The translations under genes were made by a program, and so were the position numbers. Of a stretch of DNA of 64,000 nucleotides, positions 1 to 64,000 are shown in pieces. This stretch comes from Thermoplasmatota archaeon. GTDB lineage: Archaea; Thermoplasmatota; Thermoplasmata; Thermoplasmatales; Thermoplasmataceae. Under the pieces are notes generated by a model. The model ran no database searches. It saw only the letters and a list, made by a program, of their open reading frames with translations, and had not been told where the DNA came from. Each line of letters starts with the position of its first letter. Position 1 is the first letter of the stretch. The DNA is taken from assembly GCA_023488885.1 (NCBI GenBank), contig JAMDDH010000037.1, positions 1 to 64,000 of the forward strand, given 5' to 3'.

Positions 1-311
1 TCCTGGCCGTCCTGAAAAAGAGAGGAAAGGGAAAGAAGATGCAGATCATTCTGGACAACGCCAGGTACCATCATGCAAAGTTGCTCAAGCAGTGGCTTGA
101 GGATCAGAAACAGTTCCTGTTTCTTGACTTTCTCCCGCCATACTCCCCAAAACTGAATCCCATAGAGCGGGTATGGAAGCTCCTGAAAAAACTGAGGTTA
201 CATAACCAGTATTTTCCTGACCTGAAGGGAGTTATAAAAGTGGTTGCAAAGCAGTTCCTGCTCTGGTCTGAAGAGAATGGAAGCCTCAAGACACTGTGTC
301 ACATGGAGTGA
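1..311 (+). mobile_element. IS630-type transposase, C-terminal part (cut by window edge)
   Basis: The reading frame is open to the window start, so this is the 3' part of a transposase gene. It carries the end of a DDE integrase-like fold: an aspartate in LDNARYHHA (the second acid of the DDE triad) and a glutamate in PPYSPKLNPIERVWKLLKK (the third). That pattern is characteristic of IS630/Tc1-mariner enzymes, which cut and paste DNA at TA targets. The protein ends normally at a TGA. About 125 nt of AT-rich sequence with no recognisable gene follows before the next gene; the right end of the element should lie there, but I could not identify a terminal inverted repeat because the left end is outside the window. 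Confidence 0.85.
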
Positions 312-436
312 GGGATACATGCGGCGCTACTTATTTCGTTATGTATAATGCGCTGGAATCAATACTTCTGCGTAATCACCACAAGAACGGAGTTATTACA
401 TTTTATCCGGAAGTCACGCAGCTAATTCGATTAAGG

Positions 437-2731
437 CTAATCCTCCTCAATGCCGAGTTCTTCTTTTATCATGGGAATGACAAAAAATGTCTTGTCAATG
501 TTATTGTATTCAAATTCTCTGATCAGGTCTCTCAGCTTCTCCTTCAGGTTAGGGTCCTTTGAAGCTTCCCGCGGGGTTTTTCCTTCCAGGGCAGGAATTT
601 TCTCGTCCAGCCACTTTCGGGAATAATTCATCAAGATCATCTCCTTTTCTAAAGCCTCACGAACTTTTTCATTACTTGGCCATTCAGAATCTTCTTCCGA
701 TGCAGCGGATTCAGGTTCATCCCCCTCATCTTCCAGCGGTTCATCCAAATCAGTTTCCTTATCTTCGGGTTCGGTGAATTTCTCCATCAGGTTCTTAACT
801 ATCTGTTCTCCAAGGACTTCATACAAGAGTGCCTTCAGGGCAGCATATCTTTCCTCTGAAACCGTACTAATTATTAATGTACCGGCATTTATCTCAACGT
901 TCCCGTATATTGTGACACCATCCTTGAATTTTGGATCTTCGGACCCGGGAATAAGTACTTTATTTTCGATCATCAGTTCCTGCTTCCCTTCCCCACGGCT
1001 AGAAGGGGGGCTCCTGCTGATACGCGACCCTGCATCTATCCAGTTGAAGAAAATTTTTCTCTCGTCATCACTCCTCAGGAAGGAATTGTTAGACGAGATC
1101 AATTTTATCGCCATTCGCTCGCTTTTCAACTGAAAAACACCGTTGCAAAACTTAACATCATGCCCTTCGGGAGTAACCAGTCTCTTGTTGCCCCACATTT
1201 TTCTTGATTCAATGAAGGCAAAGATCAGGTTTCGGCTCTCCTCTTTCAAAAATTTCCTCTTTGTCTCACGGTCTCCGGAATCAGTAGAATACCCATGCCT
1301 CTTGAGGTACCTGTCATAGGAGTCATTGAGTATGGTTATGAAACTATGCTTCAGGGAATAGGGGGCGTTAACTACGCCTCCTGCGAACCGGTTGATCACC
1401 CCAAAATCGTACACTCTTACAAACAGGAGTTCATACTTCCTTAAGAGGAGCGAGGAACTCACGTCAGCCACGAATATCTTTTTTCCGGGGTTCAGATACA
1501 GATCCTCGACGGTGTACCCAATCCCTTTCTTGATTGAAATTACGGTGTAGAGATTGAAAACCGATTCTGACCAAGATTGTAATATTCTCACTTCATTTTC
1601 AGTGATATCCTTTCTTTTTTTCACTATGACATCTTCAATAACGCTATTGACCTGACCAGAAGGAATAAAGTCATGGACATACCAGTCCATTAGCAGTTGC
1701 ACTTCATTCTCCATGACAATCATATCACCGAAATCAAAATGTTCGATCCCTTCTTCTCTGCTTTTCTTGTTATGCGGATCGTCAACATATTCCATGATAA
1801 CGTTTCTGAGGTGATCCTCAATGGGATCTATTCTTTTCCTCTCGTCAATCAATGGAAGACAGCAATCCTTGAACTTCTTTCCGCTGTAACATGGGCACGG
1901 TTCGTTCTTTCCAGTCTTCCGGAACATTCTATCGAAATTTTTTCTCAATTCAGCAATTTCTTCTGAGATTTGCGATTCATAGTCCAAGTCTTCCTCCTCC
2001 TCACTCACCAGCGACTGAATGTAAGAGGGTTCGAAAAATGACAGCGGCGGCTGATACATCTCTTTCAGGTGATCACGGCGGTTTTCATCTGCAAATTCCC
2101 TATTCACAAAATCCAAAGTTATAACTTTTTCATCGATCTGTTTCTGGCTGAATGCCTTTTCAATCTCGGGAAGATAGGCAATGGAGTTCATGTCTGTAAG
2201 GCTTGACACTACAATTCCTTTCATCTCCGGGTCTACCGAAGGTCCATTGAGATACTCGACCATTCTGGTTTCTATTCTACTTTTGGAATCAGGGTTAAGA
2301 AAGCTCAGATCTACGAGAGCTTCCAAACATGTCATCCTTTCAATATTATCAAGTTCCGGGTTTAAAGCGATATCCAGAAGGGTTTCCGACCTGCCATCAG
2401 CGCATGATGCCATTACAGAAGAGATGAATCCCTCCACAGGATCCAGATCGTCCATGTGCTTTCTGACTGAGTAGGTAATATCGTCAAGACCTTCTGGTGC
2501 GCCGATCGCGCCTATAAGACAGAAGGCGATCAATGGTGAAATGTTATTCGGGTCTTTTGCCATAGTCTCCCAGTTTTTCTCGTCCCTGAGAAATTCAGAT
2601 AGAATTGGCAAACACTCCTTACCTATGGAAACGACCTTTTTTGCATCTTCCAGCCTGATGTCGAGACCGGAATTGATAACCTTCCTGACAAAACTCCTTA
2701 ATTTCTTCCTTTTTTCTCGATCGCTGCTCAT
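437..2731 (-). CDS. Large SEC-C-motif protein, function unknown
   Basis: A protein of about 764 residues. An N-terminal helical, HEAT-like half (about residues 1-230) is followed by an SEC-C zinc-binding motif, PCPCYSGKKFKDCC, with the four cysteines near residues 279, 281, 290 and 291. A long region without a recognised domain and an acidic linker come next. The C-terminus carries a segment WLDEKIPALEGKTPREA that resembles tails found in SEC-C proteins and in MbcA/ParS-type antitoxin domains. SEC-C motifs bind zinc and usually mediate protein or nucleic-acid contacts, as in SecA. I chose the ATG at 2731 over an upstream TTG at 2755. The gene stands alone and no function can be assigned. Confidence 0.7.
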   Translation of the reverse strand: MSSDREKRKKLRSFVRKVINSGLDIRLEDAKKVVSIGKECLPILSEFLRDEKNWETMAKDPNNISPLIAFCLIGAIGAPEGLDDITYSVRKHMDDLDPVEGFISSVMASCADGRSETLLDIALNPELDNIERMTCLEALVDLSFLNPDSKSRIETRMVEYLNGPSVDPEMKGIVVSSLTDMNSIAYLPEIEKAFSQKQIDEKVITLDFVNREFADENRRDHLKEMYQPPLSFFEPSYIQSLVSEEEEDLDYESQISEEIAELRKNFDRMFRKTGKNEPCPCYSGKKFKDCCLPLIDERKRIDPIEDHLRNVIMEYVDDPHNKKSREEGIEHFDFGDMIVMENEVQLLMDWYVHDFIPSGQVNSVIEDVIVKKRKDITENEVRILQSWSESVFNLYTVISIKKGIGYTVEDLYLNPGKKIFVADVSSSLLLRKYELLFVRVYDFGVINRFAGGVVNAPYSLKHSFITILNDSYDRYLKRHGYSTDSGDRETKRKFLKEESRNLIFAFIESRKMWGNKRLVTPEGHDVKFCNGVFQLKSERMAIKLISSNNSFLRSDDERKIFFNWIDAGSRISRSPPSSRGEGKQELMIENKVLIPGSEDPKFKDGVTIYGNVEINAGTLIISTVSEERYAALKALLYEVLGEQIVKNLMEKFTEPEDKETDLDEPLEDEGDEPESAASEEDSEWPSNEKVREALEKEMILMNYSRKWLDEKIPALEGKTPREASKDPNLKEKLRDLIREFEYNNIDKTFFVIPMIKEELGIEED

Positions 2732-2962
2732 GTGCAGGTAGAAATAAAGATGCAAGGGAATAATCTTTTCATGTACACTGAAAGATGTAAAAATCAGGTT
2801 TCATACATTTTCAGAAATGAGAGGAAACCACAGGTGGCGCAGAGTTTCACGCACTCCAGAACCTTAGATATGCAGGTTCCAAAGGTATGTTACCGGTGGG
2901 AAGGAACGAAGGCTAAAAACAGTCTGAAAAAGACGTACGATGTAAACTCTACCCGAGAGCCC

Positions 2963-3559
2963 TCACATCTCCTTTTCGAAGTCAAGGACTGTGGCAAAAA
3001 TCACTGCGTGGAGATTCTCGTTCCCTGAAAATACCTCAAGTTTCCACACATCCCTCACAGCAGCAATCTTATGCCTGACTTTTGCTATCTCTCTTCCGGA
3101 TCCATCCATCATTCTGTATTTTCTTCTTATTACGTTCCCCTGCGTTGTTATCAGCACCTGTTCGGTTTTTGGATCAACCCATCTGGCCCTCATTCCGCCA
3201 ATCAGGAAACTGCGCTTAAACTGAATTATACCAATATGCTCTCCTGATTCCGGCTCTCTTACATCAAAATTGGAACTCCATGATCCGCCGCCTTTCTTGA
3301 TCTCGAGGGCAGTCTGATTGCTTTCATCATTCACGGTGTAGGTGTAGTTCATCATTCTTCCCGCCCACTTGCCCATATAATTGGATACCAGTGCTCCTCC
3401 AACGTTGGAGCCCCAGTTCAGCCTGACATAACACAGGGGGTTATGGGAGCTATTCATGACGGTGTAGTTCTTTCCAAGTGAGACTATTTTCTTTTTCATC
3501 AGAATCTCCTTGTTTCCTTTCAGGGAGTTGGTGACGTTTTCCAGGGCTTGTTTGGACAT
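2963..3559 (-). CDS. LURP-one/scramblase-like protein
   Basis: The 198-residue product has, after a short leader of about 24 residues, a beta-rich domain with the spacing of the LURP-one-related/phospholipid scramblase (Tubby-C-like) fold. It starts at KKKIVSLGKNYTVMNSSHNP and ends with a hydrophobic helix near FATVLDFEKEM. Family members form a 12-stranded barrel around a central helix; their biochemical role in archaea is not known, though membrane association or lipid binding is often inferred. There is no signal peptide. It is transcribed alone from the minus strand, and the roughly 200 nt between it and the SEC-C gene holds nothing recognisable. Confidence 0.6.
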   Translation of the reverse strand: MSKQALENVTNSLKGNKEILMKKKIVSLGKNYTVMNSSHNPLCYVRLNWGSNVGGALVSNYMGKWAGRMMNYTYTVNDESNQTALEIKKGGGSWSSNFDVREPESGEHIGIIQFKRSFLIGGMRARWVDPKTEQVLITTQGNVIRRKYRMMDGSGREIAKVRHKIAAVRDVWKLEVFSGNENLHAVIFATVLDFEKEM

Positions 3560-3676
3560 ATCAGCATTTACGTCAGACAGAATAAAAACCTTTTCACTGT
3601 GTGTATCAGGTTTTAACAGGCATAAACAAGCCGGAAGAATGAAGAATCACAGGAGAGTGACTGTTCTCTCAAAGAG

Positions 3677-3740
3677 GTGGAAAAATGATGCAATTGGTCA
3701 AAATGCATGAATCCGGAAACAGAACAGATGGGGCTGCCCG
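3677..3740. repeat. Direct repeat copy 1 (putative att site, left)
   Basis: This 64-bp stretch matches 4404-4467 at 62 of 64 positions, with an exact offset of 727 bp. Its last 11 bases (ggggctgcccg) are the same as the 3' acceptor/T-stem end of the tRNA-Pro gene that the second copy overlaps. The rest matches the sequence downstream of the tRNA. It lies in a 290-nt gap with no gene. The arrangement is what integration at a tRNA 3' end leaves behind (attL/attR). Confidence 0.75.
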
Positions 3741-3849
3741 AATACGTGATTTTCTAACCATATTGGGTACTCTGTCCCTTCATTGATGGTTTATGTTAGT
3801 CAACTGAAAGATGCCATTACTGGGATAAGAAGGTAGATCACATCTAGGC

Positions 3850-4092
3850 TTAGGATTCTGAGACGTATCTTTTTGTCCTGGAAGAAGCAAAAGCGGTAAT
3901 AATGAACTTAAGACCGTCTGTTTCTCTGTATATCACGATGATAGCTTTCCCATCTACAATTTTGACTGCTCTCTTCTGGTTAGATTGTGTTTCTTTCGTA
4001 TCTGGATTTCCTATAACAGCTTCTACTATTGTTCTTGAAATTCCTCTTTCCTCCATCCTCCTTTCAGCGTGTTTGGAGTAGATTACGATCAT
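3850..4092 (-). CDS. DUF4258 (RelE-fold-like) small protein, putative toxin
   Basis: An 80-residue protein with the DUF4258 pattern: an N-terminal SKHAERRMEERGISRTIVEAVI helix region followed by beta strands around AVKIVDGKAIIVIYRE. DUF4258 proteins are distant relatives of RelE/HigB-like toxins and are often encoded with a DUF2283 protein. Here the upstream DUF2283 gene overlaps it by 4 bp (ATGA), so the two are probably co-translated. The pair is the only coding content between the two tRNA-Pro-derived repeats, consistent with a plasmid- or virus-borne maintenance module. The toxin activity is inferred and has not been shown for this family as a whole. Confidence 0.7.
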   Translation of the reverse strand: MIVIYSKHAERRMEERGISRTIVEAVIGNPDTKETQSNQKRAVKIVDGKAIIVIYRETDGLKFIITAFASSRTKRYVSES

Positions 4093-4316
4093 TTAACCAC
4101 GGAAACCAGATTTTCAAACTGTCTGGTCAGCAACTCATTAATACTCAATTTAGTACTTGAGAAGTTCAAGATCTCCACTCCTATGAGTTGCCCTTTCTTG
4201 TTTATGTCGATAATGAGCCCTTCATTCACCTCAATAGATTCCTCTATCTTGCCGCCACTTATCTTTATGTAAGCGGCATCAGCCTGGGCATCGTAGTCGA
4301 TGACATATTTTGACAC
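4089..4316 (-). CDS. DUF2283 small protein, putative antitoxin
   Basis: A 75-residue protein with the DUF2283 signature: YDAQADAAYIKISGGKIEES, then a strand ending GLIIDINKKGQLIGVEILNFS. DUF2283 proteins are small beta-rich proteins commonly found as the first gene of two-gene modules with DUF4258 partners, which suggests an antitoxin-like role. It starts with GTG and overlaps its partner by 4 bp at its 3' end. The gene lies on the same strand as the adjacent tRNA-Pro and inside the putative integrated segment. Confidence 0.7.
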   Translation of the reverse strand: MSKYVIDYDAQADAAYIKISGGKIEESIEVNEGLIIDINKKGQLIGVEILNFSSTKLSINELLTRQFENLVSVVK

Positions 4317-4403
4317 AATTCTACATGATTCCTTTGCCTAAAAACAATTTCTAATTTTGTCCGGACAGTCGATAAATCGCTCGGACAATTATATTGCAAG
4401 GAA

Positions 4404-4467
4404 GTGGAAAAATGATGCAATTGGTCAAAATGCATGAATCCGGACATAGAACAGATGGGGCTGCCCG
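4404..4467. repeat. Direct repeat copy 2 (putative att site overlapping tRNA-Pro)
   Basis: This is the partner of the repeat at 3677-3740, with differences at two positions (4445 and 4447). It covers the last 11 bases of the tRNA-Pro gene and 53 bases downstream of the tRNA 3' end. Because the intact tRNA is at this copy, the other copy is likely the displaced end created by integration. Confidence 0.75.
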
Positions 4468-4528
4468 GATTTGGACCGGAGTCTCAGGCTCCCAAAGCCC
4501 GTAGGATACCAAGCTACCCCACAGCCCC
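4456..4528 (-). tRNA. tRNA-Pro (anticodon TGG)
   Basis: On the minus strand the sequence folds as a cloverleaf. The acceptor GGGGCTG pairs with CAGCCCC. The D-arm contains AGCTTGGTA. The anticodon stem CGGGC/GCCTG encloses the loop TTTGGGA, giving anticodon TGG (proline, CCA). The T-arm TCCGG-TCCAAAT-CCGGG follows. The discriminator base is A and no CCA is encoded. No intron is evident. The T-loop reads TCCAAAT instead of the usual TTCRAAT. The 3' end of the gene serves as one of the two repeat ends described separately. Confidence 0.9.
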
Positions 4529-4658
4529 CCGGATTGTAAGAGAGTGTTGACAAAATAAAAATTTAACGGAGCCACTTGCAAGGGACTGAGAACCATCTGA
4601 ATACTTTTACACATGACATTATAAGCTTGACATTTTATCATAATACATGGGTGGAAGC

Positions 4659-5066
4659 TCATAGATACTTGTAAGGAATAAGTTCCATCATCTTCATCTT
4701 CTTCAACTGGTCCCCAACGTCAATTATCACCTTTGTATTTTTGTCATAATCGGTAACAAGTTCTCTGCACATTCCACATGGAGAAACAACCCTGAATTCC
4801 TCGTCAGGATTCTTTGGATGCTGCACGGCGACTATGGTGTCAAATTCAGTTTCACCATCATAGATGGCATTGGCAACGGCTATTGCTTCTGCACAGACAG
4901 CTATTCTACCGACATTTGCGTCAATATGTATGGAGACATATGTTTTCCCGCTTCTCGTTCGCAGTGCTGATCCAATGGAATGCCATCCAGGCTTGAATCT
5001 GGACGCAATCGCATCCTGGGCCATTTGCACGAGTTTTCTGTCGTCATCAGAAATTTCTAGGGTCAT
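4659..5066 (-). CDS. cdd: Cytidine deaminase
   Basis: A 135-residue zinc-dependent deaminase of the small tetrameric CDA type. The zinc and catalytic residues are visible as CAEA (Cys58, catalytic Glu60) and PCGMC (Cys97, Cys100). It would convert cytidine or deoxycytidine to uridine or deoxyuridine in pyrimidine salvage, in the cytoplasm. The length is typical for the family. A blasticidin-S-deaminase-like specificity cannot be excluded from sequence alone, because the two subfamilies share the same motifs. It is a single gene on the minus strand next to tRNA-Pro. Confidence 0.85.
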   Translation of the reverse strand: MTLEISDDDRKLVQMAQDAIASRFKPGWHSIGSALRTRSGKTYVSIHIDANVGRIAVCAEAIAVANAIYDGETEFDTIVAVQHPKNPDEEFRVVSPCGMCRELVTDYDKNTKVIIDVGDQLKKMKMMELIPYKYL

Positions 5067-5311
5067 TCTCTCAATCTTCTGCTGCGAGTATCAGATCAGC
5101 AGAATAACTATATGAAAATGCAGAAATAGTTTTTATGCATTAGACAAGAGACCACAGTGATGAATTCAGCCTTGTCTGAATAAATGATGATCGACGGGCA
5201 GACTGAGTGGTTCTTTCAATTCAACCTTACCTCGAAAAATCCTGAATAAATAGATAATGGCACCTAAAAAATTAATGTGCCAAGCAAAAAATAGCGTAGA
5301 CTATGGAATGA

Positions 5312-5743
5312 TCAGTTATCCTTGGTGTTGTTCTGATTCTCGTGTTCCTGCTCATTTCCTTCTTTGCTTTCTTTCTGGTCATCAGTATTGCTGTTTGAGT
5401 AATTCTGGTTCTCTGCAAGGTGTGCAGACATCACAGTATTGTTGGCTTTGTCAACATGAACAACATACACCATTCCGTTGGGTGCCAGTACGTTTATGTC
5501 AAATACAGCAGTTCCATTTTCAGTGTCGCTTTCAACTTTAAGAATCTTAGCAGTGCCGTTTCCAGCGTAATGGGTATCTACATAGGATAAAGTTACATTT
5601 TCCGCTGCCGTGAGATTACTATTCCCAGCCAGATCTGAAATCGCATTGCCTATCGTCGCGTGTCCGGCCGCTCCAGTAATGGATACTGCGGATGCGAGAG
5701 CCAGGATAGCTATTATGGCTTTTGCGCTCATCAATGATATCAT
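5312..5743 (-). CDS. Secreted PepSY-like protein
   Basis: A 143-residue exported protein. Residues 5-26 form a signal-peptide hydrophobic core ending in small residues (SAVSITGAAGHA). The mature part contains one PepSY-like unit (TAKILKVESDTENGTAVFDINV, then VVHVDKANNTVMSA). The tail is very hydrophilic, rich in Asn, Glu, Gln and Lys. PepSY domains are often protease inhibitors or sensors at the cell surface. A strong ribosome binding site (ggaggt, 5 nt before the ATG) supports the start. It is monocistronic, and the roughly 245 nt between it and cdd holds no recognisable gene. Confidence 0.6.
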   Translation of the reverse strand: MISLMSAKAIIAILALASAVSITGAAGHATIGNAISDLAGNSNLTAAENVTLSYVDTHYAGNGTAKILKVESDTENGTAVFDINVLAPNGMVYVVHVDKANNTVMSAHLAENQNYSNSNTDDQKESKEGNEQEHENQNNTKDN

Positions 5744-5828
5744 ATTTTACCTCCTGACGAGTGAGTTGAAAATTATCTCTAAACGTTTATGGTACAAAGA
5801 CGCGTCGTAAAGGCTTCATGGCTCATAA

Positions 5829-5840
5829 TACATATATATG
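5829..5840 (+). promoter_or_regulatory. TATA box for the hydrogenase-like operon
   Basis: An AT-rich TATA element (catatatatg) lies about 110 nt upstream of the first gene of the operon. With the usual 25-nt spacing it predicts a transcript start near 5860 and a leader of about 80 nt, which is long for this lineage and contains the hairpins described next. Confidence 0.45.
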
Positions 5841-5868
5841 GCAACGCTATCACAGTCTGGTATAAGTT

Positions 5869-5927
5869 GTGGAATGGCGTTTCCACACTAGTATGTTAAC
5901 CGCCAGCGATAGCTGGCTGATGACGCC
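5869..5927 (+). promoter_or_regulatory. Structured 5' leader: two hairpins and a possible pseudoknot
   Basis: Hairpin 1 is GTGGAA (5869-5874) with TTCCAC (5881-5886) and loop TGGCGT. Hairpin 2 is GCCAGC (5902-5907), loop GATA, GCTGGC (5912-5917). The loop bases GGCGT (5876-5880) are complementary to ACGCC (5923-5927), so loop 1 could pair across hairpin 2 into a pseudoknot that ends 15 nt before the start codon. No known riboswitch class is recognised. The folding is by eye only. Confidence 0.4.
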
Positions 5928-5941
5928 TGCTTTCAATAAAG

Positions 5942-6895
5942 GTGGTTGACGTTCAGTACGTAACATTAGTAGAAACAGTGCTCCAGTACTTCTTCGTAGT
6001 ACTTTTTGCTCCGTTATTTGCAGGGATTTTGGCAAGTTTCAAAAGCAAAGTTGAATCAAAGAAGGGACCCAGTATATTTCAGCCTTATTATGATCTGTTC
6101 AAGCTTCTGAGAAAAGAGACACTCCTTCCGGAAGGATCGGGGCTGCTTTTCAAATACATTCCCTATGTTGCATTCGGAGTCTATTCGCTCATTAGCATCA
6201 TCATACCCGTACTGATTCCGCAACCTATCTATTTCACGGCTTCAGCAGATTTCCTTGGCGGTGCCATTCTTTTCTCCACAGCGGCCTTCATGAAAATGGC
6301 TGCTGCCATGAACTCAAACAGCAATTTCTCTGCTCTGGGAACTTCCAGGGCAATATCCTTCAACTTCTTGTCTGAAGGCACCCTGATCACGGTATTCTTT
6401 GCTGTTTCACTCATAACGGCAACCAACAATCCCTATGTAACCAACCACTTCCTTGTAGCAAATCCGCTTCAGAATGTTTCCCTGGACCATATATTTGCTA
6501 CGCTGGCTTTCCTGATGCTTTTCCTTTATGAAACCGGAAAACTGCCACTTGAAAGTTCCGGACTCCAGGAACTGGGAATGATAGAAGAAGGGCTTAATTA
6601 CGAATACAGCGGAAAATTGCTTGCAATAAACAAATGGGGATCATACATCAAGCAGTACCTTCTGGGTTCGGTACTGTTAAATGTATTCCTCCTGCCCTGG
6701 GGTCTGTTCTCAACATATCCTTTATTCTTCCTGGATGTTCCGGTTATGATTCTCAAGTGGTTGCTTCTGATATTCATAGTGATCGCGATAGAAACCACGC
6801 TTGCTAAATTGAGGCTATTCAGGATTCTTGACTACCTGGCAACGGCCTTCACCTTCTCAATATTATTCCTGATTTTCAGCGAGGTGATAGTGTGA
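5942..6895 (+). CDS. Hydrogenase-4/complex I membrane subunit, HyfC/NuoH-like
   Basis: A 317-residue membrane protein with about eight hydrophobic helices, homologous to NuoH/HyfC, the subunit that joins the membrane arm to the peripheral arm of complex I and group-4 hydrogenases. Family marks are the early KGPSIFQPYYDLFKLLRKE loop, and LPLESSGLQELGMIEEG, which corresponds to the acidic quinone-proximal loop. The start is GTG at 5942. It is the first of six genes that overlap or abut, so they are one operon. It acts in the cytoplasmic membrane. Which electron donor or acceptor the complex uses cannot be read from this subunit. Confidence 0.85.
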   Translation: MVDVQYVTLVETVLQYFFVVLFAPLFAGILASFKSKVESKKGPSIFQPYYDLFKLLRKETLLPEGSGLLFKYIPYVAFGVYSLISIIIPVLIPQPIYFTASADFLGGAILFSTAAFMKMAAAMNSNSNFSALGTSRAISFNFLSEGTLITVFFAVSLITATNNPYVTNHFLVANPLQNVSLDHIFATLAFLMLFLYETGKLPLESSGLQELGMIEEGLNYEYSGKLLAINKWGSYIKQYLLGSVLLNVFLLPWGLFSTYPLFFLDVPVMILKWLLLIFIVIAIETTLAKLRLFRILDYLATAFTFSILFLIFSEVIV

Positions 6896-7539
6896 GTTCA
6901 ATTGCAGGCACTCTCGCTTACCCGATTTCAAGCTTTATACTTATCTCGGCATTTTACATGCAGGGACAGGAATTCATCAGGCCAATGATAAGGGGGCAAC
7001 TTATCCAGTCACTTCTCATTGCAGCTGTATCCTTCATTGTTGGATTTTCTGAGAATAATATTGACTTTATTATTCTCGGTATTTTCATAGTGTTTCTCAG
7101 GGGGGCCCTTGTAACTTATTTCCTTGAGAAAGGCGTTCCATCCAAGAAAGTATATTTCTATGAAAAGAAAGTCGACGTGGCCTATCTGCTTCTGGTTGAT
7201 CTTATATTCATCGTAATAGCGGTATTCCTGATCTATTCCATTGTATTCAGTTCCATCTCCATAAAATCACTGATCGGAAATAATGGAATCCTGGTGTTCC
7301 CGCTGACACTTTTCTTCCAGGGACTGTTTCTTATAGCGTCAAGACGCACAACATTTGCCCAGATAATTGGATATGTAGAGGAGGAGAATGCGCTGGTTCT
7401 CTTCGCGCTGTTCCTGCTTCCCATACCAATAATCATAGAGGCGAGCGTGTTCATGGATGTTCTCGCGCTTGTTGTGATTTCCTCCATTGTAGTAATAGAG
7501 AAATCCACGCATGAAAGAGTTGAGGAGCTGATCGGATGA
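6892..7539 (+). CDS. Hydrogenase-4-like membrane subunit, HyfE-like
   Basis: A 215-residue protein with about six to seven hydrophobic segments. Its position between the HyfC-like and HyfF-like genes matches HyfE, a membrane subunit whose C-terminal part is related to NuoK. It starts with GTG and overlaps the preceding gene by 4 bp; its end overlaps the next gene by 4 bp. It probably contributes to the proton- or ion-translocating arm. Sequence identity to characterised HyfE looks low by eye, and the assignment relies partly on gene order. Confidence 0.7.
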   Translation: MSSIAGTLAYPISSFILISAFYMQGQEFIRPMIRGQLIQSLLIAAVSFIVGFSENNIDFIILGIFIVFLRGALVTYFLEKGVPSKKVYFYEKKVDVAYLLLVDLIFIVIAVFLIYSIVFSSISIKSLIGNNGILVFPLTLFFQGLFLIASRRTTFAQIIGYVEEENALVLFALFLLPIPIIIEASVFMDVLALVVISSIVVIEKSTHERVEELIG

Positions 7540-8885
7540 GTCCGGGACTGTTTCTTGTAATCTTGACTCTATTTGTCCCGGTTGTCGCATTCCTGTTTTA
7601 TTTTGCCGGCCTCAAAGCCGCCAACATAGCGGGAGGGGTTATCAACACCTCAATCGCCGTTCTTCTCTACTTCTTCCGTCCTCCAGTCGGCTTATTCTTT
7701 GTGGATTTTACCACATGGGTTTTCATAATGATGGTTACCGCCATCAGCCTGCTTTCATCGTTTTATGCCACGAGGTACTTCAAAGGCTCAAAAATGGGCA
7801 TAAAGGAAGAAACTTTCTACCTTTTGATGGCCCTTTTCACCACATCCATGCTCTTCAGCCTTGTGATTAACAATTACGGGCTGATGTGGGTGGGCATAGA
7901 GGCTACCACAATATCATCTGCACTGCTCCTCATTACGGACAAGACGGAAACGTCGCTGGAAGCTACGTGGCGCTACCTCGTCATCGTATCTGCGGGAGTG
8001 ACGTTTGCCTTCTTCTCAATAATTCTGATATACTACTCCCTCGGAACGCTTGAGGTGTCAAGCGTGCTTGCAATCACAGCCGGAACTAAATCCACACCTA
8101 TCCTGAAGATAGCGGTCGCCATTGCCCTGATCGGATTTGGCACAAAGGTCGGCGTGTTTCCGGTCCACACATGGTTACCTGACGCCCACAGTGAGGCACC
8201 TTCGCCCGTAAGTGCCATGTTCTCCGGAGTTCTTCTTCCAACCGCACTGTATGTTCTTTACCGTATATTCGAGATCGATCCTTTAAGAAGCCTGTACGTG
8301 TGGTTCGGCGTCATATCCGTGGTTGCTGCCTCAATATTCCTCGGATACCAGACCAGGTACAAGAGAATGTTCGCATACTCGACAATGGAAAACATGAACT
8401 TGGCCCTGATAGGCTTTGCCAGCGGTGGCATAGCCGGAATAACCGGGGCTCTGCTTCTGCTTATATCACACAGCTTCGGCAAGGCGGGTGCATTTTACTC
8501 GTCGGGCAATGTCCTGAAGGCTACCGGAAAGAAAGGGATTGAAGATATAAACGGGCTCTGGAACTCAATGCCCATGACCTCCGGTTCCATGCTCCTGTCC
8601 TCTCTCGCGGTAACTGGAACTCCTCCCTTCGGTACGTTCTTCGGCGAATTCCTGATACTTTACAATCTGTTGACGCTGCATTATTACATTCAATTTGTAA
8701 TTGTACTATTTTTCCTTATGACTGCATTCATCTCGGTTAACCTCAACGTTTCAAAGATGATCTTCAGAGGGGAATCTGACTATTCCGAACCTGACAGGGT
8801 AATGCCGCTGATTTCCATGGTTTCGTCAGTCATGCCCATCGTGATAGGAATAATTTTCCTGGTGATGACAATTGAAATGGTATAA
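7536..8885 (+). CDS. Antiporter-like membrane subunit, HyfF/NuoN-like
   Basis: A 449-residue proton-translocating subunit with about 14 helices, related to NuoL/M/N and MrpD. Conserved features are the glutamate in MWVGIEATTISSALL (trans-membrane helix 5 of the family), the lysine-containing IGFGTKVGVFPVHTWLPDAH segment and SHSFGKAGAFYSSG. These charged residues line the ion path in characterised relatives. It overlaps both neighbours (4 bp upstream, 14 bp downstream). It belongs to the membrane arm of the same complex as the other five subunits. Confidence 0.85.
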   Translation: MSPGLFLVILTLFVPVVAFLFYFAGLKAANIAGGVINTSIAVLLYFFRPPVGLFFVDFTTWVFIMMVTAISLLSSFYATRYFKGSKMGIKEETFYLLMALFTTSMLFSLVINNYGLMWVGIEATTISSALLLITDKTETSLEATWRYLVIVSAGVTFAFFSIILIYYSLGTLEVSSVLAITAGTKSTPILKIAVAIALIGFGTKVGVFPVHTWLPDAHSEAPSPVSAMFSGVLLPTALYVLYRIFEIDPLRSLYVWFGVISVVAASIFLGYQTRYKRMFAYSTMENMNLALIGFASGGIAGITGALLLLISHSFGKAGAFYSSGNVLKATGKKGIEDINGLWNSMPMTSGSMLLSSLAVTGTPPFGTFFGEFLILYNLLTLHYYIQFVIVLFFLMTAFISVNLNVSKMIFRGESDYSEPDRVMPLISMVSSVMPIVIGIIFLVMTIEMV

Positions 8886-10047
8886 ATTCGGAAAACCCTC
8901 CGGAAGGCTCATAGGACAGGTCGACGAGTTCATAGTACACTCTGATTCAATACTTGAAGTCGAGGACAGCACTGCAGTAAAACGTGTTAATTATCACAAG
9001 GTTCCCGGGGAATTCGTGTTTGCTTACGGCCCGTCCACCGGTGGACTCATGGAATCGGTGGGGTTTGACCTTTTCACTCCGGGGGAGCTCATAAATCATG
9101 TCGATGTCGATCCGAACTTCAAGAAAAGGACACTCCAGGTAAAGGGAAAAAGTGTCCAGGATGCGCTTCTAGTTGTCGAGAGAATTAACGGCTTTCATTC
9201 TGTGTCCAATTCAATTGCTTTTGCGTCCGCAGTGGAAGATGCCCTGGGTATCGAAATAAGCGATGAAATCCGTCACACCAGGATATTAATGATGGAACTT
9301 GAGAGAATACGAAGCCATCTGGAAGTGGTAAAACGCGTATGCGAACCTGCCGGATTCGGTGTGCCGTCCAACCAAATCGGCTATCTGAGAGAAGAGGTTT
9401 CCAGGATAATATCTAGGGCGACAGGACACAGGTTTTTCTTCAGTTCAAACGGCGTCGGCACGGTTCACTTCAATGCGAACGGAATTGTTCCCGCACTGGA
9501 TAAGATCGTCAACGAGTTTGATCACATATTCAGGGGCCTTCTGCAGTCAAAAATATTCCTTAACCGGCTGCAAAATAACGGGAGGGCACATCATCCCAAT
9601 CTGCTGGGGCCTGCAGCAAGGGCTTCAGGTCTCAGTGTGGACGCCAGGATGGATTCCGGGACCATATCTTATAAAGACATCGATTTTAATCCGGTTCTGC
9701 AGGAAGAAGCTGACAGTTTCGCCAGATTCATGGTACGAAGCAGGGAAATTTTCCAGTCAGCGGAAATAATAAGATCATTGGAGAACGTGGGAGATTTCAA
9801 ATCGGCTGATATATCCGTTTCAGGAAGCGGCGAAGGAGCCGCCAGAGTGGAAAGTCCTCAGGGAGACCTTTTCTACTATGTCAATTTGGAGGACGGCGTT
9901 GTGGAAGACCTGAAAATGGTATCCCCATCCTACATGAATATACTCGCCTTCGAAGATTCAATCGTCGGAAACATATTCACTGATTTTCATTTCAACTGGG
10001 AAAGTTTTGGAATCTGGGTATCTGAGATAGGAGTTGAGATAAGATGA
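8872..10047 (+). CDS. NiFe-hydrogenase large-subunit-like protein lacking the nickel site
   Basis: A 391-residue member of the NuoD/HyfG/HycE family. The N-terminal nickel motif, normally RICGxC, reads ERINGFH at residues 103-109: Asn106 and His109 replace the cysteines. The C-terminal motif, normally DPCxxC, reads DFHFNW at 371-376: His373 and Trp376 replace the cysteines. None of the four NiFe ligands remains, so hydrogen chemistry at this site is not expected. In this it resembles energy-converting-hydrogenase-related (Ehr) complexes and NuoD. No NuoC-type domain or hydrogenase maturation gene is seen nearby. It ends 4 bp inside the next gene. Confidence 0.85.
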   Translation: MKWYKFGKPSGRLIGQVDEFIVHSDSILEVEDSTAVKRVNYHKVPGEFVFAYGPSTGGLMESVGFDLFTPGELINHVDVDPNFKKRTLQVKGKSVQDALLVVERINGFHSVSNSIAFASAVEDALGIEISDEIRHTRILMMELERIRSHLEVVKRVCEPAGFGVPSNQIGYLREEVSRIISRATGHRFFFSSNGVGTVHFNANGIVPALDKIVNEFDHIFRGLLQSKIFLNRLQNNGRAHHPNLLGPAARASGLSVDARMDSGTISYKDIDFNPVLQEEADSFARFMVRSREIFQSAEIIRSLENVGDFKSADISVSGSGEGAARVESPQGDLFYYVNLEDGVVEDLKMVSPSYMNILAFEDSIVGNIFTDFHFNWESFGIWVSEIGVEIR

Positions 10048-10667
10048 GCAGCATCTGGTTCCTGGAAGGTATAAGAAAAGGCAGAAAAACGGAGAAGTTT
10101 CCGAAAGCTTCCCCAAAAGAACCACCTCTATGGCCATCCAGGCTGGAAGGGAAAGGCGAAGTGGACTGCCCAACAAATGCAATAGACAACAACGCTTGGG
10201 ATTCTGGTAAATGCGTATTCTGCAGGAGATGCGAGCAGAGTTACAAACCTTCACTCGATCAGGACATATTCACCGTTAAGGACACGAATCAACTTTTCAG
10301 AAAGTCATTTTATCTTTACAAACTGGATAGCGGATCATGTGGAGCCTGCAATGTCGAACTCGGAACAATATTCGATCCACAGTATGACGCAAACAGGCTG
10401 AATATATTCACAACCAACACCCCAAGGCACGCTGACGCAATTGTTGTAATGGGTGTAATGACTGATGGCATGAAGGAGGCTCTGCAAAAGGCCTACGAAG
10501 CCATGCCGGACCCTAAGCTGATCATAGCACTCGGAACGTGTGCCATATCCGGTGGGGTAATAGGTAAATCTGCCCTTCCAAGAGATCAATACAACGTTGA
10601 GATATCCGGGTGCCCACCCTCTCCTTATACCATACTGAAGGCTATTTCCAGGGCCAGGGGTGATTAA
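10044..10667 (+). CDS. Ferredoxin-domain / HyfI-NuoB small-subunit fusion
   Basis: A 207-residue fusion. The N-terminal part (about 35-75) keeps four cysteines, Cys42 in DCPTNAI and Cys57/60/63 in CVFCRRC, enough for one [4Fe-4S] cluster; it resembles half of a HyfH/NuoI ferredoxin. The C-terminal part (about 90-205) is NuoB/HyfI-like and retains the ligands of the N2-type cluster: Cys99 and Cys102 in SCGACNVEL, Cys166 in GTCAISGG and Cys190 in GCPPSP. It would pass electrons between the partner protein and the membrane arm. A stand-alone NuoI/HyfH gene is missing, which fits the fusion. Confidence 0.85.
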   Translation: MSSIWFLEGIRKGRKTEKFPKASPKEPPLWPSRLEGKGEVDCPTNAIDNNAWDSGKCVFCRRCEQSYKPSLDQDIFTVKDTNQLFRKSFYLYKLDSGSCGACNVELGTIFDPQYDANRLNIFTTNTPRHADAIVVMGVMTDGMKEALQKAYEAMPDPKLIIALGTCAISGGVIGKSALPRDQYNVEISGCPPSPYTILKAISRARGD

Positions 10668-12422
10668 TTGCTTCAGTTACTTGTCGTGCTACTGTTTGGA
10701 GTTGCAGCAATTCTCGGCGCATTGAACCGTAAGCTCGGTTATGCCGGAATGCTGGTATCCGCTGTGATCTTCGGGCTGGTCCAGTTCACACCGGCCAGTT
10801 ATCTCTCATATTTCTCACTCATATCCTCATTTGTCTGGGTTTTTGTTGCCATATACTCATTTTCGTATGGCGAGCACTACGGCAAATGGCTCTCTTCCAT
10901 GCTGCCACTCACAATTATGGGCATGGCTCTGATACTCATTTCAACAAACTATCTTGTGCTGATCACGGGATGGGAAATCATGTCGGTACCATCATACGTA
11001 ATAATAGCACTGAACAAGAAAGAGGACATGCCGGCTGCAGTGTTCATGCTCTTCAGCGAATTCAGCACGGTATTTCTTATCGCCGGCGTAGCTTATGCTT
11101 ACAGCATATCCGGCACGCTAAATATCATCGCCCTGAATGACTACCTTCCGATGCTGCTGATTTCGCTTGCCGGACTGACAAAAATGGGTATGACTCCATT
11201 CATGATCAGTGAGTGGCTACCCATAGCCCACGGTAATGCGCCTGCAAACGCATCGGCAGTTCTGAGTTCTACCATGACTCTCATGGGAGTCTTTGTCATA
11301 ATGAGACTTGTATTCCTGAGCCCGCTGGTAATCTATATCGGAATATTTTTCCTTATAATAGGCGGGCTTTCCATAATTTTCGCTGCAATCTATGCATATA
11401 TATCTGAAAACATGAAGATGCTTGCGGGTTTCAGCACAATAGAAAACAATGCATCTATACTGAGTGCAATCGGATTGTACATAATTGCTTTTTCACCAAC
11501 GCTGAGATCATTCATTCTTATCGTGATCATAATATTCAGCCTGGCTCATTCCCTTTCGAAAACCGGCCTGTTCCTCGCAATTGGAAACACTGGAGGAGAG
11601 TTCTTCGGAGAAATAACTGGCTTTTCGAACAGATGGAACAATGTCGGCACATTCCTTACGACAATATCTCTCTCCGGACTGTTTCCGACAATTGGCGGGC
11701 TTGGTGTCTGGATGCTCCTCGAATCCTTCTTCATGGAGGCCTACTCGGGAGGGTTCACTGGAATCATGGCAATAATTGTCGGATCGGTACTTGCGCTTGG
11801 AGAAGGCATGGCAACTGGCGCATTGCTTAAGGTCCTGTCCTTTGGCAATCTCTTTCACAGGTCCAACAGGGGAAGGCGCAGTATCGGATCCTTCACGGTA
11901 ATGGCCCTGGGAGGTTTCCTTGTGTTTATGCTAAGCATTTCAATTCTGGTCTTCCCGTCCTCATTTATTAGCGGGATACCCGGGGTTCTGATTTTCAATG
12001 GCTTCATGATCACCTCGAAGTTTGGCAGTGCTGATTTCGGAGTGCTTTCTCCGGATTATATAATTCTCCTGATATCTGTGTTCTCCATTCTGGCTTATGC
12101 TATATTCAGGAAGCCCAGGCATAGAACGGTTCCGGTCTGGAACGGTGGCAGGGACATTGCAGACATATACACTTCATACGCATACTCAAACAACATCAGG
12201 CTGATGCTTCGCAAAATACTCCGGACAAGGATTGGAAACCAGAATCAGTCAATAACCGTCATGGACGTTTTCTGGTATGCAATGTTGAGAACGGGAAAAG
12301 CTTACAAATCGGTGTGCAAATACATAACTCTTCGTTTCATGAACAGTTCTATCGGCTGGTATATGATATACATGATTGCAGCATTCATGATCACTCTGAT
12401 AATATCCGTAGAATTGATCTGA
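10668..12422 (+). CDS. Antiporter-like membrane subunit, HyfB/NuoL-like
   Basis: A 584-residue polytopic protein of the NuoL/HyfB/MrpA family and the last gene of the operon. The trans-membrane motif LITGWEIMSVPSYVIIALN carries the conserved glutamate, and LTKMGMTPFMISEWLPIAHG and SLAHSLSKTGLFLAIG carry the lysine-bearing helices used for ion translocation. The C-terminal part, after about residue 480, has a cytoplasmic segment and a final helix. It starts with TTG directly after the preceding stop codon, with no gap. The operon ends 3 bp before the stop of the convergent KaiC-like gene. Confidence 0.85.
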   Translation: MLQLLVVLLFGVAAILGALNRKLGYAGMLVSAVIFGLVQFTPASYLSYFSLISSFVWVFVAIYSFSYGEHYGKWLSSMLPLTIMGMALILISTNYLVLITGWEIMSVPSYVIIALNKKEDMPAAVFMLFSEFSTVFLIAGVAYAYSISGTLNIIALNDYLPMLLISLAGLTKMGMTPFMISEWLPIAHGNAPANASAVLSSTMTLMGVFVIMRLVFLSPLVIYIGIFFLIIGGLSIIFAAIYAYISENMKMLAGFSTIENNASILSAIGLYIIAFSPTLRSFILIVIIIFSLAHSLSKTGLFLAIGNTGGEFFGEITGFSNRWNNVGTFLTTISLSGLFPTIGGLGVWMLLESFFMEAYSGGFTGIMAIIVGSVLALGEGMATGALLKVLSFGNLFHRSNRGRRSIGSFTVMALGGFLVFMLSISILVFPSSFISGIPGVLIFNGFMITSKFGSADFGVLSPDYIILLISVFSILAYAIFRKPRHRTVPVWNGGRDIADIYTSYAYSNNIRLMLRKILRTRIGNQNQSITVMDVFWYAMLRTGKAYKSVCKYITLRFMNSSIGWYMIYMIAAFMITLIISVELI

Positions 12423-12425
12423 CCA

Positions 12426-13343
12426 TTATCTGATTCTCTTCAGATCGAATGATCCAAGGTCGATTTTGTCACCGTCACTGAAAACCTCTACCCAGTCCCT
12501 TGATCTGGTATCTTTCAATCCTCTCACCCTGAGGTATTCCGTGGATATTTCGGATCTGAATTCAATCGATCCATCCATGAAATAGTTCACGTTTTCATAG
12601 AGGCTCCTCTGAAAAATTCCGTCTTCTATAGTGTACAGTGTAACAGCACCTTCAATTCTCCTTCTCTGGGAGAAGTGCTGAAAAGCCTTCGAAAATGTCT
12701 TCTCTTCTGTCTGAGTTATCCATCCTGTCAGGGAGAATACAACCATTCTATATGGGCCGCTGTTTGCTTTCGTGGAAGCTGAAATGCTGTCCACAGTCCT
12801 GAGGAAATTACTGGTGTTCGTCACTCCTTCAACCACCGTGGCATTCTTGTCCGTGGATTCACTCTGTATCACCTTGGAATAGGCATCCACGAATTTCAGC
12901 ATTCCCGAATTCTCATATTTTTCGACAGAATCTGATATTCCGAAGAGGTCCTGCTTGATCCTGGTCACATCCCTGTCCAGCGAGACAACTATGACGGGAT
13001 ACCCGTCCAGTATTGAAGAACTGATAAAGTTGTTGGCAACGGAGTATTTTGAGCAATACGGTGGGCCGTTCAGCAGGATATTGGACGGCTCAGGGAAACC
13101 ACCAGATAGAAGATCGTCAAGCTTCTTAGTGCCGGTGCTGACTTTTCCTGCAGGCTTGATTCCGAAATTACCCTTCCCACGGTCTGTACTCTCGTCCACA
13201 ATTTCCTGCCGGTTAACTGTGGATATGGCACCCTCGACATCCTTGAGCAGTTCGAACGTCTTGCCAAGCTGGTCCTTAAGCTGGTTCCTGAGCGTAACAA
13301 GATTCTGCAGGGATTCCTCAATAGGCTTGTTATCTTCACTCAT
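12426..13343 (-). CDS. KaiC/RecA-like ATPase-fold protein with degenerate P-loop
   Basis: A protein of 305 residues. A predicted coiled-coil N-terminus (about 5-45) is followed by a KaiC/GvpD-type RecA fold beginning GTKKLDDLLSGGFPEPSNIL. The Walker A position reads GPPYCSKYS (residues 93-101), with serine in place of the usual glycine before the lysine and tyrosine in place of the usual Thr/Ser directly after it, so nucleotide binding is doubtful. A Walker-B-like strand is MVVFSLTGWI. Single-domain KaiC homologues in archaea are mostly uncharacterised signalling or scaffold proteins. I chose the ATG at 13343; a GTG at 13355 would overlap the upstream gene. It is probably cotranscribed with the upstream enolase-superfamily gene. 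Confidence 0.65.
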   Translation of the reverse strand: MSEDNKPIEESLQNLVTLRNQLKDQLGKTFELLKDVEGAISTVNRQEIVDESTDRGKGNFGIKPAGKVSTGTKKLDDLLSGGFPEPSNILLNGPPYCSKYSVANNFISSSILDGYPVIVVSLDRDVTRIKQDLFGISDSVEKYENSGMLKFVDAYSKVIQSESTDKNATVVEGVTNTSNFLRTVDSISASTKANSGPYRMVVFSLTGWITQTEEKTFSKAFQHFSQRRRIEGAVTLYTIEDGIFQRSLYENVNYFMDGSIEFRSEISTEYLRVRGLKDTRSRDWVEVFSDGDKIDLGSFDLKRIR

Positions 13344-13351
13344 CTTATTTC

Positions 13352-14545
13352 TCACTCTGGTGGTTTATACGTGCCAGAAACAACCCATGGCGGCTCCACT
13401 GGGTCAAATGGTTCCATTCCGTCAACTGCACTGCTTTGCAGGATTTTTTCATTAACTACCACGCCAAGCCCGGGTTTTCCAGAAAGCTTGAATTTCCCTT
13501 TCTCGAGGGTATAGCCCGATTGAAGAAGGTTTTTCTTCCAGTCCGGCCAGAAAACCTCGAAGCTCTCCTGTATCAGGAAATTCGGAAGTGTCACATCAAC
13601 ATTCAGGGTAGCCGCTGTCTGTATTGGCCCAAAAGCATTGTGATAGGCAACAGGAACTCCAAAAGCCTCGGCTATTGCTCCAGTTTTCTTGGCTTCCAGT
13701 ATTCCAAGGGAATTTGTCAGATCCGGCTGTATAATATCCACCAGGCCCTGGGATATGTACCTCGCAAAATCGGACTTGTTCAAAAGCCTCTCGCCGAGGG
13801 CAATCGGTGTCCTGACATACCGTTTTACCTCGAGAAGCCCCATTTCAAGTTCCGGATGAACCGGTTCCTCAAGGAAAAGCGGGTTGAATTCATCAAGGGC
13901 AGTTCCTGCTGCAATTGCCGCTCTGGTGGAAAATCTCCCATGGCACTCAATGAGCAGGTCGACTTTATCTCCAAATTCCTCTCTGAGAGCACCAACGATG
14001 TTGACTGCATTGGCCAGCCCCTCCCTTGATATGGTGTCGTAATTGTTGCCAAACGGGTCAAATTTCATGGCATCGAAGCCTTTTGATACAACCACCTTCG
14101 CTTTCCTGACGAAATCCTCCGGGGTCACACAGTCAGAATACCATCCGTTTGCGTAGGCCCTGATTTGCGGGTTGAATTCTCCGCCAAGAAGTTTGAAAAC
14201 AGGCGTACCGGTGGCCTTTCCAATGAGGTCCCAGCTGGCGATTTCGAAGGCGCTGAGTGCCGAGGTTGCCTCCATGGACTTAGACAGATAAAACGAGTGC
14301 TTGTAGAAAGTTTTCAGATTCCTTTCAACATCATAGAAATCCGCTCCGAGAAAAACTCTCTTTACTTCTTCCATACTCTCTTTCACTGGTAGGGTCATCA
14401 ACGTGGTTGGAGCTTCACCGAAACCGACAAGGCCGTCGTCAGTAGTAAATTTCACAAGCAGTATTGTGGAACTCCATGGGGAAGATATCTCTCTGCCTTT
14501 CTCTCCAAGTTCCAGAATTTCAATATCTTTGATCTTCGAAGACAT
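13352..14545 (-). CDS. Enolase-superfamily sugar acid dehydratase (gluconate/galactonate dehydratase-like)
   Basis: A 397-residue enzyme of the mandelate racemase/muconate lactonizing group. Visible active-site features are KFD at 161-163, metal ligands Glu200 (IECHGR), Glu226 or Glu227 (FLEEP) and Glu252 (GERL), and a catalytic His302 (YHNAFGP). This set matches acid-sugar dehydratases. In Thermoplasma and Picrophilus a related enzyme dehydrates gluconate to 2-keto-3-deoxygluconate in the non-phosphorylating Entner-Doudoroff pathway, the likely role here. Galactonate, xylonate or arabinonate specificity is equally compatible with the sequence. Its 3' end abuts the KaiC-like gene. Confidence 0.75.
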   Translation of the reverse strand: MSSKIKDIEILELGEKGREISSPWSSTILLVKFTTDDGLVGFGEAPTTLMTLPVKESMEEVKRVFLGADFYDVERNLKTFYKHSFYLSKSMEATSALSAFEIASWDLIGKATGTPVFKLLGGEFNPQIRAYANGWYSDCVTPEDFVRKAKVVVSKGFDAMKFDPFGNNYDTISREGLANAVNIVGALREEFGDKVDLLIECHGRFSTRAAIAAGTALDEFNPLFLEEPVHPELEMGLLEVKRYVRTPIALGERLLNKSDFARYISQGLVDIIQPDLTNSLGILEAKKTGAIAEAFGVPVAYHNAFGPIQTAATLNVDVTLPNFLIQESFEVFWPDWKKNLLQSGYTLEKGKFKLSGKPGLGVVVNEKILQSSAVDGMEPFDPVEPPWVVSGTYKPPE

Positions 14546-14631
14546 GGAAGTAAATCAGTGAAATGGTACTTAAATCTATCAGCCGAAGGTTCTTTTACCC
14601 TGACAATTGATTGGATTAATTGAAGGAAGTG

Positions 14632-15171
14632 TTACTTATCTGGAGAATATTCATCGATTTTAAGGCCCATTTTTGAAACGACTGCATTGATGAATGATTC
14701 ATTATTTCCATAGAAGATTCTTTTCCCGGTGGTTCTGGTGAACATATATATTTCCTTCCCGTTCCAGTTAATGTGAAATGGAGGGATCAGCCCTCTAGAA
14801 TCCCTGAATCTCCTGAACCTTTCGTCATATCCTATCACAGGATCCTTTACTTCCTCTCTTTTTATGACGAACAGGTTAACGAGATTGTCATCATAGAATC
14901 TCAGCTCTTCTTCATCCACAGTTACATACCCGCTGTGTTTGTGTAGCGGTTTGCCTATGGGTTGAGAAGCGTGTGCTTCAATCCATCTCTCTCTCCTAGA
15001 TATTTCATCGAATTCATCATCGAAGATCCAGAGTGCCTGGAATATGTTGATCCTCATTTTTATCAAGCTCTCTATGAACTTGCTCCTCGGAACGTCTCCT
15101 CTCTCTCTGTCGATGAGTTTCAGGAGGCCCTCATCGAGTGATATGCTGATCCTCTCATTCATCTTCTGCAT
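14632..15171 (-). CDS. Ribbon-helix-helix DNA-binding protein, unknown C-terminal domain
   Basis: The 179-residue protein begins with a ribbon-helix-helix fold: strand ERISISLDEGLLKLIDRE, then helix SKFIESLIKMRINI. This indicates a dimeric DNA-binding regulator of the CopG/Arc type. The C-terminal 120 residues, with many charged and aromatic residues, do not match a domain I recognise and could bind a ligand or a partner. The gene is divergent from aconitase, separated by about 340 nt, so autoregulation or control of aconitase is possible but is only an inference from position. Confidence 0.55.
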   Translation of the reverse strand: MQKMNERISISLDEGLLKLIDRERGDVPRSKFIESLIKMRINIFQALWIFDDEFDEISRRERWIEAHASQPIGKPLHKHSGYVTVDEEELRFYDDNLVNLFVIKREEVKDPVIGYDERFRRFRDSRGLIPPFHINWNGKEIYMFTRTTGKRIFYGNNESFINAVVSKMGLKIDEYSPDK

Positions 15172-15509
15172 TAATTATGGAATTGTCATATTTAATACTT
15201 ATCATAATAGTAGGAAACTTATTACACATATCCGACCCCCGAAAAACAAAGCCATGGTACAGGGGATGCCAGTGTTAATGTAATACTTCAGTCACAAGAA
15301 AACCCGGATATGCAAGAGCAAACGAACCCAGTAAAGAAAAGCTCAGGTGAGGTAATCGGGTATCAGGGTAACAGAATCTTGGGACACAACACATAAATAG
15401 TTATTTAACAGAATGTTTTATCTGGTGTTTCGTGCCATCACGATACAATCCAGTTTCTAACTGTATTAGAAAATCATAATTATCGAAATAGGATACACGT
15501 TTGATCTGC
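15172..15509. other. Intergenic region between RHH gene and aconitase
   Basis: About 340 nt carrying the divergent promoters of the two flanking genes. AT-rich TATA-like stretches occur near 15390-15405 (acataaatagttatttaac) and 15471-15483. A stop-free stretch of about 60 codons ends at 15396, but it has no usable start until late and no recognisable similarity. No RNA gene is seen. Confidence 0.4.
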
Positions 15510-18212
15510 ATGACTTCTAAATTCCAGAAAAACTCGGTTCTGAAGATTGGGAATAAAGAGTACAACTACTTTTCATTGAAGAGCTTGGAAATGGACGGTT
15601 ACAACCTGTCCAGACTCCCGGCATCTCTCAGGATAATCTTAGAATCATTGATAAGAAACGTTGACGGCAACGAAGTTAAGGATGAGGACATAGAGAATCT
15701 TATCGGGTGGAATTCAAAGAATCCCGGAGACAACGAAATACCTTTCAAGGTGGCGAGGGTTGTAATGCAGGATTTCACTGGAGTGCCTGCCGTTGCGGAT
15801 CTTGCTGCTATGAGGGATGCGGCAGTATCTCTCGGGAAAAAACCGGAGCTGATTCAACCGCAGGTTCCGGTTGATCTCGTTATAGATCATTCCGTTCAGG
15901 TTGATTTTTACGGCATTGCGGATGCCGTCAATCTCAACAGGGAAAAGGAATTTGAGAGAAACGGTGAAAGATACAGGTTTCTCAAGTGGGCACAGAAAGC
16001 TTTCGACAATCTCAGGATCATACCGCCTTCAGTAGGGATTGTACATCAGGTAAACCTTGAATATCTTTCGCAGGTAGTAATGGAAAAGGAAATTGGAGGC
16101 AAGTTATGGGCTTTCCCGGATACAGTTGTCGGAACTGATTCCCATACGACAATGGTTGACGGCCTCGGCGTCGTTGCATGGGGCGTAGGTGGCATTGAGG
16201 CGGAGGCAGCTATGTTGAATCAGCCTGTCACTTTCAAGACACCGGAAGTCGTCGGAGTGAATCTCAAAGGCACTCTTCCCGCCGGCGTCACTGCAACAGA
16301 TCTGGTCCTTACAACCACTGAGATCCTGAGAAAAAGCAAAGTTGTGGGAAAATTCGTTGAATTCTTCGGTGACGGAGTACCATCACTCACCATACCTGAC
16401 CGGGCTACGCTTTCAAACATGTGTCCGGAATACGGGGCAACAATTGCAATGTTTCCAGTTGACGACCAGACCATGGAATACCTGAAGCTCAGCGGCAGAT
16501 CTGAAGAACACATCAAGCTTGTCAGAGAATACTTCACAGCTCAGGGTCTATACGGGCCGCAACCAGGCACAGAATATTCTCAGGTTATAGAGATCAATCT
16601 CAACAAAGTTAAACCCAGCGTATCTGGCCCTAAATTGCCTCAACAGAGAGTCGATCTGGAACGGATAGGGGACAGTTTCCTGAAGTTTATGGAAGAAAAC
16701 GGTTCAACGGTGGAAACCTCTGGGAAGTCCCCGAAACAGGTAGTGCTTAAATCGGCTGCTGTAAATATCGACGGGAAGGAAGAAACACTCAGCGAAGGAG
16801 ACGTTGTGATAGCTGCCATAACGAGTTGCACAAATACAAGCAACCCTCAGGTAATGCTGGCTGCTGGACTGCTTGCAAAGAAGGCTGTTGAAAAAGGGCT
16901 CAAGGTAAACAATAAGGTTAAGACCAGTCTGGCACCGGGATCGAGAGTGGTGTCTGAATATCTGGAAAAAGCGGGATTACAGGAGTACCTGAACAAACTT
17001 GGATTCTATCTGGTTGGGTTTGGATGCACAACCTGTATAGGCAACACAGGGCCTTTGAACGAGAGTATAGAAAATGCAATAGTAAAGAACGGAATGAGTG
17101 TAACCGCAGTTCTTTCTGGAAACAGAAATTTTGAGGCCAGAATACATAAAAACGTCAGGGCAAACTACCTCATGTCACCTCCTCTTGTTGTCGCGTTTGC
17201 AATTGCAGGAAAAGTCACCATTGACCTCAACACCGAACCTCTGGGAATAGGAAAGGACGGAAAGAATGTATTCTTGAAGGACATATGGCCGTCTTCAGAT
17301 GAGATTCTCAAAACGATGAAGGGATCAATAAGCAAGGAGATGTTCGTTGAAAAATACCGGGATCTTGAGCAATACAATGAAAACTGGAAAAACCTACAGG
17401 TCCCCTCAGGCACAACATATTCCTGGGATCAGAGCAGCACGTACATACAGAGGCCTCCATTCTTCGAAAATTTCAATCCTGGATCGGTTGTGGAATACAG
17501 GGAATTAATGAATGCGCGTCCCCTGCTGATGCTCGGAGATTCCGTAACTACAGACCACATATCTCCTGCAGGTTCATTCGGAAAAGATACCCCGGCCGGA
17601 AAATATCTTATCTCCCACAACGTGAAACCGGAAGATTTCAACCAGTACGGCACAAGACGCGGCAACCATGAAATAATGATGAGAGGTACATTCGCAAACA
17701 CCAGAATTAAAAATTCCCTTGTGGGAAGGGAGGGAGGATACACTTTACATTACCCAGACAAGAAGGAAATGAGCGTGTACGATGCTTCAATGAAATACGT
17801 TCAGGAAAATGTTCCTCTTATAGTGCTTGCCGGCGATCAGTACGGTACCGGAAGTTCCAGGGACTGGGCAGCAAAGGGCCCATACCTCCTCGGAGTGAAA
17901 GCCGTGATTGCGGTCGGTTACGAGAGGATACACAGGAGCAATCTTGTTGGCATGGGAGTGGTTCCACTTCAGTTCACGGATGGAGAAAGTGCGGAGAAAC
18001 TCAGGATAGATCCAGAGAAGCCTATAGACATCATATTCGATAACGGAATAACTCCTGGAGGAACTGCAACCATAAAGTTCTCGGAAAAGGCCGATGGCGC
18101 AGTCAAACAGAGCAAAGTGACAATAAGAGTAGACACTCCTGTTGAAGTAGAATATCTTAAAGCAGGTGGAATATTACAGTTTGTGCTCAGAAGGTTGGTT
18201 CTTGAAAATTAA
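15510..18212 (+). CDS. acnA: Aconitate hydratase
   Basis: A 900-residue aconitase of the AcnA/IRP type, which interconverts citrate and isocitrate through cis-aconitate in the TCA cycle using a [4Fe-4S] cluster. The cluster cysteines are visible as the SCTNTSNP segment and, about 70 residues later, GCTTCIGNTGPL. Other active-site segments are GTDSHTTMVDGLGV and, in the C-terminal swivel domain, DQYGTGSSRDWAAKG. The length is typical. I chose the ATG at 15510 rather than the TTG at 15501. With citrate synthase (44.6 kb) it supplies two consecutive TCA steps. Confidence 0.95.
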   Translation: MTSKFQKNSVLKIGNKEYNYFSLKSLEMDGYNLSRLPASLRIILESLIRNVDGNEVKDEDIENLIGWNSKNPGDNEIPFKVARVVMQDFTGVPAVADLAAMRDAAVSLGKKPELIQPQVPVDLVIDHSVQVDFYGIADAVNLNREKEFERNGERYRFLKWAQKAFDNLRIIPPSVGIVHQVNLEYLSQVVMEKEIGGKLWAFPDTVVGTDSHTTMVDGLGVVAWGVGGIEAEAAMLNQPVTFKTPEVVGVNLKGTLPAGVTATDLVLTTTEILRKSKVVGKFVEFFGDGVPSLTIPDRATLSNMCPEYGATIAMFPVDDQTMEYLKLSGRSEEHIKLVREYFTAQGLYGPQPGTEYSQVIEINLNKVKPSVSGPKLPQQRVDLERIGDSFLKFMEENGSTVETSGKSPKQVVLKSAAVNIDGKEETLSEGDVVIAAITSCTNTSNPQVMLAAGLLAKKAVEKGLKVNNKVKTSLAPGSRVVSEYLEKAGLQEYLNKLGFYLVGFGCTTCIGNTGPLNESIENAIVKNGMSVTAVLSGNRNFEARIHKNVRANYLMSPPLVVAFAIAGKVTIDLNTEPLGIGKDGKNVFLKDIWPSSDEILKTMKGSISKEMFVEKYRDLEQYNENWKNLQVPSGTTYSWDQSSTYIQRPPFFENFNPGSVVEYRELMNARPLLMLGDSVTTDHISPAGSFGKDTPAGKYLISHNVKPEDFNQYGTRRGNHEIMMRGTFANTRIKNSLVGREGGYTLHYPDKKEMSVYDASMKYVQENVPLIVLAGDQYGTGSSRDWAAKGPYLLGVKAVIAVGYERIHRSNLVGMGVVPLQFTDGESAEKLRIDPEKPIDIIFDNGITPGGTATIKFSEKADGAVKQSKVTIRVDTPVEVEYLKAGGILQFVLRRLVLEN

Positions 18213-18281
18213 GGAATTTCGCATTCATGCATTGATGGTAAGCATCCATCTTTTATCTATTCGAAATATGGTCAGGTAGTT

Positions 18282-19586
18282 ATGTATATAGCAGCTCCAC
18301 CAGGTACCAAAGTGCTGGCGAGATATTTGATACCTCCTGAAGAATACAAACTACTGGAAGAAGTGGATTTCAATGTTTACGGGGAGGAAAAATCCCTGAC
18401 CATATTACAGTTCATGAGGGACCTCAAGTGGATATACATATCATACGATGAAGGAGATAAGATCAGCCTCAAGCCTACTGAAACAGGGATTGATGTTTTT
18501 GAAAATGGACTCACTGAAAAATACATTGGAGAGAACGGAAAAATACTGAATCTTATCAAGAAATATCTCGAAAATTACCTCAAGAATGAAAAAGGTCTAC
18601 CAGATGAAACAATGGTTCTCGCGGACTACTTTCTGAAGTCCGGTAATTATACTCGTGCCCTGGATATGGCAGCGAATCTCATAGACCTTGGAAATAAACA
18701 GGCGGATTCAAGGATACTGGGAAAAGCCCACTACATATACGGCACAATAAACCTTTACAAAATGGACCTCGATTTCGCGAAGAATCATTACGAGAAAGCA
18801 ACCTATTATTCGGAAAACGTTGACGACATAGAGAACGTTGCCAAGACGTATCTCGGACTTGGTTCTTTCTATGGATACAAAGGGGATATGGAAAAGGGAC
18901 TCCAATATTTTGAAAAAGCTTCGCTGCTGTTCAGGGAAAAAAATGACCTGTCAGGAATGAACCAGGTGAAGATCAACGAGGCTTTTACGCTTGCGAAGAT
19001 GGGTAATATCAAGGAATTTTTCACCTTGAACCATCAGGCCATTGAGTACTTCATTTCAATTTCTGATAACTATCATCTTCAATCATGTTACCAGAACGAA
19101 TCTGCCGTGCTTCTCTCCCTTGGTGAATACAACGCCGCAATAGACGCTGTCGTTGAGGCTCATGATCTCGCAAAGAAAACGGGAAACGAAAGGATACAGC
19201 ACCTTTCTGGGATAAACATTGCCCTTATTTACATTTATACGAAGAGACCAGGTGATGCTTATGACTATATAGAGAAAGCTTTTGACTACTTCAGGAGAAA
19301 TTTTGATACTAACGGTCTTGCTGATTGTTATTTAACATACATGGCCTATGATGTTGCGACAAAGAACCTTGATTCTGCAGATAAGAACATGGAGAAAATG
19401 AAACAGAATTTCATGGTAAAAAAACAGAAAGTCTCCTTCATTGAAGGTCTATCCGTATACATACGTCTCATAAAACTCTATGACTATCCCGCTACAGTCC
19501 TAAATGATAAAACTAAGAAATTTAGGGAATATGCTCGTTCGTTTGAGCTAATAGAAAAGTTTGATTCTTTATTGGAAGATAATTAA
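18282..19586 (+). CDS. TPR-repeat protein
   Basis: A 434-residue helical protein. After an N-terminal region of about 95 residues that may be a winged-helix-like domain (YLIPPEEYKLLEEVDFNVYG, then ILQFMRDLKWIYISYDEG), at least five tetratricopeptide repeats can be followed from about residue 105 to 390, for example GKAHYIYGTINLYKMD and AKTYLGLGSFYGYKGDMEK. TPR arrays bind protein partners; paired with a possible winged helix they are common in archaeal regulators. It starts with ATG 70 nt after aconitase on the same strand, so it might be read through from acnA. No specific function can be assigned. Confidence 0.65.
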   Translation: MYIAAPPGTKVLARYLIPPEEYKLLEEVDFNVYGEEKSLTILQFMRDLKWIYISYDEGDKISLKPTETGIDVFENGLTEKYIGENGKILNLIKKYLENYLKNEKGLPDETMVLADYFLKSGNYTRALDMAANLIDLGNKQADSRILGKAHYIYGTINLYKMDLDFAKNHYEKATYYSENVDDIENVAKTYLGLGSFYGYKGDMEKGLQYFEKASLLFREKNDLSGMNQVKINEAFTLAKMGNIKEFFTLNHQAIEYFISISDNYHLQSCYQNESAVLLSLGEYNAAIDAVVEAHDLAKKTGNERIQHLSGINIALIYIYTKRPGDAYDYIEKAFDYFRRNFDTNGLADCYLTYMAYDVATKNLDSADKNMEKMKQNFMVKKQKVSFIEGLSVYIRLIKLYDYPATVLNDKTKKFREYARSFELIEKFDSLLEDN

Positions 19587-19587
19587 C

Positions 19588-19704
19588 TTAATCTACAGAA
19601 TATACTCCGGTGGACAAGACTAGTTTCGGCTTGATCTTCTGTATGTCAATCTCATCTACTTTCATTTTAAGCTTCTCAAACATTCTTTTTCCCTCAACAT
19701 ACAC
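19588..19704 (-). CDS. Possible 38-residue ORF with Shine-Dalgarno
   Basis: A short minus-strand frame begins with GTG at 19704, preceded by aaggagg 10 nt upstream, and ends at 19588, 1 nt from the stop of the TPR gene. The predicted peptide is basic at its N-terminus (MYVEGKRMFEKLKMKVDE) and shows no domain I know. An ATG two bases upstream is in another frame and yields only 14 codons. The good ribosome binding site is the only evidence. It may also be a remnant of a mobile element, since the 19740-19800 sequence upstream looks like a structured, repeat-like stretch. Confidence 0.25.
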   Translation of the reverse strand: MYVEGKRMFEKLKMKVDEIDIQKIKPKLVLSTGVYSVD

Positions 19705-19980
19705 ATTAACCAATCCTCCTTAATGCTAACCTGTCACACATTCACTACCGAATGAGGTTCCGGCTCACTCCCGTTTCGCTTATGTAGGCGCGAATTTTTT
19801 TCGATTCTCATAAGCAGGTAACGATCAATCTAAATGGGAGTATTTAGCGTTTATCTGTATGTAATGCATTATATGACTCTCCTGAAATACAATAATTTGA
19901 CGGAATACCGCAAGATCATTGACTTTATGATAGAATACAGAATCTAAAAATATATAAGTATACCTAAAATCAGTCAGAGC
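19705..19980. other. Intergenic region upstream of glnA, with TATA box
   Basis: No larger gene is visible. Around 19740-19790 the sequence has short inverted repeats (cattc/gaatg and tgag/ctca) that might be the end of a lost IS element; this is weak. A clear TATA box, aaaatatataag, lies at 19948-19958. A start of transcription about 25 nt downstream would fall at the glnA ATG (19981), so the glnA mRNA is probably leaderless. Confidence 0.45.
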
Positions 19981-21315
19981 ATGGAAGATGAAGTTAAGGC
20001 TTCCTTGAATAGATTGAAACAGGACAACATAGACTTTCTACAGGTACAGTTCACGGATATTGTCGGAGCCGTAAAATCTCTGACTTTGCCGAAGAACCGC
20101 TTTGAAAGTGCTCTGACAGAGGGAGTAGTTTTTGATGGAAGTTCCGTTGCAGGATATGCTCAGATAGAAGAGTCTGATATGAGGGCACACCTCGATCAGG
20201 CAACTTATACCATCCTGCCTGAAAGCGCAGGCGGATACAGGGTGGCAAGATATATATGTGATGTATATACTCCTGACGGGGAAAGATTTCCGGGAGATCC
20301 CAGATACGCACTTCAGAGGATTCTGGAGAAACTGCAGAAAAAGAATATGGATTTCTTTGTGGGTCCCGAGTTTGAGTTCTTCGTTTTCAAAAGAGACAGC
20401 AACGGAAACCCAACCGCAATACCTAGTGACTACGGCGGATATTTTGATAATACGCCAATAGACGCTGCAAATGAAATAAGGCAGGACATCCTGAAACATC
20501 TCTATGATCTTGGATACCATCCTGAAGCAGCCCACCACGAGGTAGCTTACGGACAGCACGAAATGGATCTCAGATACGGCCAAGCTCTCGTAATGGCTGA
20601 CAGGGTTGCCATGCTCAAGAGCATAATTAAGAACGTTGCACAAAAACACGGCATGTATGCCACATTTATGCCAAAGCCGATAAACGGAGTAAACGGTTCA
20701 GGAATGCACGTACACCAGAGCATAATGTCGGCGGGAGAGAAGGAGAATCTGTTCTACGACGCAAAGGCCAAATATGGAATGAGCGAACTTGGAATGCACT
20801 ATATGGGTGGGATTCTTAAGAATATAAATCAGGCTTCAGCCGTTCTCGCCTCCTGGGTAAATTCATATAAGCGTCTCATACCCGGTTACGAAGCTCCGGT
20901 TTATATCTCATGGGCCAACAAGAACAGATCTGCGCTCATAAGAGTACCAGCGGGAAACGGCATGAGAAAGCGTATGGAACTAAGATGTCCCGATTCCGCT
21001 GGAAACCCGTATCTCCAGTTTGCAGTAATACTCGGAATGGGTCTCGACGGTATAGAACATAAAATCAACCCCCCGGATCCTGTAGAGAAGGACATTTTCC
21101 ACATGACAGCGGCGGAGAGAGAGAAAAATGGCATTCAGTCCATGCCGGAAAGCCTCGGAGAGGCTCTGCACCATTTCAGAAACAGCAAGTTAATGAGAGA
21201 AGTGCTTGGAGACCATATTTTTGAGAACTTCATAACAGTAAAGCAGAGAGAATGGGACGCGTTCAGGTCTTATGTGACAACATGGGAACTGGACAGATAT
21301 CTCCCTATACTGTAA
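19981..21315 (+). CDS. glnA: Glutamine synthetase, type I
   Basis: A 444-residue GSI enzyme that makes glutamine from glutamate, ammonia and ATP; it acts as a cytoplasmic dodecamer. Diagnostic segments are VFDGSSVAGYAQIEESDM, the metal-ligand motif FFVGPEFEFFVF, NGSGMHVHQSI and KNRSALIRVPAG. The GSI-beta adenylylation motif and insertion are absent, as usual in archaeal GSI-alpha. The start is fixed by the leaderless promoter geometry. No GlnK or GlnR-like gene sits beside it, so how it is regulated cannot be seen here. Confidence 0.95.
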   Translation: MEDEVKASLNRLKQDNIDFLQVQFTDIVGAVKSLTLPKNRFESALTEGVVFDGSSVAGYAQIEESDMRAHLDQATYTILPESAGGYRVARYICDVYTPDGERFPGDPRYALQRILEKLQKKNMDFFVGPEFEFFVFKRDSNGNPTAIPSDYGGYFDNTPIDAANEIRQDILKHLYDLGYHPEAAHHEVAYGQHEMDLRYGQALVMADRVAMLKSIIKNVAQKHGMYATFMPKPINGVNGSGMHVHQSIMSAGEKENLFYDAKAKYGMSELGMHYMGGILKNINQASAVLASWVNSYKRLIPGYEAPVYISWANKNRSALIRVPAGNGMRKRMELRCPDSAGNPYLQFAVILGMGLDGIEHKINPPDPVEKDIFHMTAAEREKNGIQSMPESLGEALHHFRNSKLMREVLGDHIFENFITVKQREWDAFRSYVTTWELDRYLPIL

Positions 21316-21317
21316 TT

Positions 21318-21845
21318 TTATTGAGAGAAGTCCCTTAATTTCTCTCTTCTTCTTTCTTTGACTCTGGCATACGAATATATTATCAACAGAGCTATTCCGC
21401 TCGGCAGTAGAACAAAGCCGAATATTGTGGAAACTAATGTCAGATAGCTTATGTCTCCAAGCGAAATGTCAACAACAATCTGAGAATTTCCGTTGTTCTT
21501 GATAAAGAGTGTCCAGTTTCCGGATGATGTGGCGACTATTACCTTTGAACCAGAATAATCAGAAACGTTCAGGTATCCAACATTGGAATTATCGGGTGAT
21601 ATAAGAAACGCAGAAACATTTATTCTTGAACCCTGTGAATTAATTGAGTACTCCAGATCGTCGCCTGCAGAAACATTGATCTTCTTTATTGTATGGACCG
21701 ATCCTGGTCCTATCGTTACGTTGGTCTGTTTCGTGATTCCCTGTTCTATGGAGTAAACAGAGTATGAAAAGAGGGTTACTGACACAATGATCAGCAGTAC
21801 CGCAAATTTCAGGAGCTTCTTTTTTCTTGGTCTGAACATTTTCAA
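21318..21845 (-). CDS. Two-helix membrane protein, unknown function
   Basis: A 175-residue protein with a positively charged N-terminus (RPRKKK), a membrane helix at about 11-32, an extracytoplasmic beta-rich domain of about 100 residues with many Asn-x-Ser/Thr sites, and a second helix at about 134-157 (SYLTLVSTIFGFVLLPSGIA), ending in a basic cytoplasmic tail. The arrangement recalls small archaeal surface proteins of unknown role. It is convergent with glnA, 2 nt from its stop. I do not recognise a family. Confidence 0.5.
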   Translation of the reverse strand: MKMFRPRKKKLLKFAVLLIIVSVTLFSYSVYSIEQGITKQTNVTIGPGSVHTIKKINVSAGDDLEYSINSQGSRINVSAFLISPDNSNVGYLNVSDYSGSKVIVATSSGNWTLFIKNNGNSQIVVDISLGDISYLTLVSTIFGFVLLPSGIALLIIYSYARVKERRREKLRDFSQ

Positions 21846-21884
21846 TCACACTTCATCCTTAAATTGCAAATTATAGATAAATTT

Positions 21885-24269
21885 CTATGTAACTTCAAGG
21901 ACTTCCAGTTCATTACTAGTTTCCAATTCAATCGTGCCCACGTTCATCACAATTTTCATCAGATCGGCATGTTTCTCCAGAATTTCTTTCTGTCCCCTGA
22001 TAAGAATCTTTTCAAGTTCTGCACTCATAGGGAGTTTTTTAGATGTTTTGAAGGCCCTGATGCCGGAAATTACGGAAATAACTTGGTCGATTTCCGTCTC
22101 GTGAACTTCCATGTTTTCTCTCATGAGTTTTTCCGGCCACCTCTCAAGGTGAATACTGTCCAGTTTTCTGATTTTCATTGAACTGTATATCTCCTCTGTT
22201 ATGAACGGCATAATAGGTGCATATAATTTCATGATCTGAAGCAGAACATACTGGAGAGTTCCTACGGTATCTGCAATCTCAGCCTTGCTGATCATGTTTT
22301 TCTTGTTGGAAAGGCTCTTGGCGATCTCTAGATAATTATCGCAGAATGTGTTCCAGAAGAAATTATCAGTTTCTGCCCTTGAGCGGGAAAACTGATAAGT
22401 ATCCATAAGTTGGGCGCAGAGTTCCACGAGGCGGTTCAATTTGCTGACTATCCAAACATTTACAGGATATTCGGGGTGATCCCAGTTTTCCGGTATGACG
22501 TTGTCCTCAGTGATCATCGATACAAGTTTTGCGGCGTTATAGATCTTGATAACAGTTCTTCTCCCACGGACAAAATCCTGTTCCTTTACCTTTATATCGT
22601 CTCCAGGCACGCTGGTGGACGCCCAGTATCTGACAGCGTCAGCCCCGTATTGTGTGATCAGGGAACCCGGTTCAACTATGTTCCCTTTGCTTTTGCTCAT
22701 TTTCTGGCCATACGGATCGTACACGTTCCCGCTGATGAAAATTGATTTCCATGGAGCAGAATTGTCATGTATGCTTGAACGGACAATTGTTGTGAAAGCC
22801 CAGAAAGTTATTATGTCGTGACCCTGGAATCTCACATCCATGGGATACAGAAGATCAAAGAGGCCATCTGCTTCAAGGGCAAGACGCGGGCTCAATGAAG
22901 ATGTCGCCCATGTGTCCATTACATCCATTTCAGGAATCACGTCGGTAGAACCACATTTATTGCACTGTACATTGTATTTGTTAATTCTAGGATCAACGGG
23001 CAACTGTTCTTCCGAGGCGAATATGGTATCTCCACAAGAGCTGCAATACCATACTGGAAACGGCACTCCAAGGAATCTTTGCCTTGATATGCACCAGTCC
23101 CATTTGAGACCATCAATCCAGTTATCGAGTCTGAGCCTCATGTGGTCGGGAAACCATTGCGCTGATGCCGCAATTTTCTTGAATTGATCCTTCAAATCCA
23201 GGTATCTGACAAACCACTGTTTGCTGATTCCTATCTCTACTGGAGTATTGCACCTTTCGTGAGTGTTCACAAAATGCTTTACCCTTTCAGTTTTTTCTAT
23301 AAGATTCCTGGTCTTAAGCTCATCGATTATCTTCTTCCTGGCATCGTGAATATTCAGTCCCTTCAGAAATTTCGAGTTTTCGTTCAGCTTTCCATGGTCA
23401 TCGAGAATTATTCTTGTTCCAGGGTTATATTTTCTCCACAGGAGAAGATCATTCTGATCCCCGAAGGTGCAGAGCATTTCTGCCCCGGTTCCTTTATCTA
23501 TCGACACCAGTTCGTCGGCAATTATCGGGACATCGTATCCATACAGTGGAACCTTGATATTTTTGCCAATGTGTGATCTGTATCTTTCATCGTCAGGATT
23601 TACCATCAATGCAACGCAGGCGCCTATGAGTTCTGGTCTTGTAGTTGCAATCGTAATAGACCGCGTTTCATCTCCGAACCTGATATATACGAAGTCTGTG
23701 GATATGCTGGCATCTTTCATCTCGATCTGTGATATTGCAGTGGTACATGTTGGACATCTGACAACAGGGGCTTCCTCCCTGTAAGTCCTCTCATTTCTTA
23801 CCAGATCAAGGAACATCCTCTGGGAGACGCGAATAGAAGTATCGGAAAAGGTCCTGTAATAATTCTCAAAATTTGCGCTGAAGCCGAGGTCGCTCCAGTT
23901 TTTTAACAATTCCTTCTCGGCTTTTTCACTTTCAATCATGCATAGTCTTATGAATTCCTTGAGTTCTGTCTTCTCCCCCTTTATTCCGAGCGACTTCTCT
24001 GTGAATCTTTCAGTTGGAAGGCCGTTATCATCAAAACCCCATGGGTAGTAGACGTTATATCCCCGCATGCGTTTGTAACGGGCGATGAAATCCTGATGCG
24101 GATATGAAAAGGCATGCCCCATGTGCATCTTGCCGGAAATGGTGGGCGGGGGAGTATCTATTGCGAACCATTTAGATCTGTCATCAACTTTCGGGTCAAA
24201 CCGGTAAATAGATTTCTGTGACCAGTATGATTTCCATTTGTTCTCTATTCCGGGTATGTCTATATCCAT
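21885..24269 (-). CDS. valS: Valyl-tRNA synthetase
   Basis: A 794-residue class I aminoacyl-tRNA synthetase that attaches valine to tRNA-Val. The HIGH motif appears as HMGH in SGKMHMGHAFSYPHQDF, and the KMSKS motif as GQKMSKSKGNIVEPG. An editing (CP1) domain with TTRPELIGACVALMVNP lies between them, and a zinc-binding CSSCGD ... CNKCGS pair follows. The archaeal form is shorter than the bacterial one because it lacks the long C-terminal coiled coil. It is monocistronic on the minus strand. Confidence 0.95.
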   Translation of the reverse strand: MDIDIPGIENKWKSYWSQKSIYRFDPKVDDRSKWFAIDTPPPTISGKMHMGHAFSYPHQDFIARYKRMRGYNVYYPWGFDDNGLPTERFTEKSLGIKGEKTELKEFIRLCMIESEKAEKELLKNWSDLGFSANFENYYRTFSDTSIRVSQRMFLDLVRNERTYREEAPVVRCPTCTTAISQIEMKDASISTDFVYIRFGDETRSITIATTRPELIGACVALMVNPDDERYRSHIGKNIKVPLYGYDVPIIADELVSIDKGTGAEMLCTFGDQNDLLLWRKYNPGTRIILDDHGKLNENSKFLKGLNIHDARKKIIDELKTRNLIEKTERVKHFVNTHERCNTPVEIGISKQWFVRYLDLKDQFKKIAASAQWFPDHMRLRLDNWIDGLKWDWCISRQRFLGVPFPVWYCSSCGDTIFASEEQLPVDPRINKYNVQCNKCGSTDVIPEMDVMDTWATSSLSPRLALEADGLFDLLYPMDVRFQGHDIITFWAFTTIVRSSIHDNSAPWKSIFISGNVYDPYGQKMSKSKGNIVEPGSLITQYGADAVRYWASTSVPGDDIKVKEQDFVRGRRTVIKIYNAAKLVSMITEDNVIPENWDHPEYPVNVWIVSKLNRLVELCAQLMDTYQFSRSRAETDNFFWNTFCDNYLEIAKSLSNKKNMISKAEIADTVGTLQYVLLQIMKLYAPIMPFITEEIYSSMKIRKLDSIHLERWPEKLMRENMEVHETEIDQVISVISGIRAFKTSKKLPMSAELEKILIRGQKEILEKHADLMKIVMNVGTIELETSNELEVLEVT

Positions 24270-24362
24270 TCAAGAGGTTAATTTTTGAATAACTAAAAGG
24301 ATTTCCTATACCGATCAGAAAAAGGTCATAATTTAATTACCTTAATTGAGATACGACAGCCG

Positions 24363-24824
24363 TTGGGGTTGCATAAAAATAATGAACCCTTGGCTGAATT
24401 CATAGCCCAGGAAGAGAGAATCAGGGATGTATATGAGGGTCTTCTCATGAATTCGGTGCAGGAAAACATTCGGTTTTTCCTTGAAACTTTCATGAAAAGT
24501 CATGAAGAAATAATCGAACAGCTGACCCAATTTGGAGTGAAGCCTCAAAATAAAGTCCCGCAACCAGGACAGTCTCAGAAGAATATTCATGCTACGTACC
24601 ACCTGATGGCAGAACAAAACCCTGATTTGAACAGTCTTCAAAGTACTTTGCTGTTCATAGCGAAGTCAGAGCAGGAATCACTTGACGCCACTATATCGCA
24701 TTCAAAGAAGATAGAAAATGCTAAGACGAAAGAATTCATTGTGAAAATAATAGAAGCAAAGAAGCTTATGGCTTCAAAAGCTGACAGATTATACCATGAC
24801 TTTATCGAATCAAAGCTATCATAA
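24363..24824 (+). CDS. Ferritin-like four-helix protein (tentative)
   Basis: A 153-residue all-helical protein with four long predicted helices (about 8-32, 35-60, 90-118 and 122-150). Acidic residues sit at matching places, for example IAQEERIRD, KSHEEIIEQL and AKSEQESLD, which recalls ferritin/rubrerythrin-like bundles. The classic ExxH metal motifs are incomplete, so metal binding is uncertain. The start is probably TTG at 24363 or 24369; the first ATG comes 28 codons later. It lies 12 nt upstream of dtdA on the same strand and may be cotranscribed with it. Confidence 0.4.
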   Translation: MGLHKNNEPLAEFIAQEERIRDVYEGLLMNSVQENIRFFLETFMKSHEEIIEQLTQFGVKPQNKVPQPGQSQKNIHATYHLMAEQNPDLNSLQSTLLFIAKSEQESLDATISHSKKIENAKTKEFIVKIIEAKKLMASKADRLYHDFIESKLS

Positions 24825-24836
24825 TTCATAAGTGTA

Positions 24837-25634
24837 ATGATGCATCTGATAATAGCCTCAAAACAGGACGAAGCCAGCCTTTCTATGGCTGGTCATTTGC
24901 TTGAAACCGTAGAATTCACAGAAGATGGGTTCGGACCTGATATACTTAAACACGGCGAATACCTCTTCTCGTACATAGAAGAACGACATCTCTTCTTCAA
25001 CGAATTTGATCACAAGTACGGATCCATCAGGGGCAATATTGATGACGTGATTTTTCTTTCCAGGCATTCTTCCGCAGCGGACGTGAAATCAATTACGGTT
25101 CACCCGACTGGAAACTACGGCGAAGCTAAACTTGGAGGAATGGAAAACACCCTTTCAGTGAGCGACCCGCGGAAAATGACATCTGCGTTGAGATCTATGG
25201 CCGAATATTATTCAGGGAGCGACTTCAGCGTGACCTTCGAGGCAACCCATCACGGCCCACTTCTCGGGGTACCTAACTTCTTTATAGAAATAGGCACCAA
25301 AAGTGAACAGTGGAAAAACAGGGAGGCTCTTGACATAGTTGTGCACGGGCTTTTTTCAAATGCTGAAACTAACTTGGATTCATTTGTCGGCGTTGGCGGC
25401 GGACACTACATGCCAAAAATAACAAAATATGCTCTTGAAAACCATGTGAACATAGGACACATGATATCAAAGCACGCACTTGAAAACATAAACGAGGGCC
25501 TGATAATGGAAAGTATCCGGAAAACAGGTAACTGCACTGGATTCATTATGGATAAGAAAGGTACAAAATCAAAGCCGAAAGAAATGATAACGAAAATCGC
25601 CAAAAACCTCAATCTCGAAATCATTTACGTATGA
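24837..25634 (+). CDS. dtdA: D-aminoacyl-tRNA deacylase, archaeal type
   Basis: A 265-residue DtdA/GEK1-family enzyme, which removes D-amino acids wrongly attached to tRNAs and so protects translation. Conserved segments are VHPTGNYGEAKLGG, EATHHGPLLGVPNFFIEIG, GVGGGHYMPK and the C-terminal metal-site region NIGHMISKHAL. The archaeal enzyme is unrelated to bacterial DTD and uses zinc. It follows the ferritin-like gene by 12 nt and precedes, after a gap, a cluster whose members are related to D-amino-acid enzymes. Confidence 0.9.
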   Translation: MMHLIIASKQDEASLSMAGHLLETVEFTEDGFGPDILKHGEYLFSYIEERHLFFNEFDHKYGSIRGNIDDVIFLSRHSSAADVKSITVHPTGNYGEAKLGGMENTLSVSDPRKMTSALRSMAEYYSGSDFSVTFEATHHGPLLGVPNFFIEIGTKSEQWKNREALDIVVHGLFSNAETNLDSFVGVGGGHYMPKITKYALENHVNIGHMISKHALENINEGLIMESIRKTGNCTGFIMDKKGTKSKPKEMITKIAKNLNLEIIYV

Positions 25635-26032
25635 GCAGAACAACCATGGAATTTATACTGGAAATGAAAGTGACTCCTTTATTGTCGCTTATGTGACCAC
25701 TTACCCATGTGTGTCATTCCAGCTCCATAGGCAGAGGGGAATATACGCTGTCGAAAAACATTTGAAAACTTGGTAGAGGCATTTGTTAACCTATAGAGAG
25801 GACCGTTATTTTAACGACTATAATTCCCGTTTAAGGGGTGCATCAGTTAAAACAACATGAACGCATAAAAATCAATGCATATTTTAATATATATATTATT
25901 GTGTATATGCGTACCGAGTCAGGGAAACACATATTCGACAAGCGACAAAAGATTCTTTTCCGACAAGAATATGTTTAAATAGTTTACATCGCTTAAAGGT
26001 TTAAGTCAGGCATAAAGCCTGAGTGAAATAAA
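25635..26032. other. Intergenic region with promoter and leader hairpin
   Basis: About 400 nt with no gene recognised. Near the right end there is a TATA-like element (gtttaaata, 25973-25981). It is followed by the hairpin TCAGGC-ataaa-GCCTGA (26006-26022), which ends 10 nt before the ATG at 26033 and would be the 5' end of the transcript. Three cgaca units occur between 25935 and 25970 and could be an operator. Confidence 0.4.
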
Positions 26033-26998
26033 ATGGAAGGAATGGACGAAGACGAACCTCCTGGCAGAACGCCATTTTTTAGAGCCAAAAACTTAGAACG
26101 AGCCCTCAGATTAAAAAACCTTTTCATCAAATTCGAGGGAGCTGGAATTACAGGGACACAAAAAGATAGGATTTCCAAACTGCATGTTCTCAGGGCAAAA
26201 GAGATGGGATACGATACAATTTCTCTCGCCACTTGCGGAAATTATGGTGCATCTATTTCTCATTTTGCAAATATCTACGGACTCAAATCCGTGGTAGCAG
26301 TGCCCGAATATTATGCTGGAGAACGGAATGAGGAGATCAGGGCAAACGGTTCACAGATTCTTGAGGTCTCCGCTAAATATGAAGACCTTGTGGAGTACAT
26401 GCGAGATCGCTCCAACGACGAGAATTGGTATGATTCAAGCCCTGGATCCAAGAATTCCCAAATCGATCTGGAAGGATATGAAAACATAGCCTACGAGATA
26501 GTTTCTCAACTCGGAAGGGCACCATCATTTGTTTCAGTACCTCTGGGCAATGGCACAACTCTGGCAGGCATATATTCCGGTTTTGATAAGATGTACAGCA
26601 GGGGAACAATAAGAAAAATCCCCAGATTCATAGGTTCCAGCACACCGAACGGTAATCCAATTGTGGCCTCATGGAGAAAGAGGAGAAAGACTGTAATGGA
26701 ACTTGACCCGTCAACCATAAGGGAGACCAAAGCATCAGAGCCGCTTGTCTCATACAGGTCCTACGACGGGCAGAAAGCTCTTAACGCCATATACCGGAGC
26801 AACGGTTTTGCCACTTACGTAACAGATGAAGAAATGTACCGTTATTCAACGTTGATAGAACACTTTGAAATGTTATCAGTACTTCCTGCATCAGCATCAT
26901 CGCTGGCCGCCGTGGATAAGGTCATAAACAGGAAGTCAGACAGCAGGGATATAGTCGTGGTACTCACCGGAAGGTCGAGAATGTGGACAACGCAGTAG
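26033..26998 (+). CDS. Threonine-synthase-like PLP enzyme
   Basis: A 321-residue fold-type II PLP enzyme. The candidate Schiff-base lysine is Lys44 in GITGTQKDR, where threonine synthases have TGSFKDR. The phosphate- and substrate-contact segments are altered: LATCGNYGAS replaces the usual SSGN, and PLGNGTTLAG is the PLP-phosphate loop. It is shorter than typical threonine synthase (about 350-400) and lacks the N-terminal domain, so a different beta-replacement or elimination, or an amino-acid racemase activity, is plausible. It overlaps the next gene by 16 bp, which argues that the two act together. Confidence 0.65.
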   Translation: MEGMDEDEPPGRTPFFRAKNLERALRLKNLFIKFEGAGITGTQKDRISKLHVLRAKEMGYDTISLATCGNYGASISHFANIYGLKSVVAVPEYYAGERNEEIRANGSQILEVSAKYEDLVEYMRDRSNDENWYDSSPGSKNSQIDLEGYENIAYEIVSQLGRAPSFVSVPLGNGTTLAGIYSGFDKMYSRGTIRKIPRFIGSSTPNGNPIVASWRKRRKTVMELDPSTIRETKASEPLVSYRSYDGQKALNAIYRSNGFATYVTDEEMYRYSTLIEHFEMLSVLPASASSLAAVDKVINRKSDSRDIVVVLTGRSRMWTTQ

Positions 26999-28011
26999 TA
27001 CTGGCTGAAGGAGTCTTTGGAACCACTTACGGGAAGACTGCAAACGGGCTTGTCAGGTTCACTAAACGTTACAATGTGAGATCGGTCATAGATTCAACAA
27101 GAGCAGGAAACGATGCCGGCCAGGTTCTTACTGGGAAAACAAGAGGAATCCCTATAATTTCTTCAATAGGCGAAGCATTGGAAATTGGTGCAGATACCCT
27201 TGTCGTCGGTGTGGCGACCGATGGAGGTTACATACCTGATGAATACAGGAGCTTCATAAGGTCTGCCATAGAGAATGGACTGAATGTGGTGAGCGGACTG
27301 CACGAATTCATCAGCGACGATCTGGAATTTTCTGGACTGGCAATGAAAACGGGATCTACCATAACTGATGTCAGGAAACTGTTCCGTGATCTTAAGCCCC
27401 CTTATACCGGACAAATAAGGGAGGTTGGTTCATACAGAATTGCAGTGCTTGGCACAGATAGTGCGATTGGCAAGAGGACCACTGCAGTAATCATGACCAA
27501 TGCACTTCAGGATAAAGGCATTTCCTCGTTGATGATAGGAACAGGACAGACGGCATGGATGCAGGGGTTCAAGCATACAGTGGTTGTCGATTCCATGATA
27601 AACGACTTCATACCGGGCGGTCTTGAAAAAATAACAGTGGAAGCATGGAGAGAAGAGAGACCGGAGATCATGTTCATTGAGGGCCAGGGTTCAGTGCTGC
27701 ATCCAGCCTATCCGGGGAGCTTTGAGATCATAGGCGCCTGCAGACCTGATGCCATAATCCTTCAACATGCTCCCAAGAGAGAATTCTTTGACGGTTTCCC
27801 GGAATTCAGGATACCTGATCTTGAGAGGTACATACAAATTCTTGAGCTTCTGTCTCGAAAAAGAGTAATAGCTATTTCACTGAACAGGGAGAACATGACC
27901 GATAGCGAGGTCAGGGAAGAAATAGAGACTCTGCAGGGCAAACTGGGCATTCCGGTATTTGATCCGCTGAGCGCTCAGCCATCAATACTTCTGGAGATTG
28001 CAGAGCACTGA
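26983..28011 (+). CDS. DUF1611 P-loop protein (DgcN-like)
   Basis: A 342-residue DUF1611 protein. An N-terminal Rossmann-like domain (about 1-145) precedes a P-loop domain with GTDSAIGKRTT at 157-167, TGQTAWMQG, and FIEGQGSVLHPAYPG, which are hallmarks of this family. Family members include DgcN, a protein reported to act on D-glutamate. This gives a possible but not firm link to D-amino acids. It starts inside the preceding PLP-enzyme gene and ends 6 nt before the PP-loop gene, so the three form one operon. Confidence 0.75.
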   Translation: MDNAVVLAEGVFGTTYGKTANGLVRFTKRYNVRSVIDSTRAGNDAGQVLTGKTRGIPIISSIGEALEIGADTLVVGVATDGGYIPDEYRSFIRSAIENGLNVVSGLHEFISDDLEFSGLAMKTGSTITDVRKLFRDLKPPYTGQIREVGSYRIAVLGTDSAIGKRTTAVIMTNALQDKGISSLMIGTGQTAWMQGFKHTVVVDSMINDFIPGGLEKITVEAWREERPEIMFIEGQGSVLHPAYPGSFEIIGACRPDAIILQHAPKREFFDGFPEFRIPDLERYIQILELLSRKRVIAISLNRENMTDSEVREEIETLQGKLGIPVFDPLSAQPSILLEIAEH

Positions 28012-28017
28012 TATCGA

Positions 28018-29454
28018 ATGAGTTATGCTCAGAAGATTTCTGTTTTCGATGAGATAAGAATCAAGCCTCTACAGATTGGAAAACGCTTAATAAGCGGGAC
28101 TGTAAGCATAAAATCCGGTGATCTGCTGAAGGAATACCGGATCATTTTTTCCTATTCGGATGAAATAAACGTTTCCGAGAATTTGGCTGGCCTTATCCTC
28201 ACAATGCCGGTTATCAATTTTACTCTTTTCACAAATAGGCTTATTCTCGATTTCCCGGTTTCAGATCTTGACCTCAGGAATGTCCGGGAACTTGTGAGGA
28301 TTAACAACAGGGAAGTTTTCATAAACAAGCTGTTGAGAAGAAGATACGAGTTCTTCAAAAAAGAGTATCTGCCGGAGGAATCGGACATAACTGCAGAAAA
28401 TATTGACGGTATAACTGAGGTAGCATCGTCAGGAACATACACTGATGAAGCACACACCGGCACAGGGAACAACTCAGTTGCGGTTCTTTCTTCAGGAGGG
28501 AAGGAAAGCCTCCTCTCATATGGTATATTACGGGAAACAGGCGCCGAAACCCATGCTTTTTATTTCAACGAATCCGGATCACACTGGTTCACAGCCAAAA
28601 CAGCATTCCATTACTACTCCAGAAACTTTGAGAACGTTCACAAGGTCTGGTCAAACGTTGATCGGTTCTATCGATTCTGTCTTAGAAACCTTCCCATTAT
28701 AGACCAGGCTGCCATCAGGAAAAAGACCGATACCTATCCTCTCCAGTTATTCATTTTTCCCGTTTACATAATGTCAATGATCCCTGTAGTCCTGAAATAT
28801 GGAATCAGCAATGCAGTTTTAGGCGATGAGTTCGATGACCCGCGAGAAATGACTGATTTTAGGGGATTCCGGCATTATTACGGGATATTTGATCAGTCTC
28901 ATGACTTCAACTCCATGATTAGCCGTTACTTCCGGGCGAAGGGAATCCCTCTAGAAATCTGGTCCGCCGTCTACCCTGTATCCGGTTCAGTTGTGGAGAA
29001 GATGCTTATACAAAGATATCCGGATCTGTTCAGGCTCCAGCGTTCATGCCACAGTTGCAGGCCCGTAGATGGTCAAATGATTCCATGCGGCAAGTGCTCC
29101 AAGTGTCTCGGAATAATGATGTTCACAATGGCCGCCGGAGGGGACCCGAAGGAGATACTTTACAGTGATTCCGAAATCAGCAATCTCGGTGAGCTTGTGT
29201 CAAGGGAACGAATGAGGCTTGACACCGACGAGCTGAACCTGATGAAATTCAGGCTTGGCTTCATCAGGGATCATTTCGTGCCGCCTGAACATGTGGAAGG
29301 GATACACCGTTTGCCGGATGAAGAAACGTTTTTTCAGAAGATTCCTGGCAATTTCAGGGACAAAATATCCAACCTGATTGAACAATATTCATCAGGAAAA
29401 TTCGTAATGGAAAACGAGGAATGGGTAAGAAAAGACGAGTTAAAAGAACAATGA
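28018..29454 (+). CDS. PP-loop protein resembling MurL epimerase
   Basis: A 478-residue protein with a PP-loop ATP-pyrophosphatase motif, SSGGKES at 158-164. A cysteine cluster follows: CHSC (344, 347) and CGKCSKC (357, 360, 363), probably binding zinc. The region from YPLQLFIFPVYIM to AVLGDEFDD is the family's substrate-side part. This layout resembles MurL, which epimerises L-Glu to D-Glu on a peptidoglycan precursor by an ATP-dependent mechanism. Thermoplasmatales have no peptidoglycan, so the substrate must differ. It is the last gene of the operon and overlaps convergent tsr3 by 15 bp. Confidence 0.6.
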   Translation: MSYAQKISVFDEIRIKPLQIGKRLISGTVSIKSGDLLKEYRIIFSYSDEINVSENLAGLILTMPVINFTLFTNRLILDFPVSDLDLRNVRELVRINNREVFINKLLRRRYEFFKKEYLPEESDITAENIDGITEVASSGTYTDEAHTGTGNNSVAVLSSGGKESLLSYGILRETGAETHAFYFNESGSHWFTAKTAFHYYSRNFENVHKVWSNVDRFYRFCLRNLPIIDQAAIRKKTDTYPLQLFIFPVYIMSMIPVVLKYGISNAVLGDEFDDPREMTDFRGFRHYYGIFDQSHDFNSMISRYFRAKGIPLEIWSAVYPVSGSVVEKMLIQRYPDLFRLQRSCHSCRPVDGQMIPCGKCSKCLGIMMFTMAAGGDPKEILYSDSEISNLGELVSRERMRLDTDELNLMKFRLGFIRDHFVPPEHVEGIHRLPDEETFFQKIPGNFRDKISNLIEQYSSGKFVMENEEWVRKDELKEQ

Positions 29455-29949
29455 CTGGGCATTCTCAACTTCCTCAGCGGTTCTGCATTTCCTGTACTCC
29501 GTTATGGGCTCCGAATTCATTGCATAGAAATTAGCCCCCCAGTGAAATTTAGAGAGCAATTCCTGAGCATTTTCATTGAAGTCGAGTATGAACAATGCAG
29601 CAGCCATGGCTTCCACCGACGAAAGTTTCCCGGGCTTGCCGTAGTTAACGGGATTCACCGGAACAAGCAGAGGAAGCTTCCTGGGAAACCTGAGTTTCAA
29701 ATCCTTAATGCTGTCTATGAGATTCCATGATCCGTCTATTACGGATATCCCCCTGTTCTCCGCTGTATCCCGATCACCAATGTTGAGGTAGTGGTCAGAA
29801 AAAGGTGTCAGGACAATTGAGTTGGCAGCCTTTCCCATGGGTATCTGTCTCACAAGCCCAAAACGATCCAGTTTCTTCATGGTCGATTTCTTCGGGTCAT
29901 CCTGGTTGAGATAAACGTAGAAAAGCGGTAGGGAAAACATCTTGATCAC
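29440..29949 (-). CDS. tsr3: Tsr3-type 16S rRNA aminocarboxypropyltransferase
   Basis: A 169-residue DUF367 protein, the Tsr3 family, which transfers the aminocarboxypropyl group of S-adenosylmethionine to a hypermodified base of small-subunit rRNA. Family segments are LNQDDPKKSTMKKL at the N-terminus, ISVIDGSWN, LPLLVPVNPVNYGKPGKLSS, and LLSKFHWGANFYAMN. The length matches archaeal members. Its 3' end overlaps the PP-loop gene on the other strand. Confidence 0.85.
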   Translation of the reverse strand: MIKMFSLPLFYVYLNQDDPKKSTMKKLDRFGLVRQIPMGKAANSIVLTPFSDHYLNIGDRDTAENRGISVIDGSWNLIDSIKDLKLRFPRKLPLLVPVNPVNYGKPGKLSSVEAMAAALFILDFNENAQELLSKFHWGANFYAMNSEPITEYRKCRTAEEVENAQSLFF

Positions 29950-30093
29950 AATTACTAATTATCATATAATGGGCATGTGGGATCTTCGGAAGCTCGACAA
30001 CAATCCATTTATTGAACAAAATCACCAGATTGACTTCAGCTTGCACAAACTATCACCGGGAAAGATTAAGTATAGAGTAGATAATAGTAAAAC

Positions 30094-30270
30094 GTGGAAT
30101 TAGTCATAAAATGCAGCAGCTGTGGCAACATCTTCGAGATACATCTGGGGTTTCTTGACATATTCAGGCAGCGTGCCGGTCCTGTTACAACCTGCCCAAA
30201 ATGCGGGAAGAAAGGTTTCAACAGTATCCAGAGATCGGTTACCAGAGGCGGGAAAACCAGGGAATATTGA
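30094..30270 (+). CDS. 58-residue zinc-ribbon protein
   Basis: A small gene starting with GTG at 30094. It encodes two knuckles, KCSSCGN and TCPKCGKKG, separated by about 28 residues, and a basic C-terminus (NSIQRSVTRGGKTREY). Four well-placed cysteines suggest one zinc ribbon, typical of small archaeal nucleic-acid-binding proteins. An AT-rich promoter-like stretch (taagtatagagtag) lies 15-30 nt upstream, compatible with a leaderless mRNA. Function is unknown. Confidence 0.6.
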   Translation: MELVIKCSSCGNIFEIHLGFLDIFRQRAGPVTTCPKCGKKGFNSIQRSVTRGGKTREY

Positions 30271-30326
30271 ACTGCAATGTTATGAAGAACCGGTAGAGAA
30301 ACAAAAATATTTTACACGTGGTCACC

Positions 30327-30345
30327 TCTTTTTTTTAATTTTTAC
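30327..30345 (+). terminator. T-rich transcription terminator (putative)
   Basis: The sequence cctcttttttttaattttt follows the zinc-ribbon gene and precedes pyrG. Runs of T without a hairpin are the usual archaeal termination signal. Confidence 0.4.
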
Positions 30346-30385
30346 TAAGCCAAAAACTTAATTAATTTTCATCCTCTCTCTTTGA

Positions 30386-31996
30386 ATGCATTACATAGTT
30401 GTTACCGGTGGTGTAATTTCAGGGCTCGGAAAGGGTACGGTTACATCCAGCTTGGGTTATCTTCTCAAATCACATGGCCTCAGGGTCACTGCAATGAAGA
30501 TCGATCCATACCTCAATTTTGATGCTGGAACAATGAATCCATACCAGCACGGAGAAGTTTTCGTTCTTGACGACGGAAGTGAAGTTGATCTTGATTTAGG
30601 TAATTATGAGAGGTTTCTGGAAACGAATCTCACTGGAGACAACAACATCACAACAGGAAAGGTATACAAAGAGGTAATTGAGAAGGAAAGGCGCGGGGAA
30701 TACCTTGGAAGCACAGTACAGATTATACCGCACGTAACAAACGAGATCAAGAGAAGAATAAGGCTTGTATCCGCAAAAGAGGATTTCGACGTTGTTTTGA
30801 TCGAAGTTGGCGGAACAGTGGGAGACATAGAATCCATGCCATTCCTTGAAGCTGTTCGGCAGCTTAACAGGGAAGAAGGAGGCAATAACTTTCTGTTCGG
30901 TCATGTGACTCTCGTTCCGGAAATCGGAAGTGTCGGGGAGCAGAAGACAAAACCCACACAGCACAGTGTCAAGGCGTTGAGAGAGATAGGAATTCAGCCA
31001 GATATACTGTTCTGCAGATCAAAGAAGCCATTAACACTGGAGACAAAGAAACGTCTGTCGCTTTTCACCGATGTCCCCCTTGATGGAATTGTCAGTGTCA
31101 ATGACGTTCCGAATGTCTATCTTGTTCCGGATGCAATGGAGAAACAGGGCATTGTCGATTTTATCATAAAGCGGTTCTCGTTTAAGTGCGATCAATACAA
31201 TGACAGGTGGGCTTCGTACAAGGAAAATATAAAGAATCCAAAAGAAACCGTAAAAATAGCCCTTGTCGGGAAATACATAGAACTTCAGGATTCATATATC
31301 AGCCACAAGGAATCGTTTTCCCATGTGACGGGAAACACTGGTGTAGGCATTGAAATAAAATGGGTAAACTCTGATGACCTTGTGAACAGCCAGGAGAAGC
31401 TCTCGGATGTTCATGGAATACTCATTCCGGGAGGATTTGGCTACAGGGGCATAGAGGGCAAGATAGCCGCAGCCAGATATTCAAGGGAACGTGAAATACC
31501 GTATCTTGGAATCTGCCTCGGATTCCAGGTTGCCGTTATGGAATTTGCCAGGAATGTCCTTGGCCTCAAGAATGCCAATAGCACTGAGTTTGACACCAAG
31601 ACGCCGTATCCTGTTATAGACCTCCTTCCCGAGCAGCTCGGAGTGATAGACAAGGGCGGTACAATGAGACTGGGCTCAAAAAAAGTACTTTTAAAGGAAG
31701 GTTCACTTGCTTCCAGGATTTATGGGGTAACAGAAATTCACGAAAGGCACAGGCACAGATATGAAGTGAATCCTGAATACATAAGCCGTTTCCAGAACGC
31801 AGGGCTGATGTTTACCGGAGTCGATGAGGACGGCATCAGAATGGAAATCGCAGAGTTCAGGGACAGCGAGAACCTCATAGCGGTGCAATATCACAGCGAA
31901 TTCAAGTCCAGACCTCTTTATCCTTCAAGGGTTCACCTTTACCTGATAAATAAAGCTCTTGAATACAAGCAACAGGTCCTGGAGGCTACTGCTTGA
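30386..31996 (+). CDS. pyrG: CTP synthase
   Basis: A 536-residue two-domain enzyme that aminates UTP to CTP with glutamine and ATP. The N-terminal synthetase domain begins with the P-loop region [18 protein letters not shown]. The C-terminal class I glutamine amidotransferase domain has the nucleophile in YLGICLGFQ and the His-Glu pair in QYHSEF. Length and organisation are standard. A TATA-like element (cttaattaa, about 30357-30366) lies 20-29 nt before the ATG, pointing to a leaderless mRNA. It begins an operon with the SCP2-like, DP2 and GPN genes, the next gene starting on its last codons. Confidence 0.95.
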
Positions 31997-32316
31997 ACGA
32001 GGCAGTAATTCTACTCCTGGAAAAAATAAACAGGAAACTGTCTGAGTCGGCAAACTTACCAAAGCGTTTCCTGGAAATGAAGAAAGTACTTCTTCTCGAC
32101 ATGGGCGTTGTCACTGTCAAATTCCTGATTTCCAATGGCATGGTTACAGTCACGGAGGAACCCCAGGAACCGGAAATAACAATTTACGCCTCAGAACAGG
32201 AAATCAGAGACATAATGGAGAAGAGGAGCAATCCCATGGATGCCTATTCCAAGGGAAGGATAAGGATAAAATCCTCTTTTGTTGATAAGCTTATACTGGC
32301 AGAGTTATTGTCATGA
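31993..32316 (+). CDS. SCP2-like small protein
   Basis: A 107-residue protein with the strand/helix pattern of SCP2 sterol-carrier domains ([21 protein letters not shown], then [34 protein letters not shown]). SCP2 folds bind lipids or hydrophobic ligands; the archaeal role is unknown. It starts with TTG overlapping the pyrG stop codon and overlaps the DP2 gene by 4 bp, so it is translationally coupled on both sides. It is an unexpected member of a nucleotide/replication operon. Confidence 0.6.
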
Positions 32317-35300
32317 ACTATCAGGAAAAACTGGAACTATACACTAAAGGTCTCTGGAATCAGGTAAACATCTGTTATGATATAGCCAAGACAGCGAGAT
32401 CCCTTGGTAGAGATGTTACAGATCAAGTGGAAATGCCGCTGGCATCAGATATGGCGGACAGGATTGAAGAGTTAATCGAGATAAGAGGGATCGCCGGTGA
32501 CATCAGAAATCTTGCAAAAACTCACTCCAGGGAAGAAATATCTATCGAAATTTCCAGAAAAGTAGCCGCTATGTATGAAGGCGAAGGAAAGAGAAAAGCC
32601 GTCGACAAGGCAGTAAGGGTTGGACTGGCTATTCTCACCGAAGGAATTCTTGTTGCCCCCCTGGAGGGGATAGCTGATGTAAATATTGAAGCCAATACGG
32701 ATGGCACGGACTACGTCTCTGTAATGTACTCCGGGCCTATCAGGGGAGCCGGCGGAACTGCACAGGCTCTCAGCGTCCTGATAGCAGATATAGTCCGTAG
32801 AGATCTTGGAATAGGATCGTTCAAGCCAACGGACGACGAAGTGGAAAGATACATAGAAGAGGTCCAGGCATACAACAGGCTAAAACATCTCCAGTATCTC
32901 CCGTCCCCGGATGAGATAAGGCAGGTGATTCTGAATTCGCCTGTATGTATTGACGGAGAAGGCAGTGAGGAGGAAGAAGTATCCGGACACAGAGACATGC
33001 AAAGGATCAGGACAAACAGGATTCGTGGAGGAATGTGTCTTGTTCTCTGCGAGGGACTGATACAGAAATCAAAGAAGGTACTGAAACACACTGCGAAGCT
33101 TGGGCTCACGGAATGGAATTTTCTCGGGAAGAAAGATTCCGGTAAGGAGGAAGATGTGGATGCCAAGCCAAAAAATTCCGACAAGTTCCTGAAGGATCTT
33201 GTTGCTGGAAGGCCAGTTTTCGGCCATCCGGGAAGGCCAGGTGGATTCCGCCTTCGTTACGGGAGATCAAGAGTCTCAGGGCTGGCTGCAGCTTCCCTCA
33301 GTCCTGCAAGCATGTTCACCCTGGACAGATTCGTCGCAATAGGGTCCCAGATAAAAGTTGAACTACCTGGAAAGGCAGCCGCAGTCACTCCAAGCGACGG
33401 AATAGACGGTCCTATGGTCCTTCTGAAAAATGGGAACCATGTGAGGGTTGACACTCAAGAAGAGGCAGAAAACATATTCATTGAAGTGGAACAAATTACA
33501 GATCTCGGGGAGATACTCATTTCATACGGAGACTTCCTCGAAAATAACCATAAACTTGTTCCCGGATCATTCAACCATGACTGGTGGAAATTGTATCTCG
33601 ACGAGAAGGGACTGAAGAGCAGGTTCTGGGAAACGATACCTGATCAGTTTGAAGCCGTTGAACTGTCAAGAACTCATGGTATCCCGCTTCATCCCAGATA
33701 TGATTATTTCTGGCACGACTTACAAGTAAAAGAGATACTTGAATTGAGGAAGGAAATGGCCAGTGCAACCCTGTCCGGAAACACGCTCATTATCAGGAAT
33801 ATGGCAGTAAGACAGATTCTGATTAACCTTGGCGTTCCGTTTACAGTCGAAGGAAACGCAATATTCATTGATGAATACTACCCGCTGATTGTAACGCTCG
33901 GGCTCGATGTAGCTGAGAACTCAATCATAGAAATTGAGAGAACAATTGACGAATCCGGCCCAATGCCACTGGTTAACTCCCTGTCCGGAATCGAGATAAA
34001 ACCGAGATCACCTACCAGGGTAGGGGCCAGGTTGGGAAGGCCGGAAAAAGCCGGAGACAGGAAAATGAAGCCAAAAGTTCACGTGCTTTTCCCCGTAGAG
34101 AATTATGGCGATGCAAGAAGATCGCTTAAAAACGCCGGAAAAAATACAACTGAAGGCTATGATGTAGAAGTATGCGTAAGGGTGTGTACTGCCTGTGGCC
34201 TGGAAACTCCTCACCCCATATGCCACGAATGCGGTGCAATGGCCAAATCATCAGGAAAAACCAAGAAAATAAAGATCGACCTGAATGGGTTGATGGATCG
34301 GGCAATCCACCGGCTTAATATTGAAGTTCCGGACAAACTTGAGATCAAAGGCGTCAAGAAACTTATGTCCAGAGATAAGGTCAGCGAACCGATAGAGAAA
34401 GGTTACCTCAGGGCTCTGAACGATGTTTCTACCAACAAGGACGGAACCTGCAGGTATGATATGTCGGATATTCCGATTACCCATTTCAAGGCAGAAGAAG
34501 CAGGGGTTACACAGGAAAAACTTATCCAGCTTGGTTACAGAGACGAACTCTATCATGAAATATATCCTCAGGACATAATAATACCGGAAGCATCTGCGAA
34601 ATACCTTCTGAATGTATGCAATTTTGTTGATGATCTCCTTATGAAATACTACGGACTCGCCCCTTTTTACCGGTGCAGGTCAAAGGAGGATCTTATCGGC
34701 CAGCTTATAATCGGACTGGCGCCGCATACTTCAGGAGGGATACTTGGCAGAATTATTGGTTTCTCCGATGCGAGCGGCTGTTACGCGCACCCCTTTTTCC
34801 ATGCAGCCAAGAGACGAAACTGCGACGGTGATGAGGATAGTATAATGCTTCTTATGGACGGTCTCCTCAACTTTTCAAAAGAATACCTGCCTTCCACGAG
34901 GGGAGGATTAATGGATGCCCCTCTGGTTCTGACTGTGCAGCTAAATCCGGAAGAGGTGGATAAGGAGGCTATGAACGTGGATACGTTATGGGATTATCCG
35001 CTCGAATTCTATTCTGCAGCAGATCAAGGCAAATCACCATCGGAAATTGAGGAACTCATGATGACAATGGGGATAAGGCTGAAGCAGACCGGGACCATAA
35101 TGGGCAGCGGTTTCTCAACCAGGACCGGCAATATAAACAGCGGAGTTCTGGTATGTTCATACAAGTCGATTGTTTCCATGGAAGAGAAGATTGAACGTCA
35201 ACTCTCTCTCGCAAGAAAAATAAGGGCAGTTGACGAAGATGACGTGGCAACACGTGTTCTCAATTCGCATTTTCTTCCTGATATGTACGGTAATTTCAGG

Positions 35301-35591
35301 GGGTTCTTCTCGCAGGAATTCAGATGCACGAAATGCAACACCAAGTACAGGAGGGTCCCGCTGTCCGGGAAATGCTTCAGGTGCGGAAACAAAAGCATAT
35401 CTCTTACTATCCATAAGGGCAGTATAGTGAAATATATGGACGAAACGATCAAGATATCGAAAGAATTCAACCTTCCATGGTATCTGGACATGAGGATAGA
35501 GAACATTGTGAGAACAATCAGGGGAACATTTAATTTTGACGAAGAAGAGGCAGATAATTCTCTTCGCAGATTCATAGGTGAAGAGGCATGA
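32313..35591 (+). CDS. polC: DNA polymerase D large subunit (DP2)
   Basis: The 1092-residue catalytic subunit of PolD, the replicative polymerase of most archaea other than Crenarchaeota. The double-psi-barrel active site keeps its acidic cluster in RRNCDGDEDSIMLL. Zinc sites are visible as CTACG ... CHECG in the middle and CTKCN ... CFRCGN near the C-terminus. No intein interrupts it, unlike several homologues. The small subunit DP1 is not in this window. It overlaps both neighbouring genes by 4 bp. Confidence 0.95.
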   Translation: MNYQEKLELYTKGLWNQVNICYDIAKTARSLGRDVTDQVEMPLASDMADRIEELIEIRGIAGDIRNLAKTHSREEISIEISRKVAAMYEGEGKRKAVDKAVRVGLAILTEGILVAPLEGIADVNIEANTDGTDYVSVMYSGPIRGAGGTAQALSVLIADIVRRDLGIGSFKPTDDEVERYIEEVQAYNRLKHLQYLPSPDEIRQVILNSPVCIDGEGSEEEEVSGHRDMQRIRTNRIRGGMCLVLCEGLIQKSKKVLKHTAKLGLTEWNFLGKKDSGKEEDVDAKPKNSDKFLKDLVAGRPVFGHPGRPGGFRLRYGRSRVSGLAAASLSPASMFTLDRFVAIGSQIKVELPGKAAAVTPSDGIDGPMVLLKNGNHVRVDTQEEAENIFIEVEQITDLGEILISYGDFLENNHKLVPGSFNHDWWKLYLDEKGLKSRFWETIPDQFEAVELSRTHGIPLHPRYDYFWHDLQVKEILELRKEMASATLSGNTLIIRNMAVRQILINLGVPFTVEGNAIFIDEYYPLIVTLGLDVAENSIIEIERTIDESGPMPLVNSLSGIEIKPRSPTRVGARLGRPEKAGDRKMKPKVHVLFPVENYGDARRSLKNAGKNTTEGYDVEVCVRVCTACGLETPHPICHECGAMAKSSGKTKKIKIDLNGLMDRAIHRLNIEVPDKLEIKGVKKLMSRDKVSEPIEKGYLRALNDVSTNKDGTCRYDMSDIPITHFKAEEAGVTQEKLIQLGYRDELYHEIYPQDIIIPEASAKYLLNVCNFVDDLLMKYYGLAPFYRCRSKEDLIGQLIIGLAPHTSGGILGRIIGFSDASGCYAHPFFHAAKRRNCDGDEDSIMLLMDGLLNFSKEYLPSTRGGLMDAPLVLTVQLNPEEVDKEAMNVDTLWDYPLEFYSAADQGKSPSEIEELMMTMGIRLKQTGTIMGSGFSTRTGNINSGVLVCSYKSIVSMEEKIERQLSLARKIRAVDEDDVATRVLNSHFLPDMYGNFRGFFSQEFRCTKCNTKYRRVPLSGKCFRCGNKSISLTIHKGSIVKYMDETIKISKEFNLPWYLDMRIENIVRTIRGTFNFDEEEADNSLRRFIGEEA

Positions 35592-36367
35592 TAGGATCGC
35601 TTTTCGTGACCGGGCCTGCGGGAACAGGAAAATCAACGTTTTGCGCTGCATACAAAGACTGGCTGATATCAAACGATTACAGGGTTGCCATGGTTAATCT
35701 TGATCCTGGATCTGAATTCATTCCCTATGAGGCAGATGTAGACATCAGGGAGACCATATCACTGAGCCAGATCATGTCTGAATATAATCTGGGGCCAAAC
35801 GGAGCACAGATTGTTGCAGCGGATCTTATACTTGAGAATTTGGAGCCGATACAGAAATATCTTGACGAACTGGAAGATTATTACGTGATATTTGACACCC
35901 CCGGACAGATCGAGCTCTTCACGTTCAGGCCAGGAAGCCCGCTACTTGTGGACACACTCTCTGACAAAAAGGCTATGCTGGCCTTCGTTACCGATTCCGT
36001 TATAGCCAGTTCCCCTTCTGGTTTCATATCCCAGAAAATGCTTTATGGATCGGTTATGTCCAGATTCTACAAGCCAATGCTTTTTGTACTGAACAAAACC
36101 GACCTCATCTCCGACGAAGACCTTAAAAATATAATCTCATGGGAGGAATCACCTGACCTGCTTAACGATGCATTCATGGAAGAAAAACAGGAAATGGTGA
36201 AAGACTATTTCCTGTCCTTGCTGAATACGTTCAAGGAGACCCAGATGATCAGCAAGATATTTCCCATATCCTCACGTGAACTTTATGGATTTGAGGATAT
36301 CTACAGCGAGATGTCGTTGTTCTTTACCGGAGGCGCTGACACCGATACTATGTATCGCGATGATTAA
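35588..36367 (+). CDS. GPN-loop GTPase
   Basis: A 259-residue GTPase of the GPN (XAB1/Npa3) family. Walker A is GPAGTGKST near residue 9, and the defining insertion is LGPNGAQ near residue 74. FDTPGQIE is the G3 motif and NKTD is the G4 motif. Eukaryotic members assemble and import RNA polymerase II; the archaeal protein is a homodimer whose target is unknown. It overlaps the DP2 gene by 4 bp and ends the operon. Confidence 0.9.
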   Translation: MIGSLFVTGPAGTGKSTFCAAYKDWLISNDYRVAMVNLDPGSEFIPYEADVDIRETISLSQIMSEYNLGPNGAQIVAADLILENLEPIQKYLDELEDYYVIFDTPGQIELFTFRPGSPLLVDTLSDKKAMLAFVTDSVIASSPSGFISQKMLYGSVMSRFYKPMLFVLNKTDLISDEDLKNIISWEESPDLLNDAFMEEKQEMVKDYFLSLLNTFKETQMISKIFPISSRELYGFEDIYSEMSLFFTGGADTDTMYRDD

Positions 36368-36514
36368 CCTAAATTTATTTTATGTGAATTAAAAAATGCC
36401 GATTCCACACTTTTACCTTCGCAATTTAAAGCCTTCCCAAAATCGGTTTTAAAGGTTACGGTACAATAGGTAGCATTCAGAAAAATGTTTTAAGGTATCG
36501 CCGTTAATCCGTCA

Positions 36515-36754
36515 ATGGCAGTCAAGCATCACTGTATAATCTGCAGCTATCTAATTTACAGTGGGATGTACTGCTCAACGTGCTCCGCGGAGATAGCAAG
36601 GGCGAGGACCAGCGACGATGAAACCCTTGAAGAATGGCTTTTGAGGTCCAGGTTTTCCGTAACGAGATCTGAGTTCAGTCACGCCGTAAGGACTGCCACA
36701 CTGGAAAATTTTGATAAGGTCTGGTTCAAGCACGACGACAGGAAATTCGAATAA
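36515..36754 (+). CDS. Small cysteine-pair protein, unknown function
   Basis: A 79-residue protein with two CxxC pairs near its N-terminus (CIIC and CSTC, residues 8-23), which could bind zinc, followed by a charged helical region with DETLEEWLLRSRF. The start is ATG at 36515. A candidate AT-rich promoter lies about 30 nt upstream. It is small and lies between the GPN GTPase and sod with no obvious link to either. No family recognised. Confidence 0.5.
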   Translation: MAVKHHCIICSYLIYSGMYCSTCSAEIARARTSDDETLEEWLLRSRFSVTRSEFSHAVRTATLENFDKVWFKHDDRKFE

Positions 36755-36852
36755 GCGTTACGCACCAGTTGTAAGAAATAATTGCTCCTATTAATTCATA
36801 ATTGCTGTTAATTAAGTTTTTAAACCAGTAGTAAATGTTGAAAAGGTGAAAA

Positions 36853-37467
36853 ATGGCAGAGAACTGGCAAGCAAAAGATAAAGTGAAACCAAAAGGACTG
36901 GACGGCATTTCAGATCAGCAGGTAGAGTACCATTTTGAGACGCATTACAAAGGATACGTGAACAAGCTAAACGAGATCTGGGAGAAACTGCCGAACGCTG
37001 ACAGAAGCAAGGCTAACCAGAATTACAGTGAATTCAGAGAGTTGAAGCTTGAAGAGACGTTCAATTATGATGGGGCACTGCTTCACGAGATCTACTTTGG
37101 AAACCTCTCAAAAGACCATTCTGCTGTGCCGGAATCTTTTAAGAAGCACGTGGAAAAAGACTTTGGAAGTTATGAGAAATGGGTGGAGGACTTCAAGGCA
37201 ACAGGTATAGCGTTCAGGGGCTGGAGTCTCTGTGTGTTCGATCTCAACACCGGTAAACTGAGGAACATAGGCGCGGATGTCCATAACACAAACGGAATAT
37301 GGAATGCAATAGTAATCCTGGCCATGGATGTATACGAACACGCATACTATACCGATTATGGACCAAAAAGGGCACCATATCTTGACGCTTTCCTGAAGAA
37401 CGTAAAGTGGTCCGACGTCGAGGGAAAACTGCAAAAAGCACAGAAGATGTACGAAATCTTCAAATAA
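36853..37467 (+). CDS. sod: Superoxide dismutase (Fe/Mn type)
   Basis: A 204-residue Fe/Mn SOD that converts superoxide into oxygen and peroxide. Metal-ligand positions are visible in the segments EYHFETHYKGY, ALLHEIYFGNL and MDVYEHAYYTDYG. Whether iron or manganese is used cannot be decided by eye. A good ribosome binding site (aggtg) precedes the ATG, and an AT-rich promoter (gtttttaaa) lies 30-40 nt upstream. It points to life with oxygen. Confidence 0.95.
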   Translation: MAENWQAKDKVKPKGLDGISDQQVEYHFETHYKGYVNKLNEIWEKLPNADRSKANQNYSEFRELKLEETFNYDGALLHEIYFGNLSKDHSAVPESFKKHVEKDFGSYEKWVEDFKATGIAFRGWSLCVFDLNTGKLRNIGADVHNTNGIWNAIVILAMDVYEHAYYTDYGPKRAPYLDAFLKNVKWSDVEGKLQKAQKMYEIFK

Positions 37468-37498
37468 TATTTTTATAACACTTTACAGTTTGATATTA

Positions 37499-38164
37499 AT
37501 GCAAAAAGCCTCATCCGGAGTTAAAACAGCCCTCCAGGAGGCCCCAGTTCTTTTTCAAGTTAAGCAACTTATGGATTCTCCAGTGTCATTGGACATAGAA
37601 AAAAAGAGGATGGAATTCAGAACTGCAGGAAAGGGCTCAAAAGAGTTCCTCTTTGGGGAATTATGCTTCTGCCTTCTGACGGCAAACACTTCCGCCGAAA
37701 TGGGTGTAAGGACACAGCAGATGATAGGTATAGACGGATTCCTCAATTACGACGAGACGAAGCTGAGAGATGAACTCAAGCGCGTGAAATACCGTTTCTA
37801 CAACCTGAGAAGCAAATTCATAGTCGAATCAAGATGGATAGTCGATAAACTACCATCTCTGGTTAATGCCAGTGACACCTATGAGAGCAGGGAATTTCTC
37901 GTTCAAAATATCCGGGGACTTGGATACAAGGAGGCATCTCATTTCCTGAGAAACGTTGGGGTGTTCGACTTCGCCATTCTCGACAAGCACATATTGGGGA
38001 TGCTTAGAACCGAGAATCCGGAGCTGGAGATCAAGGCGACTTCAAGAAAGAAGTATCTCAATACTGAAGAGATCATTCTGGATATGGCGAGAAACATCAA
38101 CCTGGAACCGGGAATCCTTGATCTTTACATGTGGAAGATTGCAACTGGAAAGATTATAAAGTAA
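37499..38164 (+). CDS. N-glycosylase/DNA lyase, Ogg2 family
   Basis: A 221-residue 8-oxoguanine DNA glycosylase/AP lyase of the archaeal Ogg2 family, which repairs oxidised guanine. The helix-hairpin-helix motif is IRGLGYKEASHFLRNVG with the catalytic lysine at Lys144; the conserved aspartate is Asp162 in ILDKHILG. The region ELCFCLLTANTSAEMG is the typical N-terminal part. I chose the ATG at 37499 over a TTG at 37490. It lies between sod and the NAD(P)H-hydrate repair gene, giving a small block of damage-repair functions. Confidence 0.9.
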   Translation: MQKASSGVKTALQEAPVLFQVKQLMDSPVSLDIEKKRMEFRTAGKGSKEFLFGELCFCLLTANTSAEMGVRTQQMIGIDGFLNYDETKLRDELKRVKYRFYNLRSKFIVESRWIVDKLPSLVNASDTYESREFLVQNIRGLGYKEASHFLRNVGVFDFAILDKHILGMLRTENPELEIKATSRKKYLNTEEIILDMARNINLEPGILDLYMWKIATGKIIK

Positions 38165-38193
38165 ACTTATCTCTTTGTTAATGTTATACAATA

Positions 38194-39579
38194 ATGCTTT
38201 CATTCCTTGACGTAAAAAGGGCTGACAGGAACTATGGTTTTTTCTTCGGAGATCTCTATGGCCTGATGTTTAATGCCGGGAAGAGAGTGAGCGAAAAAAT
38301 AACGGACGAATTTGGATCCGGAAACAGGATTCTCATAGTCTGCGGAACGGGAAACAATGCCGGAGACGGCATGGTCGCAGCAAGACTGCTCTCGGAAAAC
38401 AACGAAATTTCCGTGTTCCCGGTCAAGGGTAAGGATTCACTGAGGAATCCGGAAAGTCGCAAGGCAGCAGGCAAGTATTCCGGAGAGATAATTGATCAGG
38501 AGCAATTCCGCCATAAACTTGGTGAGTGTGATATAGTGGTGGATGCTCTGTTCGGTTCCGGGTTCACGGGCACTCCGAAAAAGCCATACGACGAAATAAT
38601 CCGGACAATCAACCATTCCGGCAGGAAAATAGTGTCGATAGATGTTCCTTCCGGCATGGGATCAGATATTGCGGTAAAACCATACATGACCGTTACGTTT
38701 ACTGATCTGAAGGAGGAGATGACCGTTGAAAATTCCGGAAAGATATACGTTACAGATATCGGCATCCCTCAGAAGGTCTTTGATTATTGCGGACCCGGAG
38801 ATTTTGTATATTATAGGCAGGCAATGACAGATTCGCATAAGGGGATGAATGGAACGGTATCGCTGGTCGGAGGGTGGGCATTTCATGGCTCTGCAATATT
38901 CTCTGCCATGGGTGCCATCAGATCCGGTGCAGATCTTGTAAAGGTATTCTGTACATCGAGAAACTATGATATAATTGCCTCACACAACCCGTCAATAATC
39001 GTCAGGAACCTTGATGAACCGGAAGTTGTGCGTGAGGTCGGAAAAAGCGATGTGATAGTTATTGGCCCCGGACTTGGAAAAAATCAAAACCTTGATGGAG
39101 TGCTGGAATCGCTCGGGGATTATCCGGGCATAATTATTCTTGACGCAGAAGGCCTGGAAAAATTTGATTATGTAAGGGATATGTGCAAGGATTCCAGGTT
39201 TATACTGACACCACACAAAGCAGAGTTCGTGAAATTGACAAGTGAAGAACCAAATGCCGAAAATGCCTCTAAATTTTCCAGGCGGAAAAATTGCACAATG
39301 ATCCTGAAGGGGGTTGAGGACATAATCACTGACGGTAACAGAGTTATGTACTCTGCAGGGGGTAATCCGAGAATGACAATGGGAGGAACCGGAGATCTAT
39401 TAACGGGAATCCTGGCATCAGTATCTTCTCGTTGTGAAGATCCGTTCAGGGCGGCGTGCCTGGCCGCATTCATAAACAAGAAAGCAGGCGATATGGCATA
39501 TAGGCAGAGAGCTCTATGGTATGATCTGGATGATATGATCAACTTCATTCCGGAAGTTATGAAAATGTCCCTGGAATGA
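38194..39579 (+). CDS. nnr: Bifunctional NAD(P)H-hydrate epimerase/dehydratase
   Basis: A 461-residue fusion of NnrE and NnrD, which repair the hydrated forms of NADH and NADPH. The N-terminal epimerase (about 1-210) has GTGNNAGDGMV and DALFGSGFTGTP. The C-terminal ribokinase-like dehydratase (about 215-461) has PGLGKNQNL and TMGGTGDLLTG. A fused arrangement is common in bacteria and archaea. It follows the Ogg2 gene on the same strand by about 30 nt and may be cotranscribed. Confidence 0.9.
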   Translation: MLSFLDVKRADRNYGFFFGDLYGLMFNAGKRVSEKITDEFGSGNRILIVCGTGNNAGDGMVAARLLSENNEISVFPVKGKDSLRNPESRKAAGKYSGEIIDQEQFRHKLGECDIVVDALFGSGFTGTPKKPYDEIIRTINHSGRKIVSIDVPSGMGSDIAVKPYMTVTFTDLKEEMTVENSGKIYVTDIGIPQKVFDYCGPGDFVYYRQAMTDSHKGMNGTVSLVGGWAFHGSAIFSAMGAIRSGADLVKVFCTSRNYDIIASHNPSIIVRNLDEPEVVREVGKSDVIVIGPGLGKNQNLDGVLESLGDYPGIIILDAEGLEKFDYVRDMCKDSRFILTPHKAEFVKLTSEEPNAENASKFSRRKNCTMILKGVEDIITDGNRVMYSAGGNPRMTMGGTGDLLTGILASVSSRCEDPFRAACLAAFINKKAGDMAYRQRALWYDLDDMINFIPEVMKMSLE

Positions 39580-39758
39580 TTAAATGCCCAAACAATATTC
39601 AACTCAGGCGATCAGGAAATCCAATTCTGCCGGGAACAGGACTCCGGTATTCACGCCGGCTGAGGATGAAAGGTACAACTTCACGCATAAGCCTGGATAG
39701 GAATGTACTTCGGGTCACACAGGAATATTTAAGCCACGTAACCATGGTGAGGTAAATT

Positions 39759-41411
39759 ATGGAAACGGATGACCAATTACACAGGGAAAGGGACGAGGAT
39801 CCGACTCTGACTAAATCAGGCATTTATCAAATATTCAGGCAGAATGCGGAAAAGAACAAAAGTCATCCCCTGATAATTTATCACGGAAGGCACGTATCAT
39901 ACTACAACATTCTTTCCATGGTCGATTCCATGGCAGAATCCCTCAGCAAGAGATTCTCCATTGAAAAAGGACAGAACATTGGCATAGCTCTGCCTCTTAG
40001 CCCGCAATTCTTCATTTCCTTCCTCGCTGCCCAAAAGATAGGCGCAGTTGCAGTCCCGCTGGATCACGGAATAAACTCACACGAGCTTGAAGAAATACTA
40101 AGTATATGTGAAATAAAGGTTTTGATATGCGCTACTACGACTTCTCTTAAGATCGGCGGCAGTGCAGGAATTAGGGGCATTATACTTACCAAACTCCAGG
40201 ATTTCCTGCCATTTGAGAAGGCAGTACTGACAACTTCCAGATCAGGTTTCAGGAAATCATACTCTTTCCATGAAAGCATAGAGCTTGGAGATTTCAACGA
40301 CTTTATCTACGGACCCAAGGGTGAATTATCGGACGCAAACGCAGAAAACGAAGCAGCCGCCGCCATGATATTTTCTCCATCCAGAAACGGCGACTTGTCC
40401 GGGTTGATATTTTCAAGTTCGAACATTATATCATCAGCACGCGGAATATCTCGAAATCTATTGCCTGCGAAGGGACGTTTCAGGATAGCATCGATGCTTC
40501 CCGTTTTCACCGCGGCGGGCTTCCAGTTTTCGGTTACACTGCCAATATTCATGGGAGGCACAGTAATATGCACATTCGAACGTTCCAATTACGGGCGCCT
40601 CCTGAGATTTTGCAGCCTTTTTGATTGTGATTATATGATCGCGTCTCCGTATGACCTGAATCAAATGCTTGAGAACAAGGTCGCCAATCAGGGAATCAGG
40701 AGTCTAAAGGGTGTATTCTCAAACTCATATCTTCTCTCCAGAGAGGTCAGGGAAGCATTCGAAAAGAATTATGGGATTCCGGTGATTGAATATTACGGGA
40801 TTCCCGAGCTGCTCGGAGTCAGTCATATGCAGTCTGCGGACAGAAGCAAACGCAAACCGGGAGGTCCAGGATTACCTTTATCCGGTGTTGAAGCAAGAAT
40901 TATCGACGAATCCACAAAAGACATTATACAAAGCGGGTCCAGAGGTACCCTGCTGGTAAGGGGGCCGCAACTCATGATAGGATACTGTTCCGGTGCGAAA
41001 GATGGTTCCGAGTATTTCATAGATGGTTTTTTTGATTCCGGGGACCTGGCAAGGGTAGATCACGACGGACAGTATTTCATAGAGGATCGGAAAAGGGAAG
41101 CAATATCATCCAGTGGAATACTTGTAAGTCCACATGAGATTGAATCAGTAATTGCGACCGTTGAAGGAGTCAAGGAAGTCGCCGTAATCGGAATAGATAA
41201 CGGTAAGGGGAATGAAGAGATAACTGCAATAATATCCCCCGGGAAGACTAAAGCTACAAGTGAATCAAAACTCAAGGAAACATGTTCCATCCTGCTCTCA
41301 CCTTATAAAAGACCAAAAAGATATGACTTCAGAGATGAGCTTCCTAAAAGTATGGCTGGAAAGATTCTCAAGAGGCAGCTTCTTGAGGAAACGAGGAGCC
41401 GGAAATCCTGA
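39759..41411 (+). CDS. Acyl-CoA synthetase-like protein with a degenerate ATP-binding motif
   Basis: A 550-residue AMP-binding-superfamily protein. The C-terminal hallmarks are present: FFDSGDLARVDHDGQYFIEDRKRE (residues near 425-450) and the catalytic-lysine motif KSMAGKILKRQL. However, the A3 phosphate loop, normally YTSGTTGxPKG, reads IFSPSRNGDLSG at 204-215, with no lysine and a changed Ser/Thr/Gly pattern. Adenylation may therefore be weakened or lost, and the protein might use another ligand or be non-catalytic. A TATA-like element lies about 30 nt upstream (aggaatatttaagcc). Confidence 0.65.
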   Translation: METDDQLHRERDEDPTLTKSGIYQIFRQNAEKNKSHPLIIYHGRHVSYYNILSMVDSMAESLSKRFSIEKGQNIGIALPLSPQFFISFLAAQKIGAVAVPLDHGINSHELEEILSICEIKVLICATTTSLKIGGSAGIRGIILTKLQDFLPFEKAVLTTSRSGFRKSYSFHESIELGDFNDFIYGPKGELSDANAENEAAAAMIFSPSRNGDLSGLIFSSSNIISSARGISRNLLPAKGRFRIASMLPVFTAAGFQFSVTLPIFMGGTVICTFERSNYGRLLRFCSLFDCDYMIASPYDLNQMLENKVANQGIRSLKGVFSNSYLLSREVREAFEKNYGIPVIEYYGIPELLGVSHMQSADRSKRKPGGPGLPLSGVEARIIDESTKDIIQSGSRGTLLVRGPQLMIGYCSGAKDGSEYFIDGFFDSGDLARVDHDGQYFIEDRKREAISSSGILVSPHEIESVIATVEGVKEVAVIGIDNGKGNEEITAIISPGKTKATSESKLKETCSILLSPYKRPKRYDFRDELPKSMAGKILKRQLLEETRSRKS

Positions 41412-41561
41412 TGCGATGCTGGAGGTTGTTGCCAGCGTTAAATATTACACCAGCTGTCAACCGTCCGATAAATTCACTGTGATTTTTGATTGGCAATTAT
41501 CCAGACACCATAAATATTGCACCATGGAAATGTTTTTCAATTATCAATGTTAGCGGAGGTA

Positions 41562-44453
41562 ATGTCCAAATTAAGCACATCCAGAATTTTCAGGATGGTT
41601 GTGGCCATATTTTTGATAGTGATTATATTTGTCTCAGCCTTTCAGGTTAATAATGCTTACATCAATCATCCAGTTACAGAGAATATCATCAGTACTCCAA
41701 CAGGATATGTTCCGGTAGCGTTCAACGGACAGATTATTCCGGTAGGTTCTGACTACAACGGCAAAATGCACATTGATATAATATTCAATTTTTCAAATCA
41801 GAATGGATTAACGTCCTTCCTTTCAAATTTATCTAATCCGTCAAGTTCCCAGTATCACAAATACCTTACTGGAAACCAGTTTGATTCTATGTACGCTCCT
41901 TCCAGAAGCGTGTACGATTCTGCCGTATCATACTTCCAGCAACATGGAATGTACAATATTCACACATTCAGCAACAGGTTGACCTTATCCATGTACGGTT
42001 CTTCCCATAACGTCTCACTGGCGTTCCATACAAATATCACAACCGGCACGCAAAACGGGCAGTCAATCTACAGTCCGTCCGCGTCCCCGGAACTGCCTGA
42101 GTGGCTTTCCGGTTCGGTTAACCAGGTCATAGGACTTAGCAACGGCGCCACTATGTACATGAACCTGAAGGTAAACGGAATCCTCAATAGCTCAGCAGTG
42201 AAGCAGGATATATCCCCGCCTTTGAAGAATTATCCAGCACCGCAAACCCAGAAAGGAATTCAGTATATTTACGGAAGTGATCTCCAGGTTGCATACAATG
42301 AAACCGGCCTGTTCACCAAAACCTATGCGAAAGGTCAGGTCATAGCCACCGTTTTATGGGGTGGTTCAGACAATAGTTCAGGTAAACCCGTTCCCACTGG
42401 TCCGTATGACCCGGGAACTGTAAATTATTACCTTAACAAAACCATCCCACAGGGGGAACCGCTGCCTCACATATTTGGACTTCCGGTAGACGGCGCTTTT
42501 GCACCCGGTTCTTCCGCTCTGAGTGATACATCAGGTGCCGTTTTTGAAAACACTCTTGACCTGGAAATGGCAGGAAGTTTGGCACCGGGGGCATCTATTT
42601 ATAATGTGTATGGACCTAACGCCACTCTTGCAGATCTATCGGATGCAATGAATGCCATACTCTCAGCTCCGTCCTCATCACCGTTGTACAATGTTACCGT
42701 AATATCGAATTCATGGGGTTCGGGCGATCTTCTCAGCAATACATGGAATCAATATTTCAAGGAGTCCCAGGCAAGAGGCATAACTGTTCTGGCAAGCAGT
42801 GGAGACACCGGAGACAACAACAAAAGTTCTAAATATGTCGGAGGACCTGATTACGTCCAGTTTCCGTCTGCAGCAGCTTACAACAACTATGGCGTAACTG
42901 CCGTCGGGGGTACCAATCTTACGCTTTCATCGTCCCTGACCATAAGCAATGAACAGGTCTGGTACGTGCCAGGAAGTCATCCAATCGGATCCACCGGTGG
43001 AATAAGCTCAGTTTACCAAGAACCTTCATGGCAGAACAATTCCCAGGCAAACATAACACTGAAAGGACATGGTAGAGGCGTACCTGACATAGCCGCCATT
43101 GGAAACAACACCCTTGTCCAGTATAACAATACAACGGCCAGTGCCCTTTACATTGCATCCGGAACAAGCGTTTCGTCTCCAGTTGTGGCAGGTATCATCG
43201 CGGCGATGGACGCGAATCTTTCAGCTATAGGGGAACCTTCTCTCGGCTTCATAAACCCGGCAATATACCGGTTCGGATCTCAACAATATGATCCATCCAA
43301 ATATGGTAACCCTGTAAAGACACCATTTTTCGATATAACTCAGGGACGTAACTATCTGTACAACGCTCTAACAGGATACGATCTTGTCACTGGAATGGGA
43401 TCAATTGATGCGGTAAATTTCCTGACAGACCTGAACGGAGTACGGTACAATGTAACTTTCAATGAAACCGGGCTTGCACCGGCATCACCATGGAACGTAA
43501 CCATTTCTGGTCACAGTTACTCCTCCAGTACACAATACATTAATCTGAGCCTCACAAACGGAACCTATCATTTCAATGTTCCAACTGTCGGAAATATGGT
43601 GGCAAACCCTGTCGCAGGGACATTCAACGTCACCGGAAAGCCTGTAGTTGTGAATCTGAGCTTCGTAAGAGGATACGAAGTCAACTTCACGGAGCATAAC
43701 CTCATCAACGGGACGCAATGGCTAATCAATGCATGGAATTACTCCGTTTCATCTTCCCACCAGAAAATGACTCTTATATTTCCGAATGGAACATTTGTAT
43801 ATCATGCGATATCATTGGATCCAAACTACAGGGGATATTATGGTAATTTCACTGTAAACGGGACCGGAGTAAATGTCAGTTTCAATTTCACGCTTGGGAT
43901 TTTCAATGTAACTTTCATCGAAACCGGCCTTCCAGTTGGTCAGGAATGGAAAGTACAGCTTCCCAACGAGACAAAAACTTCTACAGGCAATACGACCATT
44001 TTCACTCTGTTTGGAGGATATTATACATTCAACATTCTTCCAGCTGGAAGGTATATTTCCAACAATACCGTGGTTAGCCTGAATACCAATGGCGAAAATC
44101 AGACAGTATACCTGAATTTCAGTTACGGGTACTTTATAACATTTGTTGAAAGTGGCCTGCCTTCAGGGTCTATGTGGGAAGTTAACATCAACAATTACGT
44201 CCTGAAAACGACAAATACAACAATATCTATTGAAGTCCAGAACGGAACATACCATTATGTTGCATCCGCTGTATTAGGAAACAAAACACTGATTGGTTCA
44301 GACAACGTGACGGTCAAAGGAAGCAATCAGACGGTGACCCTGATTTTCCAGAAGATCAGGTCACAGGCAGGTACTGAAATACTGTATGCGGCACTTGCAG
44401 CTCTTGGCATCGTTATGTTTATTGTGGGTCTCATGCTTTACAGGAGAAAATGA
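41562..44453 (+). CDS. Secreted sedolisin-family (S53) acid protease, membrane anchored
   Basis: A protein of about 963 residues. A signal/anchor helix (about 10-28) is followed by a pro-kumamolisin domain (about 30-200) and a catalytic domain with Glu329 and Asp333 in ENTLD, the oxyanion Asp415 in ASSGDTGD and nucleophile Ser536 in SGTS. About four repeats of roughly 75-85 residues follow, starting like VTFNETGLAPASPW and VTFIETGLPVGQEW, rich in Asn-x-Ser/Thr. A C-terminal helix with a basic end anchors it. Sedolisins work at low pH, fitting an acidophile that digests external protein. Start ATG at 41562 or 41547. Confidence 0.9.
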   Translation: MSKLSTSRIFRMVVAIFLIVIIFVSAFQVNNAYINHPVTENIISTPTGYVPVAFNGQIIPVGSDYNGKMHIDIIFNFSNQNGLTSFLSNLSNPSSSQYHKYLTGNQFDSMYAPSRSVYDSAVSYFQQHGMYNIHTFSNRLTLSMYGSSHNVSLAFHTNITTGTQNGQSIYSPSASPELPEWLSGSVNQVIGLSNGATMYMNLKVNGILNSSAVKQDISPPLKNYPAPQTQKGIQYIYGSDLQVAYNETGLFTKTYAKGQVIATVLWGGSDNSSGKPVPTGPYDPGTVNYYLNKTIPQGEPLPHIFGLPVDGAFAPGSSALSDTSGAVFENTLDLEMAGSLAPGASIYNVYGPNATLADLSDAMNAILSAPSSSPLYNVTVISNSWGSGDLLSNTWNQYFKESQARGITVLASSGDTGDNNKSSKYVGGPDYVQFPSAAAYNNYGVTAVGGTNLTLSSSLTISNEQVWYVPGSHPIGSTGGISSVYQEPSWQNNSQANITLKGHGRGVPDIAAIGNNTLVQYNNTTASALYIASGTSVSSPVVAGIIAAMDANLSAIGEPSLGFINPAIYRFGSQQYDPSKYGNPVKTPFFDITQGRNYLYNALTGYDLVTGMGSIDAVNFLTDLNGVRYNVTFNETGLAPASPWNVTISGHSYSSSTQYINLSLTNGTYHFNVPTVGNMVANPVAGTFNVTGKPVVVNLSFVRGYEVNFTEHNLINGTQWLINAWNYSVSSSHQKMTLIFPNGTFVYHAISLDPNYRGYYGNFTVNGTGVNVSFNFTLGIFNVTFIETGLPVGQEWKVQLPNETKTSTGNTTIFTLFGGYYTFNILPAGRYISNNTVVSLNTNGENQTVYLNFSYGYFITFVESGLPSGSMWEVNINNYVLKTTNTTISIEVQNGTYHYVASAVLGNKTLIGSDNVTVKGSNQTVTLIFQKIRSQAGTEILYAALAALGIVMFIVGLMLYRRK

Positions 44454-44635
44454 CTATAACGTCAAATTACGAACCTGGCAGTTTCATAGCGGAGCAGTTG
44501 CAGCACTCAACATTTCCTACATTTTCGAATTGTTGCAGAGGTGGCAGTTAAATATGCAGCCTTGGAAATTTTCAAAGGGCAAAAGTCTAAAAGTTCATTA
44601 ATTTTTAATACATCCTACTAAGGCAGGTGTCGAAT

Positions 44636-45793
44636 ATGGCTGATGCACAACAGACAACTGTTCAATTCGCCAGAGGACTGGAGGGGGTAATAGCCGCTGA
44701 AACCAGGATTGGCTTTGTAGATGGAAATCTCGGAAGACTCGTATACAGGGGCTTCGACATCTCCACTCTAGTTGAACAGTCTAATTATGAAGAGGTATCT
44801 TATCTGCTACTCAACGGTAAGCTGCCCAATAAGGAAGAGTACAGCAACTACGTTTCCAGACTTAAGAAACTTAAATATCTGGAAAAGGACGAATATGATC
44901 TTATATCGAAATTAGGAAAGGTCTCACATCCAATGTCAACCCTGAGGACCGTTGTATCGTATATAGGGGCAAAAGACCCAAGGACAGTGGAACCAGACGT
45001 GGCGGTTCAGGAGGATCTTGGCCTGGAACTGATTGCGAAGATGCCTACTATTGTTGCCGCCATTAACCGTGCCCACAACGGACTCGATTTTGTGAAACCA
45101 GATCCGGATCTTTCATACTCATCAGATTTCTTCTATCAGTCGCTTGGAAGGAAGCCCAGCACAATAGAAGCAAAGATGCTGGATACTGCGCTGATTCTGC
45201 ATGCCGATCATGGAATGAACGCTTCTACATTCGCTGCCATGCTGACAATATCTACGCTGTCCGATATGTATTCCTCTGCGACTTCTGCCATATCGGCCCT
45301 GAAGGGCCCATTACATGGGGGAGCAAACGAAAGGGCTCTTTCACTAATCCAGAAGGTCGGGGTTCCAGAAAATGCTGAAAAGATAATCGGTGAAATGATT
45401 GACCGGAAAGACAAGATAATGGGCTTCGGGCACAGGGTATACAAAGTCTATGATCCACGTGCCAAAATACTGAAACAGTTTGCCGAAAGAGTTACTACTG
45501 CCAACAAACAGCAGGTTCTGTTCAAGACAGCAAACAAGATAGAAGAGGTTATGATAAGCCGGCTTGGTTCAAAGGGAATATTCCCAAATGTGGATTTCTA
45601 TTCAGGAATGCTCTATTATTCAATAGGGTTTAATCCCGACATATTCACCCCGATCTTTGCGGTGGGCAGGATATCGGGATGGGTTGCAAGAGCCCTGGAA
45701 TATGTACGCGACAACAAGATATTCAGGCCCAAGGCATTATACAGCGGTGAAACTGGGCCAAAAAAATACGTCCCTGTCAACGAGAGGGACTGA
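44636..45793 (+). CDS. gltA: Citrate synthase
   Basis: A 385-residue archaeal-type citrate synthase that condenses oxaloacetate and acetyl-CoA. Catalytic residues are visible in LHADHGMNAST, GPLHGGANERA and MGFGHRVYK (histidines) and NVDFYSG (aspartate). Length matches the small archaeal and Gram-positive form without the NADH-inhibition domain. The ATG at 44636 has a Shine-Dalgarno-like aggtg 6 nt before it; an upstream GTG at 44627 is possible. An AT-rich promoter (ttaatttttaatac) lies 26-37 nt before the ATG. With Acs it would channel acetate into the TCA cycle. Confidence 0.95.
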   Translation: MADAQQTTVQFARGLEGVIAAETRIGFVDGNLGRLVYRGFDISTLVEQSNYEEVSYLLLNGKLPNKEEYSNYVSRLKKLKYLEKDEYDLISKLGKVSHPMSTLRTVVSYIGAKDPRTVEPDVAVQEDLGLELIAKMPTIVAAINRAHNGLDFVKPDPDLSYSSDFFYQSLGRKPSTIEAKMLDTALILHADHGMNASTFAAMLTISTLSDMYSSATSAISALKGPLHGGANERALSLIQKVGVPENAEKIIGEMIDRKDKIMGFGHRVYKVYDPRAKILKQFAERVTTANKQQVLFKTANKIEEVMISRLGSKGIFPNVDFYSGMLYYSIGFNPDIFTPIFAVGRISGWVARALEYVRDNKIFRPKALYSGETGPKKYVPVNERD

Positions 45794-45816
45794 CCATTTT
45801 TCCGAAGTGCAAAAAA

Positions 45817-46323
45817 GTGTCGTCCGGTCTCTATGTTCTGGATACTTCCGCAATACTTTCCGGAAGAATCAACACAAACCAGGAAAATTTCATTTTTCCT
45901 TCTTCTGTTCTTGATGAAATCAGCCTTGGCAAGACCGCCAGGAACATTGAATGGCTGCGGGAAGACCTCGATATACGGGAACCAAAGGGCAAGTCGCTGG
46001 AAGATGTATCCCGTGTTGCCAGGGAAAGCGGAGATTTCAATAAGTTGAGTAAAACCGATCTGGATGTCATAGCACTCGCCATGGAATACGAGGCAACAAT
46101 CATAACAGATGATTTTGCCATAGAGAATGTGGCTTCAAAACTGGGTATCCCATATGTAGGGGCGGATCTCAAAGAGATCAGGAGGATCATAAAATGGAAT
46201 TTCAGATGTACAGGCTGTGGCAGAAGATTCTCAAAATTCATCAAGGATTGTCCTGTTTGCGGTCATTCTATCAGGAGAACTGTAAAAAGTTATAATGAAA
46301 GCGGCAATGAAAGCAGACGATGA
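45817..46323 (+). CDS. nob1: Endoribonuclease Nob1
   Basis: A 168-residue PIN-domain nuclease that trims the 3' end of 16S rRNA during small-subunit maturation. PIN-domain acids are seen in YVLDTSAIL, SKTDLDVIALA and IITDDFAI. A C-terminal zinc ribbon, CTGCGRRFSKF ... CPVCGH, completes the archaeal Nob1 layout. It starts with GTG, 24 nt after citrate synthase, and overlaps the cyclase-family gene by 4 bp. Confidence 0.9.
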   Translation: MSSGLYVLDTSAILSGRINTNQENFIFPSSVLDEISLGKTARNIEWLREDLDIREPKGKSLEDVSRVARESGDFNKLSKTDLDVIALAMEYEATIITDDFAIENVASKLGIPYVGADLKEIRRIIKWNFRCTGCGRRFSKFIKDCPVCGHSIRRTVKSYNESGNESRR

Positions 46324-46910
46324 TTGATATATCACTTCCTCTGGACTGGAATCTTATAACTTACCCGGGAGATGCCAGATACGAGCAGTACGACTATTTT
46401 ACGCATGAAAAGAACGGTGTGCAGATTACAAGAATAATAATGGAAACACATTCCGGAACACATTTCGATGCTCCTCTGCACGCTATCCCGAATGGCAGGA
46501 AATCGTCCGAGATATCAATGGAAAAAATGGTAGGCCCTGTCACAGTTGTTGAAGTCGTGGGGGATTCCGTGAAAGCGTCGGACATACCTGACACATCAAG
46601 CAGCAGGATACTTTTCAAGACGAAGAATTCGTCGCTTTACAATACTTTCAGTACTGATTTCTGCTACATCACCGAAGAAGCCGCAGAAAAACTTGTTTCA
46701 AAGAATGTCGACCTTGTAGGGCTTGATTACCTGTCCATCGAGAAATTTGGCACGAAAGGAATGAAGATCCACAAGATTCTGCTGGAGAAAGATACGGTGA
46801 TACTGGAAGGACTTAACCTGAGCGGTGTGAAGCCAGGAAACTACGAATTGCTGTGTCTTCCATTGAAGATGAATCTGGACGGTGCCCCATGCAGGGCAGT
46901 TCTCAGATAG
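46320..46910 (+). CDS. Cyclase/kynurenine-formamidase-family hydrolase
   Basis: A 196-residue metal-dependent amidohydrolase of the cyclase family. The signature HSGTHFDAPLH near residue 45 provides the metal ligands. Members hydrolyse N-formylkynurenine, isatin or related amides, but the archaeal substrate is unclear and no tryptophan-degradation genes are nearby. The ATG overlaps the Nob1 stop region by 4 bp, so they are translated together. Its 3' end overlaps the convergent transporter gene by 8 bp. Confidence 0.8.
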   Translation: MIDISLPLDWNLITYPGDARYEQYDYFTHEKNGVQITRIIMETHSGTHFDAPLHAIPNGRKSSEISMEKMVGPVTVVEVVGDSVKASDIPDTSSSRILFKTKNSSLYNTFSTDFCYITEEAAEKLVSKNVDLVGLDYLSIEKFGTKGMKIHKILLEKDTVILEGLNLSGVKPGNYELLCLPLKMNLDGAPCRAVLR

Positions 46911-48114
46911 TTCCATCAGTGGTGGATGAAGTAAGCCGCTGATAACCTTTTCCCGAGATCAGAACCACTATTCCGGCTATTATTGCCACAAGGAAAGCAT
47001 AAATGTACGAATACTCGGAACTGAAATAGTACAATATTCCCATTATTAGGTTGCCAGAAAACAGTCCCATGCTTCTTGCGGCCCCAAGTTTTCCCATTCC
47101 GGTCCCTGTCTTGTGCGAGGGGACTGCCTTTGAAATTATTGTTGGTTCCAGTGTCTCTATGGCTCCGGTGGAAAAACCGATGAGCGAGATAAACAGGTAA
47201 AAGTAAAGAAAATCCAAGTTAAAATATATCGATATTGCAAAACCCAGCGATCCGATGCCGGCCATCATATAACCAAGGATGCCCAGTGCCGGGATTTCAC
47301 GTTTTATTCCTATCCTTCCGTAAAGAAGGCCAGCCAGTGAGGAAACTCCCATGAAAAGGGTATAGGTGAAAATTCCGAGAAGTGGATTATGGGTGTCCTG
47401 GGAAACCGTAAGTATGGGGAATCCCATGCTGTAGAAACTGAAACCGAAGAGTGCGGAGGACGCAAATATCCCCATCACTGCTGTGCTCGCCTCCCTGGAG
47501 GTTTCCACTGTAGTTTTAGTTTTTTCCTGAACCGGTACCTTTGTCAATATTATCAGAAGTGTCGATATTGTGAGTGGTACGGCAGTTACCAGGAATATGT
47601 ACCTGAAAGGCCAGTGATAGAAAAGCAGCCCAAGAAGGATGAAAGTAGCAAGAAGGCCCCCGCCGACATCAAGGCCATGAAGGAGCCCGAAAGCCCTTGA
47701 ACGGTTCTCCCTGTTGACGGACTGTGAGTACAAGGATCGGCGTGCAGGCGATCTGAGATTCCTGAACCACCAGCCTGTTGCCCTCGTTGATATTGCCTCT
47801 ATTGCTGTCGATGAGAATCCGGTGAACGATAGTATGGGAATAAGGGCATTGCCGATTATGGCTATTCTCCTGTTTCCATACCTGTCGGAAAGCTTTCCGC
47901 CGGCAAAAGCGAATAGCGATCCAACGCCGTAATTGAGGCCTTCTGCAAGACCGTAAAGATAATACGGGGCTCCTATCACGAACACAAGGAAATAAGGGAA
48001 ACCCGCAAGTATCACTTGATAACCCATGTCGGCAAAAAATGCAGAAAAGGCAATAAGGAGAACATTTCTGCTGAGTAACGGCTTCCTGTCCTTTGATATA
48101 ATCTGAGTAGGCAC
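46903..48114 (-). CDS. Major facilitator superfamily transporter
   Basis: A 403-residue protein with about 12 hydrophobic helices and MFS signatures, including GGKLSDRYGNRRIAIIGNA between helices 2 and 3 and a matching GRIGIKREIPALGI loop in the second half. The substrate cannot be read from the sequence. It starts with GTG preceded by ggagg at 8 nt, and lies 17 nt downstream of the 44-residue ORF, so both are likely translated from one mRNA. Confidence 0.8.
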   Translation of the reverse strand: MPTQIISKDRKPLLSRNVLLIAFSAFFADMGYQVILAGFPYFLVFVIGAPYYLYGLAEGLNYGVGSLFAFAGGKLSDRYGNRRIAIIGNALIPILSFTGFSSTAIEAISTRATGWWFRNLRSPARRSLYSQSVNRENRSRAFGLLHGLDVGGGLLATFILLGLLFYHWPFRYIFLVTAVPLTISTLLIILTKVPVQEKTKTTVETSREASTAVMGIFASSALFGFSFYSMGFPILTVSQDTHNPLLGIFTYTLFMGVSSLAGLLYGRIGIKREIPALGILGYMMAGIGSLGFAISIYFNLDFLYFYLFISLIGFSTGAIETLEPTIISKAVPSHKTGTGMGKLGAARSMGLFSGNLIMGILYYFSSEYSYIYAFLVAIIAGIVVLISGKGYQRLTSSTTDGTI

Positions 48115-48131
48115 TGTTCATCCTCCCTCAG

Positions 48132-48266
48132 CTAACGGGGGCCTTCCATCTCGACAACCAGGATTGCTCTTTCAGGTATTGATCTGATCTCCATGGGCGT
48201 AATTTCAGGAATGCCTCTCTCCACATATTTGAGCTCTTCCGGTTTCTCCATGCCTATGCCACCCAT
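48132..48266 (-). CDS. 44-residue protein resembling the start of a GyrI-like effector-binding domain
   Basis: A short frame with an ATG at 48266 and a Shine-Dalgarno-like gaggt 6 nt upstream. The peptide contains PEITPMEIRSIPERAILVVE and ends MEGPR, which is like the first two strands of AraC-type effector-binding (GyrI-like) domains. It is either a real small protein or the stump of a truncated regulator. It directly precedes the MFS gene on the same strand, and effector-binding domains often accompany drug transporters. Confidence 0.4.
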   Translation of the reverse strand: MGGIGMEKPEELKYVERGIPEITPMEIRSIPERAILVVEMEGPR

Positions 48267-48544
48267 CCAATGACCTCAGTTGCCTGCAGAATCTGTTTTC
48301 GCATGCTCTTCTTATATCTCTTCTCTTCTATAATAGTATTCTCTTAATGTTTCAATTCCAAGCTGGCTCTTATCAATCTATGAACTCTTCGCACGATTTC
48401 ATCCCCTGTCTTGTAAAAATGGAATTTGCTACCGCATAAACTAAAAAACATTATGTCGAGTTTTATGTGATTCAAAACAAAATACCGTTAAAAACCAAAA
48501 AAACTTAAGGTTAACAATGCATATTCTTCCAGTCAGGGAGGATC

Positions 48545-49588
48545 TTGTTACCTCAGAATAATCAAATTGAATCAATCAAATTTTTGCGGGAAATCTGTGA
48601 AATGGCTTCCAACGAAAGGAATCTTAGCTCATTAAAACAGAAATTCATAAACATAGAACTCCCGGAAGATTCTGGTCTTGACGATTCCTACAAATCTGTG
48701 ATTCTCAGGGAAATTAATCAGATCCTTAAGTCTCAGACTCTCGAGAGGGCGAAACACTATCTCGGGATACTTTCCAGAAATCTTGCCAATCCCGACTGGA
48801 ACATTAAGCAGGGGATCAATATGGATCTCTGGAAAGGTTACGATCATATCTACACAGATAGCCTTTGGATAATGGGAAAGAGGGTCAGCAACGATTATCA
48901 CAAAGCATGGTACTGGGGCAATTTTGTACCGCAGATACCGTTCCAGCTCATATCGAGATATACAGAAGAAGGGGAGTGGGTGCTGGATCCATTCTGTGGT
49001 TCAGGAACAACACTGTTTGAGGCAAGGAATCTGGGAAGGAACTCCATTGGAATAGAATTGAATCCTGACATATACCGGAAAGTGAAGGAATCACTCCTCA
49101 GCGAGAGAGATAACAGTTTGTATGTTTCTGAAGTTACAAATGGCAACTCCCTGACATACGATTTTACGGAACTCCTTGCAAAATACGACATTGACGGCTT
49201 CAGGCTTTCTATAGTCCATCCCCCGTATTGGGACATAATAAAATTCTCTGATAATCCGGATGATCTTTCAAACTCTCCTGATCTGGAGGATTTTGTGCTG
49301 AAGCTTAAAGAAACCATTAAGCGGATGCTACCAGCCATGAAGCCGGAATCGCACATCGGCCTCGTAATAGGCGACATGTACAGGGGAGGCGAAGTTATAC
49401 CCCTGGGATTCAAAACCATGGCTGCACTTCAGGATCTGGGACTGAAGCTGAGGGGTATAGTTGTAAAGGACATCCAGAATACAAAAGCCAAAAGAACCAA
49501 TGAGAACCTGTGGAGATACAGGGCGCTGAAATCCGGTTTCTATGTCTTCAGGCATGAATATATTTTCGTATTCAAGGTAATGAAATAG
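48545..49588 (+). CDS. Orphan DNA (N4/N6) methyltransferase
   Basis: A protein of about 347 residues from the TTG at 48545, which has a near-perfect Shine-Dalgarno (gggagg) but only 3 nt from it; an ATG at 48602 would give 328 residues. Motif I is DPFCGSGTTLFEARNLGR near residue 148, and motif IV is HPPYWDII near residue 225, so it methylates an exocyclic amine of A or C, or a related RNA base. Motif I precedes motif IV, the alpha/gamma order. No restriction nuclease gene lies nearby, hence orphan. Confidence 0.75.
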   Translation: MLPQNNQIESIKFLREICEMASNERNLSSLKQKFINIELPEDSGLDDSYKSVILREINQILKSQTLERAKHYLGILSRNLANPDWNIKQGINMDLWKGYDHIYTDSLWIMGKRVSNDYHKAWYWGNFVPQIPFQLISRYTEEGEWVLDPFCGSGTTLFEARNLGRNSIGIELNPDIYRKVKESLLSERDNSLYVSEVTNGNSLTYDFTELLAKYDIDGFRLSIVHPPYWDIIKFSDNPDDLSNSPDLEDFVLKLKETIKRMLPAMKPESHIGLVIGDMYRGGEVIPLGFKTMAALQDLGLKLRGIVVKDIQNTKAKRTNENLWRYRALKSGFYVFRHEYIFVFKVMK

Positions 49589-49611
49589 CTCCCCCACAGC
49601 TTTAATCCGTT

Positions 49612-51363
49612 TTAAGATCCTGGGATACCGGACCTGACCTCACTGAGATAATTCGTGAATCCATGTATGAAATCCTGAATATCCGCAATTATTCCGTAGT
49701 CCGCAAATTTGAATATTTCCGCCGAAGGATCAGAATTGATTGCCAGGATTTTGCCACAATACCTGATTCCGACCACATGGTTTGCGTGCCCGGATACGCC
49801 CAGTGCAATGTAGACTCCCGGAGATATAGACGATCCAGTTAGTCCAATCTGCTGCTGGCGAGGCATGAAGCCCATATCCACTATGGGTCTGGTTCCTCCG
49901 ACAGCGGCATTCAGTATCCCGGCCAGGCCAAGAATTTCCTTCAGCATTTCTTTTTTCTTCAGGCCACGGCCAACGCCTATTACCAGATTGCTTGAGCCAA
50001 GTGGCAGGTATTCCGAAGGTACAGGTGTATTTTCAAGGACTTCATTTCGTGACTTAAACAGGTTTTTGATCTCAATTACCTTCGGTTTATTGCTGGACTT
50101 CAAACGTTTGAACATACCTGGTCTTACTGTTGACATCTGCGGGCTGGTCTTGGAATAGATAGAAGCAACAATCCCTCCTCCGAATGCAGGTTTATACTGA
50201 ATAAGCTTGTCGTCCCTTATCTCAAGATCAACGCAATCTGCGGTTAAACCGAGCTCCAGCTTTCCGGCAACAGTGCCGGCAATTTCTCTCCCGTCAACCG
50301 TTGATGGAAAAATTACGTATCTCGGTTTTTTCTCATTGATGAATTCCGTGAGTCCCTCTGCAAATTCTTCATTGCTGCGCGTGTTAAGGTAGTAGTAGTC
50401 GTGGGAAATTATTCCGGAATCACTTTCGGAGTCTATGTTTCCCAATACGGTTACGTGAAGGGAGTGTTCATTGGCAAGTTGAGAAATTTTTGAGGATATT
50501 TCTCCCGCTGTTCGTTTATCGTTAATGGCAACTCCAAGAATAGTTTCAGCCTTCTCCCCAGAATCCTTAAGGGCGATCATGTCAACGCCGGATTTTACCT
50601 CCCTGTTCTCTCTTATTATCCTGCTGACCTTGTCATAAACTTCCGCGTTAAAATCCAGCATTTCCACATTCCTGTAACTCTCTATTTTTCTTGTTCCTGT
50701 GACAACGGTGGGGCTGTATTCGCTTCCAACTATGTCTATACCGAGTTTCACGGAATCGTACACCTCAATTTTTTCAAACATGTCGGGAGTATCCTGTTTT
50801 ATTGCTCTTGCTCTGTTTATCTTTTCACTTACGGAGAGAACTGCTGGAGTTGGAATCCTTATTCTAGAAAGGCCGTTCTCACTTTCATGCTCCACTATCA
50901 GGGTTTTGCCATTATCTTCCACCTCAATCTTTGATATTGAGGATTTAAATGAATATCCAGTAAAAACCGCCACTTCCGGTGGAACCTGGGACGTTTCGCC
51001 ATCGAGCGAATATTTCCCCATAAGAATGATATCAGGAGAGACTATTTTCGCAAAAGTTGAAAGGATTCTGGACGTGGCAAGAGTATCTGAACCGCCGAAC
51101 TTTCTGTCCGATATCAGGAACGCTCTGTCTATGCCCATTCTTAGAGCTTCATTCAGTATGTCCTTTGACTGAGGGGGGCCCATAGTGGCCACCATGGTCT
51201 CATATCCATTTTTTTCTTTTAACCTGATTGCCTCTTCAACTGCTTTCTTGTCAAATGAATTCATTGATAGGGGCACATTATCTCTGATTATGCGATTCGT
51301 GACTGGATCATAATCGATCTTATTGACGTCAGGAATCTGTTTTGCAAAAACTAAGATCTTCAT
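49612..51363 (-). CDS. etfBA: Electron transfer flavoprotein, fused beta-alpha subunits
   Basis: A 583-residue fusion. The N-terminal 250 residues are EtfB-like (KQIPDVNKIDYDPVTNRI, ATMGPPQSKDILNEALRMG). The C-terminal part is EtfA-like with the FAD-binding run GVGRGLKK ... GGTRPIVDMGFMPRQQQIGLTG (split here) and ALGVSGHANHVVGI. Etf carries electrons from acyl-CoA dehydrogenases or similar flavoenzymes to a membrane quinone oxidoreductase. A fused EtfBA is known in Thermoplasmatales relatives. No dehydrogenase or Etf-quinone oxidoreductase gene is adjacent. Confidence 0.9.
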   Translation of the reverse strand: MKILVFAKQIPDVNKIDYDPVTNRIIRDNVPLSMNSFDKKAVEEAIRLKEKNGYETMVATMGPPQSKDILNEALRMGIDRAFLISDRKFGGSDTLATSRILSTFAKIVSPDIILMGKYSLDGETSQVPPEVAVFTGYSFKSSISKIEVEDNGKTLIVEHESENGLSRIRIPTPAVLSVSEKINRARAIKQDTPDMFEKIEVYDSVKLGIDIVGSEYSPTVVTGTRKIESYRNVEMLDFNAEVYDKVSRIIRENREVKSGVDMIALKDSGEKAETILGVAINDKRTAGEISSKISQLANEHSLHVTVLGNIDSESDSGIISHDYYYLNTRSNEEFAEGLTEFINEKKPRYVIFPSTVDGREIAGTVAGKLELGLTADCVDLEIRDDKLIQYKPAFGGGIVASIYSKTSPQMSTVRPGMFKRLKSSNKPKVIEIKNLFKSRNEVLENTPVPSEYLPLGSSNLVIGVGRGLKKKEMLKEILGLAGILNAAVGGTRPIVDMGFMPRQQQIGLTGSSISPGVYIALGVSGHANHVVGIRYCGKILAINSDPSAEIFKFADYGIIADIQDFIHGFTNYLSEVRSGIPGS

Positions 51364-51594
51364 TCACTGAAAAATGTCCATTCGATATATAGTATTATTC
51401 AACTCTTGCTATCTTGTTAACGTTTTTACTTTTTTTCAGGAGCGAGTTTACCCACGAACAACGCTCTAAAACATGAGTAATAGTATTCCAGGTGATGAAA
51501 TAGCAGTCGTCCCACCAACATTATTTATGTGTGGCGGATTCTACTGCGGGAACTTAATTCCACTATAGTTGGGGGTGTAAGAATAGATTTTGGT

Positions 51595-52119
51595 GTGCGA
51601 GTAAGACTGGAAAGAAAGAGAATCGGTCTCACTATTGAGGATCTGGCTAAGCGAAGTGGAGTATCAACTGCCGCCCTTTCAAAAATAGAGAGAGGAGAAC
51701 GCACCCCGACCCTCCAGAATGCCCTCAAGATTGCTGAAGGTTTTGGAATAACGCTTTCTGACCTTCTGGTGAACGAGAAAATTCCGTCTGTCATAATTAT
51801 CAGAAAAGATCAGGGTCAAAATCTGATGGACCCCGAAAGCGGCATCAGCCGAGAATCCTTGTTCCCCTCATTTCATGGCAATGAGTTTGTGAGGTATAAA
51901 ATTGAACCGGGAAAGGAAACCGGTAAATTTAAGCCTCATCCTCCAGGTACTAGGGAAGTATTTATTGTCATAACAGGTAGCCTTGTAATCGAGGCAGGCG
52001 CGCAACGTATCGAATTGTCCGCAGGAGACATCGCTAATATTTCAGGGGATCAAACACATACCATTTCAAACTTCGGGGATACCACATGCACATTTGTGCT
52101 CGCAATTCTACCCCAATAA
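51595..52119 (+). CDS. XRE-family regulator with a cupin domain
   Basis: A regulator with an N-terminal helix-turn-helix (RVRLERKRIGLTIEDLAKR and SGVSTAALSKIERG) and a C-terminal cupin barrel (GTREVFIVITGSLVIEAG and GDIANISGDQTHTISN). Such XRE-cupin proteins sense small ligands and often control nearby metabolic genes. The frame is open upstream to 51529, but a TATA-like element (ttatttatg, 51521-51529) covers that GTG. I therefore chose the GTG at 51595, although its ribosome binding site is far. It is convergent with the lactate permease, which it might regulate. Confidence 0.75.
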   Translation: MRVRLERKRIGLTIEDLAKRSGVSTAALSKIERGERTPTLQNALKIAEGFGITLSDLLVNEKIPSVIIIRKDQGQNLMDPESGISRESLFPSFHGNEFVRYKIEPGKETGKFKPHPPGTREVFIVITGSLVIEAGAQRIELSAGDIANISGDQTHTISNFGDTTCTFVLAILPQ

Positions 52120-52157
52120 TTTTACTTTTTTCCGGGAATATTCATCAGTTGCTGTTA

Positions 52158-53696
52158 TCAGGTCCTCAGGAACAGGACAATTATCATAGTCAAGGCGACC
52201 ATAACGTCGATCAGGAAAACAGTCCTGAAAACACTAATATCCTTATCTTTGCCATCAAAAAGGCTCATAGCAAGCTGAATCCTCGGTCCTGAGGCCATAG
52301 TGAAGAGAGAGGCTGACACATTCTGTATTCCTACCACCCAGAGTTTCGAATATCCTATTCCAGATGCTGCCTCAGCCTGTTGTTGGGCAAACATAGCATT
52401 GGCTCCAGTGTTCGATCCAGTGAGCAGTCCTCCGAGAGCACCTATGAACGGAACCATGAGAAGATACCCTCTTCCAAGTTGGGTTAAGTTTCCAGCAATA
52501 ATTCCTGTCATACCGGAAGCAACCATAAGATACCCGAGAGCCAGAAAACAGAATGTTGTAAATGCTACTCTCCACCATCTGGTAATGGCATTTCTTCCAG
52601 CCTGCACAAGAACTTCCTTTTTCTGTTTAAGAAGAATAACAGTAATCAAGGAGGTTGCCAGCAGCCATGTAGCCGGGCTTTCCAGCACAACACTCACAAT
52701 GGTTGCACCGGTCAGTAATCCTGGATGAAACAATGTAGTCCCATAGTAGGAGGTTGCCAGCAGCCATGTAGCCGGGCTTTCCAGCACAACACTCACAATG
52801 GTTGCACCGGTCAGTAATCCTGGATGAAACAATGTAGTCCCATAGTAGACTAATCTGGAGGTTAACAGCAGCACAACAAGAATTCCGTAAGGTGAAGTGA
52901 TTCTGATCAGTTCGCGTGAATACGGTATCCTCCGTTTTTCTCTGATCAGTATGATTGCAACACCTGTGGCAATAGAAACCATGCTCCCGAATACTCCTGC
53001 AAGTGGAGTTCCGAAAACTATGTTTGTGATCAGGATACCTCCCCAGAGGGAAAAAGAGAGAATCACAAGTTCGTCAAGTCTTTTCAGCGCTTTCAGCCCT
53101 CCGGCAATAATCAGGGCGGAACATCCTGCGATCAGAAACAAAGGAAGAGAAATAAATGCCGAAACAACGCCGAGTGTCTGGAAAGAAATTCCTGTGATCC
53201 TTGCTGCAACAAGAGTTCCCGGACCAAGCGCTCCCCATGGGACGGCGACATATCCAAGTAGTCCGAGAATAGCTGCTTTCTCCGGCTTGAATCCCATACG
53301 CTGCAGCAGTGGAATGGCAAATATGGCGCCGACTCCGAATCCGGTTACAGATTCCATGAATGGGGTGATGCCAAGCACCGTAAGAAGGGCTAGCCTGGTT
53401 GGGTCTTTAGAAAGAGTGGCAAACCATTCGGCGAGGGTCTGGTCAATAGTACACGCTTTAATTATCTCATAAAGGAGAATTCCTCCAAGAATTATCATAG
53501 CAACCTCAGCTGCCGTGAAAAGTGCTGATTCTTCACTGTATAAAACAACCACCAGAGGAGTATGGAAATAAAACAGTTCGAGTACTCCTATTGCAAGGGC
53601 AACGGAGCTGATGATATGTGGCGGAATTCTCAGAAGCAGAAGCAATATTACCATAAAAATAGGCAATACTGCAAGTATTAATGCGATCGTCAACAT
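52158..53696 (-). CDS. lctP: L-lactate permease family transporter with internal duplication
   Basis: A protein of about 512 residues with 12-14 membrane helices. Family marks are ITPFMESVTGFGVGAIFAIP, GLLGYVAVPWGALGPGT and LLTGSNTGANAMFAQQQ. LctP proteins carry lactate or glycolate into the cell with protons. A 33-residue block beginning YYGTTLFHPGLLTGATIV occurs twice in tandem, encoded by perfect 99-bp copies. I chose the ATG at 53696 because a TATA-like ttattatac (about 53726-53735) is too close to the upstream TTG at 53720. With acetate uptake genes downstream it suggests growth on organic acids. Confidence 0.85.
   Translation of the reverse strand: MLTIALILAVLPIFMVILLLLLRIPPHIISSVALAIGVLELFYFHTPLVVVLYSEESALFTAAEVAMIILGGILLYEIIKACTIDQTLAEWFATLSKDPTRLALLTVLGITPFMESVTGFGVGAIFAIPLLQRMGFKPEKAAILGLLGYVAVPWGALGPGTLVAARITGISFQTLGVVSAFISLPLFLIAGCSALIIAGGLKALKRLDELVILSFSLWGGILITNIVFGTPLAGVFGSMVSIATGVAIILIREKRRIPYSRELIRITSPYGILVVLLLTSRLVYYGTTLFHPGLLTGATIVSVVLESPATWLLATSYYGTTLFHPGLLTGATIVSVVLESPATWLLATSLITVILLKQKKEVLVQAGRNAITRWWRVAFTTFCFLALGYLMVASGMTGIIAGNLTQLGRGYLLMVPFIGALGGLLTGSNTGANAMFAQQQAEAASGIGYSKLWVVGIQNVSASLFTMASGPRIQLAMSLFDGKDKDISVFRTVFLIDVMVALTMIIVLFLRT
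52651..52848. repeat. Perfect 99-bp tandem duplication (2 copies) in lctP
   Basis: Copy 1 is 52651-52749 and copy 2 is 52750-52848; I see no mismatch between them. The unit is a multiple of three, so the frame is kept. Flanking homology at the borders is only 2 bp (ag), so the duplication arose with little pre-existing repeat. A recent replication-slippage event or an assembly artefact are both possible. Confidence 0.85.
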
Positions 53697-53801
53697 TGAA
53701 TTCCATGAGAAAAGATACAAATGTATAATAATTCTACTATTAGATAATTAGTCTTAACCGTGCCGACAAAATTTAGTGAATCATACAAACCAGCAGCTGA
53801 A

Positions 53802-54299
53802 TTAGAACGGAGTTAATTCCGTCTCGGAATATTCAAAATTGATAAATGGTAAAAATAGGTTTTTGAAATAGAAAACCAGGCTGAAACGTTGCGGAATGCC
53901 GGACTTCCATCTGTGCTTCTCCGTTCTCAATCTTTGTCTTGTTAGAAACATTGGAAGATAGATAATTATCCTGTCGCCTTTCTTGATACCTAGCTCGAGG
54001 AGGGCCTTTGCAAAATTATTCACTCTTCCGTAAATTCCATCGTAAGTGATTATTTTCTCATCGCCATTTTCAGCAACCCAGATATAGGCCGCCTTATTTC
54101 GCTTATTCCTCAGCATTTTGACCATTAATACGAGATCATAATTTGGCCTTCCCCCCTTCTCTGTATCGTTTTCACAGAGATCGGAGAGGATCGGCCTGCC
54201 CCTCTCAAAGCCAATGCGATCAGAAATGCCGGTGAGGGGATCGCCAAGGCTCTCAATTTCCATGTATAATCCAGATAATCCTGTATGGTAAAGGTTCAT
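53802..54299 (-). pseudogene. Chimeric ORF: transposase 5' end joined to acs and Rieske fragments
   Basis: A 165-codon open frame made of unrelated parts. Codons 1-62 are the N-terminus of an IS5/IS1182-type transposase (PILSDLCENDTEKGGRPNYD). From 54115 to 53949 (codons 63-117) it copies an internal part of acetyl-CoA synthetase with about 7 differences in 167 bp; the source segment is 61810-61976. Around 53903-53945 a 22-bp exact match to the 3' end of the Rieske gene (57066-57087) follows in another frame. It has no start or stop typical of any parent and is probably a non-functional mosaic. Confidence 0.75.
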
Positions 54300-54496
54300 G
54301 ACAATTGATCATTGCGATGCTTGTGTTCTTTTTGCATATTTATCCATTGATCTGTGAGCATATCCAGCTTTCCGTGTTATCCGGGATCATTTGTGTCAAA
54401 TGTCCAGATTCCTCCTGCAATACTGTCTCCTTGTGGCACGATATGGTGGATGTTTTACAAAGACAATAAAAAAACAACTATATGCTTACAGACTAC

Positions 54497-54526
54497 ACTA
54501 TATATCTATTAATTGTTTTATATAGT
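54497..54526. promoter_or_regulatory. AT-rich palindrome in MFS promoter region
   Basis: ACTATATA (54497-54504) is repeated as its inverse TATATAGT (54519-54526) with a 14-nt spacer, overlapping TATA-like sequences upstream of the MFS gene at 54570. It could be an operator or only AT-rich promoter sequence. The remaining 54300-54569 region shows no gene. Confidence 0.3.
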
Positions 54527-54569
54527 ATATTGATTAGACTTAAGTAACCTCATCATATAATTTCACTGC

Positions 54570-56009
54570 ATGAAAGATAAAGAAAATGGAGTTGGTCCAG
54601 TCTATGACGCTCTGGACGACGCTCCTATAAGTAAAACACACCTGAGGATAACAGCATTATCCGCCGCTGGAACAATGCTTGACGGTTATGATATTTCCAT
54701 AATATCAGTTGCCCTCATCCTGCTGTATACTGTTCCAACCTTTGGCCTGAACAACCCAGACGCCAGAGCATTGATAGCGGCATCCACTGTTATTGGCATG
54801 TTCTTTGGCGCAATAATCTTCGGATACCTTACAGACCTGAAAGGTAGAAAACTGATGTACGTATGGGACATGGTAATTTTCATTGTAATGACCATTCTTA
54901 TCAGCATATCTTTCAATTTTGAATCCCTGTTCATTTTCAGGTTTATTCTCGGCATTGCTATTGGAGCTGATTATGCTATTAGTTCAACGATTATAGCTGA
55001 ATTTTCACCAGCAAAAACAAGGGGAAAATTGCTGGTGACCAATGTTCTTTCCTGGTTTACTGGATCAGCGGTGGCAGCATTTGTTGGATATTTTCTTTTG
55101 CCGCTTGGCAGTGATGCTTGGAGATATATGTTCCTACTAGGCATAATCCCGGCGATAGTAGTGCTTATTCTGAGAAAGGACGTTCCAGAGTCAGCGAGAT
55201 GGCTGGCGAAATCCGGTCAGACAGATAATGCCAGAAAAGTGGAAAAGGAAATAACGGGCAAATCAGACATCCTTCCCGAAACCACCTCGAATGTACGCAC
55301 CTCATTTTTAAAACTGTTCAGCAGGAAATACATTAAGAGTACACTCTTCATTGGAATATTCTGGTTTTCGTTTGATGTTGCTTTCTACGGGATTGGTATA
55401 TTCTCACCAACAATTCTTACCATTCTAGGACTGAGTTCAAATCTTGCAATATTAGGGTCCGCGATATTTGATCTTTTTGCGGTGATTGGTGGAATATTGG
55501 CCATGGTATTCATTGACAGGCTTGGAAGAAAAACCATAACGCTGATAGGCTTCTCTGGAATGGCTATTTCACTTCTCGTTCTTGCACTAATAACACATTT
55601 TGTCACGAAGGCGGGTCTGGTTGCAACGGTTGCTCCGATAGTATTTGCCATGTTCCTGATGTTCGAGATCACCCAGGCCATTGGTCCTGGTTCGACAGAT
55701 TTTGTCTACCCATTGGAACTGTTTCCGACCTCTGAAAGAGCCACCGCAGTGGGGTTTGGTACCTCAGTAAGTAGAGTTGGAGCAATACTTGGAATCACGA
55801 CATTTCCATTCATAGTAGCATCCTACGGTATCAGCACCAGTCTCTTATTCTTCATGGGTTTCGCGGTAGTCGGCATACTTTCCACGCTATTCCTAGGAAC
55901 AGAAACAAAGGGTAAAACTCTTGAGGAAATAACCGGAGAAAGCTCCGTGCAAAACCTTCCAATTAAAAAAGGCATAGAGGGGGAAACGGTAACCGAGGAC
56001 GGAATCTAA
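54570..56009 (+). CDS. MFS transporter, sugar-porter/metabolite type
   Basis: A 479-residue protein with 12 membrane helices. The first-half loop GYLTDLKGRKLMYVWDM and the second-half loop FIDRLGRKTITLIGF are typical MFS signatures; DGYDISIISVAL near the first helix recalls aromatic-acid or metabolite transporters of the sugar-porter group. Residues FRFILGIAIGADYAIS and PESARWLA support this. The exact substrate is unknown. The last base of its stop codon is the first base of the MBL gene's start codon (TAATG), so the two are coupled. Confidence 0.85.
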   Translation: MKDKENGVGPVYDALDDAPISKTHLRITALSAAGTMLDGYDISIISVALILLYTVPTFGLNNPDARALIAASTVIGMFFGAIIFGYLTDLKGRKLMYVWDMVIFIVMTILISISFNFESLFIFRFILGIAIGADYAISSTIIAEFSPAKTRGKLLVTNVLSWFTGSAVAAFVGYFLLPLGSDAWRYMFLLGIIPAIVVLILRKDVPESARWLAKSGQTDNARKVEKEITGKSDILPETTSNVRTSFLKLFSRKYIKSTLFIGIFWFSFDVAFYGIGIFSPTILTILGLSSNLAILGSAIFDLFAVIGGILAMVFIDRLGRKTITLIGFSGMAISLLVLALITHFVTKAGLVATVAPIVFAMFLMFEITQAIGPGSTDFVYPLELFPTSERATAVGFGTSVSRVGAILGITTFPFIVASYGISTSLLFFMGFAVVGILSTLFLGTETKGKTLEEITGESSVQNLPIKKGIEGETVTEDGI

Positions 56010-56725
56010 TGCACATAAAATTCCTAGGTAATTGGTCTTCTCACATCGGAAGTGGTCAGAGAAATTCCTCAATTATACTGGACGACAAAGTTATTTTTGA
56101 CATCGGTCCACACACAATTGAATCATTACTGGAGAAAGGCATAGACCCAGGGAAGGTTGAAAAAGTGCTGATAACACACATGCATCTCGACCACTATATG
56201 GGTCTCCCGGAACTTTTGTGGCACAGGGGTTCCAGAAAAATAAAGGAAACACTGGTTGTAATGGGACCCAGCGGCATCAAAAGTACTACAGAGCAACTCA
56301 TGAGACTGATAAATACGCCCGTTAATGACCATTATGAGATTAATGTGCAATACGTAGAGGAGAAAAAACTGGACTTCATAAGCGTATATAATGGAAATCA
56401 CATAATTCCAGACAATGTTTATCGCGTGGATCATCCAGACGGATCGTTTGTATATACTGGTGACACGGCATATAGCCAGGATGTCGTCAAGGCAGCTGAG
56501 GACGTTGACTACCTTTTTCACGAAATGACCTACACAGATAAAGACCATGAGACTGCAAGGTTCTGGAAGCATTCCACCTATTCTTCCGTAATGAAGGTGA
56601 TGGAAGAAAGTCAATGCAGAAATCTTGTCCCGATCCATCTCACGCCAGCCTCATTTGATCTGGTCATGGAGAGATCAAAACACGTTTCTCAAATTATTCC
56701 ACCAGTCAGAGATGTAAAGTCGTAA
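56009..56725 (+). CDS. Metallo-beta-lactamase fold hydrolase
   Basis: A 238-residue MBL-fold protein. The metal-binding motif THMHLDHYMG lies near residue 58, further ligands in YTGDTAYSQD and a final histidine in VPIHLTPAS. The order and length resemble RNase-Z-like or quorum-quenching-type hydrolases, but no tRNA-binding exosite is evident, so I name only the fold. Its ATG overlaps the stop of the MFS gene, suggesting that it processes something carried by that transporter. Confidence 0.8.
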   Translation: MHIKFLGNWSSHIGSGQRNSSIILDDKVIFDIGPHTIESLLEKGIDPGKVEKVLITHMHLDHYMGLPELLWHRGSRKIKETLVVMGPSGIKSTTEQLMRLINTPVNDHYEINVQYVEEKKLDFISVYNGNHIIPDNVYRVDHPDGSFVYTGDTAYSQDVVKAAEDVDYLFHEMTYTDKDHETARFWKHSTYSSVMKVMEESQCRNLVPIHLTPASFDLVMERSKHVSQIIPPVRDVKS

Positions 56726-57048
56726 TATGGCTAAAGCATGCAGACCGGCACTATTTATGAATCGCTACCCCCTCATTTAACGGTGTAGAGTTCGTTAGGA
56801 ACACAGCCGATCCAGGGAAGGAGACTGGGGAATTCATCTCTCGACCTCCCAGTATCAGGTAAATATTGACACAATGGCATAATTGACGGTAAGGACGGGC
56901 AGTTCTCCTGAATCAAAGGGATGTGAATACGGCTGTGGAATATCTCGGTAATTCTCACAGGAATTCTATACTGGAAAAACGGAGTTAACAGAGGATGATG
57001 AAAAAAGATACGGGGACCTAACGAAAAATTTTGTCCCAAATATGAATA
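56726..57048. other. Intergenic region, possibly containing decayed gene sequence
   Basis: About 320 nt. No intact gene. A stretch in the + direction near 56970-57040 reads like coding sequence (TGKTELTEDDEKRYGDLTK) but lacks a start and matches no family I know, so it may be a gene remnant or chance. The bases aacggagttaa (56978-56988) recur near the end of the chimeric ORF at 53806-53816. Confidence 0.35.
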
Positions 57049-57366
57049 CTAAACTTCCACCAGTACTTCTCCGTTCTCAATCTTTGTTCTGTAAGAATTA
57101 AGAGGAGAGATGTCGCCGGCACTTTCCGGAGGAGAGATAACCGATCCGTCCCTAGGATTGAATGTCGCAAAATGGTTGGGGCATATGAGATTATGTTCAT
57201 CCATGAACCCCTCCGAAAGATCATATTCCTCGTGAGTGCAATAGAGGGAAGTCGCAAAATAGTTACTTCCGTCCTTTACAATCAATATTTCCTTGTCTCC
57301 TATCCTAGACTTGAAAAGATCCCCATCCTTCATAACTCCGTCTTTCAGTACTTTATACCATGCCAT
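57049..57366 (-). CDS. Rieske-type [2Fe-2S] protein
   Basis: A 105-residue single-domain Rieske protein. The cluster ligands are the Cys-x-His pair in CTHEEYDLSEG and the Cys-x2-His pair in CPNHFATFNP. Soluble Rieske ferredoxins of this size serve as electron carriers or as the small component of oxygenase-like systems; no oxygenase is adjacent. A TATA-like aattataag on the minus strand about 25 nt upstream of the ATG predicts a leaderless mRNA. Its 3' end supplied, or shares ancestry with, the fragment in the chimeric ORF. Confidence 0.9.
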   Translation of the reverse strand: MAWYKVLKDGVMKDGDLFKSRIGDKEILIVKDGSNYFATSLYCTHEEYDLSEGFMDEHNLICPNHFATFNPRDGSVISPPESAGDISPLNSYRTKIENGEVLVEV

Positions 57367-57453
57367 GCACTAATTATGCAATCTTGCACTTATAATTTTC
57401 CGCATCAAATTATATATGACGTCCGCATTTTTAGTTCATAGTATGGTGAGCGT

Positions 57454-58326
57454 TTGGATCAGCAGGTAAAGGAAAAATACAAACTCGCAGGAACGATAGG
57501 AAAGAAGGCTCTTGAATTTGGAACCGGACTGATTGAACCTGGCGTGTATCTTTACGATATAGCGAACGGAATTGAAAAGTATATTGGGGAACTTGGGGGA
57601 AAACCATCCTTTCCAGTAAACATATCCATAAATAATGAAGCAGCACATTATACTCCGTTTGAGGGAGACAAAAGGAAACTGTCCAGAGGAGATATTGTGA
57701 AACTTGATGTGGGCGCTCAGGTAGATGGGTATCTTTCTGACAATGCAACTACCATCGAGGTTGGAGAAGCCGGAAACCACTCGGATTTAATAGATGCCAC
57801 ACGAGAGGCTCTGACCGCTGCCATTAAAAAATTAAGGCCTCATCTCCAGGTAAGAAATATAGGTGCAGAGATAGATCGCGTGATCAGTTCTCACGGATTC
57901 AAGCCTATCAGGAATCTCGGAGGACATGGAATCAACCGGTTCGACCTGCATTCAGAAATATTCATACCGAACTATGATGATGGAAATGCAACTACTGTGA
58001 AACCTGACATGGTCGTAGCAATAGAACCTTTTGCCAGCACCGGAATAGGAATGATACACAACGGTCCCGGCGGTAACATATATATTCTCAGCGGGACAAA
58101 AATAAGGAAAGATGAGCCACTTTACCAGAGCTTCAATACAGTACCTTTTGCCCAGAGATGGGTCGCCAAGCTTATGCCGAATTACAATGAGTATATCAGG
58201 AAGATGATGAAATCAAAGGAACTCAGCGAATTCGCAGTGCTGAAGGAGCACAGGGGATCACTGATTTCACAGGCTGAACATACTGTAATGATACTCTCCG
58301 ATGAAATAGTGGTTACTACTTCCTGA
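57454..58326 (+). CDS. map: Methionine aminopeptidase, type II
   Basis: A 290-residue archaeal MetAP that removes the initiator methionine from new proteins. Metal ligands are visible as aspartates in KLDVGAQVDGYLSDNATT, a histidine in GGHGINRFDLH, a glutamate in VAIEPFAS and a C-terminal glutamate in SQAEHTVMIL. A substrate-site histidine is in NEAAHYTPFEGD. The start is TTG at 57454 with ggtgag 3 nt upstream. It is convergent with tmk, overlapping it by 11 bp. Confidence 0.95.
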   Translation: MDQQVKEKYKLAGTIGKKALEFGTGLIEPGVYLYDIANGIEKYIGELGGKPSFPVNISINNEAAHYTPFEGDKRKLSRGDIVKLDVGAQVDGYLSDNATTIEVGEAGNHSDLIDATREALTAAIKKLRPHLQVRNIGAEIDRVISSHGFKPIRNLGGHGINRFDLHSEIFIPNYDDGNATTVKPDMVVAIEPFASTGIGMIHNGPGGNIYILSGTKIRKDEPLYQSFNTVPFAQRWVAKLMPNYNEYIRKMMKSKELSEFAVLKEHRGSLISQAEHTVMILSDEIVVTTS

Positions 58327-58915
58327 GTTTTGGTTCCAGATAATCAATTACATCTTTTAATACCGTTTGAATGGTCCTCGTCGCGTCAAAAGTTACCTTA
58401 CCGTCCATGTCCAGGTTTCTATATATGTCCCTGACTCTCTCCAGATACTCTGTCTCCTCAAATCCGGTTCTGGCTGCTCTGTTACTGAGACGTTTCATTG
58501 CGGATTGAGGGTCGATATCAAGGTATATTGTGACATCCGGCCTTATTCCAATAATCTTAGAGACAGAAAGCATCCAGTCCAAAGCATCGTGTGTTCCGTC
58601 GAACAGTGGTGCTAGCAAGGGTCCCTGATAGGTTAACGAGGACATTAGGTATCTGTCGCAAATCACCACTTCATTAGCATCCAGATGACTTTTGAGTTCT
58701 TCCTGATGCCTGAAACGATCCTCTGTGAACCTGAAAAAGAGTTTCAGCGCAGATTCAGGATCGCGTTTTCCAGTCAGCAGTTCATCCATGACAAAATTTC
58801 CGGTCGGCTCCCTGGTCAGGAAAGAGGGGATGTGCCTATGATCAAGCGTATTTTTCAACAGTGTGGCGAGAGTGCTCTTCCCTGAACCGTCTATTCCCTC
58901 AATTGCGACAAACAT
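58316..58915 (-). CDS. tmk: Thymidylate kinase
   Basis: A 199-residue kinase that phosphorylates dTMP to dTDP. The P-loop is EGIDGSGKSTLA, the substrate motif LTREPTG and the DRY motif ICDRYLMSSLTYQG. The frame remains open upstream to 59161, but that extension runs across the divergent MFS gene and is not protein-like. I therefore start at the ATG at 58915, immediately before VAIEGIDG. Confidence 0.95.
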   Translation of the reverse strand: MFVAIEGIDGSGKSTLATLLKNTLDHRHIPSFLTREPTGNFVMDELLTGKRDPESALKLFFRFTEDRFRHQEELKSHLDANEVVICDRYLMSSLTYQGPLLAPLFDGTHDALDWMLSVSKIIGIRPDVTIYLDIDPQSAMKRLSNRAARTGFEETEYLERVRDIYRNLDMDGKVTFDATRTIQTVLKDVIDYLEPKLRK

Positions 58916-59030
58916 GGATACGTCAGGGTACAAGTTTAAAAATCTATTAAAAGAAGCGCATCCGTTTATTTCAACGATTGAGTAATTATTTATTCGCAGT
59001 TTGTATGCAACCTGAACGTCGATCCGATTT

Positions 59031-60257
59031 ATGAAATTAAGCACATTAAATCTGGGGCTTCTCAGAAACAAATATGTAGGGACAATAACCATCGTCCAGC
59101 TAATCAGGATTCTCGGGCGATCACAGGCGTGGATATTCGTCCCGCTGTATCTCGCGAACATCAGAGGGGTTCCTTACGTCGTTGTGGGTCTCCTGTTTTT
59201 CGCTACAGCCATGATAACACTTCCATTCTCCATCTACGGAGGCAATTTTATCGACAGGATTGGAAGGAGAATAGCTGCTGTCTGGCTTCCTCCAATACTT
59301 ATAGTCCTGTTCATGACGATAGCCACCGTCATTTACTTCAGGCTTCCCGATTATATTCTATTTGCGACATTTCTGCTTGTAGAACCGTTTACAACAATCC
59401 AGGGCATCCTTGATAATGTTGTCATTACGGATACAACATCAGAATCTGAAAGAACCGATGCATTCAGCCTTACAAGGATAGGAGGGAATGTGGGATTTTC
59501 GATAGGACCGGCACTCGGCGGCATCCTTTCACTATTCAATTACTCATACGTCTTTCTTGTCCCTGGGATTCTCACGGTTCTGGAATGGTTTCTGTATCTC
59601 AGGTATATCACGGAGACAAAACAACCAAGCGCCAAATCCATGAGAAAGCTCCAGTTCCCGTCATCCGACCGGCCATTTGTTATCCTGTGCATCCTGATTG
59701 CATCAGTATGGTTTGTGGCTGGGCAGTGGGGTACTACTCTGACGCTTTTCTGGAGCAGGGTGGACAACATCTCCAACACGACGATCGGACTGCTCTATGC
59801 CGTGAATGGAATAGCTGTTGTATTTCTGCAGATACCTACAAACTGGCTGTTTTCAAGAGTCAAGGACTATAAGCGCATTGCTGTTGGGGGACTGGTGTAC
59901 GCTTTTTCCTTCTTTGCCCTTGCCTTCAGCTCAAACATCCTGTTTCTCCTGGTTGATGTAATATTCATTACAATAGGGGAGAATATACTTTCACCGGTTG
60001 CTTACAGCATCATAGGAAAAATGGCTCCTGCGGAAAAGAGGGGGCAGTATTACGGGGCTTTTCAGCTGATTATAGGTCTTGTAATGCCCATAGCCCCTGT
60101 AATAGGAACTATTTTGCTTACCAGCTTTTCCGGGAATCCACTGATGATGTGGGGTCCCCTAATGATTCTGGGTGTAGTTATTTCTGCAATAATGATGAAA
60201 TTCGGAAATCTGGAATTTATCAAGGATCGGAGAGAACCAACGACGACAAAAATTTAA
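59031..60257 (+). CDS. MFS transporter, multidrug/metabolite type
   Basis: A 408-residue protein of about 12 membrane helices. Family segments are GGNFIDRIGRRIAAVWLPP between helices 2 and 3 and RIGGNVGFSIGPALGGI in the middle, typical of drug/proton antiporter-like MFS proteins. No substrate can be named. Transcribed alone, divergently from tmk, with about 115 nt between them, and convergent with acs, 16 nt from its stop. Confidence 0.85.
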   Translation: MKLSTLNLGLLRNKYVGTITIVQLIRILGRSQAWIFVPLYLANIRGVPYVVVGLLFFATAMITLPFSIYGGNFIDRIGRRIAAVWLPPILIVLFMTIATVIYFRLPDYILFATFLLVEPFTTIQGILDNVVITDTTSESERTDAFSLTRIGGNVGFSIGPALGGILSLFNYSYVFLVPGILTVLEWFLYLRYITETKQPSAKSMRKLQFPSSDRPFVILCILIASVWFVAGQWGTTLTLFWSRVDNISNTTIGLLYAVNGIAVVFLQIPTNWLFSRVKDYKRIAVGGLVYAFSFFALAFSSNILFLLVDVIFITIGENILSPVAYSIIGKMAPAEKRGQYYGAFQLIIGLVMPIAPVIGTILLTSFSGNPLMMWGPLMILGVVISAIMMKFGNLEFIKDRREPTTTKI

Positions 60258-60273
60258 AAAAATATGTGGAGAA

Positions 60274-62223
60274 CTAATCTCCCGCCTCTTTTCTGAAACT
60301 TTCTATTGCCGCTTTTATCTCATCTACTGATACGGAGTTTTCCAGTGTGCTTATGTCTCCCGGAAGCTGTTTCAGGGCAACGGCCTTCACTACTCTCCGC
60401 ATTATTTTTCCGCTTCTTGTCTTCGGCAGCAGTTTCACCAAGTGTATTTCTTCCGGCACGTAAATTGGTCCAAGATCTTCCCTGATTCTCTTTCTCAGGT
60501 TAGTTACAATATCCCGATCGTGCTCGAATTCTTCCTTGAGCACAACAAACGCGACGATCACCTCACCCTTTACCGGATCAGGTTTGCCGAATACTGCGGA
60601 TTCTGCAACTTCCCTGGAGGCTATCAGAGCATCCTCAATCTCAATGGTTCCGAGCCTGTGTCCCGCGACATTCAGGACCTCATCGGCTCTTCCGAGGAGC
60701 CAGTAATATCCATCCTTGTCTCTTATTGCATAATCTCCGCAATAATACATTCCCTTGTATTTCTCGAAATACGTTTTCTTAAATCTTTCCGGATCGTTGT
60801 TCAATGTCAGGAACATTCCTGGCCAGGGTCTCTTGTATGCAATGAATCCTTTCTCTTCGTTCGGTACTTCATTGCCTTTATCGTCCAAGATTACCGGGTC
60901 TATTCCGGGCATAGGGAACGTTGCAGAACCTGGTTTAAGAGGGGGAAGACCAAGGGATAAGGATGGAGAAATCATGAAACCTCCCGTTTCGGTCTGCCAG
61001 TATGTATCGATGATCGGGCAGTTCGACTTGCCTATATTCTCGTAGTACCATTTCCAGGCTGCAGGATTGATGGGCTCTCCCACGGTCCCGAGAACCTTCA
61101 GGGAGGACAGATCATGCATTTTCGGATATTTTTCTCCATATCTCATAAGAGTCCTTATGGCCGTCGGAGACGTATAAAGTATGTTCACCCGGTATCTGTC
61201 GATAATTTCCCACATGCGATCCGGTGCAGGAAATGTGATTGCACCTTCATACATTATGGAAGTGAGACCAAGGAATAGCGGGGCAAAGACTATGTAACTG
61301 TGTCCGGTGACCCATCCTATGTCTGCAGCACACCACCATCTGTCATCATCCTCCGGGTCAAATGCCCATTTAAGTGTATTTGCTATCCATACTGAATATC
61401 CTCCGTTTCCGTGCACAGCACCCTTAGGTTTACCAGTTGTACCAGATGTATACAGAATGTAGAGCGGATCATTGGAATCCATCCACTCTGGCTCAACGTA
61501 TGCATGGGAATCTCTTGTAACGATATGCCACCAAATATCCCTCCCCTCCTCCATTTGCACATCGATCTTTGTTCGTTCAACCACCACGACTGTTCTGACT
61601 GTCGAGGTCTGTTCGATCGCCTCATCAACAATACTCTTCAGTTTCACGACTTTTCCGTTCCTGAAGGCACCGTCCGCTGTAATGACCATTGTGGCCTTTG
61701 AGTCATTGATTCTTTCCGCAAGGGCACCGGCACCAAATCCGGCAAAAACAAACGAAAAAACAGCTCCAATTCTGGCAGCCGCCAGCATAGCGACGGGAGC
61801 TTCAAGAATCATTGGAAGATAGATAATTATCCTGTCGCCTTTCTTGATACCCAGCTCGAGGAGGGCCTTGGCAAAATTATTAACTCTTCTGTAAAGTCCA
61901 TCGTAAGTGATTATTTTCTCATCGCCATTTTCAGCAACCCAGATATAGGCCGCCTTATTTCGCTTATTTCTGAGCACATGACGGTCCACAGCGTTGTACG
62001 AAGCATTTATCTTCCCGTTGACAAACCACTTGTAGAACGGTGCATCGCTTTCATCAAGAACTTTATCCCATCTCCTGTGCCAGTCAAGCACCTGAGCCTG
62101 TTTGCTCCAGAATTCTTCCGGCTTCTCTATGGACTCTTTGTATGCCTGCTGGTAGCTTCCGATATTCGGATGATACAATTCTTTTGTTGGAAGGACGCCT
62201 TCTTGAGTTTTTACCTCAGTCAT
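60274..62223 (-). CDS. acs: Acetyl-CoA synthetase (AMP-forming)
   Basis: A 649-residue enzyme that activates acetate to acetyl-CoA. The ATP loop is YTSGTTGKPKGAVHG, the A5/A8 region LNVAGHRLGTIEIED and the A10 lysine motif KTRSGKIMRR. The ATG at 62223 is preceded by a TATA box (aatatataatc, 62241-62251 on the minus strand) at leaderless spacing; the 21 extra codons upstream are not used. It lies just downstream of the acetate transporter gene on the same strand (88 nt apart). A segment of this gene is duplicated in the chimeric ORF 7.9 kb away. Confidence 0.95.
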   Translation of the reverse strand: MTEVKTQEGVLPTKELYHPNIGSYQQAYKESIEKPEEFWSKQAQVLDWHRRWDKVLDESDAPFYKWFVNGKINASYNAVDRHVLRNKRNKAAYIWVAENGDEKIITYDGLYRRVNNFAKALLELGIKKGDRIIIYLPMILEAPVAMLAAARIGAVFSFVFAGFGAGALAERINDSKATMVITADGAFRNGKVVKLKSIVDEAIEQTSTVRTVVVVERTKIDVQMEEGRDIWWHIVTRDSHAYVEPEWMDSNDPLYILYTSGTTGKPKGAVHGNGGYSVWIANTLKWAFDPEDDDRWWCAADIGWVTGHSYIVFAPLFLGLTSIMYEGAITFPAPDRMWEIIDRYRVNILYTSPTAIRTLMRYGEKYPKMHDLSSLKVLGTVGEPINPAAWKWYYENIGKSNCPIIDTYWQTETGGFMISPSLSLGLPPLKPGSATFPMPGIDPVILDDKGNEVPNEEKGFIAYKRPWPGMFLTLNNDPERFKKTYFEKYKGMYYCGDYAIRDKDGYYWLLGRADEVLNVAGHRLGTIEIEDALIASREVAESAVFGKPDPVKGEVIVAFVVLKEEFEHDRDIVTNLRKRIREDLGPIYVPEEIHLVKLLPKTRSGKIMRRVVKAVALKQLPGDISTLENSVSVDEIKAAIESFRKEAGD

Positions 62224-62310
62224 ACGGAAATCAAAGTAATGATTATATATTAATATTACCCGCAAAATGTTTCGAAAAATAGACAAATTAAAAAAATGTA
62301 AGGTAAAACC

Positions 62311-62925
62311 TTACTTTTTGAGGTATTTTCCTATATTCACCCCAGCTCCGAGAGGCATCGTACCGGGTCTTACTGAGTTTGTGACTATGGCAAAACTCGT
62401 GTATGCTGCAAAAAATGCTGTAAGAAAACCAAGATATCCGCCAAGAACTGTCAGATAACTGCTGCCCATGAGTGCTCCGGCGCCGAGGACGAAAAAGGCA
62501 AGCCACAGGAAGAAGAAGGTAAGATTGAGTGCCTTGCTGGCCATCATTGCCGGGATCCACATATATAATGTGAAGAAGCCCCATAATATCAACGCCATGC
62601 CTATGGCGCTTGCGGGGGGAGATATTATTTTCGCTGCACTCAACGTGACCAGCAGTGCATAGAATATCCAGAATCCACCATAACTGGAGAACGCAGTGAA
62701 ACCGAACGTGTTCCCCTTCCTCATCTCAAATACGCCTGCCAGCAACTGCCCAAGACCTCCATAAGCGAAAGCAAGAGGCACAACAACAAACGCTCCCGAA
62801 GCAGGGAGAATCCCTGCATTCACAAAGCTCAGCAGAAAAGTTGTGAAAGCAAAACCAGCCAGTCCCAGCGGAGCGGGATCTGCACCGAATGCTTTACTGA
62901 AAGAACTCTCCATCGCGTCAGGCAT
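62311..62925 (-). CDS. satP: GPR1/FUN34/YaaH (SatP) acetate transporter
   Basis: A 204-residue protein with six membrane helices. The family signature is DPAPLGLAGFAFTTFLLS (canonical NPAPLGL) near the N-terminus, followed by ALAFAYGG-like and GNTFGFTAFSSYGGFW segments. Members take up acetate or succinate with protons. The ATG at 62925 has ggaggt at 5 nt, which excludes the upstream TTG. It is the first gene of the satP-acs unit; a TATA-like element lies near 62975-62990 on the minus strand. Confidence 0.9.
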   Translation of the reverse strand: MPDAMESSFSKAFGADPAPLGLAGFAFTTFLLSFVNAGILPASGAFVVVPLAFAYGGLGQLLAGVFEMRKGNTFGFTAFSSYGGFWIFYALLVTLSAAKIISPPASAIGMALILWGFFTLYMWIPAMMASKALNLTFFFLWLAFFVLGAGALMGSSYLTVLGGYLGFLTAFFAAYTSFAIVTNSVRPGTMPLGAGVNIGKYLKK

Positions 62926-63057
62926 TTTCGACCTCCGGTAAGTCAATTATATTTGACATGTTATGATTCAAGAACTTAATATATAAAAACATTTTTAACA
63001 AAATACTACATCTAATGTATTCAACTCTCAGGAACTCTGAAAAACCGATGTGTAAAG

Positions 63058-63080
63058 ATTTATAACGAGAACCCCTCTCG
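63058..63080 (+). promoter_or_regulatory. TATA box and small inverted repeat before the PLP enzyme
   Basis: The TATA-like atttataac (63058-63066) lies 23 to 31 nt before the ATG at 63089, so the mRNA is probably leaderless. The short inverted repeat cgaga-acccc-tctcg (63066-63080) fills the space between and may be an operator. Confidence 0.45.
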
Positions 63081-63088
63081 TAATTCAA

Positions 63089-64000
63089 ATGGTTCATTAT
63101 GGCGGTTTCAACACCCGTGCTGTTCATTCAGGCGAACTGAGAGACTCCAGGTTTGGAAATGTTGTAACACCGATTTTTGAAACGACAACATTTCTGCATC
63201 CCAATGATGATAATGCTGCTTACATTGATGCGACAAGAGGTTCGCCATACCTTTACACCAGATGGGGGAATCCTACTATACAGGCACTGGAGGAGAAATA
63301 TTCTGCTCTTGAGAATTCCAATCATGCTCTGGCATTTTCTTCTGGAATGGGGGCAATAACCTCAACTGTTCTATCCCTCACATCTTCTGGCTCAAGGATA
63401 CTTTCGCTGAATGAACTTTACGGCCAGGCTCACGGATTCTTTTCCGAGGAATTGCCCAGATATCAGATAAGAACAGATTTTGTCCCGATAGACGAGATCA
63501 ACTCATTAAACTTCAAGCTTAAGGATTATGCGGCCGTATATGTGGAATCAATTACAAATCCTACAATGAAGGTAACTGATCTGGTTGAATTGTCGAAATT
63601 TTGCAATGAGAATAACACTCCACTGGTCGTAGACGCTACCTTTGCTTCCCCGTATAACCAGAAACCACTTGATCTTGGTTGTTCCGTTGTAATACACAGC
63701 GGCACAAAATATCTCTCAGGGCATAGCGACGTGACACTTGGGATGGTAGCGGCATCAAGTGCCGAACTCCACAATAGGATACTGCGCATGAGAACCACTC
63801 TAGGCCCCACCATGGATCCATTGCAGTCTTATCTTGCTCTTCGCGGCATCAAGACCCTTGGGCTGAGGATGGAGAAACATAATCGCGTTGCACTCGAAGT
63901 CGCAAAATTTCTGTCGCAGCACAAGAAAGTTACTGGGACATTTTATCCTGGTCTTCCGGACTCGAAATATCACAATATCGCAAAAAAAGTCCTCACCGGA
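63089..64000 (+). CDS. Cys/Met-metabolism PLP enzyme (cystathionine gamma-synthase/lyase family), partial
   Basis: A fold-type I PLP enzyme running off the window end; 304 residues are seen of about 380-400 expected. The Schiff-base lysine is in SGTKYLSGHSDV. Typical surroundings are YTRWGNPTIQALE, FSSGMGAI, TNPTMKVTDL and VVDATFASPYNQ. The family includes cystathionine gamma-synthase, cystathionine gamma-lyase and methionine gamma-lyase; the sequence does not settle which. The start is the ATG at 63089, consistent with the TATA spacing. Confidence 0.85.
   Translation, partial: MVHYGGFNTRAVHSGELRDSRFGNVVTPIFETTTFLHPNDDNAAYIDATRGSPYLYTRWGNPTIQALEEKYSALENSNHALAFSSGMGAITSTVLSLTSSGSRILSLNELYGQAHGFFSEELPRYQIRTDFVPIDEINSLNFKLKDYAAVYVESITNPTMKVTDLVELSKFCNENNTPLVVDATFASPYNQKPLDLGCSVVIHSGTKYLSGHSDVTLGMVAASSAELHNRILRMRTTLGPTMDPLQSYLALRGIKTLGLRMEKHNRVALEVAKFLSQHKKVTGTFYPGLPDSKYHNIAKKVLTG

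Follow-up and report, generated by a model that had tools for sequence, protein, structure and literature searches.

Our data show that three genes of a Thermoplasmatota archaeon (Thermoplasmataceae)—encoding a threonine-synthase-like PLP enzyme (PALP), a DUF1611 protein and a PP-loop ATPase—form one compact promoter-led run that is conserved across the phylum. We propose with moderate confidence that this run is an operon encoding an ATP-driven module that epimerises an amino acid or peptide in N-acylated form. It lies in what is referred to here as the window, i.e. the whole stretch of 64,000 nucleotides that was analysed (positions 1-64,000 of the forward strand of contig JAMDDH010000037.1, assembly GCA_023488885.1). 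The features concerned, in window positions unless another locus is given, are the following:

24837-25634, forward strand: dtdA, D-aminoacyl-tRNA deacylase (PF04414 domain present, 216.5 bits); a neighbour, judged to lie outside the operon.
25974..25981, forward strand: predicted operon promoter, TATA-like box TTTAAATA lying 59 nt upstream of the start of PALP.
26033-26998, forward strand: PALP, fold-type II PLP enzyme, threonine-synthase-like (PF00291, 176 bits; NF004996).
26983-28011, forward strand: DUF1611 protein, DgcN-like, with a Rossmann and a P-loop domain; GTG start (PF07755, 212 bits; PF17396, 97 bits).
28018-29454, forward strand: PP-loop ATPase with a QueC fold, distant MurL relative and predicted ATP-dependent epimerase (structure model, MurL profile matches, motifs).
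L098:6165-7580, forward strand: PP-loop gene of locus L098.

In Pfam and NCBIfam searches, the matches of dtdA, PALP and DUF1611 lie well above the Pfam cut-offs; the window's PP-loop protein, taken alone, gave no convincing match to a family in either collection. The open reading frames of PALP and DUF1611 overlap by exactly 16 bp; between the DUF1611 stop and the start of the PP-loop gene lie 6 nt. This gene layout had already been described in an earlier reading made from the sequence alone (the sequence-only reading), with which coordinates and family matches fully agree.

That reading had asked for a check of whether the three-gene run is kept in relatives, and it clearly is. In a scan of 84,980 genomes, the PP-loop protein had 19 relatives, which come without exception from Thermoplasmata (e.g. 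Acidiplasma and Ferroplasma). The order PALP–DUF1611–PP-loop occurs in 18 of the 18 complete loci, and 11 of these retain the 16-bp PALP/DUF1611 overlap, even where protein identity has fallen to about 43%. Among 400 sampled genomes of the class, 86 match the PP-loop protein, nearly all with full-length members, and a phylum-wide search extended the occurrence of the gene to other classes (families f40, f47, f48 and f60), where nearly all loci with enough sequence have the same gene order. Altogether, the run is kept in seven family-level groups across the Thermoplasmatota. Occurring in all complete loci, with its overlap kept in most of them, and in distant classes too, this arrangement is not a matter of chance. 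In family f3 and in genus g24 of family f4, the DUF1611 and PP-loop genes stay paired without an adjoining PALP, which is found elsewhere in the genome in g24 and in one f3 genome (G096); in the other f3 genomes no PALP copy above the cut-off was present. Thus, the DUF1611–PP-loop pair is the core, to which PALP is a frequent third member. A tblastn search of plasmids with the PP-loop protein and its divergent paralogs L092 and L093 gave chance matches only or none, viral contigs gave no match, and we found no description of the three-gene operon in the literature. An in-frame TAG in PP-loop genes of f4 was considered as a pyrrolysine codon and rejected, as it is an ordinary terminal stop.

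The operon probably begins at PALP. The gap between dtdA and PALP measures 398 bp and contains the TATA box; in 15 of 18 loci, a box of the form TTTA[AT]ATA precedes PALP by 41-63 nt, and no box of this form precedes the DUF1611 or the PP-loop gene. A box before PALP and none before the downstream genes point to an operon start at PALP and to DtdA as a neighbour rather than a partner. Moreover, dtdA adjoins the run only in the window's own family f1—within which the order valS-dtdA-tsr3-pyrG is likewise kept—and is absent from it in all other lineages. DtdA is therefore judged to be a neighbour and not a functional part of the system, and its supposed protective role, as put forward in the sequence-only reading, is given up.

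The local synteny around valS and dtdA would also suit a more trivial explanation, i.e. that PALP is a threonine synthase in ordinary amino-acid metabolism and that the genes are housekeeping neighbours held together by general synteny. Like threonine synthase (ThrC), the window's PALP has the PALP fold and a PLP lysine, which lies in the motif TGTQKDR (K44, invariant), and its score of 416.7 bits against the NF004996 ‘threonine synthase’ model exceeds the cut-off of 266. Unlike a genuine ThrC, however, it does not stand with thrB or hom, and the genome, which has seven PALP genes, carries a separate thrB-thrC pair on contig C24, so that the PALP of the operon is not the housekeeping threonine synthase. 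Furthermore, the three-gene run survives across classes in which all other neighbours have changed, and its genes overlap or nearly abut behind a single promoter. Ordinary amino-acid metabolism thus seems a highly improbable explanation. Candidates for the role of PALP are the supply or removal of an amino acid or, since some fold-type II enzymes are known to racemise, racemisation.

In fold, the PP-loop protein is an ATP-pyrophosphatase of the QueC type; it contains a Cys cluster and is devoid of the QueC catalytic signature. Its AF2 model, obtained with 31 sequences, is confident (pLDDT 92), and the closest solved folds are those of QatC (Z 15.5, over residues 9-416, the N-terminal extension included), Cap9 (13.6) and QueC (13.5), with which the protein has the fold, the PP-loop and a Zn-type Cys cluster in common. 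The motifs of the window's protein are SSGGKES, NESGxHW, GDEFDDP and SCHSC...CGKCSKC; in the family, NESGxHW occurs in 44 of 44 distinct members, G-x-E-[FYM]-DD in 42 and SCHS[CS]...CGxCxKC in 41, with the CGxCxKC portion of the Cys cluster present in all 44. By itself, a QueC-type fold would permit a ligase of the QueC/QatC/Cap9 type. Such an enzyme would adenylate a carboxylate, possibly that of a deazaguanine, and join it in an amide bond to ammonia, to an amino acid or to the N-terminus of a protein, while DUF1611 and PALP would make the amine partner. The fold matches and the retained Cys cluster speak for such a ligase, as does the PADLOC QueC model, which 9 of 31 members match (best 9.8e-4), and QatC, the best structural match, is a proposed protein-modifying relative of QueC and not an epimerase. 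However, the catalytic signature YxQxHxxE, VPxRN and YPDC, as defined for QueC (PMC13329287), is found in 0 of 44 distinct members versus 31 of 31 true QueCs of the same order, and the motifs that serve QueC and Cap9 in CDG recognition and catalysis, described in the same paper, are missing in all 44, which speaks against a ligase. In addition, the SGGK[DE][SA] loop of the family mostly has E in place of D, no member matches any NCBIfam QueC model or the QatC model, a QatB-like gene was not recognised among the neighbouring genes that were read, and a canonical QueC is encoded separately in the same genome. With DUF1611 genes pairing with racemases and not with ligases (see below), we consider a ligase unlikely.

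Among annotated families, it is MurL to which the profile comparisons point. In a comparison with 18,950 NCBIfam families, the MurL model was matched by 11 of the 17 divergent members of the PP-loop family (best 6.3e-4), and no other NCBIfam model was matched by several of them; the divergent member whose alignment is displayed aligns to MurL in register (296-370 versus 262-339). The divergent paralogs L092 and L093 match MurL at 5e-6 and 4.8e-4, respectively, and are bridged to the PP-loop family by hhalign with 99% probability and an E-value of 8e-18, as compared with 68% and 5e-5 for QueC. In a scan of 380 genomes, three of the six best MurL-profile matches belonged to the PP-loop family or a paralog, one of these three being out of register. 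All these direct matches are weak: the scores of family and paralogs, at 14-25 bits, stay far below the curated cut-off of 700. Taken together, these comparisons show that the PP-loop family is a distant relative, and not a member, of MurL, with a link that is partly transitive via the paralogs. A first MurL match (L008, E 0.0019, residues 217-289 versus 303-371) was discounted because its register disagrees with the others, and so was a similar out-of-register match in G240. Structure searches returned match lists with no entry named MurL, which was not counted against the kinship.

MurL acts on N-acylated peptides, whose terminal L-Glu it epimerises in the L to D direction only, using ATP and releasing AMP (PMC8788868), and the mechanism proposed is adenylation of the α-carboxylate (PMC8788868, PMC5808125). 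It was described as the first epimerase to consume ATP, with a mechanism still unsettled. The reviews consulted assign it to bacteria and give relatives of low similarity for a fungus, for cyanobacteria and for an amoeba; archaea are not listed. MurL (XOO_1319) resembles the window's protein in being the nearest annotated family by profile, in length (447 model positions versus about 475 residues), in the order of the aligned regions and in the use of ATP to be expected of a PP-loop protein. In contrast to MurL, the latter is archaeal, has neither a MurD2 partner nor a peptidoglycan substrate and is linked to DUF1611 and PALP. The genome encodes only one Mur-ligase homolog, which by sequence is like folylpolyglutamate synthase (FolC), and no MurD2-type partner; MurL's own substrate is therefore not expected here. 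This bears out the lack of peptidoglycan on which the sequence-only reading had built. Its view of the PP-loop protein as MurL-like has gained ground as well: the protein stands closer to MurL than to enzymes of tRNA modification, with most divergent members matching MurL, with QueC models and motifs unmatched and with a separate QueC in the genome. As the three-gene run is also kept in relatives, the sequence-only reading has withstood both of the refuting outcomes that it had named.

The strongest argument for an epimerase, which is independent of these weak sequence matches, comes from the genes that stand next to DUF1611 elsewhere. The window's DUF1611 protein carries the DUF1611_N and DUF1611 domains (PF17396 and PF07755), has solved homologs in 2g0t, 7xrj and 2obn, and contains a conserved P-loop, GTDSAIGKRTT. 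In 10 of 18 plasmid loci that were read, a racemase is encoded by the very next gene after DUF1611: six are of the enolase type (DgcA or dipeptide epimerase) and four of the alanine/ornithine-racemase type. In the other eight, no recognised racemase adjoins, so that the association is frequent and not universal. The alanine/ornithine-racemase type accompanies the closest bacterial relatives of our DUF1611 protein (42-43% identity), with a 4-bp overlap where annotated. These pairs, on plasmids of Ruegeria, Vibrio and Aliiroseovarius, contain the closest non-archaeal DUF1611 relatives found, which overlap a racemase gene; they differ from the window's run in that their racemase is a PLP enzyme and that neither a PALP nor a PP-loop gene was recognised alongside. 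Among the archaea, the sister family f2 has the PP-loop gene in none of its sampled genomes and keeps DUF1611 in most; in 14 of 18 f2 genomes there is an enolase-type epimerase that shares at least 58% identity with one near DUF1611 in genome G059, and in several it directly adjoins DUF1611. Thus, unrelated racemase and epimerase families share the slot that is filled by the PP-loop gene in most other operon-bearing Thermoplasmatota. Some f48 genomes have both an enolase-type epimerase and the operon, and thus the presence of one does not strictly exclude the other.

In the DgcN-DgcA system, D-Glu is converted to L-Glu (PMC10845958, PMC12363236). The window's run has in common with it a DUF1611 protein followed by an epimerase slot in a tight operon; unlike there, however, this slot holds a PP-loop ATPase and not dgcA, and the DUF1611 protein belongs to another subfamily, scoring 172.7 bits against the NCBIfam DgcN model (cut-off 480) and sharing 29% identity with the DgcN of Pseudoalteromonas. 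The D-glutamate activity that the sequence-only reading had carried over from DgcN is therefore not transferable to the window's protein. DgcN itself reportedly acts by N-acetylation and DgcA on N-acetyl-Glu, with which the NCBIfam names of the two proteins agree.

The DgcN-DgcA conversion also suggests salvage rather than synthesis, i.e. that environmental D-residues are turned into L-amino acids in a DgcN/DgcA-like manner, in keeping with the peptide-scavenging lifestyle of these archaea. In some f48 genomes, the enolase-type epimerase gene, whose best NCBIfam score, below cut-off, is for L-Ala-D/L-Glu epimerase, faces the operon together with a gene for an M14-like peptidase, an arrangement reminiscent of the gene pairs for peptidoglycan recycling in PMC5808125. 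Against salvage stand the one-way L to D reaction of MurL and the presence of DUF1611 in every one of the order's 51 high-quality genomes, which looks more core-like than an optional catabolic gene would. Salvage thus is a possible, if somewhat doubtful, alternative; it shares its chemistry with the epimerisation module proposed here, so that confidence in the two overlaps.

For this epimerisation module, the conservation, fold, motifs and gene context described above are observed; chemistry, substrate and direction belong to the inferred part. The module may either make a D-residue, as MurL does, or recover one in the manner of DgcN/DgcA. The DUF1611 protein may N-acylate or otherwise cap an amino acid. 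The PP-loop enzyme would then use ATP to adenylate the N-acylated amino acid or peptide at its carboxylate and thereby acidify the α-hydrogen; inversion of the α centre, followed by hydrolysis, would yield AMP and the product, as proposed for MurL. PALP might supply or consume the amino acid by β/γ replacement or elimination. Overall, the earlier interpretation is partly supported: DtdA has been dropped, kinship with MurL is strengthened yet distant, and a context of racemase partners has been added.

A wider scenario can be offered only tentatively: an ancient Thermoplasmatota pathway that operates without peptidoglycan might combine a MurL-type one-way ATP-dependent epimerase with acyl-capping by DUF1611 and a PLP enzyme in order to make a metabolite or cell-surface component that contains a D-amino acid, and DUF1611 would pair generally with three or more unrelated epimerase or racemase families. 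If so, peptidoglycan-free archaea would possess an unrecognised D-amino-acid chemistry with a near-core function, and DUF1611 would have one unifying role, that of working with epimerases that can replace one another. A conserved archaeal relation to MurL, with a racemase-linked family beside it, could become a tractable and often thermophilic source for studying the mechanism of MurL.

Between the TATA-like box and the start of the PALP gene, the operon holds a small palindrome, TCAGGC-ataaa-GCCTGA (window 26006-26022), which could be an operator or a leader hairpin. Directly upstream of the neighbouring dtdA lies a 153-aa ORF (window 24363-24824), for which Pfam and NCBIfam profile searches returned no family and which, by locus comparison, also stands beside dtdA in many loci of the window's family.

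Divergent paralogs of the PP-loop protein are rare (two of the genomes searched); their loop reads SCGKDS, and they are nearer to MurL than the operon's own protein is:
L092:2916-4151, minus strand, divergent PP-loop paralog
L093:437-1852, divergent PP-loop paralog

On marine plasmids, DUF1611 overlaps an alanine/ornithine-type racemase gene in one operon, a pair of which a literature search found no description. A DUF1611 protein on a Vibrio nigripulchritudo plasmid has a degenerate P-loop and probably does not bind nucleotides:
L080:9875-12192, DUF1611 and racemase
L081:9869-12207, the same pair
L166:3387-5671, the same pair
L167:3348-5719, the same pair
L085:5899-7068, V. nigripulchritudo plasmid, DUF1611 with P-loop GDDTTISRLST

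Two genes face the operon in some genomes of the Thermoplasmatota family f48, one for an enolase-type protein resembling L-Ala-D/L-Glu epimerase, the other for an M14-like peptidase:
L105:3476-5914, both genes
L106:3347-5767, both genes
L102:4267-6688, both genes
This arrangement recalls the pairs that recycle peptidoglycan peptides.
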